Position numbers and translations under genes: made by a program. Below, one piece after another: positions 1 through 53,595 of a stretch of 53,595 bases of DNA (positions are counted from its first letter, which is position 1; the number at the start of each line of letters is the position of its first letter). This stretch comes from Saprospirales bacterium (lineage in GTDB: Bacteria; Bacteroidota; Bacteroidia; Chitinophagales; Saprospiraceae): positions 1 through 53,595 of the forward strand of contig PAAY01000025.1 in NCBI GenBank assembly GCA_002698985.1, in the 5' to 3' direction. Below the pieces are notes generated by a model. That model worked only from the letters and a program-made list of their open reading frames with translations. It ran no database searches and was not told the DNA's origin.

Positions 1-121
1 AGTTGCTTCAGGGCGCCCATGCAACCCATAGCACCAGGCAGGGGAGGCAGCCGAAAACTCCCTCAACAAGAAGTAGGCGCAAGGCCCGAATGCGTGAAGG
101 AGGGCATTGAAATTTATTACC
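1..121. other. Left edge, no gene recognised
   Basis: This short stretch ahead of the first small gene shows no open frame I can assign, no clear Bacteroidota promoter (TTTG/TAnnTTTG) and no strong hairpin. It may be the tail of an intergenic region extending out of the window. Confidence 0.4.
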
Positions 122-337
122 ATGAAAAGGATTCATGTGCTTTTGCTTTTTTTAGGATTTGGGTTTATTGCAACGGGGGGGACTCCCCATGAAACATTTT
201 GCAAAAACAACCCGGCTAAAAACTCTAAAGTTTGTGTTCTTAAGTCAAACGGTCATGGAAGTGACTGCGTAGTAAGAACATGTGGGGGGTGGTTTTCTAG
301 TGATTGTGACTGCTATGATACCGGAGTTGAAAAGTAG
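122..337 (+). CDS. Small secreted cysteine-rich peptide
   Basis: A 71-residue protein. ATG at 122 is preferred over a TTG five codons upstream because it opens directly on a signal peptide (MKRIHVLLLFLGFGF). The mature part is short and holds six cysteines, including VCV, DCVV, TCGG, and a closing SDCDC pair, which suggests disulfides outside the cytoplasm. A perfect terminator follows at once, so it may be transcribed on its own. In Bacteroidota, small leader-bearing Cys-rich peptides of the NVEALA type often lie upstream of TolB-like propeller lipoproteins, and two such lipoproteins follow here; the NVEALA word itself is absent, so membership is inference only. Base composition is AT-rich like the next two genes. 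No function can be assigned. Confidence 0.6.
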   Translation: MKRIHVLLLFLGFGFIATGGTPHETFCKNNPAKNSKVCVLKSNGHGSDCVVRTCGGWFSSDCDCYDTGVEK

Positions 338-349
338 GATTCACCATTA

Positions 350-378
350 GCAGGCCAATTTAATTGGCCTGCTTTTTT
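350..378 (+). terminator. Intrinsic terminator after the small peptide
   Basis: Two 11-nt arms (GCAGGCCAATT and AATTGGCCTGC, 350-360 and 362-372) are perfect complements and are followed by six T (373-378). It sits 13 nt past the stop codon of the Cys-rich peptide, and the hairpin plus T-run is a textbook Rho-independent terminator. Confidence 0.9.
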
Positions 379-432
379 GAGTAAATGATTAAAAATTTAA
401 ACTAAGGCAGGACCAACCATATCTATATACAC

Positions 433-1653
433 ATGGCTATCAGGCATTTCATTTTAACTATCTATTTAGTCACGATTATCCTGGCGTGTCAGTATGAATA
501 TAGAAAACCTAAATTAAATAAAATGTCAATTGAGTCAACCTCGCTATCTCATATTGGAACCATAGATATTCCAACCACTAGTACCTCAGCAGAACTAAGC
601 GATATTTATTATCACAATCATCTCGAAGAAACATTAATGGCAATTTTGAATAGCTATGAATTAACAGTAGATTTTGTAAGTTTTGAAGAAGCTCCTGTTC
701 TAAAAAAGTCATTCAAGCTTCCACTTGAAGGCCCAAACGGCATGCAAGCAGCCGATAGCTACCTTTCTATCATCATCACGTGTCCAGACCACCAATTGCT
801 GATTTGGAACAATGCTACACGGTCTTTTTACAAATATGACATGAATGGAACCCTGCTTAAAAAATACCACTTGGGGAATTTCCCTCAAGGAGTTCTGCCG
901 TCCGTCCAGGCTACAGTTCCTGCCATAAGTACTGAAGAAGGAAAATACATCATTAGTTTATGGTTGGAAAACCCTTCGTCTCCTGATTTTACCAATGAAC
1001 CTGCCGTTGGATTAATGGAGCTGGAGAGTGACAACACAGCGTTTAGTTTGACAAAGACTTTATTAGATTTTCCTGATGTTTATAAGTTAGGATTTTGGAG
1101 TTTTGCCCCCTTTAAATATACACCATATCTGTGTCAAATAGACTCTTTGCATATTTTTGTATCCTTTCCAGTAGACGAGTATGTTCGTAAACTTAAGGTA
1201 AAAGAAGGCCAAATAACCGCCTCATCTAAAATAATACATCCCGAAGTGGAAACTCCTATGCCCATGTTCGATTATTCCTTTTTAGAAAATTTATACCATG
1301 GAATAATTGCAAAGCCTTCCTTTGAAGAGAACGCTCAATACGCCCTGACAAACTCTGACTATTCAATTGTTGTTCAAGTTTCTGACAAACATTTTGCTCG
1401 TGTTTCAAACATTCGACCAAACTTGCCCAAATACAAATCAGGAGTGACATTTCCAGACTACGGTGTAACATTATTCGATCATGAATTAAACATCTTGGGT
1501 GATACCATTTTTAGCCATGGGGCCTACTCATTTGAAAAGAGTTTTTACAAAAAAAACAATGGGCTGCACGTTCTAAACATGGAAAGGACAGCTGAGGTTG
1601 ATGGATACCTTTCATTTGACATATTTACAACAAAGGTTTCCGCCAATCAATGA
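433..1653 (+). CDS. DUF4221-like lipoprotein, probable beta-propeller
   Basis: 406 residues beginning with a lipoprotein signal peptide; the lipobox IILAC puts the lipidated cysteine at residue 19, so the protein should be anchored in the envelope. The rest has alternating strands and phrases such as LLIWNNATRSFYKYD and GVTLFDHELNILGD that resemble blades of the TolB-like/DUF4221 lipoproteins of Bacteroidota. No catalytic motif is seen. It follows the Cys-rich peptide and precedes a second lipoprotein of similar style, and all three are AT-richer than the housekeeping genes further on, which fits an acquired cassette. The fold call is by resemblance and the DUF assignment is moderate; binding partner and role are unknown. 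Confidence 0.6.
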   Translation: MAIRHFILTIYLVTIILACQYEYRKPKLNKMSIESTSLSHIGTIDIPTTSTSAELSDIYYHNHLEETLMAILNSYELTVDFVSFEEAPVLKKSFKLPLEGPNGMQAADSYLSIIITCPDHQLLIWNNATRSFYKYDMNGTLLKKYHLGNFPQGVLPSVQATVPAISTEEGKYIISLWLENPSSPDFTNEPAVGLMELESDNTAFSLTKTLLDFPDVYKLGFWSFAPFKYTPYLCQIDSLHIFVSFPVDEYVRKLKVKEGQITASSKIIHPEVETPMPMFDYSFLENLYHGIIAKPSFEENAQYALTNSDYSIVVQVSDKHFARVSNIRPNLPKYKSGVTFPDYGVTLFDHELNILGDTIFSHGAYSFEKSFYKKNNGLHVLNMERTAEVDGYLSFDIFTTKVSANQ

Positions 1654-1667
1654 CAAAAGGTCAAAGT

Positions 1668-1697
1668 TTTGCGATTGTGGAGATACTGGTAAATTTG
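1668..1697 (+). promoter_or_regulatory. Candidate Bacteroidota promoter for the second lipoprotein
   Basis: TTTG at 1668-1671 and TAAATTTG at 1690-1697 with 18 nt between them, close to the Bacteroidota primary-sigma pattern (TTTG, 19-20 nt, TAnnTTTG). It would give a leader of roughly 110 nt before the ATG at 1814, and that leader contains a hairpin at 1758-1789. Confidence 0.45.
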
Positions 1698-1757
1698 AGA
1701 GCGGCACATTGTGTCAACCTGTCCAATAACGGGCAATTTTTAGACAGTGAATGCAGC

Positions 1758-1798
1758 CTGCGAAGGATCTATAGACTGGTTCTTCGCAGCTGTTTTCT
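1758..1798 (+). terminator. Hairpin with T-run in the gap between two lipoprotein genes
   Basis: CTGCGAAG (1758-1765) pairs with CTTCGCAG (1782-1789) across a 16-nt loop, followed by a T-rich stretch. It could end the DUF4221-like transcript. It also lies downstream of the candidate promoter at 1668-1697, so it could act as an attenuator of the next gene. The stem is short and the loop large. Confidence 0.4.
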
Positions 1799-1813
1799 CA
1801 ATTAGATTGTCGT

Positions 1814-2869
1814 ATGAAGTACCTTATTTTCTACCAATGGGTCATTGTCCTGCTCTTTGTCTCGTGCAAAAATGATTCTCAACAATTTGGAAATGATACA
1901 ATTCCTTTTCCAAATACAATTGAATTATCCGGAATGAACACCGGACCGAAGAACTATTTTGGAAGTCCCATAGAATGCATCAGTTCAGGTAGTAATTTAT
2001 TGGTTTTTGACACAGGCAAAGATTTTTACTTTCACTTACTTGATGAATCACTGAAGATCAAACAGACATTGTTAAAAAAAGGACATGGCCCGGGTGAGAT
2101 GGACAACGAGCTAATGTTGTCTCACCATGACTTCAACAGGTTAGGGGGTATTTACTATTATGACTTCGTCCGGTCATCCATTGTCAAGCTACCCGTTTCT
2201 AACGATGGGAGTTACGACGACCATTCGCCTAAAGCGATACACATTCCTGAAGAGTTATACAATCTGCAATCGGTTACAATCCTCGAGGATTCCATATTCG
2301 TTGGCAACGGAGGGATGGCAGAGGGTAAACTGTTTTTCTTTTTCCCAGGCACAAGGAAGAAAGTCATCAAGACCCCATTTATCCCCCCTCCATTGAGAAA
2401 CAACGACCGAGAATACCTGATGTATTCATATTTGGGTAAAGTTGCTTGGAATCCAAAGAGCAAGAGCACTTACTTCGCAAACTCTTATTTTCCACAAATT
2501 GAAGTATATGGCGACAATTACGAAATAAACAATATTGTTACGACTGACAAACACGCAGCTTTGGGTAGGGAAAAAATGTTTTACTACCACGGGATTGAGT
2601 ACGGATTGCAAAAGGTTTTTGCCCTATATCTGGGAGAGAATCCGGACAATTTGTTAAAGAATCTATTTGGAGATTTTAAATCCAAATTGCACGTTTTCGA
2701 CAAAGATGGGAATCCACTTTTGGAAATAAAATTGGACAGGTTACTTACGAGTTTTACATTAGATGTCCGCAATGGACGGATAATAGGAATTGACGAAGGC
2801 AATGAGGAGCAGCCGCTTGTTGAATACACGCTTCCAAATCAACTTCTGAACCTAAATGAAATGAATTAA
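1814..2869 (+). CDS. 6-bladed beta-propeller lipoprotein (BF3164/TolB-like)
   Basis: 351 residues. The signal peptide ends in LFVSC, placing the lipidated cysteine at residue 18. Around residue 90 is a KGHGPGEM motif, the G-x-GPGE word that marks the BF3164/TolB-like 6-bladed propeller lipoproteins of Bacteroidota, and further blades such as LHVFDKDGNPLLEIKLD follow. Length fits the family. Members are often found near small leader peptides in gut Bacteroides; here the small Cys-rich secreted peptide is two genes upstream. No enzyme motif is visible and the ligand is unknown. AT-rich composition suggests it came in with the two preceding genes. Confidence 0.65.
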   Translation: MKYLIFYQWVIVLLFVSCKNDSQQFGNDTIPFPNTIELSGMNTGPKNYFGSPIECISSGSNLLVFDTGKDFYFHLLDESLKIKQTLLKKGHGPGEMDNELMLSHHDFNRLGGIYYYDFVRSSIVKLPVSNDGSYDDHSPKAIHIPEELYNLQSVTILEDSIFVGNGGMAEGKLFFFFPGTRKKVIKTPFIPPPLRNNDREYLMYSYLGKVAWNPKSKSTYFANSYFPQIEVYGDNYEINNIVTTDKHAALGREKMFYYHGIEYGLQKVFALYLGENPDNLLKNLFGDFKSKLHVFDKDGNPLLEIKLDRLLTSFTLDVRNGRIIGIDEGNEEQPLVEYTLPNQLLNLNEMN

Positions 2870-3096
2870 TTCAGGATTAAGGCCACCATTCAATTCAAGT
2901 AATACCGGGGAGATTGGTCAGGGAGCCTCCGGTTAGCCAGCGACTTATCGCCATCCAAATATCTTAGCATTGAGTTCCCACCACCCTGCAATACAAGTAG
3001 AACAAAAGCCTCTTAGGGCAAGAAAATACGGAAGCTCAAGGCATTTTGGATCCAATTGCATTTTACGCTACTCGGTCTGAAAAAACAGTTATTTTC

Positions 3097-3129
3097 TTGC
3101 GTGGATTCCTTGCCCTTTCACTACCTTTA
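3097..3129 (+). promoter_or_regulatory. Candidate promoter of the RND efflux genes
   Basis: TTG at 3097-3099 and TACCTTTA at 3122-3129 are 22 nt apart. The -7 box differs from TAnnTTTG in its last base. It lies about 30 nt ahead of the adaptor start codon at 3161. The rest of the gap from 2870 shows no gene. Confidence 0.4.
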
Positions 3130-3160
3130 AGCACCCGTTTCAACGAAAATTCTCCGGAAG

Positions 3161-4294
3161 ATGAAACTACCCAATATAACCTCACAGCCACTGTCATTGC
3201 TTCTCTTTTCCGCTGTCTTGACGTTTGGGAGTTGCGGGGGGAAGGCCGAGCATGAAGACAATCAATTCAAAGAGGAAGCCCCGGTTCAAAACGAAGAAGG
3301 TGTTGTTCCCGAAGTGAAAATAACCAAAGCGGAGGTCAAGCCTTTCAGAAGCTACTTGTGGTCAAACGGCAAATTGAAAGCAAGTAGGTCACTGTCGATC
3401 AAAAGCCGAATCAAGGGTCAGGTGGCTGAACTTCACCTGTCTGAAGGCATCCACGTAAACAAAGGGCAGTTGCTGGTGCGCTTCAACGATTCGGAATGGC
3501 AACTTCAGAAACAGAAAGCCCTGTTGGAAGTGGAGGAAGCCATTTACAAAAAAAATGATCTGCTGGTTTTGCAAGGCGGCACCTGGGGAGTTGACAGCAG
3601 TGTAAACAGGCAGACTTTTGAAAACATCCTGGTGGAAAGTGGCCTCAAAAGAGCCCGGCTGCACCTGGAGGAGATCGAGTACCAAAGCCGGTTTTACGAG
3701 ATTCGTGCCCCGTTCGACGGCATGGTCGCCAATCTGAATGTTCAACCCTTGCAGGAGGTAGAGGCGGGAACGGAGCTCTTTACCTTATTCGATCCGGAGA
3801 GTATGGAGGCTGAATTCCAGCTGATGGAAACGGAATTGCCTCAAATATTCATCGGGCAAACTGCCTCGATTTATCCCATTGGCCAGGACAGCCTTCGAAT
3901 CGCTGCAAAAATCAGCGGTATCAACCCCGTGGTAAATGAACATGGACTCGTCACAGTAAAGGCCAAATTAAAGGGAGCGCAAAATTTGAAAAATATACAA
4001 TTGCCGGATGGCCTGGCCGTCAAGGTGGCCATAGAAAAAGTGGTGCCTGCCCAGCTGGTTGTTCCTCGTTCAGCGGTGGTACTGCGGTCTGAAAAGACTG
4101 TCGTGTTTAGTTGGGATCCGGAATCGGGCCTGGCAAAATGGAATTATGTGACCATTGCGCTGGAAGGACAAAATGAAGTAGCCATTTCAGAGGGTCTGGA
4201 CAAGGATGCCTGGGTCATTTACGAAGGCAATCTGAACCTGGATCACGACGCCGCAGTGAAAGTCATCGAGCAGCCCTTATTGACCAAAAAATAA
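3161..4294 (+). CDS. RND efflux periplasmic adaptor lipoprotein (HlyD/AcrA type)
   Basis: 377 residues. The lipobox TFGSC puts the lipidated cysteine at residue 25. It is followed by the membrane-fusion-protein layout: a barrel-sandwich half (GQVAELHLSEGIHVNKGQLLVRF), a helical hairpin, the second lipoyl half (IRAPFDGMVANLNV), a beta-barrel and a C-terminal membrane-proximal domain. Such adaptors link an inner-membrane RND pump to a TolC-type channel. The permease starts 2 nt after this stop codon, so they are co-transcribed and probably translationally coupled. No TolC-family gene is in the window, so the outer-membrane channel must be encoded elsewhere. Substrate cannot be told. Confidence 0.9.
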   Translation: MKLPNITSQPLSLLLFSAVLTFGSCGGKAEHEDNQFKEEAPVQNEEGVVPEVKITKAEVKPFRSYLWSNGKLKASRSLSIKSRIKGQVAELHLSEGIHVNKGQLLVRFNDSEWQLQKQKALLEVEEAIYKKNDLLVLQGGTWGVDSSVNRQTFENILVESGLKRARLHLEEIEYQSRFYEIRAPFDGMVANLNVQPLQEVEAGTELFTLFDPESMEAEFQLMETELPQIFIGQTASIYPIGQDSLRIAAKISGINPVVNEHGLVTVKAKLKGAQNLKNIQLPDGLAVKVAIEKVVPAQLVVPRSAVVLRSEKTVVFSWDPESGLAKWNYVTIALEGQNEVAISEGLDKDAWVIYEGNLNLDHDAAVKVIEQPLLTKK

Positions 4295-4296
4295 CC

Positions 4297-7284
4297 ATGC
4301 TCCGTTTTTTAATAAAAAGACCCGTTGCTGTACTGTTGAGCACCTTGGGGCTTGTCATACTTGGCCTGGTTGTCGTGGGCAAGCTCCCCGTTTCTTTGTT
4401 GCCCGAAGTTCCCATCCCCGTGGTGACGGTGCAGGTAAACGCTCCCGATCATACAGCGCGGGAAATCGAAGACAATATCACCCGCCCGCTGCGAAATTCC
4501 CTGATGCAGGTCGAGCATTTGGAGGATGTCAAAAGTGTCAGCAGGGACGGTGTCAGCCAGATTACGCTCTTCTTTGAACATGGCACCAATACGGACCTGA
4601 GCCTGCTGGAGGTCAATGAGAAAGCAGACCTCGCTGCCAACTATTTGCCCCGGAACATACAAAGGCCACGGGTCTTGAAGAGCAGTGCTACCGATATACC
4701 CATATTTCACCTCCACATTTTTAAAAAAAGCGGGGTGGCAGTTTTGCCGGAAAATGGAAACCAGCTCGACCTGGCAGCCCTGGTAAACAATGTCATAAAG
4801 CGGCGCATCGAACAATTGGATGAGGTGGCCTTCGTCGATGTCAGCGGATACCAGCAACCGGAGATTGCCATCCGGCCAAAGCCGGATATTTTTCACAGGT
4901 TGAAAATAGATGAAGAGGACCTTTCGGCAATCCTGACTCAAAGCAAACTCGACCTTGGAAATGTGGTCTTGCAGGATGGCCACTACCAGTACAATGTCAG
5001 GCTGACGTCCGAACTGAATTCCATCGAGAGCATACGCAATATCACCATCAGGAATGGCAACCGATTGACCACATTGGGCGAAATTGCAGAAGTGGATCTG
5101 GTGCCTGCAAAAAGAAGGGGCATGTGCATCCACAACGGCCATGAAAGCATCGTGCTTACCGTTCGCAAGCAAGCTGATGCAAGAATTTTTGCACTTCGAA
5201 AATCCATTGCATCCCTTCTCCAAGATTTCAGAAAGGAATATCCACACCTCGAATTCGAACTGACAAACGACCAGAGTGAAATACTGGACGTATCAGTGAA
5301 AAATCTGGCTACGAGCCTGCAATGGGGAGCCTTTTTTGCAGTCCTCGTTTTATTGGCTTTCTTTAAAGAGTGGAGGTCTCCCGTGCTCATGGCCCTTGTC
5401 ATTCCCGTCTCACTGGTCATCGCATTGTTTGGTTTTTTTCTTCTCGATATCAGCATCAATGTAATTTCGCTTTCCGGGCTCATTTTGGGGGTGGGCTTGA
5501 TGATTGACAACAGCATTATCATCATTGAAAATATCCGGCAATTCATCAGGCTGGGCAGGCAGCATGAAGATGCCTGCGTAGAGGGCCCCGAAGAGGTCAT
5601 CAGACCCTTGATCAGTTCTGCCCTGACCACTTGCAGCGTGTTCGTCCCCCTCATTTTTTTGAGCGGCTTGGCAGGATCGCTCTTTTACGACCAGGCTGTT
5701 TCAGTGACATTGGCACTGGGAGCATCATTGCTGACAGCATACATCCTGCTGCCTACCCTGTTGAGGCTCAACAGCAAATGGATGAAAAAGCGGGCGGGCC
5801 GGTTGAATTACCCGCTCTATGAAAAACTCGTCGATATATTTTTAAACAATCCCTTGAAAAGCCTTGGCATCGTTTCGATACTGGGCTTCGCAGTTTTTCT
5901 TTCCTATCGCAGCCTGCCAATTGAAGCCTTCCCGGAAATTACACGACAAGGTGTGGAAATAAGCGTGGATTGGAATGAACCCGTAAATCTCGAAGAAAAC
6001 AAAAGGCGCTTTTTTCAATTGACAGAAGAACTGAAAGGTATTTCCAGCGCCCACGACTTGTTCCTCGGTGAGCAGCAGTTTCTTCTTTCAGAAACGACGC
6101 AGGCAACCAACCAGGCCAGTGCCCTGATTTACGGCAAAGAAGCCGACCTGCGTGAAAAAATATCCGCTTTTTTTTCGAAGAGATATCCTTCTGCAACTTT
6201 TGAAATCGAGCCCATCAACACGATTTTCGACGAGCTGTTTGGTGGAGCAGAGCCGCCATTGATTGCCCACCTCCAGAATATTGGCACACACCGCACACCT
6301 GAGTTCGATGAAGTTTCTCCGGTCATAAATTGGCTGTCGGCTCAGCCTGTCAACTTCGGCCTTCCTGCCACTCAAAAGCAATACACCGTAAAAATTTTGC
6401 GAAATATAGCCATCCAATACGGAGTGCCGCACCGCGCCATAGTTGACAGGTTAAAAAGCATATTGGAAGAATACCCGCTGGGCACTATAAATGATGGGCA
6501 ACAGGAAATTCCAGTTGTCAGTGTTTCCGCTGCGGCTCGAAACCCCTTGGAGGCCATCGGTGCAGCAACAGTCACCAACGCCCAGGGACTTCAATTGCCA
6601 CTCAGACAGTTCATCGAGATAAACCAGCGGCAGGCACCCCGGCAATTTACCGCCACCCGAAGTGGAGAATCTTATGAGATCAAATTTTCCACGTGGCCTG
6701 GTGCGCAGTTCAGTGATGCGCTTCGCAACGAAGTGAAAAGCACACGGAAACTGGTGGTTCATTTTTCCGGGCAATATTTCAAAGACCTGGAACAAGTCAA
6801 GGAAATAACCGGCATAGCAATGGTTTCGCTGCTCTTGCTGTACCTCATCCTCGCTGCGCAATTCGAGTCATTGTTGCTCCCATTCATTGTGATACTCACG
6901 GTGCCGATCGGCATAGCGGGGGCACTGCTGGCGCTTGAACTAACGGGCCAAAGCCTGAATCTGGTTTCACTTACCGGCATGGTCGTCATGGGGGGTATCG
7001 TGGTCAATGATGCCATCCTGAAAGTGGATATGATGCAACGCCTCAGCCGGCACATGCCATTGCGGGAAGCCATCCACCAGGCCGGAGCACGCCGTCTTCG
7101 TCCCATCATCATGACCACCGCCACAACCATTCTGGCATTGTTGCCCATCCTGTTTTCCGGCGGACTCGGTGCCGAGCTCCAAAAACCTCTGGCACTTGCC
7201 GTCATGGGTGGATTGACAGCCGGAACCCTGGCCAGCTTGTTCGTGGTGCCTGTTTTGTTTCAACTGTCGAAAAAATTCCCCTAA
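4297..7284 (+). CDS. RND efflux inner-membrane permease
   Basis: 995 residues, slightly shorter than the roughly 1040 of AcrB. It shows the RND layout: an N-terminal membrane helix, a large periplasmic loop, a block of helices from about residue 340, a second periplasmic loop and a second helix block from about residue 845. The fourth helix carries GVGLMIDNSIIIIEN with D404-N405 where AcrB has two adjacent aspartates of the proton relay; the D-N form occurs in many Bacteroidota RND proteins. The last helices hold MGGIVVNDAILKVD. It transports some amphiphile or toxic compound outward using the proton gradient, together with the preceding adaptor. The stop codon overlaps that of the convergent oxidoreductase gene by 4 bases. 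Confidence 0.93.
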   Translation: MLRFLIKRPVAVLLSTLGLVILGLVVVGKLPVSLLPEVPIPVVTVQVNAPDHTAREIEDNITRPLRNSLMQVEHLEDVKSVSRDGVSQITLFFEHGTNTDLSLLEVNEKADLAANYLPRNIQRPRVLKSSATDIPIFHLHIFKKSGVAVLPENGNQLDLAALVNNVIKRRIEQLDEVAFVDVSGYQQPEIAIRPKPDIFHRLKIDEEDLSAILTQSKLDLGNVVLQDGHYQYNVRLTSELNSIESIRNITIRNGNRLTTLGEIAEVDLVPAKRRGMCIHNGHESIVLTVRKQADARIFALRKSIASLLQDFRKEYPHLEFELTNDQSEILDVSVKNLATSLQWGAFFAVLVLLAFFKEWRSPVLMALVIPVSLVIALFGFFLLDISINVISLSGLILGVGLMIDNSIIIIENIRQFIRLGRQHEDACVEGPEEVIRPLISSALTTCSVFVPLIFLSGLAGSLFYDQAVSVTLALGASLLTAYILLPTLLRLNSKWMKKRAGRLNYPLYEKLVDIFLNNPLKSLGIVSILGFAVFLSYRSLPIEAFPEITRQGVEISVDWNEPVNLEENKRRFFQLTEELKGISSAHDLFLGEQQFLLSETTQATNQASALIYGKEADLREKISAFFSKRYPSATFEIEPINTIFDELFGGAEPPLIAHLQNIGTHRTPEFDEVSPVINWLSAQPVNFGLPATQKQYTVKILRNIAIQYGVPHRAIVDRLKSILEEYPLGTINDGQQEIPVVSVSAAARNPLEAIGAATVTNAQGLQLPLRQFIEINQRQAPRQFTATRSGESYEIKFSTWPGAQFSDALRNEVKSTRKLVVHFSGQYFKDLEQVKEITGIAMVSLLLLYLILAAQFESLLLPFIVILTVPIGIAGALLALELTGQSLNLVSLTGMVVMGGIVVNDAILKVDMMQRLSRHMPLREAIHQAGARRLRPIIMTTATTILALLPILFSGGLGAELQKPLALAVMGGLTAGTLASLFVVPVLFQLSKKFP

Positions 7285-8255
7285 CCCAACTCCACCACCA
7301 CGTTGCCCCTTTTTCTTCCGGTTTCGATGTATTGGTGGGCGTTTGCGATTTGCTCCAGCATGTATTTCCGGTCAATGACGGGCTTCAGAAAACCATGCTC
7401 CAAAAGTTCTTTGAGCAGTTGCAGGTCTTTTTTCTTCGCAATATCATTGCGGAGTCCTGTTGCAGAAAAAAGGGCTTTCTTCCCACCGGTTATCCAGGTT
7501 TTTATTTGTGCAAACAGCAAGGGTAAATTCAGCACAGGTGACATATACAGGCCGTTTTCTTTGAGTGCAGCCTTGCATTCTGAAAATGAGCGCTTGCCAA
7601 CCGTGTCGAAAATGATATCAAAGGTGTTCAGTCTTCCGGTAAAATCTTCTGAATTGTAATCGATCACTTCATCTGCGCCCAGGGACTTCACCAGCTCTCT
7701 GTTTCCGGCACTGCACACACCTGTTACTTTGGCACCAAAAAATTTGGCGAGTTGCACCGCGGCGGTACCGATGGAACCCGAGGCGCCGTTGATCAGAATG
7801 TGTTGCCCTCTTTTTATTTTGCCAATATCTCGCAGAAATGACATTGCGGTCAGTCCGCCGTCGATGGCGGCACTTGCCTCGGCAAATGAAACGCCATCTG
7901 GCAAAAGTTCAACTACACCATTTTCCGGAAAATTGAGGTACTCCGCATAAGTGCTGCCCTTCAGGTCAGAGGCACCGAATACGACATCGCCCACCCTGAA
8001 CTTTTTTACATCGCGGCCAACGGCCACCACCACTCCGGCAAAATCGGTTCCCGGAATCCTCGTCTTTGGCTTCGACAAGCCAATAAAAAGCCTCCCGAAA
8101 TAAGGCTTTCCCGTTCGCAAATGGGTGTGCGCGGCCGTTACCGAAGTGGCTTCAATTTTTACGAGAATTTCTCCCGGAGCCGGTTCGGGCTTGTTCAGGG
8201 ATACAACTTTCAAAACGGAAGGAGGGCCATAAGAAGGACAAATAACTGCTTTCAT
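7281..8255 (-). CDS. MDR-family NAD(P)H oxidoreductase, quinone reductase-like
   Basis: 324 residues when started at the ATG whose complement is at 8253-8255 (MKAVICPSYG, the usual opening of the family); a longer frame adds 13 unlike residues. It has the zinc-independent medium-chain dehydrogenase architecture: a GroES-like N-terminal half with PGTDFAGVVVAVG, then a Rossmann nucleotide-binding half with ILINGASGSIGTAAVQLAK near residue 150. The AxxGxxG-type loop fits NADPH. Zinc-ligand cysteines of alcohol dehydrogenases are not evident, so reduction of quinones or activated alkenes is likelier than alcohol oxidation. It converges with the RND permease, with 4 nt of overlap. Confidence 0.85.
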   Translation of the reverse strand: MKAVICPSYGPPSVLKVVSLNKPEPAPGEILVKIEATSVTAAHTHLRTGKPYFGRLFIGLSKPKTRIPGTDFAGVVVAVGRDVKKFRVGDVVFGASDLKGSTYAEYLNFPENGVVELLPDGVSFAEASAAIDGGLTAMSFLRDIGKIKRGQHILINGASGSIGTAAVQLAKFFGAKVTGVCSAGNRELVKSLGADEVIDYNSEDFTGRLNTFDIIFDTVGKRSFSECKAALKENGLYMSPVLNLPLLFAQIKTWITGGKKALFSATGLRNDIAKKKDLQLLKELLEHGFLKPVIDRKYMLEQIANAHQYIETGRKRGNVVVELG

Positions 8256-8363
8256 GATCGAGGATTTGATGGTTACTGTAGGTGATACCGGCAAGCGGCA
8301 TCGATTACAGCCACAAAACTGACCATACAGTGGAGCAGAATCGTCCGGTTTTACAAATCCGAA

Positions 8364-10673
8364 CTAATTGGTGAGCGTTTTCTGGTAAGCCCGCGGCGTC
8401 ATCCCCATGCGTTTTTTGAAGAAGGTATTGAATACTGATTTGGAATTGAAGCCACTCTCGTATGCCAGTGCCAGCAGGGTCAAATGAGCTTTTGACCCAT
8501 CGGCCAGCAAGCTTTTGAAATGTTCCAAACGGTAGGTGTTTACGAACTCTGAAAAATTCATGTCCATGCCTTCATTGAGCAATTGCGAAGTGTAATTGAC
8601 AGGCAGATTCAGCAAGGCTGAAAAATCCCTCAGGCTCAGATCGGGGTTCAGAAAGGGCTTTTCTTCCTCCATGATTTTTTTTGCAATGCTGACTTTTTCT
8701 TTCAGCTCAGCATGATCGAACAGTGGTTGCTGGTATTTGCGCCGTGTAACATTTTGAGGTGTTTCTGTTCTGAAAATTTGCGACATCAGCGACTTGAATT
8801 CTTCATCTTTTTGCAGTGGCTTCAGCAAGGGATCCACATTCAAATAAACCAGCATGACCAGCCGCTTCTCAAAAGCTTTCCTCACAATATCCAATGCCTC
8901 TCCAATCTGCCCGCGGAATGTTTTTAAAATAATCATAAACAGCATGGCCCTTTCCTCAGAGGCGGTGTCCAGTGCCTTGGCCAGTTCTTCTTCCAGGGTG
9001 GCAGCGTCTTCCTTACGCCCCAGTCCTGTATAAGCCACTGCCATGCCACCCACTCTGGCGATCGGATCTTTTAGCGAAGCATACAATTGGAGTGCTTCCT
9101 TGAATTTGCCCTGTGCCACCAGTGCCTGCCCCCAATACAATGCAGAAACGATAAACCGGTCCTGTACGGCTTTATTCTTTTTAAACCAGCGGATGGCTTC
9201 ATCGTAATCCTCCTCGATGTAGTGAATGAAACCGGTCAGGTGGAAATTGATGTTCGAATGCGGGTCCAACTGAAGCGCCGTGTTGATGTAATTAAGTGCC
9301 GCTTTGCTATTGCCCTCCGCCGAAAGAATGGACGCCATGCTCTGGTAATAATCAACCGTTGGGCGCTTTTCGAAAGCACGTTGCAAATGCTCGTAGGAAG
9401 CTTTCAGGTCCCATTCAGCCAGAAACCTGATATACGACATCTGGAGTTGGCATTCGGGTAGTTCGGGATTTGTTTCAATGGCTTTCTGCAGGTAGGGGTA
9501 GCCCGCTTGAAAAGCTTCCATTGCCGGCATGAAACCCAGGGTGCCGAGCAGGGTATATCCCAGGTGCATCCCCAGGTTTGCTTCGGCAAAATCCGGATCG
9601 GATTCCAGTGTTTTTTTTAGTACATCCATTCCGGTGCGGATGTCCTGCTGGTTCATTTTCAGAAGATGGTACCGGCCCTTCAGGTAACTTTTATAAGCGC
9701 CGACGGAAACATCGGGTGTTGCAATCAATTTCTCTTCCACGTCGAAATGCCCGATGTGTTCCCTAAGCCTGTCAGCGATCAATATGCTGACCTCGTCCTC
9801 AACTTCGAAAATATCATCCGGGCTCCTGTCGAGGCTTTCCGACCAGAACTGAAAATCTTCTTTTACATCGTTCAGGGTCACCGAAACCCGCATCCGGTTT
9901 TTGCTGATCCTGACGCTGCCTTCCAGTATAATGGCCACGCCCAGTTCCTCACCGATTTTGCTCAGCGGCAGGTTTGTATCCTTGTAAAAAAAAGAGGAGG
10001 TCCGGGAAGTTACTTTGAGTTCTTTGATCCGGGCCAGGGCGTTGATGATCACTTCGGTAATTCCGTCGCACAGGTATTCGTTGTCCGCATCGCCGCTCTG
10101 GTTTTTAAAAGGCAAAACGGCAATGGCATTTTTTGACCGAAGGCGCTTGCCACTCATGGCATCCAGCTCCGGCGAAGCGAGGTCGTGGCTGGTGATGGCA
10201 AATATTTCCAGCGGGCTCGTAACATTTTTCAACTTGTAATATCCCAGCGACTTCGTTTCAATTTCGGGGTGGTTTTTCAGCTCGTCGTTCAATTTTCCGG
10301 AAATAAAAACAGAGCCGGCCATGCCCTGGCTTTCAATTCGTGAAGCCACATTTACCCCATCGCCAAAGATCTCTGTATCGTCAAAAACTATATCACCGAT
10401 GTGGATGCCTACACGGATCGGAACCACCAGGCCCCTGTTCATCGCCTGTTGGATTTCGATGGCACACCTGACAGCTTCCACGCCGCTGGTGAAAACACTC
10501 AAAGTTCCGTCGCCAAAATACTGGAGGAGGTTTCCGTGATATTTTTCGTGGAGGGAATTGAACACCTTCCTGTGTTTGGTTCGCATGGCCGAAGCCTCTT
10601 TTTCGTTTCGCTGCATGAGGGAGGTGTAACCCACAATGTCCGTAAACATCACAGCGGCAAGCTGTCTTTTCAT
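8364..10673 (-). CDS. Class III cyclase - TolB-like - TPR - AraC HTH fusion regulator
   Basis: 769 residues in four parts. Residues 1-165 are a class III nucleotide cyclase domain (AAVMFTDIVGYT; FGDGTLSVF; FGDGVNVASRIE) with both metal aspartates, D12 and D55. Residues about 180-310 are a TolB-like domain of the kind often paired with such cyclases (AVLPFKNQSGD, LCDGITEVIINAL). Residues about 330-640 are TPR-like helices. The last 100 residues are an AraC-type helix-turn-helix (LSLRDFSALL; LALAYESGFNSKSVF; RMGMTPRAY). The lysine that selects adenine in canonical cyclases is Q51 and the partner aspartate is E101, so activity and base specificity are uncertain. There is no transmembrane segment. 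It may couple a cyclase-fold sensor directly to DNA binding. Confidence 0.88.
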   Translation of the reverse strand: MKRQLAAVMFTDIVGYTSLMQRNEKEASAMRTKHRKVFNSLHEKYHGNLLQYFGDGTLSVFTSGVEAVRCAIEIQQAMNRGLVVPIRVGIHIGDIVFDDTEIFGDGVNVASRIESQGMAGSVFISGKLNDELKNHPEIETKSLGYYKLKNVTSPLEIFAITSHDLASPELDAMSGKRLRSKNAIAVLPFKNQSGDADNEYLCDGITEVIINALARIKELKVTSRTSSFFYKDTNLPLSKIGEELGVAIILEGSVRISKNRMRVSVTLNDVKEDFQFWSESLDRSPDDIFEVEDEVSILIADRLREHIGHFDVEEKLIATPDVSVGAYKSYLKGRYHLLKMNQQDIRTGMDVLKKTLESDPDFAEANLGMHLGYTLLGTLGFMPAMEAFQAGYPYLQKAIETNPELPECQLQMSYIRFLAEWDLKASYEHLQRAFEKRPTVDYYQSMASILSAEGNSKAALNYINTALQLDPHSNINFHLTGFIHYIEEDYDEAIRWFKKNKAVQDRFIVSALYWGQALVAQGKFKEALQLYASLKDPIARVGGMAVAYTGLGRKEDAATLEEELAKALDTASEERAMLFMIILKTFRGQIGEALDIVRKAFEKRLVMLVYLNVDPLLKPLQKDEEFKSLMSQIFRTETPQNVTRRKYQQPLFDHAELKEKVSIAKKIMEEEKPFLNPDLSLRDFSALLNLPVNYTSQLLNEGMDMNFSEFVNTYRLEHFKSLLADGSKAHLTLLALAYESGFNSKSVFNTFFKKRMGMTPRAYQKTLTN

Positions 10674-10836
10674 TGTATTTGTAATTTCATCTGCTGGTAA
10701 AGTTAGGAAACGCCATCCACGGCCTGCCCATGGGGCACCAATTGCTGGAATTTCGCCCGTGCTGCCTCTGCTTTCAGAAATGATTCATTTCTTTGGCGGC
10801 TATTGGATCCTACGTCATTTACCGAAGGAAAAAACA

Positions 10837-11976
10837 GTGGCAGAATACATCATCAAAACCCTGTACGGACTGGAAGAGGTGCTGGAAGCTGAGCTCCATC
10901 AATTGGGCATCCGCCACACCGAGCGCCTCAACAGGGCCGTGAAAATCGAGGGCAGCCGGGAAGACCTCTACCGCTGCAACCTTCAGCTGCGCACGGCCCT
11001 GTCGGTGCTGAAGCCCATTGCATCTTTCTATGCCCACCACGAAAATCAACTCTACAAAAGGGTGCGACGCATCAACTGGGAGGACTACCTGGGCCTCCAC
11101 CAGACCTTCGCCATCAACAGCACCGCCAACAGCCAAATCTTCACCCACAGCAAATTTGCTGCCCTGAAAACCAAAGACGCCATCGTGGATCAGTTCCGCG
11201 ACAAATACGGCGAGCGCCCTTCCGTGGACACCCAAAACCCGGACCTGCTCATTGACCTGCACATCTCCGACAAGCTGGTAAGCCTCTCGCTGGACAGCAG
11301 CGGCACCACCCTCGACCGGCGGGGCTACCGGACGGAACGCACCGAAGCTCCTATCAACGAAGTGCTGGCCGCCGGCATGCTGGCCCTAAGCGGCTGGGAA
11401 CCCGGCCAGGCCCTGCTCGACCCCATGTGCGGTTCGGGAACCATCGCCATAGAAGCAGCCATGATGGCAGCGGGCATTCCACCGGGCATCAACCGACATT
11501 TTGCCTTCGAGAAATGGCCGGATTTTGACGAAGAAAAATGGAAAGAGCTAAAGCATGAATTGAAGACCGCAAAGCCGCCCGACATCCCACTGATCTTCGC
11601 CAGAGACGCCGACCCCCATGCGCTGCGGCTGGCCAGACAAAATGCCCGCCGGGCAGGTGTGGAGGATTGGATCCATTTCGAAAATGCCAATTTCTTTGAA
11701 TCGGCTCCGCCAATGCCGGGCTGCCGGCTGATCATGAATCCACCCTACGGCCAGCGGCTGCAACCCGGCTCCATGCAAGATTTTTACAAAAAAATTGGTG
11801 ACACCCTCAAGTCAAACTACCAGGGTTCTGAGGCCTGGATCATCAGCGCTAACCTGCAAGACCTTAAGTTTGTGGGTCTTCGCCCATCCCGGAAAATCAA
11901 ACTCTTCAACGGCTCACTGGAATGCCGTTTCCAGAAATACGAGTTGTATGCGGGGAGCAGGAAGAAGAGGGAGTAG
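10837..11976 (+). CDS. THUMP-domain 23S rRNA (guanine-N2)-methyltransferase, RlmL-like
   Basis: 379 residues from a GTG at 10837. The family begins a few residues before a K-T-x-x-GLEE motif, and here AEYIIKTLYGLEEVLEAEL follows the GTG at once; an in-frame ATG at 10780 would add 19 unlike residues. An N-terminal THUMP RNA-binding domain (to about residue 160) is followed by a class I methyltransferase: LLDPMCGSGTIAIEAA is the SAM site and MNPPYGQR the catalytic NPPY motif for N2-guanine. It matches the N-terminal half of E. coli RlmL; the RlmK half is absent, as is usual in this phylum. The stop codon lies inside the first unit of a 7-bp tandem repeat. Confidence 0.88.
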   Translation: MAEYIIKTLYGLEEVLEAELHQLGIRHTERLNRAVKIEGSREDLYRCNLQLRTALSVLKPIASFYAHHENQLYKRVRRINWEDYLGLHQTFAINSTANSQIFTHSKFAALKTKDAIVDQFRDKYGERPSVDTQNPDLLIDLHISDKLVSLSLDSSGTTLDRRGYRTERTEAPINEVLAAGMLALSGWEPGQALLDPMCGSGTIAIEAAMMAAGIPPGINRHFAFEKWPDFDEEKWKELKHELKTAKPPDIPLIFARDADPHALRLARQNARRAGVEDWIHFENANFFESAPPMPGCRLIMNPPYGQRLQPGSMQDFYKKIGDTLKSNYQGSEAWIISANLQDLKFVGLRPSRKIKLFNGSLECRFQKYELYAGSRKKRE

Positions 11977-12019
11977 AGAGTAGGGAGTAGGGAGTAGAGA
12001 GTAGAGAGTAGAGAGTAGA
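11971..12019 (+). repeat. Heptamer tandem repeat GAGTAGR, 7 copies
   Basis: Seven head-to-tail copies of GAGTAGA or GAGTAGG. The first copy contains the TAG stop of the RlmL-like gene. Confidence 0.95.
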
Positions 12020-12040
12020 GGGAGGCGCTAGCTATTCGTT

Positions 12041-12158
12041 CATTCCTCATCCCTCATCCCTCATTCCTGGTTTAGGGTGTAGGGTTTAGAGTGTAGGGTT
12101 TGGGGGCGCTAGCGCTTTCATTCCTCCCCCGAAAGCTTTCGGGGCATCCCTCATTCCT
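12041..12158 (+). repeat. Further heptamer repeats (CATYCCT; TTTAGGG-like) with GCGCTAGC palindromes
   Basis: Four CATYCCT heptamers (12041-12068) are followed by five heptamers of the type TTTAGGG, TGTAGGG, TTTAGAG, TGTAGGG, TTTGGGG (12071-12105), the palindrome CCCGAAAGCTTTCGGG (12128-12143), and two more CATYCCT units (12145-12158). GCGCTAGC occurs at about 12025 and again near 12107. The G-runs could form quadruplexes. Confidence 0.9.
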
Positions 12159-12177
12159 GGTTTAGGGTTTGGGCCAT

Positions 12178-12225
12178 CAACAATTTCAACAGTCTCAACA
12201 GTCTCAACAATCTCAACAACATCAA
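12178..12225 (+). repeat. 9-bp tandem repeat CAACARTCT, about 5 copies
   Basis: Consecutive 9-mers CAACAATTT, CAACAGTCT, CAACAGTCT, CAACAATCT and CAACAACAT, then CAA. The period differs from the heptamers just upstream. Confidence 0.9.
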
Positions 12226-12237
12226 TAAATATTTCTT

Positions 12238-12285
12238 AAACACGGCGTGGCCGTTAAAACTCCGCCAGAGGCGGAAAAACGCACA
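12238..12285 (+). repeat. Hairpin array D, upstream of the symporter gene
   Basis: TAAAC linker, hairpin ACGGC-GTG-GCCGT (12242-12254), linker TAAAAC, hairpin TCCGCC-AGA-GGCGGA (12261-12275), linker AAAAAC, then a cut-off GCAC half-unit, ending five bases before the ATG at 12291. It is a short, degenerate member of the GTTTA-linked palindrome family, in the same orientation as array A. Confidence 0.8.
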
Positions 12286-12290
12286 AGCTT

Positions 12291-14018
12291 ATGCATTGGA
12301 TTGACTGGGCAGTGATGCTGCTGGTTTTGATTGCGATCATCGCTTACGGAGTATGGAAAACGAGAACGATCAACACCTCGCAGGGCTACCTGCGTGGCGA
12401 CCGGGACCTGAGCTGGCTTACGGTAGGATTGTCGGTTATGGCCACTCAGGCCAGCGCCATCACCTTTTTGTCCACTCCCGGCCAGGGTTATGACGATGGC
12501 GTGCGTTTCGTACAGTTTTACTACGGCATGCCGCTGGCCATGATCATCATCTGCATTTTCATCCTGCCCATTTACTACCGCCTCAATGTTTATACGGCCT
12601 ACGAATACCTGGAGAACCGTTTCGACAAAAAGACCCGGACACTGGCGGCGGTGTTGTTCCTTTTTTCCCGAGGCATGGCGGCGGCTTTTACCATCTGTGC
12701 ACCGTCCATCATCCTCAACAACATCATGGGCTGGGACCTGTACACCACCATCGTCATCATTGGACTGGTCGTCACTTTTTACACGGCCATGGGTGGCACC
12801 AAAGCCGTCAGCTACACCCAGAAGCACCAGATGACCGTCATGCTGACGGGGCTTGTGCTGGCAGCCATCCTCATTGTCGTCAACCTGCCCGGGGAGGTCA
12901 GCCTCAGCGATGCGGTAGGTGTCGCTTCGCAAATGGGCAAAATGGAAGCTTTCGACATCGATTGGGACCTCTCCAACCGCTACAACGTGTGGTCGGGAAT
13001 GACGGCAGCGCTCTTCCTGTTCCTGTCTTATTTCGGAACCGACCAGTCGCAGGTGCAGCGTTACCTGACGGGGCGCTCCCTCCGGCAAAGCCGCATCGGG
13101 CTTTTGCTCAACGGATTCATCAAAATCCCCATGCAGTTTCTGGTCTTGTTCACCGGGGTGATGGTGTTCGTCTTTTACCTCTTCGTGCAGCCGCCCGTGC
13201 ATTTCAACAAATCGAACATGGCCCGGCTGGAGGCCTCACCGGAATGGAAAATGCAACTGGAAGAGGTGCAAAGGGAGTACGACGCCGTTTTCGAAGAAAA
13301 GGAAAAAACCACGCTGAACCTGATCGGTGCCCTTCGGCAAAAGGACCCAACGGCCATTGCCCAAAACAAAGCCGAACTTCAGAAATGGCAGGCCGAAGAC
13401 AAGCGGGTGCGGGCCCGGGTGGACTCCCTGCTGGAAGCCCAGGCAAAAGCCACCGGCAGTTCCGTAGAAACCAACGACCGGGACTACGTTTTCATCAGCT
13501 ACATCCTGGGGCATTTCCCGAGGGGCGTCGTCGGGTTGCTGTTTGCGGTGATCATCTGTGCGGCCATGTCGTCCACAGCCTCTGAGCTCACAGCCCTGTC
13601 CACCACCACCGTTGTGGATGTGTACAAGCGCTCATTCCGGCCGGGTGCTTCCGACCACCACTACCTCGTCGTGTCAAAAGGATTTACCGTGCTGTGGGGG
13701 CTGGTGGCCATCGCCTTTGCCACCATCGCCTCGCTGTTCGAAAACCTCATCCAGGCCGTCAACATCGTGGGCTCACTGCTGTACGGTGCCATTCTGGGCA
13801 TCTTCCTGGTGGCCTTTTTCTTCAAAAGGATCGGCGCCACCCCGGCCTTCATCGGCGGCCTGGTGGCCGAAGCCGTGGTGCTGGCTGTCTATTTCACCGA
13901 CAAAGCCGATGGCGTGGAAGACATCGGCTTTCTCTGGCTCAACCCCATCGGCTGTGCAGTGGTCATCGGCGTCAGCTGGCTGGTGCAAATGGGGATGGGG
14001 AGGAAGGAGGCCGTCTAA
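12291..14018 (+). CDS. Sodium:solute symporter (SSS family)
   Basis: 575 residues with about 13 hydrophobic helices in the LeuT-like SSS pattern: MHWIDWAVMLLVLIAIIAYG opens the protein, GLSVMATQASAITFLSTPGQGYDDG is the SSS core, and the conserved later segment GLLFAVIICAAMSSTASELTALSTT carries the Ser residues expected at the second sodium site. Between residues about 305 and 390 lies a long charged, coiled-coil-like soluble insert (EEVQREYDAVFEEKEK), seen in some Bacteroidota SSS proteins. It imports a small solute, perhaps a sugar or organic acid, with Na+; substrate not determinable. The start is directly preceded by hairpin array D, and a bidirectional terminator follows. Confidence 0.9.
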   Translation: MHWIDWAVMLLVLIAIIAYGVWKTRTINTSQGYLRGDRDLSWLTVGLSVMATQASAITFLSTPGQGYDDGVRFVQFYYGMPLAMIIICIFILPIYYRLNVYTAYEYLENRFDKKTRTLAAVLFLFSRGMAAAFTICAPSIILNNIMGWDLYTTIVIIGLVVTFYTAMGGTKAVSYTQKHQMTVMLTGLVLAAILIVVNLPGEVSLSDAVGVASQMGKMEAFDIDWDLSNRYNVWSGMTAALFLFLSYFGTDQSQVQRYLTGRSLRQSRIGLLLNGFIKIPMQFLVLFTGVMVFVFYLFVQPPVHFNKSNMARLEASPEWKMQLEEVQREYDAVFEEKEKTTLNLIGALRQKDPTAIAQNKAELQKWQAEDKRVRARVDSLLEAQAKATGSSVETNDRDYVFISYILGHFPRGVVGLLFAVIICAAMSSTASELTALSTTTVVDVYKRSFRPGASDHHYLVVSKGFTVLWGLVAIAFATIASLFENLIQAVNIVGSLLYGAILGIFLVAFFFKRIGATPAFIGGLVAEAVVLAVYFTDKADGVEDIGFLWLNPIGCAVVIGVSWLVQMGMGRKEAV

Positions 14019-14040
14019 AGCCCGTCTCCCCCCAAACCAC

Positions 14041-14073
14041 AAAAGCCGCACGAATCAACTCCGTGCGGCTTTT
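14041..14073. terminator. Bidirectional terminator between symporter and TlpA genes
   Basis: AAAAGCCGCACG (14041-14052) and CGTGCGGCTTTT (14062-14073) form a perfect 12-bp stem with a 9-nt loop, with A/T runs on both sides. It lies in the 81-nt gap between convergent genes and can serve both. Confidence 0.88.
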
Positions 14074-14099
14074 GAATTTTTAGCGGGTAGCAGTGGTGT

Positions 14100-14597
14100 T
14101 TACTTCTCTGAAGCCTTGGCCACTTGCTCTTCCAGTTCCACTTCATCACCGGGGACGTAGCCGTTGTGTTCGTAAACGATGACACCGTCTTTGGTGGCCA
14201 CGAGGGTTTGGGGGATGGTCTGGAAGTTGAAAGCGTTGCGCATGGACTCTTCGTTGCCGGCAAAGATGGTATAGGTCCAGCCTTTGGATTCCACCATGCC
14301 GGGCACCTTGGGCAGGGCACGTTGGTTGTCGATGGTGATGGCGATCAGCTCCACATTGTATTCATCCTGCCACTCCTCGTAGTAATCGGCAATGGCATCC
14401 AGCTCTTTTTTACAGGGCGAGCACCAGGTGGCCCAGAAATCGAGAATGACGGTTTTGCCGCTTTTCAGAATGTAGTCTTTCAGGTTGATGGTTTGTCCAT
14501 CGAGGGTTTTCACGGTCACATTGGGGACGGTTTTCTGAGCGTTGGCCGAGAGGCCGAAGGAGAACAGCAGAAATGCTAAAATTGTCAAATGCTTCAT
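14100..14597 (-). CDS. TlpA-like thiol:disulfide oxidoreductase
   Basis: 165 residues: a cleavable signal peptide (cut after SANA, about residue 20), then a thioredoxin fold with the active site WCSPC (C59, C62) in VILDFWATWCSPCK and the cis-proline loop FQTIPQTLV. Members reduce or shuffle disulfides in the periplasm. It is divergent from the DUF6029 gene, with Omp28 next; this trio recurs in Bacteroidota, and the Omp28 protein has its own CVNC pair, a plausible substrate (inference). Confidence 0.9.
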   Translation of the reverse strand: MKHLTILAFLLFSFGLSANAQKTVPNVTVKTLDGQTINLKDYILKSGKTVILDFWATWCSPCKKELDAIADYYEEWQDEYNVELIAITIDNQRALPKVPGMVESKGWTYTIFAGNEESMRNAFNFQTIPQTLVATKDGVIVYEHNGYVPGDEVELEEQVAKASEK

Positions 14598-14621
14598 GTT
14601 CTATGATTTAGATGAATGAAA

Positions 14622-14655
14622 GTTGAGTGAAGGCTCTTCAGGATGGCTACCTTTG
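14622..14655 (+). promoter_or_regulatory. Candidate promoter of the DUF6029-Omp28 genes
   Basis: GTTG at 14622-14625 and an exact TACCTTTG -7 box at 14648-14655, 22 nt apart, leave a leader of about 130 nt before the ATG at 14788. Confidence 0.5.
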
Positions 14656-14787
14656 CCATTGCCAATTCCGAAAAATCGTGGCGTAAAACTAATTTTTACG
14701 AGGCATTCGCCCAGCACGATGTTTTCAATTAACCCCAGTTTAACCGGATGTGTAACCGAACCAACAAAACGGCAACCCAATCTATTC

Positions 14788-16482
14788 ATGTTCAGCTTCA
14801 GACCTTTTCTTTTTTTCGTCGCAATGGCCTTGCTGCTCATTGCAAGTGCCGATGCAAGCGCCCAAAATGACAACAACCAGGGCCGCCTTTCCGGCAATTT
14901 TGAAACCACGGGCAATTTCTACATCCGTGATTCGCTCATCGGCGCTGCCAACACTCCGCAGTACGACCGCCAGAAATACGGCGCCGATGCCTGGTTAAAC
15001 CTGAATTACAATTACATGGGTTTCGACATGGGCCTCCGCTTCGACATGTTCCAGAACTCCAACCTGCTGAATCCCACCGGTTCTTACACCGACCAGGGCA
15101 TTGGCCGCTGGTACATCAGCAAGAAAATTCACAAGCTGGGCATCACCGGTGGCTACATCTACGACCAGATCGGCAGCGGCATTGTTTTCAGGGCCTATGA
15201 AGAACGGGCCCTCGCCATCGATCAGGCGCTGTATGGCCTTCGCCTTACTTACGATCTTACACCCGACTGGCGGATAAAGGTTTTTTCCGGAAGGCAGAAA
15301 CAGCAGTTTTCCAGCTACAAGAGTGTGATCAGGGGTATTTCCATAGATGGCTTTGTGGCACCCGATTCTTCTTCGGTAACTTTTGCGCCGGGCTTTGCCG
15401 TAGTGGGCCGCACCCTGGCCGATGCCGACATGAACAACCTGGTGGCCAACCTGAATTCTTACCGCAAGGAGGACGTGGAAGGCATGCAACCCAAGTACAA
15501 TACTTACGCTTTCACGGCTTACAATACCCTGACCGCCGGGCCAATATCCTGGTATGTGGAAGGGGCCTACAAAACCAAGGATATCTTTTTGGATCCTTTC
15601 GAGGAGCGCATCACCGTCAGCGATGACACCGTGACCGGGAGGTACGTTCAGCGAACCGGAACCGTCATTTACAGCAGCCTCAGCTACGCCAACAAAGGTC
15701 TGGGCATTACGCTGGAAGGCAAGCGCACCCAGGATTTCGACTTCCGCACACGGCCGCAAGAGGAGGGCAACCGGGGCTTGATGCACTACATCCCACCGAT
15801 GACCCGGGTGAACACCTACCGCCTGCTGGCCCGTTATGCCGCCGCCACACAGTTCGTGGGTGAACTGGCCTTCCAGGCCGATGTGAGCTACCGGGTGAAC
15901 AAAGCCCTGCTGCTGAGCGCCAACTACAGCAACATCACCGACCTGGACGACAACCAACTCTACCGGGAAATTTTTACCGAAGTGCAATACAAACACGAGC
16001 GCAAGTGGATCCTGCTGGGTGGGGTACAGTTGCAGAACTACAACCAGGAAGTTTACCAGTTCAAACCCGGTGTGGCACCTGTCAAAACGGTGACGCCCTA
16101 TGCCGACTTCCTCTACAAGTTTGACCGCAAAAAGGCCATCCGCTTTGAGGCGCAATACATGAACGTGAGTAAAGACCACGGCGAGCGCAGCGACTTCGGC
16201 AACTGGGCCTTCGGGCTGGTGGAACTCACCCTGGCACCGCACTGGACCTTTTCTGTTTCAGACATGTTCAACATAGCCCCGGGCAAATTGTCGCCGGTTG
16301 GTGAGAACGGTGAGAAAGCCAAGGTGCACTACACCCGCTTTGACGTTTTCTACGCCTACCGGGCCAACCGCATTTCCATTGGCTACATCCGGCAACCGGA
16401 GGGCATCGTTTGTTCCGGCGGCATCTGCCGGCTGGAGCCGGCCTTCAACGGGGTGAGAACCTCCATCAGCGCAACATTCTAA
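14788..16482 (+). CDS. DUF6029 family outer-membrane beta-barrel protein
   Basis: 564 residues from the ATG at 14788, which opens a clear signal peptide (FRPFLFFVAMALLLI, cut after ASAQ); the frame is open further upstream but codes nothing like a signal. The mature part is a long run of amphipathic strands with many Tyr and Trp (LNLNYNYMGFDMGLRFDMF, WYISKKIHKLGITGGYIYDQ) ending in a strand with aromatic/phenylalanine C-terminus (TSISATF), as expected for an outer-membrane barrel. This is the DUF6029 protein that accompanies Omp28-related proteins in Bacteroidota. Function is unknown; a porin or a secretion-associated barrel is possible. Confidence 0.8.
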   Translation: MFSFRPFLFFVAMALLLIASADASAQNDNNQGRLSGNFETTGNFYIRDSLIGAANTPQYDRQKYGADAWLNLNYNYMGFDMGLRFDMFQNSNLLNPTGSYTDQGIGRWYISKKIHKLGITGGYIYDQIGSGIVFRAYEERALAIDQALYGLRLTYDLTPDWRIKVFSGRQKQQFSSYKSVIRGISIDGFVAPDSSSVTFAPGFAVVGRTLADADMNNLVANLNSYRKEDVEGMQPKYNTYAFTAYNTLTAGPISWYVEGAYKTKDIFLDPFEERITVSDDTVTGRYVQRTGTVIYSSLSYANKGLGITLEGKRTQDFDFRTRPQEEGNRGLMHYIPPMTRVNTYRLLARYAAATQFVGELAFQADVSYRVNKALLLSANYSNITDLDDNQLYREIFTEVQYKHERKWILLGGVQLQNYNQEVYQFKPGVAPVKTVTPYADFLYKFDRKKAIRFEAQYMNVSKDHGERSDFGNWAFGLVELTLAPHWTFSVSDMFNIAPGKLSPVGENGEKAKVHYTRFDVFYAYRANRISIGYIRQPEGIVCSGGICRLEPAFNGVRTSISATF

Positions 16483-16614
16483 TTGGGGTTTTTGCTGCGC
16501 TGGTTTGTCAGGTTTTTTCGAAGGATTCTGGCTTGAGAAAAAACCAATAAAAACCTCAAAAACCCCAAAAAACCCCAAGAAAAACCCTCAGAAAAACATT
16601 AAAAAACTTCCACC

Positions 16615-17454
16615 ATGTTTCTTCGCTTCGCAAAATTCCTGATGATCGCGCTTGCCTTTGCAAGTTGCGACGAAATAGCACCCACGGTCACCGGCTCCAT
16701 GGGCAACACCGGCCCTGGTCCCGACCTCACCAACCAGCAGCGCCAGGTACTGATAGAGGAATTCACCGGGGTGCGCTGTGTGAACTGCCCAGCCGGCAGC
16801 GCCGCCATCGAAGACCTCATTGCCATCCATGGCCCGCAACTGGTGGCGGTGTCCATCCATGCCGGGGAGTTTGCTCCGCCGTATTCCGACAGCCAGTACG
16901 ATTTCCGGACACCGGAAGGAGACCAGTTGCTGAGCTATCTCGGAGAACCTTTTGGCTACCCTACAGCCGTGGTCAACAGAAAGCTTTTCGACGGGGAGTT
17001 CGACCTGCAACTGGGGCAGAGCCAGTGGGCCGGCTACATTCAGCAGGAACTGCAGGAAGACCCTAAAGTGAAGCTCAAAATTGAACCGAGCTACAATGCG
17101 CAAACGGAAAAGCTGGATGCACTGATCACCATCCTGGTGGTAGAAGACGTTGTGGAACCGGACGTCAGGCTGAGCATCATGATTACGGAAAGCGGTGTGC
17201 AGGACATGCAACTGACCCCTTCGGGCAAACAGGCCGACTACACCCACAAACACATCTTGCGGACGATGATGACCAATTACGACGGGGCTGTCATTTCCGA
17301 CGAGCTGACTGCCGGAAAACAGATCACGAAAAGCTTTTCCATGGATTGGAATCCCGATTGGGACGTGAACAACTGCGATATCCTGGCATTTGTGAGCTTG
17401 GGCGGCACGGCCAAAGACGTGCTGCAAGCCCACCACGTGCACATCATAGAATGA
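16615..17454 (+). CDS. Omp28-related lipoprotein with thioredoxin-like fold
   Basis: 279 residues. The signal peptide ends ALAFASC, giving lipidated C18. The domain begins with LIEEFTGVRCVNCPAGS, the Omp28 hallmark, where CVNC occupies the position of a thioredoxin active site; AVSIHAGEFAPP and FGYPTAVVNRK continue the fold. Porphyromonas Omp28 is a surface lipoprotein proposed as an adhesin. It follows DUF6029 by 132 nt of A-rich sequence, with no terminator between, so the two are probably co-expressed. Its TGA is part of a TGATCA palindrome that also supplies the stop codon of the convergent DUF6427 gene. Confidence 0.85.
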   Translation: MFLRFAKFLMIALAFASCDEIAPTVTGSMGNTGPGPDLTNQQRQVLIEEFTGVRCVNCPAGSAAIEDLIAIHGPQLVAVSIHAGEFAPPYSDSQYDFRTPEGDQLLSYLGEPFGYPTAVVNRKLFDGEFDLQLGQSQWAGYIQQELQEDPKVKLKIEPSYNAQTEKLDALITILVVEDVVEPDVRLSIMITESGVQDMQLTPSGKQADYTHKHILRTMMTNYDGAVISDELTAGKQITKSFSMDWNPDWDVNNCDILAFVSLGGTAKDVLQAHHVHIIE

Positions 17455-18438
17455 TCAGGCCAGCCAGAGAGCCAGTTGCAATACGATTACGGAAACGAAT
17501 AGAATGAAGTGGATGGCCTCTGCAACGGAGGCCTTCATTTTTTCGAAGCTGAAGCCAATGAATACGCCCAGTGCCGGTGTGAGCATCAGCAGGTGGTCCA
17601 GGGTGACTGCCTTCTGAAAAAAGCCAGCAACGATCCCTCCTCCCAGCACCCAGTACAGGATGGTGATTTTCTTTTGAGCCTCGATGTTCTTTTTGCTCAG
17701 GTAACTTCCGGAATTCAGAAAACACCACAGCAACAACAAAAAGAACAAACCCAGTTTGATCCAGGTCTCAGCCGGAAATTTGGACTCCAAAAAGCCCAGG
17801 AACTGAAAGTTTCTGGTGAACTGTAGGTCGAGAAATCCAGCCAAGTCATCGGCGAGGAAAAAGCCGATGCCCACCAACCACAGCACTGTGAAAGTGCCGA
17901 TCAGCGTCAGAAGCAGCTCCCGCATTTTGGGCGCACGTTGTATGATGATTGCGGCCACCATCACCACTGCCATGAAGATGAAGGGGAAGTAAAACAGGCT
18001 GGCCACCCCCACCCAAAAGCCGGCATTGAAGATGTGGTCGGCACATTTGGAGCGCTTGTAAACTTTCATTACCTCGCTGAGGCCAAACAGAAAAAAAGTG
18101 TTGCCCAACAGCACCGGCGACAAATACAGGAAGTCCGGAAAGGCACAACTCAGCATTACGTAAAAGACGCCCGGCAACAGCGTGTTTTCATTGGACAGCC
18201 GGTTCTCCAGCACGATGTAATTGACCATGAACCCCTGCACCATCAGCAGGACGATGGAAATGACCTGAGCAGTGGTGCTCTGCCAGTGAATCCAGTCGTA
18301 AACCACCTCGCTCAACCACCCTTGCCCGGTTGGCGTCCAGTTGAATGGGGCCCAAAAAACAGACAGCTTGAGGGCTGCGGCGTAAAACAGCAACAATACC
18401 GAGGTGAACACTTGGTTGGTGCGGAATATTCTGAGCAC
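17455..18438 (-). CDS. DUF6427 family polytopic membrane protein
   Basis: 327 residues with about 9-10 hydrophobic helices from residue 10 to the C-terminus (VFTSVLLLFYAAALKLSVFW; LLLTLIGTFTVLWLVGIGFF; AIHFILFVSVIVLQLALWLA). It begins MLRIFRTNQ with a motif resembling the DUF6427 family, which is confined to Bacteroidota. No catalytic residues are recognisable and the role is unknown. An exact TACCTTTG box on this strand lies 42 nt upstream. The gene lies downstream of uvrB on the same strand, but twin hairpins separate them. It abuts the Omp28 gene with no spacer. Confidence 0.75.
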   Translation of the reverse strand: MLRIFRTNQVFTSVLLLFYAAALKLSVFWAPFNWTPTGQGWLSEVVYDWIHWQSTTAQVISIVLLMVQGFMVNYIVLENRLSNENTLLPGVFYVMLSCAFPDFLYLSPVLLGNTFFLFGLSEVMKVYKRSKCADHIFNAGFWVGVASLFYFPFIFMAVVMVAAIIIQRAPKMRELLLTLIGTFTVLWLVGIGFFLADDLAGFLDLQFTRNFQFLGFLESKFPAETWIKLGLFFLLLLWCFLNSGSYLSKKNIEAQKKITILYWVLGGGIVAGFFQKAVTLDHLLMLTPALGVFIGFSFEKMKASVAEAIHFILFVSVIVLQLALWLA

Positions 18439-18479
18439 AGGCTAAAGCTGGTTTTGTTTGTTGACTTTCAATCCGGTGC

Positions 18480-18487
18480 CAAAGGTA
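18480..18487 (-). promoter_or_regulatory. -7 box for the DUF6427 gene
   Basis: On the minus strand the bases read TACCTTTG, an exact TAnnTTTG match 42 nt ahead of the start codon. No good TTTG -33 box is seen at the usual distance. Confidence 0.4.
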
Positions 18488-18544
18488 TTCATTTTGGCGA
18501 TGGAAGTGCAGGTTGGTGATTTGGAGAACGCTGTTGTGTTTGTC

Positions 18545-18590
18545 GGCGATCTGGAGATCGCCGATACATGGGCAGCGATCTGGAGATCGC
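18545..18590. repeat. Twin hairpins just after uvrB
   Basis: GGCGATCTGGAGATCGCC (18545-18562) and GCGATCTGGAGATCGC (18575-18590) are two near-identical stems (7-8 bp with a GG turn) separated by 12 nt. They end two bases before the uvrB stop codon and probably serve as terminator or mRNA end protection for uvrB. Confidence 0.8.
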
Positions 18591-18592
18591 CG

Positions 18593-20608
18593 TTACTTGA
18601 GCTTTTCCTTGATTGCCAGCATTTCGTCCCGGTATTTGGCGGCGGTGATGAAATCCAGCTCTTTGGCGGCGGCTTTCATCTTGGCCTCCGTTTCCTTCAG
18701 CAGGCGCTCCAGTTGCTCGCGGTTCATGTAGCTCACCACCGGGTCGGCAGCCAGGCTCGGGTTTTCCGGCTCTACGTAGTATTCCTTTTTACCCCGCACA
18801 TCCAGCACGGAAGAGCGGGACATGATCTCTTCCCTCGACTTGGCCAGGGTCTGTGGCGTGATGCCGTGTTCTTCGTTGTAAGCCATCTGAATGGCCCTGC
18901 GGCGGTTGGTTTCATCGATGGTGCGCTGCATGGAGTCGGTAACGGTGTCGGCGTAAAAGATGACCAGGCCATTGGCGTTCCGTGCTGCCCGGCCCGCCGT
19001 TTGCGTCAGCGAGCGTTCATTGCGAAGAAAGCCCTCCTTGTCGGCATCCAGGATGGCCACCAAGGACACCTCCGGCAGGTCCAGGCCCTCCCGCAGGAGG
19101 TTCACACCGATGAGCACATCAAACTCGCCCAATTGCAGGTCACGCAGAATTTCCACCCGTTCCAGGGTTTCCACCTCGGAGTGGATGTAGCGCACCTTGA
19201 TGTCCAGCTTAGCCAGGTATTTGGCCAGTTCTTCGGCCATTCGTTTGGTCAGGGTGGTCACCAGCGTGCGCTCGTTTCTTTCTATTCGCTTCGCAATTTC
19301 GTCGAGCAGGTCGTCCACCTGGTTGATGCTGGGCCGCACCTCGATGGGAGGGTCCAACAGGCCGGTGGGGCGTATCAACTGCTCCACGATGACGCCCCCG
19401 GTTTGCTCCAGTTCGTAGTCGCCGGGGGTGGCGCTGACATAGATGACCTGGTTGACCAGGCTTTCAAATTCCGAGAAATTCAGCGGCCGGTTGTCCAGTG
19501 CCGAGGGCAGGCGGAAGCCGTGGTTCACCAGGTTGAGCTTGCGGGCCCGGTCGCCGCCCCACATGCCCCGCACCTGCGGAATGGTCACGTGGCTCTCATC
19601 CACGATCATCAGGTAGTCGTCTGGGAAGTAGTCCAGTAGGCAGAAGGGGCGGGTGCCCTGTTTTCTTCCGTCAAAAAAGCGGGAGTAGTTCTCCACGCCG
19701 CTGCAATAGCCCAACTCCCGGATCATCTCCAGGTCGAAATTGGTGCGCTCACGCACCCGCTGGGCCTCCAGGTATTTGCCCTCGCTCTCAAAGTACTTCA
19801 CCTGGGCAAACATCTCGTCCTCTATTTCCCGGATGACCTCTTTCATCCGGTCTTTGGGGGCCACATACAGGTTGGCCGGGAAAATGGCAGCGGTGGTCAG
19901 GTGTTGGATGCGCTTGCCGCTTTCGATTTCCAGCATTTCGATGCTTTCGATTTCGTCGCCAAAGAAAGTGATGCGGTAGCCGTAATCCACATAGGGCAGG
20001 TTGATGTCCACCGTATCGCCCCTGACCCGGAAGGTAGCCCGTTTGAAATCGTATTCCGTCCGGGAATACAGGCTCTCCACCAATTGATAGAGAAACACAT
20101 TGCGAGAAAGGTTTTGCCCCACCTGCAGGCGGATGATCCCGGTTTTGTAATCTTCCGGATTGCCCATGCCATAGATGCAGGAAACCGAAGCCACGATGAT
20201 GATGTCGCGCCTGCCCGACAAAAGCGAAGACGTGGCCCGCAGTCGCAACTTGTCCACCTCTTCGTTGATGCTAAGGTCTTTCTCGATATAGGTATCCGTA
20301 ACGGAAATGTAGGCCTCAGGCTGGTAGTAGTCGTAATAGCTCACAAAGTACTCCACCGCATTTTCGGGAAAGAACTCCCGGAACTCCCCGTAGAGCTGTG
20401 CCGTCAGGGTTTTGTTGTGGGTCAGCACCAGGGTGGGTTTGTCCAGTTGCGCAATGACGTTGGCAACGGTAAAGGTCTTACCAGACCCCGTCACCCCGAG
20501 CAAAACCTGCGCAGGCTCCCCCCGTTTGACCCCATCCACCAGTTGTTCGATGGCCTGGGGCTGGTCGCCGGTAGGTTTGAAATTGCTGTGAAGTTTGAAT
20601 AGGCTCAT
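18593..20608 (-). CDS. uvrB: Excinuclease ABC subunit B
   Basis: 671 residues starting [20 protein letters not shown]; the frame is open 20 codons further up but those do not belong to the family. It has the Walker A GVTGSGKT, the beta-hairpin region YDYYQPEAY, helicase motifs ([18 protein letters not shown]), ATLTKRMAE-like motif [27 protein letters not shown], and the C-terminal UVR domain ([18 protein letters not shown]) that contacts UvrC. It is the DNA-damage-loading helicase of nucleotide excision repair, working with UvrA and UvrC, neither of which is here. Length and motifs are complete. Confidence 0.97.
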
Positions 20609-20646
20609 GTTACAAAGAAAGTGATCTGTGGGCAGTTGTGGAATAA

Positions 20647-20883
20647 CCAGTACCCGCCGGAAGTACAAATAAACACCCCTATCGCCGCCTGGTTGAAAAC
20701 TTCAGTTTTGAACCATTTCTGTCAAACCCATTCGGAATTCATAAGGAGGCTATCTTTGTCAACTACGCCGCAGGGTGCATGGCCTACTACCCAGTGGATG
20801 AAAATGGCCAGCCGGCACCATACAGTCGAACCTCAGCGAGGTTCGAAATCTCGCTGAGGTTTGCCTTCATGCAATACTTGTAG
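20647..20883 (+). pseudogene. Remnant of a gene 3' end, copy 1 (YYPVDENGQPAPYS)
   Basis: This frame is open from after a TAA at 20644 to a TAG at 20881-20883, but has no plausible start. It reads as coherent protein over its first part ([43 protein letters not shown]) and then runs into the hairpin at 20829-20861. The last 43 nt of the coherent part recur at 21790-21832 with 39 of 43 bases equal. I infer a decayed C-terminus of a lost gene. No family is recognised. Confidence 0.5.
20829..20861. repeat. Repeated hairpin, copy 1 (AACCTCAGCGAG)
   Basis: AACCTCAGCGAG (20829-20840) pairs with CTCGCTGAGGTT (20850-20861) over a 9-nt loop. It matches the hairpin at 21846-21878 in 32 of 33 bases. Confidence 0.9.
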
Positions 20884-20891
20884 CAACTTTG
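20860..20891 (+). promoter_or_regulatory. Candidate promoter of the AT-rich lipoprotein
   Basis: TTTG at 20860-20863 and CAACTTTG at 20884-20891 with 20 nt between; one mismatch to TAnnTTTG. The start codon is 22 nt downstream. The TTTG box overlaps the right edge of the repeated hairpin, so the repeat may have supplied half of the promoter. Confidence 0.5.
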
Positions 20892-20913
20892 CCTAACTAC
20901 TCAAATTTCTGCC

Positions 20914-21693
20914 ATGAAATATTCGACTTCCATGTCAACTTTTTTCTCTTTGGCGATTTTGTGCCTATTGGGTTGCAGTGAGACCTTTAACAACCACACG
21001 GTATCGAAAGAAAGCATAATCCGATCCCACATAGATAGATGGATCAAAACATGGAAGCCTTATGAGCTGCCAGATGTCAAAGAACCTGATTACGAACTAG
21101 ATAGCTTGACTTTTTTACCAACATTGACTGCTGAAGTTTTCATTGCAAAATCAAATTTCTATCCTGAGAATAGCATTCTTGTGCTATATAACTCCGATTC
21201 TGCAGTTGTTGAATTTATTCCAATTAAAGGGATATATTTATTTGCAAATGGTTATCCAACTGAAGGGTTGTTTTCTGCTTTTGGTTCAACAATGAAGGAT
21301 CAATTCATAGGCCTGGAAAGGTACTTGAATTTCAAAAGGGTAGATTTGACGAATTCGGGTGTTATAGCTGATATTAGAGAGGTGCTATCATTGTATTTTA
21401 ATATATTTTATCAAAGACCGTTAGACTACGAAAAGGTAATCCTATTGTCAGAATTTGACACCTCAAAAGTTGGCAGTGTATTTTATTGGAACTATGATTT
21501 TATAGAAAGTTGCGATGTTAAAAAGGAGGTTAAGAACTTCTATGAACAATTAAAAAAGAGTAAACTCTTCCAAAATGGAAAATTGATAGGGTTTGTGGTG
21601 AGTGATGGATTCGAATTGATTTTGATAAGGAGATCTAGCTTTGATAATTTTCTTGGGTTTTATCCTTACAGGGTTCTGTACTATCGCTTTTAG
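20914..21693 (+). CDS. AT-rich hypothetical lipoprotein
   Basis: 259 residues beginning MKYSTSMSTFFSLAILCLLGCSE; the lipobox CLLGC gives lipidated C21. I do not recognise the family. The mature part is alpha/beta in character (IIRSHIDRWIKTWKPYELP; TFLPTLTAEVFIAKSNFYPE; KLIGFVVSDGFELILIRR) and has few cysteines. Composition is markedly AT-richer than uvrB and the FG-GAP gene on either side, and the gene is bracketed by direct copies of a gene remnant plus hairpin 1007 bp apart, both of which point to insertion or duplication. The first ATG is used because a promoter-like sequence sits 22 nt before it. Confidence 0.7.
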   Translation: MKYSTSMSTFFSLAILCLLGCSETFNNHTVSKESIIRSHIDRWIKTWKPYELPDVKEPDYELDSLTFLPTLTAEVFIAKSNFYPENSILVLYNSDSAVVEFIPIKGIYLFANGYPTEGLFSAFGSTMKDQFIGLERYLNFKRVDLTNSGVIADIREVLSLYFNIFYQRPLDYEKVILLSEFDTSKVGSVFYWNYDFIESCDVKKEVKNFYEQLKKSKLFQNGKLIGFVVSDGFELILIRRSSFDNFLGFYPYRVLYYRF

Positions 21694-21743
21694 GGGTTCT
21701 GATGATCCTTTCCCTCTTACTCGTTGTAAAGTGAAATCCATGA

Positions 21744-21836
21744 ATGGCCTTATTCTTTGCATTTGATCTCCATGCCAGATGGCGCAAGACCTACTACCCC
21801 GTAGATGAAAGCGGCCAGCCGGCACCATACAGCTAA
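21744..21836 (+). pseudogene. Remnant of a gene 3' end, copy 2 (YYPVDESGQPAPYS stop)
   Basis: A 30-residue open frame from ATG 21744 to TAA, whose last 14 residues YYPVDESGQPAPYS match copy 1 with one change (N to S). The upstream residues (ALFFAFDLHARWRK) do not match copy 1. It ends in a clean stop, suggesting this copy keeps the original terminus of a lost gene. Confidence 0.5.
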
Positions 21837-21845
21837 TCGGTGTCT

Positions 21846-21878
21846 AACCTCAGCGAGGTTCGAAACCTCGCTGAGGTT
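21846..21878. repeat. Repeated hairpin, copy 2 (perfect 15-bp stem)
   Basis: AACCTCAGCGAGGTT (21846-21860) and AACCTCGCTGAGGTT (21864-21878) form a perfect 15-bp stem with a CGA loop. It follows remnant copy 2 by 9 nt. Confidence 0.92.
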
Positions 21879-22073
21879 TGCCCACACAGGAGCTAATGGA
21901 ATTTAGCGCCTGATGTCCTTTGTCTGATTGAAAATGTTGCCACAAATGCCGTTCAGCACAGCTCCCCTCCTGGCAGCCCACCCCCTCCCTTCGTCGTTCT
22001 TTCAACAATTCACCGGCAATGGTTTACTTTGCAAGGCCCCGGAAGACCACATTCGTTTGAACAAACCACTACC

Positions 22074-23840
22074 ATGATGCGATTTTTTACCCTCTTGCTC
22101 TTTCTTTTCACTGTGCAACTTGCCGGAGCGCAGGTCTTTACCGAAGTGACCACTCAGCAAGGCATTACACACAGCTATCCCGGCAACGCCGGCGGGGGCG
22201 TCAGCTTTTGTGATTTCACCGGCGACGGCCTCGACGACCTTACCCTTGCCACCGGCGATGGGGAAACCATACAGTTCTACAAAAACAACAACGGAAGTTT
22301 CGAACTGCTGGCACCGCTGGTGCCCCACCAGGAGGAGGCGAAACACGTACTCTGGGTGGACTACGACAACGACGGCGACAAAGACCTCTATGTGGCCACC
22401 CACATCGGCGTGAACAGGTTGTACCGCAACACCGGCAACCTTACTTTCGAAGACGTGACCGAACAGGCCGGCCTGCCCATCGAGGAACACCGGACTTTCG
22501 GAGCCTGCTGGGGCGATTTTGACCGGGACGGCTGGCTCGACCTCTTCTTTACGGAACGCAAATGGCCGGCAAGCCAGTTCATCAATGAAAACCGCCTCTT
22601 CCGCAACAATGCCGACGGCACCTTTACGGAACTGACCGCCCAATGCGGCGCTGCGGACTACGGCAAAAAGCCTTTCTGCGCTTCTTTTCTGGATTACAAC
22701 AACGACAAGTGGCCAGATATCTACATCGCCAACGACAAGCTCACCATCAACGCACTGCTGCGCAACAACGGCGACGGAACCTTCACCGATGTGAGTGAGG
22801 AGACCAACGCTGACCTCGAAATGAACGCCATGGGCATTGCCATCGGCGATTACGACAACGACGGCTGGCAGGACATGTACATCTCCGACATCGACGATGG
22901 CAACGAACTGCTCCACAACCTGGGCCCCGACAGTAGCGGAACCGTCGTTTACGAAGAAACGGCTGCGGACGCCGGCGTGGGCTATTACGGTATTGCCTGG
23001 GGTGTCAACTTCTTCGATGCCGACAACGATGCCGACCTGGACCTCTATGTCTGCGGCATGCTTTCCGGCGCCGGCGCCATCTCCAACGTCTATTACGCCA
23101 ACAACGGCGACGGCACTTTCAGCCAGCCCTTTGCCGGTTTTGAGGGCGATACCACCAGCAGCTTCAACCAGGCCATTGGCGATTTCAACAACGATGGTTT
23201 TCCCGACATCATGGTCGTCAATGTGGAGCCCTTCGCTTCGCAACTGTGGCAGAACAGCGGCACCGCCAACAATTGGGTAAAATTTGACCTGCAAGGCGTG
23301 CTCAGCAACCGCGACGGCGTGGGAACCAAAATCGAAGTGTACACCAACGGCCAGTACCAGCAGCGCTACACCCATTGCGGCATCGCCTTCATGGGGCAGA
23401 ATTCCGGCACCGAGCTGGTGGGCCTCGGCAGCGCCACCCAGGCCGATTCGGTCATTGTCACCTGGCCCACCGGCCACGTTGACAAGCTCTTCAACCTTGC
23501 CGCAGGCGAGCGCATCCTCCTCGTTGAGGGCATGACCACCGGCGGCGACATCGCCGTGGACCCCGACGTGACCATCACCGTGGTGCCGGCCCGGGAAACC
23601 CTCGTGGAATACGACCTGAGCCTGTTTCCAAATCCCGCCGGGCAGTTCCTCAATCTGCAATACGATGGCCAGTTGCCTTTCACTCGCTTCGCAATCAGCA
23701 ACCTCCAGGGCCAACTGCTGAGCCACGGAGCCCTTCAGGGAAATGCCATCTCCGTCGGCCATTTACCCGAAGGGGCCTACATCCTGATATTGTGGAACCA
23801 ACTGGGGGAAAAGCTGGCATTGAAGTGGGTGAAGGAGTGA
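22074..23840 (+). CDS. FG-GAP/VCBS repeat protein with ASPIC/UnbV domain and T9SS tail
   Basis: 588 residues from ATG 22074 (a second ATG follows at once), with a signal peptide cut after GAQ. Seven DxDxDG-type calcium loops are readable: DFTGDGLDD, DYDNDGDKD, DFDRDGWLD, DYNNDKWPD, DYDNDGWQD, DADNDADLD and DFNNDGFPD, as in FG-GAP/VCBS propellers. Residues about 400-490 match the ASPIC/UnbV domain (NNWVKFDLQG, GTKIEVYTNGQ, VTWPTGHVDKL). The end (LFPNPAGQFLNLQYDGQ ... LPEGAYILIL ... LKWVKE) is a type IX secretion sorting domain, so it should be exported to the cell surface or medium. Role: probable carbohydrate-binding or adhesive surface protein (inference). The stop codon runs into 8-bp tandem repeats. 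Confidence 0.9.
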   Translation: MMRFFTLLLFLFTVQLAGAQVFTEVTTQQGITHSYPGNAGGGVSFCDFTGDGLDDLTLATGDGETIQFYKNNNGSFELLAPLVPHQEEAKHVLWVDYDNDGDKDLYVATHIGVNRLYRNTGNLTFEDVTEQAGLPIEEHRTFGACWGDFDRDGWLDLFFTERKWPASQFINENRLFRNNADGTFTELTAQCGAADYGKKPFCASFLDYNNDKWPDIYIANDKLTINALLRNNGDGTFTDVSEETNADLEMNAMGIAIGDYDNDGWQDMYISDIDDGNELLHNLGPDSSGTVVYEETAADAGVGYYGIAWGVNFFDADNDADLDLYVCGMLSGAGAISNVYYANNGDGTFSQPFAGFEGDTTSSFNQAIGDFNNDGFPDIMVVNVEPFASQLWQNSGTANNWVKFDLQGVLSNRDGVGTKIEVYTNGQYQQRYTHCGIAFMGQNSGTELVGLGSATQADSVIVTWPTGHVDKLFNLAAGERILLVEGMTTGGDIAVDPDVTITVVPARETLVEYDLSLFPNPAGQFLNLQYDGQLPFTRFAISNLQGQLLSHGALQGNAISVGHLPEGAYILILWNQLGEKLALKWVKE

Positions 23841-23874
23841 GGATTTGAGGATTTGAAGAACTGAGGAACTGAGG
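23839..23874 (+). repeat. 8-bp tandem repeat (GAGGATTT / GAGGAACT)
   Basis: GAGGATTT, GAGGATTT, GAAGAACT, GAGGAACT, GAGG head to tail. The FG-GAP gene's stop codon overlaps the first unit. The inverted counterpart lies at 27226-27256. Confidence 0.9.
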
Positions 23875-24005
23875 CTGCCTGCTAAACCCGGCGCAGCCGT
23901 TTAAACTTCACCGAAGGTGAACTAAACTCCGCCAAAGGCGGACTAAACCTGCCACAGGCAGATAACCCTGCCGCAGGCAGATAAACGCACCGCAGGTGCC
24001 TAAAC
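23873..24005 (+). repeat. Hairpin array A, upstream of the GH3 fusion gene
   Basis: Six palindromes joined by CTAAAC/ATAAAC linkers. Read outward from the gene on the minus strand they are GCACC-TGC-GGTGC, CTGCC-TGC-GGCAG, CTGCC-TGT-GGCAG, TCCGCC-TTT-GGCGGA, TTCACC-TTC-GGTGAA and AACGGC-TGC-GCCGGG, ending in GTTTAGCAGGCAGCC. The last linker, CTAAAC, directly precedes the ATG at 24006. Stem sequences differ but arms covary. Confidence 0.95.
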
Positions 24006-26975
24006 ATGCTAAAAAAAACACTTTCCTTTTTTGCGTTGATGGCCGGAATGATGACCATTTCGGCTTTCACCTTCAGGGCTGGTGAGCAGCCTGCTGCCGG
24101 CATGGAGGATGCCGTGCGGGAGCAGGTGTGGGTGGACAGCATCTTCAATGCCATGACCCCCGCCGAGCGCTATGGACAACTGGTGTGGGTGCGGGCAAAC
24201 ACCGACTGGAGCGACGAAAACCTGGATGCCGTGGCCCGTCAGATAGAGCAGCACCAGGTGGGAGGCTTGTGTTTTTTCAACCCTTCGGGCAAAGGCACGC
24301 CGGCAAAGCAGGTGGAGCTGACCAACCGCTTTCAGGCGCTCACCCGGCACGTGCCGCTTTTCGTCTCAATAGACGCCGAGTGGGGCATCGGCTGGCGATA
24401 CCGGGGGCAGGCCGTGGCATTCCCCCGCCAGATGATGCTGGGCGCCATTCAGGACAACACCCTCATTTACGAGATGGGCGCTGAAATTGCCCGGCACTGC
24501 CGGGCGATGGGCATCCACATCAACTTTGCGCCGGTGGCCGATGTGAACAACAATGCTGCAAATCCGGTCATCAACTACCGCTCTTTTGGGGAGGACCCGC
24601 AGCAGGTGGCCCTGAAGGCCTGGCATTACATGCGGGGTATGCAGGACAATGGCCTGATGGCCTGCGCCAAGCATTTCCCCGGCCACGGCGACACCGATGT
24701 GGACAGCCACCACGACCTGCCCGTCATCACCCACAGCCGCCAGCGCCTCGACAGCGTAGAGCTGATGCCCTTCAAAATGCTGACGGCACAGGGCGTAGCC
24801 AGCGTGATGGTGGCCCATCTTCAGGTGCCTGCCCTCGACGACAGGCCCAACACCCCGACCACGCTTTCCAGAAAGGTGGTTACCGGCATTTTGAAGGAGG
24901 AATGGCACTATCCAGGGCTCATCATGACGGATGCGCTGGAGATGCAGGGGGTGGCCAAACACCACGGCCCCGGTGAGGCGGCCGCCAAAGCCCTGGCTGC
25001 CGGCAACGACGTGCTGCTGCTGCCGGCTGATGTAGAGGCCGCCATTGCGACGATAAACAACTGGCTGGAAGCGGGAAAACTGGACAGCAACCAGGTGAAC
25101 AACAGCGTGAGAAAGGTGCTGCGCTGGAAATACCGGATGGGACTCACGCAGTTCAAACCCCTCCCGACGGAAGGGCTGAATGCGGTTCTCAACGATCCGA
25201 ACTCATTGGCCCTGCGCCGGAAGCTCATCCGCCACGCCATCACCCTGGTCAGAAATGACAAGGATATTTTGCCCTTCGGAGAAAAGGCCTGGAAGCTGGA
25301 GCTGGGGGCTGTGGCCATTGGCGCCGGCGCCGGCAATGCTTTTCAGCAGCGCCTGGAAAGCTACCACGATTTTGAGCTTTTTCAGACGGCCAAAGACCCG
25401 GGCCGGGCTGTACAGCGCAAGCTCATCCAACAGCTCAAAGACAAAGACGCCGTGGTGGTGAGCCTGCACGGCATGAGCCAGCGGGCCAGCCAGAATTACG
25501 GACTCAGTAAAAATGCCATTGCCTTCGTCAAAAACCTGAACGAGCAGGTGCCTGTGGTTTTGGTCGCCTTTGGCAATGCTTACTCGCTGCGCAATTTCGA
25601 CGAGCTGGACTGCGTGCTCACCACCTATGAAGACGGCGAGGACGTCGAAGACCTGGCAGCTCAGGCACTTTTCGGGGCCTTTGCCATTCAGGGCCGATTG
25701 CCCGTTACGGCTTCCGACAAGTGCCGCTCGGGGCAGGGCATCACCCTGCCTGCCTTGCAACGCCTGGGCTATGGCCTCCCGGAAGAGGCCGAGATGAGTT
25801 CCGCCAAATTGCTGAAGCTGGACACCCTGATTCAGTCGGCCATCGACAGCCAGGCTTTGCCGGGGGCGGTCATCCTCGTTGCCCGGCAGGGCAAAATCAT
25901 CTTCAACAAAGCCTGGGGCCGGCACACCTATGAGGCCAGCGCGCCCGCCACCCAGACAAGCGACATCTTCGACCTGGCCAGCATCACCAAAATCGCTGCG
26001 ACCACCGTGTCACTGATGCGCCTGCAAGACGAGGGGCGCTTTCATTTCCTTGATCCTGTGGAAAAATACCTTCAGGAGTACGAGGGCAGCAACAAGGCCG
26101 GCATTCCCCTGCTGAAAATGCTGACCCACCGGGCCCGCCTGACGACCTGGATCAAGTTTTACGAAGCTACACTCGATGAGAAGGGGTTCCCTTCAAAAGA
26201 ATACTACCGACCGGTGAAGAGCCGGGAGTTCCCCTGGCCTGTGGCCAAAGACCTCTGGCTGCGTGCCGATTATCCGGACAGCATCTGGCTGGCCATCCGT
26301 GAAAGCCCCCTGCTGGAAAAAGAGGAATACCGATACAGTGATCTGGCTTTTTACATCGCCGGCGAAATCGTGCATCGCCTCACTGGAAAACCGGTTGAAG
26401 AATACGCTGCTGAGCGCTTTTATGGGCCGCTGGGCATGCGACACACCACCTACCGGCCTTATGAGCGGTTTTCCCTCGGGCAGATCCCGCCGACAGAGGA
26501 GGATGCCTACTTCCGTCACCGCCGTATTCAGGGTTATGTGCACGACATGGGTGCTGCCATGCTCAATCAGGCCACCGGCCATGCTGGCCTCTTCTCCACC
26601 TCAGAAGACCTGGCCGTGCTCATACAGATGCTCCTCAATGGCGGCAGCTACGGTGGGCGCCAATACCTGGAACCGCAGACCATCGAGCTGTACGCCTCCC
26701 GTTGCGGCAGCTGCACCCGCCGTGGCATCGGCTTCGACATGCTGCAACTGAAGGAAGGCGCCCAGCCCAACCTCTCAACCCTGGCCAGCGAGAACACTTT
26801 TGGCCACCTGGGCTTCACCGGCACCGCCGCCTGGGCCGACCCCGACAACGAAATGGTCTTCATATTTCTGTCCAACCGGACTTATCCCTCCATGTTCAAC
26901 AGGAAGTTTTCTGAAATGAATGTACGTGGAAAGGCGATGGATGCCGTGTATGAGGCGATGGGACACCTTCGGTGA
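24006..26975 (+). CDS. GH3 beta-N-acetylhexosaminidase (NagZ-like) fused to a beta-lactamase-type serine hydrolase
   Basis: 989 residues with a signal peptide (LSFFALMAGMMTISAF). The N-terminal half is a NagZ-like glycoside hydrolase family 3 domain: KHFPGHGDTD at residues 222-231 with the catalytic His loop, and the nucleophile D309 in GLIMTDALEM. A GH3 C-terminal domain follows to about residue 590. From residue about 600 comes a class C beta-lactamase/DD-peptidase fold: S659-I-T-K662 is the SxxK motif, Y777-S-D779 sits at the YxN position (Asp for Asn) and FGHLGFTGT is the third motif. The pairing suggests periplasmic peptidoglycan turnover. Its last codons (His-Leu-Arg-stop) are the first palindrome of hairpin array B. 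Confidence 0.92.
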   Translation: MLKKTLSFFALMAGMMTISAFTFRAGEQPAAGMEDAVREQVWVDSIFNAMTPAERYGQLVWVRANTDWSDENLDAVARQIEQHQVGGLCFFNPSGKGTPAKQVELTNRFQALTRHVPLFVSIDAEWGIGWRYRGQAVAFPRQMMLGAIQDNTLIYEMGAEIARHCRAMGIHINFAPVADVNNNAANPVINYRSFGEDPQQVALKAWHYMRGMQDNGLMACAKHFPGHGDTDVDSHHDLPVITHSRQRLDSVELMPFKMLTAQGVASVMVAHLQVPALDDRPNTPTTLSRKVVTGILKEEWHYPGLIMTDALEMQGVAKHHGPGEAAAKALAAGNDVLLLPADVEAAIATINNWLEAGKLDSNQVNNSVRKVLRWKYRMGLTQFKPLPTEGLNAVLNDPNSLALRRKLIRHAITLVRNDKDILPFGEKAWKLELGAVAIGAGAGNAFQQRLESYHDFELFQTAKDPGRAVQRKLIQQLKDKDAVVVSLHGMSQRASQNYGLSKNAIAFVKNLNEQVPVVLVAFGNAYSLRNFDELDCVLTTYEDGEDVEDLAAQALFGAFAIQGRLPVTASDKCRSGQGITLPALQRLGYGLPEEAEMSSAKLLKLDTLIQSAIDSQALPGAVILVARQGKIIFNKAWGRHTYEASAPATQTSDIFDLASITKIAATTVSLMRLQDEGRFHFLDPVEKYLQEYEGSNKAGIPLLKMLTHRARLTTWIKFYEATLDEKGFPSKEYYRPVKSREFPWPVAKDLWLRADYPDSIWLAIRESPLLEKEEYRYSDLAFYIAGEIVHRLTGKPVEEYAAERFYGPLGMRHTTYRPYERFSLGQIPPTEEDAYFRHRRIQGYVHDMGAAMLNQATGHAGLFSTSEDLAVLIQMLLNGGSYGGRQYLEPQTIELYASRCGSCTRRGIGFDMLQLKEGAQPNLSTLASENTFGHLGFTGTAAWADPDNEMVFIFLSNRTYPSMFNRKFSEMNVRGKAMDAVYEAMGHLR

Positions 26976-27195
26976 AGTTTAAACGGCTGCGCCGGGGTTA
27001 GTCCGCCTTCGGTGGAGTTTAGTTCACCTGCGGTGAAGTTTAAACGACTTCGTCGGGTTTAGTCCGCCTGTCGGCGGAGTTTAGTTCACCTTTGGTGAAG
27101 TTTAAATGCCTGCGGCAGGTTTAGTCCGCCTTTGGCGGTGTTTAGTTCATCTTCGATGAAGTTTAAACGGCAGTGCCGGGTTTAGCTAGGCAGCC
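26963..27195 (+). repeat. Hairpin array B, starting inside the GH3 fusion gene's stop
   Basis: Eleven palindromes joined by GTTTA. In order: ACACC-TTC-GGTG (contains the gene's stop), CGGC-TGC-GCCG, then a repeating triplet of types TCCGCC/GGCGGA, TTCACC/GGTGAA and AACGGC or ATGCC: TCCGCC-TTC-GGTGGA, TTCACC-TGC-GGTGAA, CGAC-TTC-GTCG, TCCGCC-TGTC-GGCGGA, TTCACC-TTT-GGTGAA, TGCC-TGC-GGCA, TCCGCC-TTT-GGCGGT, TTCATC-TTC-GATGAA, CGGC-AGT-GCCG, tail GGCAGCC. Both arms change together in CGAC/GTCG and TTCATC/GATGAA. Confidence 0.95.
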
Positions 27196-27206
27196 TCATT
27201 TCCTCT

Positions 27207-27256
27207 CCCGACGGATGTCGGGATCAGTTCCTCGGTTCTTCGATTCCTCATTCCTC
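27207..27256. repeat. CCCGAC hairpin plus inverted 8-bp repeats
   Basis: CCCGAC-GGAT-GTCGGG (27207-27222), then ATC and 8-mers AGTTCCTC, GGTTCTTC, GATTCCTC, ATTCCTC. This is the reverse-complement form of the GAGGAACT repeats at 23839-23874; a similar hairpin plus GATCAGTTCCTC lies at 39115-39142. It may terminate the convergent beta-barrel gene operon or the GH3 gene. Confidence 0.8.
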
Positions 27257-27264
27257 AAAAAAAA

Positions 27265-28827
27265 TCACTTAAGTCCCACGCGGGCGCCGAGGAAGAGCGA
27301 GAAGCTATAGATTTTGTCTTTGTTGGTGCCGATGCCCTTTTCCATGAGGTAGTGCTGGTAGTTGGGCTGCAGGAAGATGCTGGTGCGGCCTGAGAGGTAT
27401 CTTTCGATGCCCAGTCCGAGGTTGGCGGTGAGGTAGAAGTTGTCGTTCAGGCTGCCGCCGTCGAAGAGGCCTTCGGGAAAGTCTTTTTCCTCTTTGAGGG
27501 AAGGTGTTTCTCCCTCAGAGGGCGGGTTGGGAGCAGCCAGGTTGAAGGTGGGCGTGTAGGTATATCTGAACTCGTAAACGGAGGAGGTGATGAAATGACC
27601 GGCGATGCCCAGGCCTCCGTACATGCGCCAGTTGCCGGTGTTTTTGAAGTAGTAATTAAGCGTCAACGGAATTTGCAGGATGTCTTGCTGGATGCCGTGG
27701 AAGTCCTCTTTCACATAGTAGTCCACCGTTTGGAATAGGAGCACGGGTGTGTTGGGGATGTAGCGCTTGAAAGAGTAAATGCCACCCGTTTGGAAAGCCC
27801 AGCGGTTGCGTTTGAAGTCCACCAGGATACCACCGCCGTAACCGCTGGCAGCGGTAGTGTCTTCTTCTGTTTTGATTTGCGTACCCTGAAACTCAAACCT
27901 GTCTGAGGGGGTGGCCACGATGTTGTAATCCACGGTGCTGAGAAGGCTGAACCTGACATCCAGCGGGGCCTGGAGTTTCATTGTCTTCGGCAAAATGAGG
28001 GCGCTGATGGTCTGGGACTCCACGCTTTCAAAATCATTGCTGAGCAGGTCGAAATCCTCGTCAACAGCAATGAACTCATTGGTATTGACAGACAGCTCTC
28101 TGTTGAGGCTATTGGCTGTCAGTTGTTCCATCGCCCTGCCGGGCAACGGGAATGGGAGCGATTGTTTTTCAGTTGTGGCTTGCCCGTTTGTCAGGGCGGA
28201 GAAGTTCCTGTTGGTGTTTTCGTTCTCAGCAAAATAGCCACTGTCCGATGTCGGCGGCAGTTCGCCATTGCCTTGTGGGGCCATGCTGACTTGCGAAATT
28301 CCGGCATCATTGGGTGAATCGGATACAGAAGTAGTTTCGGTCTGCTGGATTGCCGGGAGTTGCTTGCCGGCCACCGGTTGATGAGGTTTCAGCAACAGCG
28401 GCTCGAAACGGATGAGAGCCATCAACAGCAGGGCCATCAATACCAGCTCGGCAGTTTTTTGCTGGAGGATCCTTTTTCGGAGGATAAATTCATTTTCCAG
28501 GCGCTGAGCCATTCGTTTCCAGTGGCTTTCCTGGAGGGGAACGGAGTAGTTGTGCAGTTTGTCATGAACCACCGAATCGATGGCTGCTTCATTTTCCAGG
28601 ATTTCTGCAGCTTCTTCGGTGTCGAGGATTTTTTCCATGGCTTCCCAGCCGGCAGCGGGTGTGGTCACTTCCACATTGCCAAGCTTGTTGGCAATGGCTT
28701 CGTCAAAGGCAGGAGCGGCTGCATCCATGCGCAGTTCCAGTATATCCCAGGTAGCCGGGTCATACTCCACTTCCAGGTTTTGCAACCTGGACCGCATCCA
28801 TTCATCCATTTGACTATTCGCTTTCAT
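27265..28827 (-). CDS. Anti-sigma-like triple-repeat domain, one membrane helix and predicted outer-membrane beta-barrel
   Basis: 520 residues from the ATG at 28825-28827 (MKANSQMDEW). Residues 14-34, 48-68 and 90-110 are three copies of a short motif with spacing L-x-N-x5-11-W-x2-M/L (RLQNLEVEYDPATWDIL; KLGNVEVTTPAAGWEAM; KLHNYSVPLQESHWKRM). A hydrophobic stretch at 127-141 follows (LVLMALLLMALI), then a low-complexity Gln/Thr/Ser linker, then from about residue 300 a PorT-like antiparallel barrel (AFQTGGIYSFKRYIP; LTLNYYFKNTGNWRMYGGLGIAGHF) ending FSLFLGARVGLK. It overlaps the ECF sigma gene by 14 nt, so it is probably its regulator. Whether one chain really spans both membranes is open. 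Confidence 0.8.
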   Translation of the reverse strand: MKANSQMDEWMRSRLQNLEVEYDPATWDILELRMDAAAPAFDEAIANKLGNVEVTTPAAGWEAMEKILDTEEAAEILENEAAIDSVVHDKLHNYSVPLQESHWKRMAQRLENEFILRKRILQQKTAELVLMALLLMALIRFEPLLLKPHQPVAGKQLPAIQQTETTSVSDSPNDAGISQVSMAPQGNGELPPTSDSGYFAENENTNRNFSALTNGQATTEKQSLPFPLPGRAMEQLTANSLNRELSVNTNEFIAVDEDFDLLSNDFESVESQTISALILPKTMKLQAPLDVRFSLLSTVDYNIVATPSDRFEFQGTQIKTEEDTTAASGYGGGILVDFKRNRWAFQTGGIYSFKRYIPNTPVLLFQTVDYYVKEDFHGIQQDILQIPLTLNYYFKNTGNWRMYGGLGIAGHFITSSVYEFRYTYTPTFNLAAPNPPSEGETPSLKEEKDFPEGLFDGGSLNDNFYLTANLGLGIERYLSGRTSIFLQPNYQHYLMEKGIGTNKDKIYSFSLFLGARVGLK

Positions 28828-29380
28828 AAATCTTGTTCCTCGCAATCAACGCTTCCTGCAGTTTCACCCGGGCTTTTACCAGGTTCGACCTTGAAGTACT
28901 CTCGGTAATGTCAAGCAGGTCGGCAATTTCTTTGTGGCTGTAGCCTTCAATCACATACAGGTTAAAAACAGCCCGGTAAGCCGGGGTCAGGTTTTGTATG
29001 GCCTGAAGGATTTCCTGTTCGGTCATCTGGCTGAGGGCATCGGCATCGTCAGTGCCAACGTGGTATACCGTGTCGATGTCTTCAGTCCTTCTCCGCACCA
29101 TTTTGCGGTAGTAATCGATGGCAGTATTTACCATGATACGTCTAATCCAGGAGGAAAGTGACGTACCTGGCTCGTAGCGGTGCATGTTTTTGAAGACCTT
29201 GATAAATCCTTCGTGCAGGATATCCAGGGCTTCATCCTGGTTACTGGCATACCGCAAGCACACACCCATCATTTTGGGATAGTGTTCTTCGTAAAGGACC
29301 TTTTGTGCCCAGCGTTCCTTGCGGATGCATGCTGTGATCAGGTCGCTTTCTTCGTAATTAAAAGGTATCGCGATATCCAT
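28814..29380 (-). CDS. ECF-type RNA polymerase sigma factor
   Basis: 188 residues. Region 2 is seen in YEEHYPKMMGVCLRYASNQDEALDILHEGFIKVF and the following SWIRRIMVNTAIDYYRK; region 4 in LTPAYRAVFNLYVIEGYSHKEIADLL with an HTH near the end (ITESTSRSNLVKARVKL). Length and both regions fit the ECF family typical of Bacteroidota. The start of the next gene lies inside its 3' end, so the pair is translated together; the partner's N-terminal repeats and single membrane helix look like the inhibitory partner. No TTTG/TAnnTTTG promoter was found upstream, which would be consistent with autoregulation by this sigma factor (inference). Confidence 0.93.
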   Translation of the reverse strand: MDIAIPFNYEESDLITACIRKERWAQKVLYEEHYPKMMGVCLRYASNQDEALDILHEGFIKVFKNMHRYEPGTSLSSWIRRIMVNTAIDYYRKMVRRRTEDIDTVYHVGTDDADALSQMTEQEILQAIQNLTPAYRAVFNLYVIEGYSHKEIADLLDITESTSRSNLVKARVKLQEALIARNKIYESE

Positions 29381-29808
29381 GCAATGCTGAATAATTGGTT
29401 AGGGAAAATTGCCCCTCTGCCAATCCAGTGTTAGTTGAACGCAGGAGCAGCCGGTTTTGCTGCTTTGCGGGAGGAACTGAATTTTCAGAGGAGGCGAAAA
29501 ATACAACAACAAAATCAAATGCGGGAAACCGGGCATCGAAAGGAAGGCCAAATGTCTTGCATAAGCCGCTGCATCCTTCCTTTTTACCGAAGGAAATAAA
29601 AACAAATAGGTTTAAATTTTTGCATAGAAAACAATTTGTTTCTTATTGGCGCCTGGAATTCTTAACTTTGCGGGTGCTTTTTACCTCGCTTCGCAAAGGT
29701 AGTTTGCACTTCAAATGAGAAGTTTGCGGGCGAATCGCAGCGTTTACCTGAGACCCCAAATTCCTTCTGCGTTACGCATAGAACGAACAAATAGAAATTC
29801 ACTCATCC
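29381..29808. other. Divergent regulatory gap between the sigma operon and topoisomerase gene
   Basis: 428 nt with no credible gene. It holds the candidate promoter at 29635-29670 for the rightward gene, leaving a leader of about 130 nt. The left part would hold the sigma operon promoter, which I cannot locate. Confidence 0.5.
29635..29670 (+). promoter_or_regulatory. Candidate promoter of topoisomerase IV subunit A
   Basis: TTTG at 29635-29638 and an exact TAACTTTG -7 box at 29663-29670. The 24-nt spacing is longer than usual, so the -7 box is the stronger evidence. Confidence 0.5.
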
Positions 29809-32496
29809 ATGGCAAAATCCAAGAAGCCGTTTGTTCCGGAACCCTTGAGCAACAACGGCAATGGCAGCGAACACAGCGAAGGGCATGTCCTCAGCATATC
29901 GGGCATGTACCAGAATTACTTCCTTGATTACGCATCTTACGTCATTCTGGAACGGGCCGTTCCGGCAGTTGAGGATGGCCTGAAACCCGTGCAACGGCGC
30001 ATTCTGCACGCCATGTATGAGATGAACGATGGCCGCTACCACAAGGTGGCCAACATCATCGGGCAGACCATGCAGTACCACCCGCACGGTGATGCTGCCA
30101 TCGGCGATGCCTTGGTGAACCTGGGCCAAAAAGACCTGCTGATTGATACCCAGGGAAACTGGGGGGATTACCGCACGGGCGACAGCGCTGCGGCACCCCG
30201 ATACATCGAGGCACGCCTGTCAAAATTTGCGCTGGAGGTGGCGTTCAATCCACAAACCACCAACTGGCAGCTTAGTTACGACGGTCGGAAGAAAGAGCCC
30301 ATCACGCTGCCCATGAAGTTCCCGCTGGTGTTGGCCCAGGGGGCCGACGGAATTGCGGTGGGACTCTCCACCAAGATATTGCCGCACAACTTCAATGAGC
30401 TTTGCAAAGCGTCCATAGACATCCTCCGCGGCAAGCGGGTGAAGATCTACCCGGATTTTCCGACGGGAGGCATGGTGGATGTGAGCGAGTACAACGGCGG
30501 CAAACGGGGCGGCAGGATAAAATCGAGGGCCCGCATAGAGAAAGCAGATAAGAACAGGCTGCTGATCAAAGACCTACCTTATGGGGTCACCACTGATTCA
30601 TTGATCGACAGCATTACCAAAGCAGCTGAAAAGGGCAAGATCAAAATCAAAAAGATCGATGACAACACCGCTGCTGAAGTGGAAATTGCGATAGAATTGG
30701 CTTCGGGTGTTTCTCCGGATCTTGCCATCGATGCCCTTTACGCTTTCACTGCTTGCGAGACCTCCATCTCCCCCAATGCCTGTGTGATCATTGACAACAA
30801 GCCCCACTTCATGACGGTGGAGGAAATCCTAAGGATCAGTACGGAAAACACCAAAGACCTGCTTCGGCAAGAGCTGGAGATCAAGCTCCATGAATTGAAG
30901 GAGAAATGGTTTTTTGCCAGCCTCGAAAAGATATTCATTGAAAACAGGGTTTACCACGAAATCGAGGAATGTGAAAGCTGGGAGGAAGTGATGGCCACCA
31001 TCCACCGGGAAATGCGGAAATATGTTTCCACTCCTTCTGACAATGCTCCCAAGTCGGATAAGCGACTGAAATTGTTCCGTGAGCTAACTGATGAAGATGT
31101 GGTCCGGCTGACGGAAATACGCATCAAGCGAATTTCAAAATACAACTCTTTCAAGGCCGATGAAAAAATTCAGGAGCTCCTGAACGAACTGGCCGAAACC
31201 GAGCATCACCTGGCCCATCTGACGGATTACGCCGTGGCATGGTTCGAGATGTTGCGCGACAAATACGGAAAGGACAAACAGCGCAAAACAGAAATTACCA
31301 GTTTTGAAAATATTCAGGCTGTAGAAGTTGTTGCCAACAATGCCAAGCTTTATGTCAACCGAAAAGAAGGCTTCATTGGCATGGGCCTGAAAAAGGATGA
31401 ATTTGTTTGCGACTGCTCGGATATTGACGATATCATCGTTTTCCGTAAGGATGGAAAATTCCAGGTCGTCAGAATTGCCGACAAGGTTTTCGTCGGAAAA
31501 AATATCATCCATGTTGCAGTCTGGAAAAAAGGTGATGACCGGACCACCTACAACATGATTTATGTGGATGGGAAAACCGGCCGAAGCTTTGCCAAGCGCT
31601 TCAACGTTACGGCCATTACCCGGGAAAAAGAATACGACCTGACTGCCGGTGCACCGAATTCCAAGGTGCTGTATTTTTCAGCCAACCCAAATGGTGAGGC
31701 CGAGCTGGTTACGGTCATGTTGAGTCCAAATTGCACCGCAAGGATCAAGACCTTCGATTACGGCTTTGCCGATCTGGCCATCAAAGGCCGCAGTTCAAAA
31801 GGGAATATTGTGACAAAATATCCCGTGAAGAAAATTGTACTAAAAGAGGCTGGCCAATCAACCATCGGTGCCATGAAGGTGTGGATGGATGAAGTAAGTG
31901 GCCGGCTGAACACCGATGAGCGTGGAAAATATCTGGGTGAGTTTGATACCGGGGATTACATTCTGGCAATATACAAAGACGGAAGCTACGAAGTTGTCAC
32001 CTTCGACCTTGCCAAACGCTTTGAGGTGAAAGATTTGGTCTACATTTCGCAATTCGATGTGGATGCACCGGTGAGTGCAATATATTACGATGGGTATAAA
32101 GGCAAAGTAATGGTGAAGCGGTTTTACATCGAAACCACTTCAACCGATCAGAAGTTTCCATTTATTACCGATCACAAGAGCTCGAAGCTTTATTTTGCAA
32201 CCGCCGATAAAAATCCCGTCGTTAAATATTCCTACAAAACGAAAACGGGCAAGAAAGAGGCCGAGGTAGATCTTGCCGGATTCATGGATATTAAAGGCTG
32301 GAAGGCCATCGGGAATAAGCTCACTGATTACAAATTGTTGTCGGTGAAAAATATTTCAGAAAAAGAAACTTCTGTGGATGATGCTGAGGTGAAAGAACAG
32401 AAAACACAAAAGGCCACAGCAAAAGACGAAAAACTCCATGCGGGTGACACCATCGAATTTGATGTTGATGAAAAAGGACAAGGCAAGCTGTTTTAG
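29809..32496 (+). CDS. parC: DNA topoisomerase IV subunit A (ParC/GyrA family)
   Basis: 895 residues. The N-terminal breakage-reunion domain carries YVILERAVPAVEDGLKPVQRRIL, HPHGDAAIGDALV and the catalytic tyrosine Y132 in AAPRYIEARL. The C-terminal part (about residues 520-840) has divergent propeller blades (GFADLAIKGRSSKGNIVTKY; GDYILAIYKDGSYEVV) instead of a clean GyrA-box set, as expected for the topoisomerase IV subunit of Bacteroidota. The tail is acidic/charged. With ParE (not here) it unlinks daughter chromosomes. In the quinolone-sensitive loop the residue equivalent to GyrA Ser83 reads as Ala (A96). The GyrA alternative is less likely given the degenerate C-terminal domain. Confidence 0.88.
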   Translation: MAKSKKPFVPEPLSNNGNGSEHSEGHVLSISGMYQNYFLDYASYVILERAVPAVEDGLKPVQRRILHAMYEMNDGRYHKVANIIGQTMQYHPHGDAAIGDALVNLGQKDLLIDTQGNWGDYRTGDSAAAPRYIEARLSKFALEVAFNPQTTNWQLSYDGRKKEPITLPMKFPLVLAQGADGIAVGLSTKILPHNFNELCKASIDILRGKRVKIYPDFPTGGMVDVSEYNGGKRGGRIKSRARIEKADKNRLLIKDLPYGVTTDSLIDSITKAAEKGKIKIKKIDDNTAAEVEIAIELASGVSPDLAIDALYAFTACETSISPNACVIIDNKPHFMTVEEILRISTENTKDLLRQELEIKLHELKEKWFFASLEKIFIENRVYHEIEECESWEEVMATIHREMRKYVSTPSDNAPKSDKRLKLFRELTDEDVVRLTEIRIKRISKYNSFKADEKIQELLNELAETEHHLAHLTDYAVAWFEMLRDKYGKDKQRKTEITSFENIQAVEVVANNAKLYVNRKEGFIGMGLKKDEFVCDCSDIDDIIVFRKDGKFQVVRIADKVFVGKNIIHVAVWKKGDDRTTYNMIYVDGKTGRSFAKRFNVTAITREKEYDLTAGAPNSKVLYFSANPNGEAELVTVMLSPNCTARIKTFDYGFADLAIKGRSSKGNIVTKYPVKKIVLKEAGQSTIGAMKVWMDEVSGRLNTDERGKYLGEFDTGDYILAIYKDGSYEVVTFDLAKRFEVKDLVYISQFDVDAPVSAIYYDGYKGKVMVKRFYIETTSTDQKFPFITDHKSSKLYFATADKNPVVKYSYKTKTGKKEAEVDLAGFMDIKGWKAIGNKLTDYKLLSVKNISEKETSVDDAEVKEQKTQKATAKDEKLHAGDTIEFDVDEKGQGKLF

Positions 32497-32607
32497 AGCC
32501 TGCCTTGGACTTTTTAACCCAAAGCGAACTGCTTTGGGAAAATTCATGCTTTTCTTTTCAGAGAGGAGGGGTGGGATATCCCACTTCGTTTTGCGTATAG
32601 TCCATAA

Positions 32608-33384
32608 TTAGGTTATGCATTTTTTCTGAAGGAACAACTTGAAACTTTCCTTTCGCTCTTTGGACAAGGGTACAGAGGTGCCATCATTCATGATGATCGA
32701 GTATCCGTCACTGGTCAACACCTTTTCGATGTGCTTGAAGTTGATGATGTGAGATTGGTGAACCCGGTAGAATAATTCCTGCGGGAGTTTCTGCTCAAAG
32801 TACTTCATCGTTTTAATGACGGTAAATTTTTCCCCTCGGCAAGTATGGAAAGTAATGTAATTTCCATCGCTGTTGAGGCGCAAAATGTCTTTGATTTTCA
32901 ATAGCTGCCATCCCGTTCCGGTTGAGAGCATGATGGTCTCATCACTTCTTTTCCTTTCAGTTTTGTAAACGGATTTTCTTTTTTCATCCAGCAAGCTGGC
33001 GATGCTCTGGCGCAGTTCAGTGTTTTCTATTGGTGATTTCATGACGTGGATAATTGAAGGGTGAATGGACTTTGTGTTATTGTAATGTTTCGGTTCCAGG
33101 ATTAATATGACAGGTGGCGGACCGCTTAGAAAAGCGTTGTGAAGCTCCGCAAGGTCATTGTTCAGTTTTTTGGTGTGCAAGATGATAAGGTCGGGTGGCG
33201 TGGATTTGATTTCTCTGGCTCCAGTTTCCAGTTCAGTAAAAGAATTACCAATGCATTCATGCGGAAACTCAGAGATGATCAGATTGCAGATCCTGTCGTT
33301 CAAATGCGTATCCGGCCCTAACACAGTGAACTTTAAGGGTCTCTTTAGAGGAAGCATAGCATGATATGTTTTAGTTATTGCCAT
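32608..33384 (-). CDS. LytTR DNA-binding regulator with degenerate receiver-like domain
   Basis: 258 residues. Residues 150-255 are a LytTR DNA-binding domain (LLKIKDILRLNSDGNYITFHT; FYRVHQSHIINFKHIEKV; VPLSKERKESF). Residues 15-135 have the outline of a response-regulator receiver (PDLIILHTKKL; HVMKSPIENTEL with K116), but the acidic pair near the start is missing and the phospho-acceptor position reads H70 in place of Asp. It is therefore unlikely to be switched by ordinary aspartyl phosphorylation. No sensor kinase gene is adjacent. It is divergent from a secreted protein gene at 33635, a possible target (inference). Confidence 0.85.
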   Translation of the reverse strand: MAITKTYHAMLPLKRPLKFTVLGPDTHLNDRICNLIISEFPHECIGNSFTELETGAREIKSTPPDLIILHTKKLNNDLAELHNAFLSGPPPVILILEPKHYNNTKSIHPSIIHVMKSPIENTELRQSIASLLDEKRKSVYKTERKRSDETIMLSTGTGWQLLKIKDILRLNSDGNYITFHTCRGEKFTVIKTMKYFEQKLPQELFYRVHQSHIINFKHIEKVLTSDGYSIIMNDGTSVPLSKERKESFKLFLQKKCIT

Positions 33385-33634
33385 AGATATTTAAATAATG
33401 ACACCAGATTTATAATGATCCCATGCGTATGTATATTTAGAGAAACAACATACCAGGATCCCAGTTAAAATTACATTCGATTGTGCTACACGAGGCTGGA
33501 CTTCCTTAGCTCTTTTCTTTGGACTTTACTCTTTAGAATACTATGTACTACACTTTTGTTACCTGTTTCTAAAGGCCGAATTTAAGAACAATCTGAAATT
33601 TTCCAAAGGACTCTTTAATTCAAAACCAGATGCC

Positions 33635-34924
33635 ATGCAAAGATTTCTACTATCCCTATTTGTCGCACTTATCTGCCTCACACCCGGAGATCAACTGAAA
33701 GCGCAGTGGGGCTTGTTCACAAGCCTGCTTTCTCAGACTGACTCTACCACCCTTCAAAATTTCGGTGCCAACCAAAGTACCTTGAGCACAGGTTTCGAAA
33801 TCGACCATACCATGGGCAACGTGGTGTGGGGAAACCTGCTCGATGCATTGGACGGCAGCAACCCTGGCGGTGTTCTCGACCAGGGTTACCTGGACGATCT
33901 TGGAGCGGGTTACGACCTATTGACGGACAAACTTCCAGGCCTGGGCCTGGATCAGGTTGATGAAGACACCTTGTTGGGAGAAGCTCAGAATGTGTTGAAC
34001 ATCTTCAACAACAACGCTGATTCCCTCGGCAATATCCTGAACACCAATGGTAATGACCTGAGCTTTGATTCGACCAATTGGTCATTGGTCATCCTGGGCT
34101 TCGATGGGATGGCTGACCTGCAATTCGGCGTCCTCCAGGATTCTTTTGACATGAGCATGGATGCTGCTGATCCGCTTGGCCCTCACGATTTGGCAGAGCT
34201 GATGGGAATGTTGTTCAGCGCCGATATTTTTCCCGACCTTGAGCTTGCTTTTGGTACACAAGTATTGGACTTGAATTACTGGGAAATGCCCTACCATCGC
34301 GAAGCGAAGTTGATCCGGCTTGGCTCAGTTCCACGCTTTCAGAAAGGATTGATTGACAAAAGGGATGGCATCATGCGTCTGCCCATAGAGGCCCGCTGGC
34401 ATGTGGAAGCCAGTTGGACCAATGACCGGCAGCCGACATTGGCAGATCCCGATGGAAAAACTTCAGGAAGAGAATTCAACCCCCTCGTACTGGATGGTGA
34501 CTTTGCCATGATGGCCATTCCGGTTGTTGGCCGGTGGGGAAACACCGTGTTCCGGATGATCACGAGTGTCGGGATGGAGTTTGGCACCTATGCCCCGGCC
34601 CATGTTGAGTATGCACCACCATTCACCTTGCCCAACCGCGGCTTTGCCACCGGTTTTGGTCCGCAAATGGGGGCAGGTTTTGCCATGGTTACCGGCGATT
34701 TGGTGATTTACACCTACGGCACCATGGCCCATGGCGAAATGTTCAGGACGGAGCAGGAATACAATTTTGACAGTAAATACTGGAATGCCGGTATCCGCTA
34801 CGGCAATGTAGTGAACATAAGGTACCGCGTGGGAGATATAAGCTGGCAAACTCATGGAAACCGGACGGCGAAACTACGGAGCGAAATATCCGTCGGGATT
34901 ATCCTGAGCGAATTGCATCATTGA
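33635..34924 (+). CDS. Hypothetical secreted protein, probable outer-membrane protein
   Basis: 429 residues with a signal peptide (RFLLSLFVALICLTPG, cut near LKAQ). I do not recognise a named family. The first half is rich in Asp, Asn, Leu and Gly (LLDALDGSNPGGVLDQGYLDD; VLNIFNNNADSLGNIL). The second half has alternating strands with aromatic residues and ends NIRYRVGDISWQTH and SEISVGIILSELHH, suggestive of an outer-membrane barrel. It lies divergently beside the LytTR regulator and ends at a strong terminator that overlaps the tlyA-like gene. Confidence 0.6.
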   Translation: MQRFLLSLFVALICLTPGDQLKAQWGLFTSLLSQTDSTTLQNFGANQSTLSTGFEIDHTMGNVVWGNLLDALDGSNPGGVLDQGYLDDLGAGYDLLTDKLPGLGLDQVDEDTLLGEAQNVLNIFNNNADSLGNILNTNGNDLSFDSTNWSLVILGFDGMADLQFGVLQDSFDMSMDAADPLGPHDLAELMGMLFSADIFPDLELAFGTQVLDLNYWEMPYHREAKLIRLGSVPRFQKGLIDKRDGIMRLPIEARWHVEASWTNDRQPTLADPDGKTSGREFNPLVLDGDFAMMAIPVVGRWGNTVFRMITSVGMEFGTYAPAHVEYAPPFTLPNRGFATGFGPQMGAGFAMVTGDLVIYTYGTMAHGEMFRTEQEYNFDSKYWNAGIRYGNVVNIRYRVGDISWQTHGNRTAKLRSEISVGIILSELHH

Positions 34925-34947
34925 TTTTGGATTACAAGTGTCCAATG

Positions 34948-34975
34948 GGTGGCATCAACCGATGTCACCTTTTTT
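34948..34975 (+). terminator. Terminator embedded in the 3' end of the convergent TlyA-like gene
   Basis: GGTGGCATC (34948-34956), loop AACC, GATGTCACC (34961-34969), then T (34970-34975); one G-U pair. The same bases encode the last residues (KKGDIG, stop) of the TlyA-like protein on the other strand. Confidence 0.85.
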
Positions 34976-35707
34976 GTTTGCATGGTAGAACAGCGCCACG
35001 TATTCGAGGTTTTTTTTCTTCACATCCTCAACATCGGTTTCAACCAGCCCTTGCAAATGAAATTCGTGTGCTTTGGCGGTTTCAGTTACCCTGCGTACAG
35101 CCGCCTCACGGAGCTTTCTGTCTTTGATGATTCCTTTTTTCAGCCGCAGTTTTTGCTCCATTTCAAACTGGGGCTTGATGAGCGTGAGCAAAAAACCTGA
35201 GGGAGCGAGGAGTTTCTTGAAGCGGGGCAAAACCTGCGTGAGGGAAATGAAGGAAAGGTCAGCAACGATGATATCCACTGCTTCCCCATCGAGCAGCTCC
35301 AGCGAAATGGTTCTGATGTCAGTTTTTTCGTGGCAATGGACTTTCAGGTTTTCCCTAAGCGTTTTGTCAAGTTGGTCGGTACCGATGTCAACGGCATAAA
35401 CGAGGGCGGCTCCGTGTTGGAGGGCACAGTCAGTGAAACCACCGGTGGAAGCGCCTGCATCCAGCACCCTTTTTCCAGAGAAGTCAAGTTGAAAATGCCG
35501 GATGGCTTTTTCGAGTTTCAGGCCGCCCTGACTTACATAGCGGAGTGCCGATCCGGTTACCCTGATTTCATCAGTGGGCTGGATTTGAGCGGAGGGTTTG
35601 GTGACGGCTTTCTCATTCACCAGCACATGACCGGCTTTTATGGCAAACTGTGCTTTTTGCCGGGAGGCGAAAAAGCTGTTTTCAGTAAGCCAGGAATCCA
35701 GTCGCAT
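34955..35707 (-). CDS. TlyA-family rRNA 2'-O-methyltransferase (S4 + FtsJ domains)
   Basis: 250 residues. Residues 1-60 are an S4 RNA-binding domain (MRLDSWLTENSFFASRQKAQFAIKAG region, then VLVNEKAVTKPS). The rest is an FtsJ-like methyltransferase with the SAM loop VLDAGASTGGFTDCAL, the acidic motif VDIIVADLSFISL and the later LLTLIKPQFE; these contain the K-D-K-E style residues of 2'-O-methylases. Mycobacterial TlyA methylates 16S and 23S rRNA and underlies capreomycin sensitivity; older annotations call it hemolysin. An exact TAGTTTTG -7 box lies at 35724-35731. Confidence 0.92.
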   Translation of the reverse strand: MRLDSWLTENSFFASRQKAQFAIKAGHVLVNEKAVTKPSAQIQPTDEIRVTGSALRYVSQGGLKLEKAIRHFQLDFSGKRVLDAGASTGGFTDCALQHGAALVYAVDIGTDQLDKTLRENLKVHCHEKTDIRTISLELLDGEAVDIIVADLSFISLTQVLPRFKKLLAPSGFLLTLIKPQFEMEQKLRLKKGIIKDRKLREAAVRRVTETAKAHEFHLQGLVETDVEDVKKKNLEYVALFYHANKKGDIG

Positions 35708-35723
35708 AGGAGATCTTTTGTTG

Positions 35724-35731
35724 CAAAACTA
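35724..35731 (-). promoter_or_regulatory. -7 box for the TlyA-like gene
   Basis: Minus-strand TAGTTTTG matches TAnnTTTG exactly, 17 nt ahead of the start codon; no clear -33 box. Confidence 0.4.
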
Positions 35732-35851
35732 ACTATCATGCCAGGGGAGTGAATAAAATCGAATTGAGTATCTTTATATCGAGGCTTCAACTATGGAAAG
35801 CCCATGACAAAGAGGTGATGAATGTCGCCTGTGATTCCTGCCTAAATGAGT

Positions 35852-35859
35852 TACTTTTG
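35852..35859 (+). promoter_or_regulatory. -7 box upstream of gcvP
   Basis: TACTTTTG matches TAnnTTTG, 168 nt ahead of the gcvP start codon. A -33 TTTG is not visible at the usual spacing. The long leader it implies contains the structure at 35921-36005. Confidence 0.4.
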
Positions 35860-35920
35860 TCCGGCTTTTTCAAATCCCGTATTTGAACTAAAGCCTTGAT
35901 TCATCAACCAAATAAACCGC

Positions 35921-36005
35921 TCAACTCTTTGTTTGTGACGAAAGACAAACCTTGAGTTGAACAGCCCGAATGCTTCCGGTCAATTCCAACTTCCGGAAAA
36001 ACGGG
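35921..36005 (+). promoter_or_regulatory. Structured leader of gcvP
   Basis: First element: TCAACTC (35921-35927) with GAGTTGA (35954-35960), a 3x3 internal loop, then GTTTGT (35931-35936) with ACAAAC (35945-35950) around an 8-nt loop. Second element: CCCG (35965-35968) with CGGG (36002-36005) enclosing TTCCGG (35974-35979) with CCGGAA (35993-35998). The second element ends 22 nt before the ATG. It does not match the glycine riboswitch consensus as I know it. Confidence 0.55.
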
Positions 36006-36027
36006 AGACTAACCTGATCCGACAAAT

Positions 36028-38922
36028 ATGAGCAGAACACAATTCTTCGACCAGTTTTCCAAAAGACATATCGGCCCTAACGAAGCTGAACTTTCACAAA
36101 TGCTGAAAGTAATCGGCGTGGAATCACTTGACCAACTGATTGATGAAACGGTTCCTGAACCCATCCGGATGCAGGGCGAATTGCACTTGCCGGAAGCCCA
36201 GACCGAGTTTGAATACCTCAAGGAACTGAAAGAGGTGGCCGTGATGAACAAGCTCTTCAAGAGCTACATCGGCATGGGCTATTACGGAACCATTACCCCT
36301 TCTGTCATTTTGCGGAACATCTTTCAGAACCCCGGCTGGTACACCCAGTACACTCCCTACCAGGCAGAAATTTCGCAGGGGCGTTTGGAAGCCTTGTTGA
36401 ACTTCCAGACCATGGTCAGTGACCTGACCGGCCTACCAATCGCCAATGCTTCCTTGCTGGACGAGGCCACTGCAGCCGGCGAAGCCATGACCATGTTCTA
36501 CGGGGTAAAAAACAAACGGTCCAAAGGCGATCCTGCCAACATCTTTCTGGTTGATGAAAATGTGTTCGATCAAACCATCGAAGTGCTGCATACCAGGGCT
36601 GTACCTCACGGAATAGAAGTGGTGGTTGGCGACTGGAAGTCATGGGACCTCAACGACGAAAAGGTCTTTGGTGTGCTGGTACAGTACCCGGGCAAAGATG
36701 GACTGGTTGAAGATTTTTCAGGTCTGGTTCAAAAAGCAAAAGAGAAAGGGGTATTCGTAACAGTTGCTGCCGACATTTTGTCCTTGGCCGTTTTGACCCC
36801 TCCGGGTGAATGGGGCGCTGATTGCGTAGTAGGCAATACCCAGCGTTTTGGTGTGCCAATGGGCTACGGGGGGCCGCATGCCGCCTATTTTGCGACGAAA
36901 GAAGATTTCAAGCGCGTAATACCCGGACGAATCATTGGGGTCTCAGTTGATGCGCAGGGCAAACCGGCCTACCGCATGGCCCTGCAGACGCGAGAACAGC
37001 ACATCCGCAGGGAAAAGGCCACCAGTAACATCTGCACGGCCCAGGCACTGTTGGCCATCATGGCGGGTATGTATGCCGCCTGGCACGGGCCTCGAGGCAT
37101 CAGGGCGATTGCTGATCGCGTGCATGGATTTACCCAGATCCTGCACAAAAACCTGAAGGCACTTGGCTACAATGTCCGCCACGATCAGTTCTTTGATACC
37201 CTGTGCATCGAAGTGGAAGACAAGGTGATCGATGTGCTGCACCATCTGGCTACTTTCAACGAAATCAACCTGTTCTACAGTGACAATACCGTTCAGGTGA
37301 GCCTGGACGAAACCGTTTTGGAGGAAGACGTGGATCTGTTGATCAGCATCTTCAGCCAGGCAAAAGGTGTGGATGCCAAAGCTGACTTCACCGAAGTGGA
37401 AGGCTATAATTTTCCCGAAGGGCTGATCAGAAAAAGTGAATACCTGACGCATCCGGTTTTCAACGATTATCACACGGAAACCAAAATGATGCGCTACATC
37501 AAGCGGCTGGAAAACCGGGACCTTTCACTCATGCACAGCATGATATCTTTGGGAAGTTGCACCATGAAACTAAACGCAGCCTCCGAGTTGATTCCGGTGT
37601 CGTGGTCTTTGTTCAGCGATATCCATCCTTTCGCACCGGAAGATCAGGTGCAGGGTTACAAAGAGATTTTCCAGGATCTGGAGCGCTACCTCTGTGAGAT
37701 AACCGGTTTCGCAGCGTGCTCGCTGCAACCTAATTCCGGAGCCCAGGGGGAATACACCGGTCTGATGGTTATCAGGGCTTACCACGAGTCCCGGAACGAA
37801 GCCCATCGCAACATTGCGTTGATTCCTGCGTCGGCCCATGGAACTAATCCGGCCAGTGCCAGCATGGCCGGGATGAAGGTGGTTGTCGTTGCCTGTGACG
37901 ATCACGGAAACATCGACACCGATGATCTAAAGGCCAAGGCTGAGCAGTACAAAGATTCACTGGCCTGCCTGATGATCACTTATCCTTCCACCCACGGGGT
38001 GTTTGAGCCGGGTGTAAAAGAGCTGTGCAAGGTGATTCATGACAATGGCGGGTTGGTGTACATGGACGGTGCAAACATGAACGCACAGGTAGGACTGACC
38101 AGCCCCGGAATCATTGGTGCTGATGTGTGCCACCTGAACCTGCACAAGACATTTGCAATTCCCCATGGCGGTGGAGGTCCGGGAATGGGGCCCATTTGCG
38201 TAAACGAAAAGCTGGCACCCTTCCTTCCCGGGCACCCGTTGGTGAGAACGGGCGGTGAGAAAGCCATTACCGCCGTTTCTGCGGCTCCTTACGGCAGTGC
38301 CAGTATCCTGCTGATCTCCTATGCTTACATTCGCATGCTCGGCCCAAAAGGCCTGACCGACGCTACGAGGTACGCCATTCTGAATGCCAATTACATCAAA
38401 GCAAGGCTTGAAAAGGAGTACAAGGTGCTTTATACCGGCGTCAAAGGTCGTGCGGCGCATGAGCTGATCATTGACCTCCGCCCCTTCAAGGAATACTGCT
38501 CGGCCGAAGATGTTGCCAAGCGCCTGATGGATTACGGATTCCATGCGCCAACCCTTTCATTCCCCGTGGCCGGCACGCTGATGATCGAACCGACGGAAAG
38601 CGAGAGCATGGACGAACTGGATCGCTTTTGCGACGCCATGCTCCAGATTAGAAAGGAAATCGATGAAATTGCCAGCGGACAGGTAAGTGCTGAAGACAGT
38701 GTGCTTCATCATGCTCCCCACACCGCAGCATTGCTGACTGCTGATACCTGGGATAGGAGTTACAGCCGTGAGAAAGCCGCCTGGCCCTTGCCCTATTTGC
38801 ACGAAGGGTATAAATTCTGGCCTTTTGTTGCCAGAGTTGACAATGCATACGGAGACCGGAACCTGGTTTGCGTTTGTCCACCCATCGAATCGTACATGGA
38901 AGAAGCGGTTCAGGAAGCGTGA
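36028..38922 (+). CDS. gcvP: Glycine dehydrogenase (decarboxylating), P-protein
   Basis: 964 residues, the full one-chain form (both the alpha and beta halves that are separate in some bacteria). The N-terminal half begins [15 protein letters not shown] and has [10 protein letters not shown] and [20 protein letters not shown]; the C-terminal half has [32 protein letters not shown] and the PLP-binding lysine K707 in [19 protein letters not shown]. It decarboxylates glycine and passes the aminomethyl group to lipoyl-GcvH; GcvT and GcvH are not in the window. A structured leader lies upstream and hairpin array C starts right after its stop codon. Confidence 0.97.
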
Positions 38923-39058
38923 CCTGGCACCTGAGGTGCGTTTAATGCGCCTGGTGGCGCAGTTTAGTTCACCTTCGGTGAAGTTTAGGCATCTTCGGTG
39001 CGTTTAGTCCGCCTTCGGCGGAGTTTAAACGGCTTCGCCGGGTTTAGTCCGCGGCGTT
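38923..39058 (+). repeat. Hairpin array C, downstream of gcvP
   Basis: Six palindromes with GTTTA linkers: GCACC-TGA-GGTGC, TGCGCC-TGGT-GGCGCA, TTCACC-TTC-GGTGAA, GCATC-TTC-GGTGC, TCCGCC-TTC-GGCGGA and AACGGC-TTC-GCCGGG, then GTTTAGTCCGCGGCG. The first begins five bases after the gcvP stop codon. The order resembles arrays A and B read outward from their genes. Confidence 0.95.
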
Positions 39059-39065
39059 CATTGGG

Positions 39066-39142
39066 GCTTCTTTAGAAGCTGTATTGAGCCTGAGGGGGTC
39101 CCCTCAGTTCTTCTCCTGACGGACGTCGGGATCAGTTCCTCA
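39066..39142. repeat. Hairpins and 8-mer relics between gcvP and the PurF-like gene
   Basis: GCTTC-TTTA-GAAGC (39066-39079), CTGAGGGG-GT-CCCCTCAG (39090-39107), and CCTGAC-GGAC-GTCGGG (39115-39130) followed by ATCAGTTCCTC, the same hairpin plus 8-mer seen after array B. Likely terminator function for the convergent pair. Confidence 0.7.
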
Positions 39143-39144
39143 TC

Positions 39145-41037
39145 TCAATAAGCTCTCTCATCCCGCCCTTCCATGTAATTGATGAAGGCTTTGTTGACGA
39201 CCTTGTTGCCGCCGGGAGTGGGGAAGTTGCCGGTGAAGTACCAGTCGCCGAGGTGGTCGGGGCAGGCGGCGTGCAGTCCTTCAATGGTCTGGTAGATCAC
39301 CTCAACTTTTGGCTTGATGCCTTTTGGGGTGACGATTTCAGCAATCTTTTTAGAGATCTCTTCGGCGCTGAAATGGTCGTAAAGGGCTTTTACTTCGTTT
39401 TTGATTTCTTCCTTCGGTAAATGCTCCTGTTCCTTACAACGCTGATAGGCTTCGTTCAGCAATTTTTCTTTGCCGTTTTCTTTGAGCAATTCTACCAGCG
39501 CCCTGAACGCCACGAAGTCTTTCATTTTGGACATGTCGATGCCGTAGCAATCCGGAAAGCGGATCTGCGGGGCACTGCTCACGATGACGATCTTTTTTGG
39601 CCGAAGGCGGGCAACGATTCTGATGATGCTGTTTTTGAGGGTGGTGCCTCTTACGATGCTGTCGTCGAGCAAAACCAGGTTGTCCTTTTCGTTTCTGACC
39701 AGGCCGTAAGTCACGTCATAACCGTGCGAAACCAACTCTCCCCGTGAGTTGTCGTCGGCAATGAAAGTGCGGAGCTTGGCATCTTTGTGCACCAGCTTTT
39801 CAGCCCGGGGAGTCATTTCGAGGATTTGCTGAATTTTTTTGGGGTCGGCATTTTCGCCGAGGGCTTTTATTTTCTCGGCCTTGATGGCATTGAGTTTCTT
39901 CTCGATGCCTTTGATGAGTCCGAAGAAGGCACTTTCTGCGGTGTTGGGGACAAAAGAAAAAACCGTGTTGTCCAGATCGTTGTCAACGGCTTTCAGCACG
40001 GCATCGGTGAGCTGCTCTCCCAGTTTTTTCCTTTCGTAGTAAATGTCCAGGTCGTTGCCGCGGCTGAAATAGATGCGCTCGAAAGAGCAGGCCAGCCGGG
40101 GCTTCGGTTCTGTGAACTCCACCTCGCTGATCTTTCCGTTGCTTTTGACAACCAGTGCATGGCCGGGTGTGAGTTCTTTGATGCGGGAGATGTGCACATC
40201 GAAAGCAGTCTGAATGGGTGGCCGTTCGGAGCAAGCCACCACCACCTCGTCGTCGTGGTAGTAAAATGCCGGGCGGATGCCGTTGGGATCGCGCATGATG
40301 AAGGCATCGCCGTGGCCAATGAGACCGGCCATGGCATAACCGCCGTCGAACTTTTTGGTGGCTCTTTTCAGCAGGCGCTGGATGTCAAGTTTTTCAAAAA
40401 TGAGATCGTTGATTTCCTGGTTGGTGTAGCCGTCGGGCTTGTACCAGGTGTACAGCCGTTGCACTTCGTCGTCGAGGAAGTGGCCGATTTTTTCCATGAC
40501 CGTTACCGTATCGGTTCTTTCCATGGGGTATTGGCCATAGCCCACCAGCTCGTCGAACAGCTCGTCAACATTGGTGAGGTTGAAGTTTCCGGCCATCACG
40601 AGGGTGCGATGGATCCAGTTGTTTTTTCTGATAAAGGGGTGAACGTTTTTGACGCTGTTGGAGCCGTGGGTGCCATAGCGGAGGTGCCCCAGCAGGAGCT
40701 CACCCATGAACGGCACATTTTCTTTGAGGAAGGAGGCATCCTTCAGTTGCTTTTTATCCAGCTTGTTGAAGTTGGAGTAAACGCTGTCAAATATTCGCTC
40801 TATGGAGCGATTGCCGCTTTGCCTTTTGCGGTCGATGATCTTCTGGCCGGGGTCAATGCCGAGCTTGATGGTGGCGATGCCTGCTCCGTCCTGGCCCCTG
40901 TTGCGCTGCTTCTCCATGAGCAGGTGCAGCTTGTTGAGGCCGTACAACGCTGAGCCGTACTTCTTTACATAGTAATCAAGAGGCTTGAGCAGTCTGATAA
41001 AGACAATGCCACACTCGTGTTTTATAAAATCACTCAT
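39145..41037 (-). CDS. Long PurF-like amidophosphoribosyltransferase paralogue
   Basis: 630 residues. The glutaminase (class II, Ntn) half starts at C9 (HECGIVFIRL), so an 8-residue propeptide would have to be removed to free the catalytic cysteine; RNRGQDGAGIA, LLLGHLRYGTHG and MAGNFNLTNVDEL are the glutamine-site motifs. The PRPP site is VLLDDSIVRGTT at residues about 455-466. Ordinary PurF is about 470-510 residues; this one carries extra helical, charged segments (LNAIKAEKIKALGENADPKK and a C-terminal stretch from about 515). Long PurF paralogues of this type occur in Bacteroidota. It either makes phosphoribosylamine for purine synthesis or uses a related substrate. A strong promoter lies upstream. 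Confidence 0.85.
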   Translation of the reverse strand: MSDFIKHECGIVFIRLLKPLDYYVKKYGSALYGLNKLHLLMEKQRNRGQDGAGIATIKLGIDPGQKIIDRKRQSGNRSIERIFDSVYSNFNKLDKKQLKDASFLKENVPFMGELLLGHLRYGTHGSNSVKNVHPFIRKNNWIHRTLVMAGNFNLTNVDELFDELVGYGQYPMERTDTVTVMEKIGHFLDDEVQRLYTWYKPDGYTNQEINDLIFEKLDIQRLLKRATKKFDGGYAMAGLIGHGDAFIMRDPNGIRPAFYYHDDEVVVACSERPPIQTAFDVHISRIKELTPGHALVVKSNGKISEVEFTEPKPRLACSFERIYFSRGNDLDIYYERKKLGEQLTDAVLKAVDNDLDNTVFSFVPNTAESAFFGLIKGIEKKLNAIKAEKIKALGENADPKKIQQILEMTPRAEKLVHKDAKLRTFIADDNSRGELVSHGYDVTYGLVRNEKDNLVLLDDSIVRGTTLKNSIIRIVARLRPKKIVIVSSAPQIRFPDCYGIDMSKMKDFVAFRALVELLKENGKEKLLNEAYQRCKEQEHLPKEEIKNEVKALYDHFSAEEISKKIAEIVTPKGIKPKVEVIYQTIEGLHAACPDHLGDWYFTGNFPTPGGNKVVNKAFINYMEGRDERAY

Positions 41038-41120
41038 CGATGAAGACTTTCCATGTGGAGGAAGGTGAAAGGTGCAAGGTGGAGGTTCTTCAACACACCA
41101 CCCGGATCTTTAAGAGGCCG

Positions 41121-41151
41121 CAAAGGTAACCTGAACGGTTATTCCTGCAAA
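41121..41151 (-). promoter_or_regulatory. Promoter of the PurF-like gene
   Basis: On the minus strand TTTG (41148-41151), 19 nt, then TACCTTTG (41121-41128): an exact match to the Bacteroidota consensus in both boxes and spacing. The start codon is about 84 nt downstream. Confidence 0.75.
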
Positions 41152-41230
41152 AGGGCTTCTGAAGTCATTGTCCGATTTTCAAATGCTGTTTATTCTTGCA
41201 GCTGTTACTTACAACAATTCAATACAATTC

Positions 41231-41578
41231 ATGAAAGACGAGAAATATTTTAAGCAGATTCAGCAAAACATCATGCCTTATACAAAAGTGATGGCCAAAG
41301 CCGCCGATATCATTCAGGAGCAGGATGTTTCCTCCTTCCCTATTCTTGTCCTGTCCGAATTGCCCGTTAACATTGGCATAAATATCGTTGAGAAAGAAAA
41401 GTTGAACGCCCCCTGGAACATCAACGCGTCTACCCTTGAAGAGCTCGTCGCCAAACAGGTCATTGCTCCGGAAAAAGTGGATGACTTCAAGCTGGTGTAC
41501 AAAAAGTCTGATCCAGATTTGTGCCTGTTGCTTTTGACGAAAGAAGACGCCAATTTCGTTTTTGTTCCCCGTAACTAA
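41231..41578 (+). CDS. Conserved-looking small cytoplasmic protein of unknown function
   Basis: 115 residues from ATG 41231 (MKDEKYFKQIQQNIMPYTKVM); the frame is open 21 codons further up but those residues are unlike a protein start and lie in the promoter region. No signal peptide, membrane segment or cysteine motif. It looks like a compact alpha/beta domain (VSSFPILVLSELPVNIGINIVEKE; WNINASTLEELVAKQVI; LCLLLLTKEDANFVFVPR). I do not recognise a family. It is divergent from the PurF-like gene and upstream of the hybrid kinase, separated from it by about 190 nt. Confidence 0.65.
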   Translation: MKDEKYFKQIQQNIMPYTKVMAKAADIIQEQDVSSFPILVLSELPVNIGINIVEKEKLNAPWNINASTLEELVAKQVIAPEKVDDFKLVYKKSDPDLCLLLLTKEDANFVFVPRN

Positions 41579-41771
41579 AGGTTCCGTACCTCCCCCTGAA
41601 TTTACGACTTCGCCTTTGGCCGGCCACATTTTCACCTGAATCAATCACTGCATTTGCCTCTGGGTACTCCGGTTAGCATTTGCAAACGAATTAAACCCTG
41701 TGAAAATGTAATTCCCTGTTTCAGGTCCGGCTTGCCGAATATTGATCGAATGGGGTCTTAAATGAAACGTG

Positions 41772-44099
41772 ATGACTACTGACATTCCTCAAGCGTCTAA
41801 ACTGGACATGGTAAGCACGCAAAAAGTATTGTTGATTGAAGATAACCCCGGCGATGCTGCCCTGGTGCAAATTTACCTGGGTGATACGGAGTTTCAGGGT
41901 TGTGAGGTGATTCACAAAGAAAGCCTTGAAGCCGGTTTGGCTGTGGCTCGTGAGGAAGAAAACCTGTTGGCCATTTTGCTGGATTTAAAGCTTCCTGACA
42001 GCAGCGGGCTGCCAACCCTGGAAAAAATAGTTGATGCCGCTCCCAACAGCAACATCATCGTACTCACTGGTACCTCCGACCGGGAACTCGGACTCACGGC
42101 GGTAAGGCTGGGAGCACAGGACTACCTGGTGAAAGGGAGTTTTGATGCAAGCGTGTTATCCAAAACCCTGCGCTTCTCCATCGAGCGGAACAGGGTGCTG
42201 AAGCGGCTGGAAGAAACCCAGGTGCTGGCAAAAATCGGTTCATGGGAATACGACCTCGACCACGAGCGACTGACTGCTTCAAGAGAATTCTTCAGGATAT
42301 TCAAGCTGCCTTTCAGGAATGTAGTTGCCATCGATGAGCTTCAAAGCAGTGCACCTTTTCTTTTTGATTTCTTTCAGCAAATTCACGGGCAAACTGCTGT
42401 CACAGGAGAAAGTATCACCGAACTGGACCTGGAACTGGCCGATGGTGAAAAGGTACATCTGTATACCAGGTGTACCGCCAGTCGTTCCGACGATGGAGGG
42501 CAGGTTTACCTGGGGATGGTTCAGGATGTTTCCGAACGGTTCAAGGCCCAACAGGAGATATTGCGGAACCAGAGAAGGTACAAGGAAATCTTTTCTCAAA
42601 GCCATGATGCCATCTTCATTGCCACCTTTGAGGGTAGGCTGATAGACCTGAATGCTGCCACTGAAAAGCTGCTCCATTCATCCAGAGAGGTACTGCTCTC
42701 CTCAGCGCAACCCTTTCACGATTGTTTCAATCCGGCTGTTTCAAGGCAGGCCTTCCTTGAAGAATTGCGTCAGAAAGGAGCGGTCAAAAACTTTGAACTC
42801 AGGGTGGAAAACAGCCTTGGCCAAATCCGTGAATGTCTGGCCACGGCAAGCCTGTTGAGCATCGACGAAGGAGAAGGATACACCTGCATCCTCCACGATG
42901 TGACAGAGCAGCGGCAGGTTGAAAAACTGCGAAAAGCGCGTGAAATGGCAGAGCAAAGTGCCCGGATGAAGGAACAGTTCCTGGCCAGTGTCAGCCATGA
43001 AATGCGCACACCCATGAATGCCATCCTGGGCATGAGTAACATCCTGCTTCAGATGGATTTGCCCGAAGAGCAAAAAGACATGGTTCAATCCATCCGGCAT
43101 TCCTCGGGCATCCTCCTGGGCATCGTCAACGACATCCTGCAGATCAGCTCTTTGCAAAATGGAAAAGTGGAGTTCAACAGCGAGCCCTTCGACCTGAATG
43201 CCACCCTCGATGGCCTCCAGAGCGTGATGTATTACAAAGCCAGTGAAAAGGATATCGTGCTCAGCATTCATCGCGATGATTCCCTCGCCAATAAGCTGAT
43301 CGGCGACCAGCTCCGCCTCAACCAGGTGCTTTTCAACCTGGTCGGCAATGCGGTGAAATTCACCGACCGGGGAACCGTTGACATTTTTGTAAAACAACTC
43401 CGGGATGACGGTAACAAAGTGAGGCTCCGCTTCGAAGTGAAAGATACCGGCATCGGCATTCCGCCTGACAAGATAGAGGCAGTTTTTGACACCTTTACAA
43501 GAATCAGAACCAAAGACCGGATTTACGAAGGAACAGGGCTGGGGCTCGCCATTTGCAAGAGCCTGGTGGAGTCGCAGGGCGGCAGCATAGGTGCGGTCAG
43601 TCAGCCGGGAGTTGGCTCCACATTCTGGTTTGAACTCGATTTTGAAAAAGACAAAAGCGCCGGATCGCCAAGCGAGGAAGCGGTGCAGAAGACAGTTGAG
43701 ATGCTGCCGGAGGACGCTACTTTCAGCGTATTGCTGGTAGAAGATCACAAGCTGAACCAGGTGGTGGCCCGGAAAACCTTGCTCCGCAAATGGCCAAAAG
43801 TTCAGATAACACTGGCTGAAAACGGCCAGGAAGCCCTGGATAAAATTGCCGAAGCGGATTTTGACATCGTCCTCATGGACGTTCAGATGCCCGTCATGGA
43901 TGGCTTTGAAGCCACTGTGAACATCCGGAAAATGCCCCCGCCCAAATCAAACATTCCCATTCTGGCCATGACGGCTCATGCACACGTATCGAGAGACGAC
44001 AAGTTTTCGGAAGCCGGCATGAATGACTTTGTCATCAAGCCTTTTGATCCGGAAAACCTGTTTGAAAAAATTTCTACCTACGTTCAAATAACACGATGA
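41772..44099 (+). CDS. Hybrid histidine kinase: REC-PAS-PAS-HisKA-HATPase-REC
   Basis: 775 residues from ATG 41772 (a GTG one codon earlier is possible). Receiver 1 spans about 17-135 with phospho-acceptor D71 in LLDLKLPDSSG. Two PAS-like domains follow at about 140-265 and 275-390 (MVQDVSERFKAQQEI; ILHDVTEQRQVEKL). HisKA has H409 in SHEMRTPMNAILGMSN; the ATPase has NLVGNAVKFT, DTGIGIPPD and GTGLGLAI. Receiver 2 (about 645-765) has D703 in DIVLMDVQMPVMDG. No membrane helix, so it is a soluble sensor. It should relay phosphate from H409 to D703 and then to the HPt protein encoded 3 nt downstream. Confidence 0.93.
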   Translation: MTTDIPQASKLDMVSTQKVLLIEDNPGDAALVQIYLGDTEFQGCEVIHKESLEAGLAVAREEENLLAILLDLKLPDSSGLPTLEKIVDAAPNSNIIVLTGTSDRELGLTAVRLGAQDYLVKGSFDASVLSKTLRFSIERNRVLKRLEETQVLAKIGSWEYDLDHERLTASREFFRIFKLPFRNVVAIDELQSSAPFLFDFFQQIHGQTAVTGESITELDLELADGEKVHLYTRCTASRSDDGGQVYLGMVQDVSERFKAQQEILRNQRRYKEIFSQSHDAIFIATFEGRLIDLNAATEKLLHSSREVLLSSAQPFHDCFNPAVSRQAFLEELRQKGAVKNFELRVENSLGQIRECLATASLLSIDEGEGYTCILHDVTEQRQVEKLRKAREMAEQSARMKEQFLASVSHEMRTPMNAILGMSNILLQMDLPEEQKDMVQSIRHSSGILLGIVNDILQISSLQNGKVEFNSEPFDLNATLDGLQSVMYYKASEKDIVLSIHRDDSLANKLIGDQLRLNQVLFNLVGNAVKFTDRGTVDIFVKQLRDDGNKVRLRFEVKDTGIGIPPDKIEAVFDTFTRIRTKDRIYEGTGLGLAICKSLVESQGGSIGAVSQPGVGSTFWFELDFEKDKSAGSPSEEAVQKTVEMLPEDATFSVLLVEDHKLNQVVARKTLLRKWPKVQITLAENGQEALDKIAEADFDIVLMDVQMPVMDGFEATVNIRKMPPPKSNIPILAMTAHAHVSRDDKFSEAGMNDFVIKPFDPENLFEKISTYVQITR

Positions 44100-44102
44100 A
44101 CC

Positions 44103-44456
44103 ATGACTTCCACACAAGTAATCAATCTCCAGTACCTCAAAACAATGGCAGAAGGCGATGCCGATCTGGAAAAGACCATGCTGGAAATGATCCTGGATGA
44201 ATTGCCCGGCGAGTTTGCCAGCATGCAGGAGCTCTACGCCAAACAAGACTGGCACGAGTTGTTTCAGATGAGCCATAAGATGAAATCGACGCTGGCTTTC
44301 GTCGGCAATGCCGAGATGACGGAAGCCAACAAGGCGGTGGAATACCGCACCAGAAACAACGTGAACCTGGAAGAGGTGGGGATGTACATGGATGAGTTGT
44401 CAAAGCATTTCAACCAGGTGATGGCTGCCCTCAGGGAAGCACTGGAGGCCTATTGA
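44103..44456 (+). CDS. HPt phosphotransfer protein
   Basis: 117 residues, a single HPt four-helix bundle with the phospho-histidine H58 in ELFQMSHKMKSTLAFVG; flanking features (LEMILDELPGEFASMQELYA before, EANKAVEYRT after) are typical. The gene starts 3 nt after the hybrid kinase, which lacks its own HPt domain, so the two form a phosphorelay. The final response regulator is not next to it; only the LytTR protein at 32608, whose receiver is degenerate, is near. Its last 26 nt overlap the convergent CYTH gene. Confidence 0.92.
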   Translation: MTSTQVINLQYLKTMAEGDADLEKTMLEMILDELPGEFASMQELYAKQDWHELFQMSHKMKSTLAFVGNAEMTEANKAVEYRTRNNVNLEEVGMYMDELSKHFNQVMAALREALEAY

Positions 44457-44964
44457 GCAGCATATCTGCATAGGCCACATCTATGAGGTCTTCTTCCCCG
44501 ATGCGCAGTTCTTCCATGAAATGGGTGCATTGCTCCTTCAGCTTTTCCAGCCCGATGGACCCATCCTCGTCGATGGCTTCGATTTCTACAAAGTCTCCGA
44601 GCCCTTTTACCTCGTCGAGGTGAAATTTGACGTTGCCGATGAAATAGATGTGACGTTGCTTGTCCACCACCACCTTGATGCCGAGTGAGCGTTGCAGCAC
44701 TTCTTTGAGTTGTTTCCCCTTGTCTGTTTTGTACAGTGTGACTTCAGAAGTTTTGGGGCCTTCCTGGTCCGGGCGGTGGTAGTGTATCAGGGCGTTTTCA
44801 ATGTTTCCTTCTCTCAGTTTCAGCCGGCCTTTCCCTTCGGGTAAATGAAAAAAAGTGTCCACCTGGTGGTCGAGGCCGATGTATCTGGCGCCTGCCTCGA
44901 TGAGCCAGGTTCTGATGCCTGCTGCATTGGTCGTTCTGGCTTTTATTTCGACGTTGTAAAACAT
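44431..44964 (-). CDS. CYTH-domain protein (class IV adenylate cyclase-like / triphosphate-binding)
   Basis: 177 residues from the ATG at 44962-44964; a longer frame adds 18 unlike residues. It opens FYNVEIKAR, the CYTH signature in its common N-x-E-x-K form, followed by QVDTFFHLPEGKGRLKLRE, VTLYKTDKGKQL and FHLDEVKGLGDFVEIEA, the acidic and basic residues that line the CYTH tunnel and hold a triphosphate with metal. Family members include class IV adenylate cyclases, thiamine triphosphatases and tripolyphosphatases; sequence alone does not decide. It lies 25 nt downstream of the sAC-like gene on the same strand and may share its transcript. Confidence 0.85.
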   Translation of the reverse strand: MFYNVEIKARTTNAAGIRTWLIEAGARYIGLDHQVDTFFHLPEGKGRLKLREGNIENALIHYHRPDQEGPKTSEVTLYKTDKGKQLKEVLQRSLGIKVVVDKQRHIYFIGNVKFHLDEVKGLGDFVEIEAIDEDGSIGLEKLKEQCTHFMEELRIGEEDLIDVAYADMLLNRPPVLP

Positions 44965-44989
44965 GGGAAGGGTTTTGCGAAGCGAAGGC

Positions 44990-47900
44990 TCAGGAGAGTT
45001 TTGACCGCAGCGTGTCAATCCTCAGTTTGTACAAATACATCGGAGTATGTTCGTACAACTTTTGATAGCGTTCCAGGGCTTTTTGGCAGTGTTCCGTGCC
45101 TTCTTCAATTAGGCTCAGGTAGAAATGGATGGCCGCTTCTTTAGCTGGCTCCGGTTCATTCTGTAGCAACTCATTTAGTATTTCACGGGCTTTTTCATGT
45201 TCGCCGCTGGCAATGTGCAACATGGCCTTAAGCATTTCGGCCTCATCTATGAGTTCCGGCTGGTTCAGCTTCCAGGCAATGTCAAAGGCTTCATCGAGGA
45301 GTTTTTTCGTTCCTTCCAGGTCCTCCATTGCCAGCAGCACCCTGCCTTTCTCAACAAGGCTGAAACCCAGCACCAGCTTGCTGTCAATGCTTCTGGTTTC
45401 GGCTATGGCCTGGTCGTAATACTCGATGGACTTTTCAAAATCCCGTTTGAAGTAGTACACATCGCCAATGGTGTTGAGTGCTTTGGCGATGCCTTTTTTG
45501 TAGCCCAGTTCCCGGGCAAGCTGGAGGTTGCGTCCGAGGTAGTGAAGTGCTGCGTCAAAATTGCCCATCACGCTGTGCAGTTCACCGATGAGGCCCAGTG
45601 CGATGGAGATTCCCTGTTTGTCGCCAAGTTCTTCCGTAATGCGCAGGTCGCTCTCAAAATGTTGCATGGCGAGGTCAAATCTGCCGCGCCGTTGAAATAC
45701 GATGCCGATGTGTCCAATTGCGATGGAGGTCAGTTGTTTGTTGCCCAATTCTTCGCAGAGGGCCAGGCCTTTTTGGAGGCAGGCCAGGGCATTGTCATAA
45801 TCTCCTTTTTCGGAATAGACAATTCCCTGGTTGACATACAGGATGGCCATACCCTGCCTGTCGTTGAGGCGTTTGCAAACTTCCAGTTGGCTCTGTTGCC
45901 AGCGGATGCCATCGTCGTATTTGCCAATGTTCATGTAGGTCAGGCCGAGGGTGGCCACTATGTTGGCCGTTGCGCGGTGGTGCGGGTGCTTTTGCGACAA
46001 CTGGATGCTCCGGATGAAGTACAACTTGGCGTCGTCATAGCGCCCCTGCCGGAAGTTGAGGTTGCCAAGGTCGCCATACACCTGCGCCATGCCTTCGTCA
46101 TTGCCGGAGGCATCAAAAAATACGGCGGCGTACTGGAGGTGTGAATTGGCCTGATCGTAATTGCCCTTCAGCATCAGCAGGTGCCCCAGCCGGTAATACG
46201 ACTGCCCGATAAGCGTATCATTGCCGGCACTTTGGGAAGCCGAGAGAGCTTGCCGGCACACGTCTTCACAGTCGGCCCACTGACCGATCAACTCGAGCAC
46301 TTCGGCCTTTTTGAGCAGTACCCTTGCCACGGCAGCGCTGTCGTTGTCTTTTTGCAGCAAGTCCGCCAGTTTGGTGTAATACCTGAGGGCCTGCTGGTTC
46401 TGGTAGTAATCCCGTGCCCGGTCGGCGGCTTTTTCCAGGTAGAGGCGCAGTTTGGAGGGTACCCCTGCCTGTTCGTAATGAAAGACCAGGTCAACGTATT
46501 TGTCTTCAAGTTTTTCGGCGTGCACTTTTTCAATCGCTTGCGCAATGAGTTTGTGCAGGGATTTTATGCGGGTTTTGAGCTGCATGTCGTACACTGCCTC
46601 GCGCAACAATGAGTGGCGAAAGATGTAGCGCAGCTCGCTGGTGGTCTGCCAGATCTGAGCCCTTTCGGCGGTTTTGATCTGCTCCTGCAGCAGCCTGTTG
46701 GTGTTTCCGTTCTGGCGGATGAGCTCTCTGTTTTGCTGCATCACTTCATTGAGCACGGGCAGCTCAAACTCCCGGCCTATCACGGCGGCGGCTTTGATGG
46801 TCTCCTTTACGAGGTTGGACAGCTGATCGATACGGGCTGTCAGGATGGCTTGCACGCTGTTGGAAACGTTGATGTTTTCATTGGTGACGTTCCAGCCCTG
46901 TTCGGTTTTTTCCAGTTGGCCGGTTTCGAGGAAGTATTCGAGGATTTGCTCCACATAAAAAGGGTTGCCGTTGGAGGTACGGCAAAGCATGTTCACCAAA
47001 TGGGGGTGTGCATCTGCATTGAGGCGCTGACAAAGCAACTTGCTCACATCTTCTTCACAGAGCGGGTTCAGGCGAATGCTATGAACGGGCAAAGTCTGTT
47101 TTTCAACCAGCTCCTCCGAGAGGATTTCCGGCTCGCTTCCTTCATTGTCAAAACGGGAACTGATCAGCAGGATCAACTGGTGCGAGGGCAGTTTTCTGAC
47201 GAGGGAATTCAGGAGGTCTTTTGAGCTTTCGTCAATCCACTGTGCATCTTCCACCTCCAAAACCACGGGCGATTTGAGGGAATGGGCCAGGAAAAAATTT
47301 ACAATGGCATCGATGGTGTTTTGGTAACGGCCTTTGGCATCTAGGTTATCCCAGAAAGAGGAAGCTGTCTTCAGCCCGATTAGTGCCTGAAAGACGGGTT
47401 TGGTTCGCACCAGCTCTTTGCCAATTTCAAGGGCCTTTGGCTGTTCCTGATTGATTACATCATCGATGAGCTTGTCGAAACGCTCGTTGAAGATTTCCTG
47501 GTTTTGTTCTTCGGTGGCGTTGGCCGAATGGCCGAAGTATTTTTTGAGGTAATTTCTGAATGGGTTAAAGGGCTTTCGAAGGATCTGGTCGCATTGGCAA
47601 CTCAGCCAGATCATGCGGAGTTCATCCGCCAGTTGGCGTTTGAGGTCATAGAGGAAGCGTGTTTTTCCGATTCCGGCTTCGCCCAATACCTTGAGAATGC
47701 CGCCCGTGCCACCGGCAAGTATTTTTCTGATGGCTTGTTTGGTGTCTTCCAGTTCTTTTTCCCGGCCGATGATCTTGCCCTCAAAGCTGGGGCTCTGATC
47801 GGGGTTTTTGCCGATCAACTGGTAGGTGGGCACCCTTTGCTGAAGGCCTTTGTAGGTGAGGTTGCCTTTGAACTTGAACTGAAACTGCCGGCTTTTCTGC

Positions 47901-49087
47901 ACTTCGGAGTCCACAAGGACTTCGCCCCAGTCAGCCCGCATCATGGCCCTGGCAGCGATGTTAATCCGGTCGCCGACAGCAGCGTACTGGCAGCGCTCCT
48001 CGCCACCAACGATGCCGGCATAGGCGATGCCCGAGGCCATGCCAATTCGGAAATTCAGGCCGCAGCGCATCTGCAGGGGTATGAGCTTTTCCTGCAGGGA
48101 GGATACGAACTCCAGGGCCCGCTCCACATTGTTTTCAAAGGCGATGGGAGCACCGAACAGGATGACCATGACGGGGCCTTTGTCGCTGTAGTCGATCTCT
48201 TTGAAGTAGCCTGAAAAGTCGTACACTTCTTCAATGACGTGGGTGGAGAATTCATTGAGTACGTCGTAATCCTCCAACTCGCTGAAGTTGAGGAACACGG
48301 CCACCACGGTTCTGAATTCACCTTCCTGGTTGAGGTCAATTACTGCATCCGGCAAAAACAACTCGGCAACCTCCCTTTTCAGTTCGGGCAGCCGGTGTTT
48401 GCCCGAAGGGTGAGGAAATTTCAAGCTTGCCTCTGTTGCCAGTTGATAATAGGGCTTGTCGGCCAGCTTAGTTAGGCAGTCATTTTTACGAAGAGAAGCA
48501 AAGAATGGCTCATCGGCAATGACCTGTTGTTCCAGGGCCAGTTCCTGGCTTTGTACGCAGCCTTCGATGGCCTCGCCCCGGAAATAGAACTGGTAGGGGC
48601 CTTTGCCCACGATGCCCCATTCGACCCTGCCCACCGAAAGCCCCACCTTGATGCCGATCTTGAATTCTGGAAACTGCTCAGAGGCCCTTTCCAACAGGAA
48701 AAGCTGGTGCTGAGCCAGCGCCAGTATTTCGTCGCAACTGCAATTGCAATCTTCTTTTTCAAACAATCCGATGAAGGCATCGCCTGCGAAATAGGGGATG
48801 AAACCGCCGTGCTGGTACACGGTGTGCACCATTGGCGCAAAAATGGCATTGAGGATGTTCGACAATCGCTCGGCACCTTCGCGGCCCTGGCTGAGCAGGG
48901 TCTCGGTCAGGTGGGTGAAGCCCGACATATCAACGAACATGGTGTAGGCATCAAAATCACCTTTGCGGTGTTTTGCCAGCCATTGTTCCTGAATGAAATG
49001 CGGGATCAGATTTTTCACAACTGAGGTGAGATTGTCCTTGAAATTCGTCCAGTGATGGAGTTCTTCGCCGTAATTGGCAAGACGCAA
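44990..49087 (-). CDS. Tandem class III cyclase - NTPase - TPR protein resembling soluble adenylyl cyclase
   Basis: 1365 residues, cytoplasmic. Residues 45-200 are cyclase domain 1 (FVDMSGFTHL; YFAGDAFIGLF; KVGLSVGRVEWGIVG) with metal aspartates D53 and D103. Residues 258-425 are cyclase domain 2 (FLNFSELEDY; SDKGPVMVILFGAP; GMASGIAYAGIVGG; GDRINIAARAMM) lacking the metal aspartates but keeping a lysine, K303, at the DKG site. An NTPase of the STAND/AAA type follows with Walker A GEAGIGKT at 469-476 and Walker B-like VVLEVEDAQWIDES; from about residue 930 come about ten TPR repeats (each NLAREL/GD-x-x-A-A-type). This is the C1-C2-ATPase-TPR order of mammalian ADCY10. The bicarbonate-site Lys and Arg of that enzyme are not conserved here. 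Confidence 0.9.
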   Translation of the reverse strand: MRLANYGEELHHWTNFKDNLTSVVKNLIPHFIQEQWLAKHRKGDFDAYTMFVDMSGFTHLTETLLSQGREGAERLSNILNAIFAPMVHTVYQHGGFIPYFAGDAFIGLFEKEDCNCSCDEILALAQHQLFLLERASEQFPEFKIGIKVGLSVGRVEWGIVGKGPYQFYFRGEAIEGCVQSQELALEQQVIADEPFFASLRKNDCLTKLADKPYYQLATEASLKFPHPSGKHRLPELKREVAELFLPDAVIDLNQEGEFRTVVAVFLNFSELEDYDVLNEFSTHVIEEVYDFSGYFKEIDYSDKGPVMVILFGAPIAFENNVERALEFVSSLQEKLIPLQMRCGLNFRIGMASGIAYAGIVGGEERCQYAAVGDRINIAARAMMRADWGEVLVDSEVQKSRQFQFKFKGNLTYKGLQQRVPTYQLIGKNPDQSPSFEGKIIGREKELEDTKQAIRKILAGGTGGILKVLGEAGIGKTRFLYDLKRQLADELRMIWLSCQCDQILRKPFNPFRNYLKKYFGHSANATEEQNQEIFNERFDKLIDDVINQEQPKALEIGKELVRTKPVFQALIGLKTASSFWDNLDAKGRYQNTIDAIVNFFLAHSLKSPVVLEVEDAQWIDESSKDLLNSLVRKLPSHQLILLISSRFDNEGSEPEILSEELVEKQTLPVHSIRLNPLCEEDVSKLLCQRLNADAHPHLVNMLCRTSNGNPFYVEQILEYFLETGQLEKTEQGWNVTNENINVSNSVQAILTARIDQLSNLVKETIKAAAVIGREFELPVLNEVMQQNRELIRQNGNTNRLLQEQIKTAERAQIWQTTSELRYIFRHSLLREAVYDMQLKTRIKSLHKLIAQAIEKVHAEKLEDKYVDLVFHYEQAGVPSKLRLYLEKAADRARDYYQNQQALRYYTKLADLLQKDNDSAAVARVLLKKAEVLELIGQWADCEDVCRQALSASQSAGNDTLIGQSYYRLGHLLMLKGNYDQANSHLQYAAVFFDASGNDEGMAQVYGDLGNLNFRQGRYDDAKLYFIRSIQLSQKHPHHRATANIVATLGLTYMNIGKYDDGIRWQQSQLEVCKRLNDRQGMAILYVNQGIVYSEKGDYDNALACLQKGLALCEELGNKQLTSIAIGHIGIVFQRRGRFDLAMQHFESDLRITEELGDKQGISIALGLIGELHSVMGNFDAALHYLGRNLQLARELGYKKGIAKALNTIGDVYYFKRDFEKSIEYYDQAIAETRSIDSKLVLGFSLVEKGRVLLAMEDLEGTKKLLDEAFDIAWKLNQPELIDEAEMLKAMLHIASGEHEKAREILNELLQNEPEPAKEAAIHFYLSLIEEGTEHCQKALERYQKLYEHTPMYLYKLRIDTLRSKLS

Positions 49088-49246
49088 ATTAAAGCCTTAA
49101 ATGCCAATTGCATTACGGATGCTGCAAATGTTTAAAGAGGCGCAACCCTATCCGCCAGTAGTTGTCTATACCAGGAGTTTCTTACCCCCTATGACCAAAG
49201 CAGCGTTTCTTTGCAGCCTTTTTTTAGCACGGTTAACCGATTTCTC

Positions 49247-51730
49247 ATGAGAATGTCCCGACTTACAGTTTTTGTCATTTCTGTTTTTTGTCTCAATTCA
49301 GTTTTGTTTTCACAAGCCCCGGCCATCGTTCAGAAAACGATGGAGGCTTTCCGGATTGAAAGCCAGGTGAAGATCGACGGTAAGCTTGACGATGATTGCT
49401 GGCAGGGCGTTACAGCTGCTTCGGGATTTGTGCAAAACATGCCGAATCCAGGTGCCAGCCCCACCTTTCCCACCGAAGTGCTGGTGGCCTACGACGATGT
49501 GGCCCTCTACATAGCTGCCCGCCTTTACGACACCCAACCTGACAGCATTTTTACGGAGATGAGTGAGCGGGATCGCTTCGCAAACACGGATTGGTTCGGG
49601 GTGTTCATCGACGCTTATCGGGATGGCAACAATGGCTATGGCTTTGCAGTGACCCCCACGGGTATTCAAAAGGACCTAAAATTTTCGGCTAATTCCAGGG
49701 GAGGAGGTTTTGGCGGCATCGTCAATGCCGGTGATTCCAACTGGGATGCCGTATGGGACGCTGCCACAGCCATCACTCCCGAGGGCTGGGTGGTGGAAAT
49801 GAAAATTCCGTATTCCGCCATCCGTTTCCCCAATGGCGAAGAACAGCAGTGGGGCATCAACTTCGCCCGGGAGGTCAGGCGCCTCAGGGAAGTGTCTTAC
49901 TGGAATGAAGTGGACCCCAATATCCAGGGCTACCTCAACCAATCGGGACTGATCAGGGGCATCAGCAATATCAAGTCTCCCGTTCGCCTGTCGGCAACGC
50001 CTTTTTTCTCGGCTTATGCCGAAAACTATTACGATAAAAACGGCAGCCCGAGGAGTTCGTGGGGCAGGAGCTTCAACGGCGGCATGGACATCAAATACGG
50101 CATCAACGACGCCTTTACACTGGATATGACCCTGGTGCCGGACTTCGGGCAGGTGCGCTCTGACAACGAAGTGCTGAACCTCAGCCCCTTTGAAGTGCGC
50201 TTCGACGAAAACCGCCAGTTTTTTACCGAGGGAACAGAGCTTTTCAACAAAGGTGGGCTCTTTTACTCCCGCCGTGTGGGGGGCCGCCCGCTGCACTACG
50301 GCGACGTCTACGATGAGCTTGCTGACAACGAAGAGGTGGAGAGCAACCCCGCCGAAGCCCAGCTCATCAACGCTACCAAAGTGTCGGGCCGAACATCCAA
50401 AGGGTTGGGTATTGGAGTTTTCAATGCCATTGCAGCCCGGGAGCATGCCACCATCGTCAACACCGAAACGGGCGAAAAACGCAGCTACCAGACCAGTCCT
50501 CTGACGAATTACAACATCCTGGTTTTCGACCAGAACCTGCCCAATAATTCCTACTTCTCCCTCATCAATACCAATGTGTGGCGTGAGGGGGCAGACTACG
50601 ACGCCAATGTGACCGGCACCCGCTTTCAGTTCCGGAACAAAGCGCAATCTTATGCCTTTGACGGCAAAGCGGTTCTGACCCAAAAATACCACCCTGACAA
50701 TACTGATCTTGGCCATTCCTACTTTGCCGGAATCCGCAAAACCAGCGGCATCATTCAATGGAATGTGGGCTACAATGTGGAGAGCTACGATTATGACCCC
50801 AACGACCTGGGTTTCCTTTTCAGCCCGAATGAGCGCTCCTTACGTGGTGGCGCCAGCTACAACATCAATGAACCTTTTGGCAAATTTCACGAAGCGCATT
50901 TTTCTTTGGACGCCGGTTACCAGCGGTTGCAAAAACCTGATGTCTTCGTCAGTGCCGGCTTCGGCCTGGATACGTGGTTGGTGACTGCTACCCGCATCGG
51001 CTTTGGGGTATTTTCCTGGATCGAACCGGCAGGTGAAGATGATTACTTTGAGCCCAGAACCGGCGACTTCTCACGCTTTTACCACGTGCCGGCCAGTTGG
51101 AACATCGGTGGCTTCATTTCTACCGATTACCGCAAGAAGCTTGCAATGGACTGCAACCTGAATTTCCGGAATTTTAACGAAGACGGTCGTTACCGCTTCA
51201 ATGTAGGAGCATCGCCCAGGTACCGGGTAAACGACCGCTTGTCCTTCAGGCTGTCCCTGAATTCTTCCAACTCCTTCAATGACGTGGGCTATGTGTCTAC
51301 CCGGAGCAATGGCGATATCATTTTCGGCAGAAGGCAAAACATCACCTTTTCCACGGTACTGAACACCAGCTATATCTTCACCAACCGGATGTCCTTTTCG
51401 CTGCGTGTGCGGCATTACTGGTCGAAGGCGGAATACGAGAGCTTCCACCTGTTGGCTGAAAACGGTAGCCTGGCACCTACGGATTACAACGAGTTCAGCG
51501 ACTCCAGTTTCGATGCTTTCACGGTTGATGCCGTGTATCGCTGGCGCTTTGCCCCGGGCAGCGACATCTTCATCGTCTGGAAAAACAACACCTCTTCTTT
51601 TGATTACGAGGAAGATCAGGTCATTTACAATTACCGGAAGGGCTTGAGCAGACTCACCGATTTCCCGCAGAACAACAGCCTGTCGGTGAAGGTGATCTAC
51701 TTCCTGGATTACCTGTACTTCAAGAAATGA
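49247..51730 (+). CDS. DUF5916 family protein: CBM9-like domain plus outer-membrane barrel
   Basis: 827 residues from ATG 49247 (MRMSRLTVFVISVFCLNSV); an earlier TTG frame adds 12 residues before the signal peptide. The signal is cut near LFSQ. Residues about 35-230 are a carbohydrate-binding family 9-like domain (VKIDGKLDDDCW; EVLVAYDDVALYIAARLYD; WVVEMKIPYSAIRFP). The rest matches DUF5916, with the motif FEVRFDENRQFFTEGTELF and then many barrel strands ending VIYFLDYLYFKK. These proteins are widespread in Bacteroidota, associated with the outer membrane and often annotated as hydrolase because of the N-terminal domain; the true role is not known. Its TGA forms a TGATCA shared with gldH. Confidence 0.9.
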   Translation: MRMSRLTVFVISVFCLNSVLFSQAPAIVQKTMEAFRIESQVKIDGKLDDDCWQGVTAASGFVQNMPNPGASPTFPTEVLVAYDDVALYIAARLYDTQPDSIFTEMSERDRFANTDWFGVFIDAYRDGNNGYGFAVTPTGIQKDLKFSANSRGGGFGGIVNAGDSNWDAVWDAATAITPEGWVVEMKIPYSAIRFPNGEEQQWGINFAREVRRLREVSYWNEVDPNIQGYLNQSGLIRGISNIKSPVRLSATPFFSAYAENYYDKNGSPRSSWGRSFNGGMDIKYGINDAFTLDMTLVPDFGQVRSDNEVLNLSPFEVRFDENRQFFTEGTELFNKGGLFYSRRVGGRPLHYGDVYDELADNEEVESNPAEAQLINATKVSGRTSKGLGIGVFNAIAAREHATIVNTETGEKRSYQTSPLTNYNILVFDQNLPNNSYFSLINTNVWREGADYDANVTGTRFQFRNKAQSYAFDGKAVLTQKYHPDNTDLGHSYFAGIRKTSGIIQWNVGYNVESYDYDPNDLGFLFSPNERSLRGGASYNINEPFGKFHEAHFSLDAGYQRLQKPDVFVSAGFGLDTWLVTATRIGFGVFSWIEPAGEDDYFEPRTGDFSRFYHVPASWNIGGFISTDYRKKLAMDCNLNFRNFNEDGRYRFNVGASPRYRVNDRLSFRLSLNSSNSFNDVGYVSTRSNGDIIFGRRQNITFSTVLNTSYIFTNRMSFSLRVRHYWSKAEYESFHLLAENGSLAPTDYNEFSDSSFDAFTVDAVYRWRFAPGSDIFIVWKNNTSSFDYEEDQVIYNYRKGLSRLTDFPQNNSLSVKVIYFLDYLYFKK

Positions 51731-52210
51731 TCAATCCGCGGCAGTTGCCGGCTGGATGCACAGGCTAAAGGATTTCACACCTTTTATGGGGTTGTCACGC
51801 GTGTATTGCTCGAGGGTAATGCTGTGCTTGCCCGGCTCGGGAAAGATGGCCCCGGTCTGGAGGGGTATGTTGATGGTGCACCATTTCCCGCTGCATTCAC
51901 CCTGCCATAGGATGGCCTTGTCGGTCAGTTCCAGGCTGACAACCTGCTCAACAGTTTTTCCCGAAGGGAATTGGGTATGGAATTTCACATAGAGGTTCTG
52001 GTAGGGATAATCCGTCGAGTGCTCCAGTGCCAGGTTGAGGTTGTAGCGTGCTGAAGTGTCGGGTATTTCAAATTCGAAGCGGATGGGATCCTCATACGTC
52101 CATTCGGCATTTGGCACCTCAAAGGATTGTTGGAAAATGCAGTCGGAGCTGCAGCCCGTTGAAAGGCAAAGTGCGGAAAGAGCAACAACGAGGAATGTGA
52201 GAATGCGCAT
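51731..52210 (-). CDS. gldH: Gliding motility lipoprotein GldH
   Basis: 159 residues from the ATG at 52208-52210 (MRILTFLVVALSALCLSTGC); 11 extra upstream residues are excluded. The lipobox STGC gives lipidated C20. The mature part has QQSFEVPNAEWTYEDPIRFEFEIPD, YPYQNLYVKFHTQFPSG and IPLQTGAIFPEPGKHSITLEQYTRDNPIKGV, which match GldH. In Flavobacterium johnsoniae GldH is required for gliding and linked to type IX secretion, which agrees with the T9SS tail on the FG-GAP protein. Abuts DUF5916 with no spacer. Confidence 0.9.
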   Translation of the reverse strand: MRILTFLVVALSALCLSTGCSSDCIFQQSFEVPNAEWTYEDPIRFEFEIPDTSARYNLNLALEHSTDYPYQNLYVKFHTQFPSGKTVEQVVSLELTDKAILWQGECSGKWCTINIPLQTGAIFPEPGKHSITLEQYTRDNPIKGVKSFSLCIQPATAAD

Positions 52211-52277
52211 GGAAACTTTTTGATGAATGGATAAGCAGGGCAAAAAAACAGGAGTTGCCCATCATCTCCAAATGGCA

Positions 52278-53333
52278 TCACGCGACGGCCTGTTGTTGGT
52301 TCCAGTTTTTTAGCCGCTCGTGCATGGTGCGAAACCAGAGCGGGGGGATGAGCGCCAGCAGCATGGACGCCGGATAGCCGAGCGGCAGCTGCGGGCTTTC
52401 GTCGAAATGACGCAGCACCTGGTATTTCCTGGTGGCTTTGTAGTGGTGGTCGGAATGGCGGGTCAGTTCGTAGAGGAAGATGCGCCCTAGTTCGTGGTCG
52501 GAATTCCAGGAATGCCAGGGTTTCACTTTTTCATATTGCCCGTTGGGCAGTTTCTTTCTTCGCAAACCGTAATGCTCGATGTAATTGACCGTTTCGAGCA
52601 GGAGGGCCCCACCCAGCGCAATTGCGACAGCGAAGAAAAGCCCTGTCCACCCAAACAGGTACCACACTGCGGCGAGGTAAAGCAGTTGCATGAGTTGCAG
52701 CCAGATCATCTGGTTGGAGGGGCTCAGCGGGCTGCGTCCTTTTCGCTTCAGCCTGTCGGCTTCCAGTTGCCAGGCGTGTAGGTAACTGCCCGAGATTGAC
52801 CGCCACCAGAAATGGTACAGGCTTTCGCCGGCGGGTGCGGAGGCCGGGTCTTTGTCCGTGGCCACCCAAACGTGATGCCCCCGGTTGTGCTCGATGAAAA
52901 AATGGGTGTACAGTGCAGTGGTCAGCATCAGCTTTGACAGCCATTGCTCGAACTTTTTGCGGCGGTGCCCCAACTCATGCGCCACATTGATGCCGATGGT
53001 GCCAACGATGATGGAGGTGCTCAGCGTCAGTCCAACGACTTCCCATGTCTGAAGCGATGCCGTTGTAACGGTTTTAAGGAACAGAAAAACAAGCCCGTAC
53101 AGGATGGGCAGGTTGAGGTACAGCAGCAGGTCAAAGAAGAACGTCCGGGCCTTTTTTCCCTCCTCTTCCGGTGTCAGGTTCTTCGGGCTGCCGCCCAACA
53201 GCTGCTCACCAATTGGAATGAGCACAAAGGCTACCACCACGGTGGAATAAGACCAGGCACCCTGCCATAAAATGGCTATCAATGTTGACAATGGGGCGAT
53301 GTATGCGATGAGGTATTTCAGGTCTCTGAGCAT
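52278..53333 (-). CDS. AlkB-like membrane non-heme di-iron alkane/fatty-acyl hydroxylase
   Basis: 351 residues from the ATG at 53331-53333; 36 further upstream residues derive from repeats and are excluded. About six membrane helices frame the histidine boxes of membrane di-iron hydroxylases: NVAHELGHRRK, FIEHNRGHHVWVA and LTRHSDHHY, plus NYIEHYGLRR. This is the alkane 1-monooxygenase pattern (HELxHK, EHxxGHH, NYxEHYG, LxRHSDHH). It inserts one oxygen at a terminal carbon, with electrons from rubredoxin, whose gene is not in the window. Alkane or fatty-acid substrate is not resolved. Minus-strand TAAATTTG at 53358-53365 is a candidate -7 box. Confidence 0.93.
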   Translation of the reverse strand: MLRDLKYLIAYIAPLSTLIAILWQGAWSYSTVVVAFVLIPIGEQLLGGSPKNLTPEEEGKKARTFFFDLLLYLNLPILYGLVFLFLKTVTTASLQTWEVVGLTLSTSIIVGTIGINVAHELGHRRKKFEQWLSKLMLTTALYTHFFIEHNRGHHVWVATDKDPASAPAGESLYHFWWRSISGSYLHAWQLEADRLKRKGRSPLSPSNQMIWLQLMQLLYLAAVWYLFGWTGLFFAVAIALGGALLLETVNYIEHYGLRRKKLPNGQYEKVKPWHSWNSDHELGRIFLYELTRHSDHHYKATRKYQVLRHFDESPQLPLGYPASMLLALIPPLWFRTMHERLKNWNQQQAVA

Positions 53334-53357
53334 GACTGGAATGGATTCGATGCCTGA

Positions 53358-53365
53358 CAAATTTA
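53358..53365 (-). promoter_or_regulatory. -7 box for the AlkB-like gene
   Basis: Minus-strand TAAATTTG matches TAnnTTTG exactly, 25 nt ahead of the start codon; a -33 TTTG is not seen at the expected distance. Confidence 0.4.
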
Positions 53366-53373
53366 GTGGAAAT

Positions 53374-53425
53374 GAGGAAATGAGGAACTGATCGGGCTTC
53401 GCCCTTTTTGAGGAATTGAGGAGGG
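53374..53425 (+). repeat. 8-bp repeats with an embedded GGGC-TTC-GCCC hairpin
   Basis: GAGGAAAT, GAGGAACT, GATC, hairpin GGGC-TTC-GCCC (53394-53404), TTTTT, GAGGAATT, GAGGAGGG. Same layout as near arrays B and C (8-mers, GATC, hairpin, 8-mers) but with a different hairpin. Confidence 0.8.
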
Positions 53426-53468
53426 AGGGGACTGGGGGCATCTGTGTAGCTGATTGTTTATTGCGAAG

Positions 53469-53485
53469 ATCCGCCTTCGGCGGAT
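53469..53485. repeat. Isolated ATCCGCC-TTC-GGCGGAT hairpin
   Basis: A single perfect 7-bp palindrome with TTC core, the same core as the TCCGCC unit of the arrays but without the GTTTA linker. Confidence 0.75.
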
Positions 53486-53553
53486 GACAAAGGGGTTACC
53501 GGGGAAGGTTCGTAGTAAATGATTGACACCCGAGCTCTCTGGTACCGAACCAC

Positions 53554-53584
53554 AATCCTGCTAATCCGTGAATCCTGCTAATCC
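53554..53584 (+). repeat. Direct repeat AATCCTGCTAATCC
   Basis: Two exact 14-nt copies (53554-53567, 53571-53584) separated by GTG, with further TCCTG words up to the window end. The gene-free stretch 53334-53595 contains only these repeats and the hairpins listed. Confidence 0.8.
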
Positions 53585-53595
53585 TGATCCTGACA

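Follow-up and report, generated by a model that had tools for sequence, protein, structure and literature searches.

GTTTA-linked arrays of covarying hairpins at gene edges in a Saprospiraceae-related bacterium and its sister genome

Introduction

Why should strings of small palindromes, whose stems differ from unit to unit with both arms changing together, be joined by one constant linker of five bases, and do the hairpins that they can form matter as RNA or as DNA? The question is raised by a stretch of 53,595 nt (the window, by which I mean that whole stretch) from an uncultured Saprospiraceae-related bacterium, whose 4.83 Mb draft genome is called G000 below and whose sister genome is called G003. 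Strong covariation is commonly read as evidence that an RNA is functional. In this family, met in two sister genomes among those searched, it comes with neither a clear wobble excess nor a clear strand preference, so the arrays lend themselves naturally to asking whether copying at the level of DNA is able to maintain paired hairpins. An earlier note, made from the letters of the window, had proposed "selection or a copying mechanism" acting on structure, a reasonable proposal.

The arrays in the window

The window arrays are real and far beyond chance: linker pairs at a spacing of 19 number 7 against 0.05 expected, and none of 100 shuffles reached 7 or more. Of the four loci that the earlier note listed as GTTTA-joined hairpins, B, C and D stand (Table 1), whereas the one placed at 12238-12285 proved degenerate, its two hairpins being preceded by GTTTT and the gene-side one, described as a GCACC type, being TCCGCC. 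The order then proposed, from GCACC or ACACC at the gene to AACGGC at the far end, is roughly seen in B, C and D but not across the genome, whose arrays vary greatly in stem sequence, and in array C the hairpin order on stem identity alone is not significant (p 0.19). Array C consists of 3.6 copies of a 61-bp tandem (TRF), each block holding three different hairpins of TTCACC, AACGGC and TCCGCC types, with two-sided differences between the block copies. In those relatives of the 24006-26975 ORF that were examined, the sequence past the last aligned residue, which is the site of the first hairpin of array C, differs.

Table 1. Arrays and adjoining repeats, in window coordinates
Feature	Position	Strand	Description
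Array A	12237-12280	-	Degenerate; 2 hairpins, GTTTT linkers; upstream of 12291-14018 ORF; weak covariance-model match
Octamer tandem	23838-23874	-	TGAGGAAC type (CTCAGTTC on GTTTA strand); 3' side of array B
Array B	23883-24005	-	6 hairpin units; abuts ATG of 24006-26975 ORF; GTTTA strand antisense to ORF; orthologous array in G003
First hairpin, array C	26963-26976	+	Overlaps last codons and TGA stop of 24006-26975 ORF
Array C	26963-27184	+	11 hairpins including the first; GTTTA linkers
Octamer/heptamer repeats	27227-27257	+	GTTCCTCG / ATTCCTC; 3' side of array C
Array D	38927-39046	+	6 hairpins including the first; begins 4 bases past stop of 36028-38922 ORF (glycine cleavage P-protein); orthologous locus L092 in G003

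A genome-wide family in two sister genomes

The arrays are not confined to these loci. A one-unit covariance model (26 positions; 34 rows, one with an edited linker) gave 157 matches in G000 at E<=10, of which 150 were listed, and parsing of 31 stretches and the window yielded 41 arrays with 261 hairpins (2-22 per array), besides 17 arrays with 70 hairpins in G003, a few parsed units being doubtful (such as the last unit of L085 and units of L078). Among the 150 listed matches, 148 fall inside a parsed array or at most 30 nt from one and the remaining two within about 60 nt, so that no listed match is isolated; conversely, 3 of the 41 arrays have no listed match and were found through parsing, which means that the model undercounts. 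Two-linker units were absent from 100 kb of G000 untouched by listed matches. A GTTTTTG-linked set also occurs in G000, with no further copy found by one pattern.

Who else carries the arrays? With model R1 at E<=0.001, and the own genome included, 2 of 40 relatives were positive (2 of 14 in the genus), as were 2 of 150 genomes in the family and, in the phylum sample, 1 of 395, this one being the own genome; since per-genome scoring in these surveys covered 150, 51 or 19 candidates, arrays with a divergent linker would have escaped them. When GTDB species genomes, from which own-genome records were perhaps excluded, were scanned with an exact pattern, one Saprospiraceae MAG was hit, in 5 stretches; this MAG, JALWSS01, is very probably G003. 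The protein of the 24006-26975 ORF is 91% identical in G003 and 57-66% identical in the best matches of the other 12 same-genus genomes, where the DNA beside its gene holds no array by eye (contig ends truncate one of the upstream and one of the downstream stretches). Hairpin runs were also sought de novo in 687 kb of 8 same-genus genomes, by a scan which as a control kept 28 of 33 runs at G000 array loci, and no GTTTA-type array turned up; the idea of the same design with another linker was dropped, the one G001 run that passed the constant-linker filter being a different palindrome set. Viral carriage is likewise unsupported, one pattern having given 0 matches in a viral collection. Neither Rfam, searched with the whole window (gathering score) and with array C (E<=1), nor the open-licence literature searched holds a match or a description, in agreement with the earlier note that knew of no named family, and the arrays look like an undescribed family of repetitive DNA.

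Anatomy and covariation of the hairpin unit

Read on the GTTTA strand, a unit consists of GTTTA, one base, the first arm of a 4-6 bp stem, a loop of 3-4 nt and the other arm, after which the next GTTTA follows. The base right after the linker is usually a purine (G 177, A 99, T 17 and C 5 in 298 units), linkers in runs are spaced 15-24 nt apart (19 in 187 of 318 pairs, 21 in 45, 22 in 42 and 17 in 24), and the loop is mostly closed by C-G and begins with T in 287 of the 298 units. The stems are hypervariable, with 82 distinct parsed stems across both genomes, 46 of them confined to one locus, and the combination of fixed linker and covarying stems first noticed in the window holds genome-wide: the 298 units were picked by linker spacing alone, and of their 1255 inner pairs 1200 are Watson-Crick, compared with 65% when the arms are shuffled. 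Because arrays have units in common, these pairs do not count as independent events. The outermost stem pair is A:G in 53 units. Arms covary both within and between loci, with 37 cells of A1 changed on both sides against 6.9 in shuffles (a value reached by 0 of 500) and 5 of 6 pairs with two-sided change (5 being reached by 76 of 500 shuffles). Neither outcome that the earlier note had named as refuting it, arrays confined to the window or no supported covariation beyond inverted duplication, came about. In a stem-order test within 23 arrays, uncorrected, L077 (p 0.002), L063 (p 0.003) and L080 (p 0.022) stood out, the other 20 lying above 0.05.

Among the non-Watson-Crick inner pairs (G:T 19, A:C 15, other 21) there is not clearly an excess of G:T over A:C, nor does the ratio (7 vs 9 and 9 vs 4 by array class) shift with the presumed transcribed strand, although such pairs are few and the wobble test of DNA against RNA is thereby weak. 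Where distinct stems of the same array differ at one inner pair (n=30), 15 differences are two-sided, 14 of these transition-type, and 15 are one-sided, with a non-Watson-Crick member that is G:T in 10, A:C in 4 and another mismatch in 1; single-mutant intermediates thus exist, and their slight lean to G:T speaks against a purely DNA reading. As for the strand, energies from DNA parameters favour TAAAC in 24 of the 199 distinct units. GNA-type triloops are known as specially stable DNA hairpins, and their use on the TAAAC strand was considered and set aside on these energies, which favoured the other strand.

Placement, polarity and strand

Genes around the arrays were taken from a home-made codon-usage caller, which placed genes on both sides of 56 of the 58 arrays. 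As the earlier note had it for the window, arrays read outward from an adjacent gene: in 49 of 56 it is the GTTTA 5' end that lies closer to a gene (median distance 20 vs 155 nt), namely in 37 of 40 for G000 (p 2e-8) and in 12 of 16 for G003 (p 0.08, not significant alone). There are seven exceptions, and at L065 a short open frame beside the array escaped the gene caller. On the 5' side the array meets a gene end in 28 cases and a gene start in the other 28; after a stop codon 22 of 28 arrays start at most 20 nt from the stop, and at gene starts 7 of 28 lie within 20 nt and the others up to 730. This outward polarity from both kinds of gene edge should constrain any mechanism. The flanking genes are co-directional in 39 cases, convergent in 13 and divergent in 4, and in the co-directional gaps the GTTTA strand is the sense strand 15 times and the antisense strand 24 times, so neither GTTTA nor TAAAC is clearly preferred as the transcribed strand. 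At L060, L062, L071 and L076 two arrays in one gap face inward. The flanks are polar as well, with 49 CTC(A/G)(A/G)TTC-like octamers in the 150-nt 3' flanks (23 of 58 arrays) and 1 in the 5' flanks, the reverse orientation occurring once in each. A replication-strand bias was rejected as not significant: 26 of the 41 G000 arrays and 12 of the 17 G003 arrays have positive GC skew on their GTTTA strand.

Turnover between the sister species

Ten of 15 G003 array stretches align with G000 array loci, in 20 pieces that are 77-90% identical (17 of them at least 82%). Orthologous arrays have a mean of 0.49 of their parsed stems in common (11 comparisons), against 0.19 for 686 other pairs, and range from no common stems (L097 vs L060) to all (L098 vs L058). 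Array B and its counterpart keep the last three hairpins, while on the gene side array B reads GCACC and CTGCC and its G003 counterpart has ACACC or CTGCC types, and array C has by eye no counterpart in G003 on the 3' side of the 24006-26975 gene. Linkers persist at orthologous loci where about half of the stems are common. Between the two genomes 65% of the fourfold sites in one neighbouring gene match (293/452), at which level about 12% of 5-mers would be expected to survive intact if they were unconstrained, a plausibility argument rather than a measured rate because the linkers were found by sequence. Within G003, blocks are common to different loci together with 16 or about 59 nt of 3' flank (L093/L097, 96 nt, 96%; L096/L099, 144 nt, 87%).

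What keeps the hairpins paired?

The reading that I favour, tentatively and at somewhat less than an even chance, is that the arrays are a DNA-level, REP-like family of tagged palindromes, spread by duplication and by copying from locus to locus, with hairpins kept through a strand-reading activity, fold-back repair or both. It builds on the anatomy, covariation, polarity, distribution and sister-species turnover observed above. The tag is GTTTA with the usual purine, and at its 3' side stands a hairpin of 4-6 bp whose T-first loop is mostly closed by C-G; strings mostly begin near a gene edge and extend outward, tandem duplication of hairpin blocks would lengthen or shorten them, and copying would spread them, some blocks transferring between loci with part of the 3' flank. 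Perfect hairpins may be kept because an enzyme that reads tag, foot and loop on an extruded single strand needs them, and/or because arms are mended by fold-back copying, a repair that template switching could supply. That DNA rather than RNA would be read is suggested by a directional unit that has no clear transcribed-strand preference and no clear wobble excess.

No enzyme reading GTTTA hairpins was identified in this analysis, and a RAYT as the driver finds no support, since the Y1_Tnp genes checked are not flanked by GTTTA arrays and 9 of the 12 array-less genomes of the same genus have more Y1_Tnp matches than G000. The one match in G000 (G000:C58) has no GTTTA array in the 6.0 kb around it and, by eye, another palindrome family beside it; the stronger of two in G003 sits, by eye, among a different palindrome. 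G003:C158 has no GTTTA array in the surrounding 5.9 kb, and G003:C142, flanked by other hairpins, has its nearest at a distance of about 4.2 kb. As the two assemblies are drafts, they may lack a further RAYT.

At the RNA level, arrays would be transcribed as untranslated regions whose hairpins set apart unpaired GUUUA (or UAAAC) sites to which an RNA-binding protein attaches, or they would protect or terminate transcripts, a rival that I consider unlikely. Compared with shuffled versions, two of three units have clearly better RNA folds (z -3.3 and -2.9, with -1.1 for the third), and the three form UUC triloops rather than the C(UUCG)G tetraloops once predicted; post-stop arrays start close to the stop, few arrays lie in divergent gaps, and the one-sided stem changes lean to G:T. 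The lack of a clear preference for either strand as sense, the similar numbers of G:T and A:C and the absence of an Rfam match for the window or array C weigh on the other side. RbpB is reportedly linked to pentanucleotide repeats, and a platform for an RNA-binding protein by this analogy was abandoned, since excerpts of the RbpB literature contain neither the expected pentanucleotide repeats nor a repeat motif of the GTTTA kind.

Rather improbable, too, is a mutational by-product with no function, in which replication stalled at hairpins would lead to tandem duplication, fold-back template switching would repair the arms and the five-base linkers would be realignment points. Template switching is described, in excerpts of PMC8794818, as a route to make and mend hairpins, some arrays have a higher-order repeat structure (TRF; order test for L077, L063 and L080), and other simple tandem repeats adjoin arrays. 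By itself, however, the by-product explains neither a linker that persists at 65% fourfold identity nor the gene-edge polarity, and loop orientation is retained (the inverted type, purine...A, appears in 2 of 298 units) even though switching between hairpin arms can invert the spacer (PMC8604942, in excerpt).

More speculative, and quite doubtful, is a system that writes palindromes, whose single-stranded DNA activity would recognise GTTTA at the foot of a hairpin and, at the edges of genes, add perfect hairpins with a new sequence or rewrite them; were it true, arrays would be directional, stems renewed between sister species and the tag retained. Finally, a passive DNA platform binding a nucleoid or topology protein (REPs are described in excerpts of PMC6006769 as binding gyrase or IHF) is very unlikely, for although arrays sit at gene edges and seldom in divergent gaps, and a fixed tag and loop with freely varying stems would fit a protein that reads structure, no match occurs in 12 of the 14 genomes of the genus, G003 has by eye no array 3' of the 24006-26975 ORF and no protein was identified.

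Comparison with known systems

The favoured reading, a DNA-level family of tagged palindromes, can be placed among described repeats, the papers cited here being represented by excerpts. Like CRISPR arrays, the strings alternate a constant with a variable element, but CRISPR repeats are 24-48 bp of constant sequence between non-repetitive spacers, and here, on repeat anatomy alone, the constant part is 5 nt and the variable part palindromic. Intrinsic terminators are a hairpin followed by a T run on the transcribed strand, whereas GTTTA follows these hairpins and arrays occur in both orientations. Volvox organelle palindromic repeats (PMC2670323) also fill intergenic DNA with diverse palindromes whose short loop has few sequences; they are longer, often nested, found in organelle DNA and constant in the loop, where here the linker is constant. 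TAACTGA heptamers (PMC4679880) are likewise lineage-patchy intergenic tandems near gene starts, present also in five Bacteroidetes, but have a constant unit and no hairpin array.

With the REPs of RAYT/TnpAREP (PMC6006769) and with REPINs (PMC3116915) the units have in common a 5' guide-like tag at the hairpin foot, and a hairpin with such a tag is what enzymes of the TnpAREP and IS200/IS605 kinds recognise in single-stranded DNA (PMC6006769). Unlike in RAYT-associated REPs, no Y1_Tnp gene checked in the two drafts is flanked by a GTTTA repeat. REPINs are inverted pairs, whereas GTTTA units are direct repeats. REP-like dispersal would lead one to expect solo units, and among the listed matches there are 0. 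GTAG- and CGTC-tagged REPs (PMC3733652) are closest in being short extragenic hairpins with an unpaired tag at the foot and a short loop, often restricted to a species and mostly between co-directional or convergent genes. They differ in tag (here GTTTA), in stem (6-13 bp for GTAG or 8-9 bp for CGTC, with a family consensus, against 4-6 bp and 82 stems here, GTAG-1 elements with 5 bp stems also existing; PMC3733652) and in arrangement, since every match listed here lies in or next to a string of equally oriented units with gene-edge polarity. What GTTTA units do possess is the REP-like format itself, many copies of a short extragenic hairpin that carries a 5' tag at its base, and the family may work like a REP.

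Repeats beside the arrays and in other genomes

The GH3/beta-lactamase-domain gene in the window takes its final codons and stop from array C, one of the strings of GTTTA-linked hairpins, and a single gap holds adjoining short tandem repeats (GAGTAGA, TCATCCC, GGTGTAG and TCAACAATC). Within the same genome, a stop codon is followed by hairpins with GTTTTTG-like linkers, a block that is partially duplicated and for which one pattern search returned no further occurrence. Among the other genomes compared, G006 carries ACGTTTACTAAAC...GTTTAGTAAACGT palindromes in four tandem sets, with linkers of 18-25 nt that differ by set, G001 a run in which AACC-type linkers connect perfect palindromes that are long and differ from one another, and G012 an 18-bp palindromic tandem, GAAATCTTCGAGATTTCG.

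Positions of the repeats and palindromes
Feature	Stretch	Contig	Positions
Gene end within array C	window	PAAY01000025.1	26960-26975
Short tandem repeats	window	PAAY01000025.1	11971-12225
GTTTTTG-linked hairpins	L168	G000:C47	3430-3900
ACGTTTACTAAAC...GTTTAGTAAACGT sets	L140	G006:C2	13592-18000
AACC-linked palindromes	L153	G001:C56	4864-5022
GAAATCTTCGAGATTTCG tandem	L164	G012:C290	10789-10900
Block between two arrays	L028	G003	1240-1790

Repeated GGCTCGTCACGAGC / GCGGCCTCTGGCCGC blocks surround the sole match in the window's genome (L131/L175, G000:C58) to Y1_Tnp, the transposase domain sought as a possible RAYT-type driver of the arrays, and a block of this kind separates two arrays at the array-B locus of the sister genome, G003. 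That genome also holds (L127, G003:C142) one lone palindrome resembling the G006 type, and the CCGTTCC-TAC-GGAACGG hairpins on the flanks of the Y1_Tnp gene there are perhaps a separate REP family.
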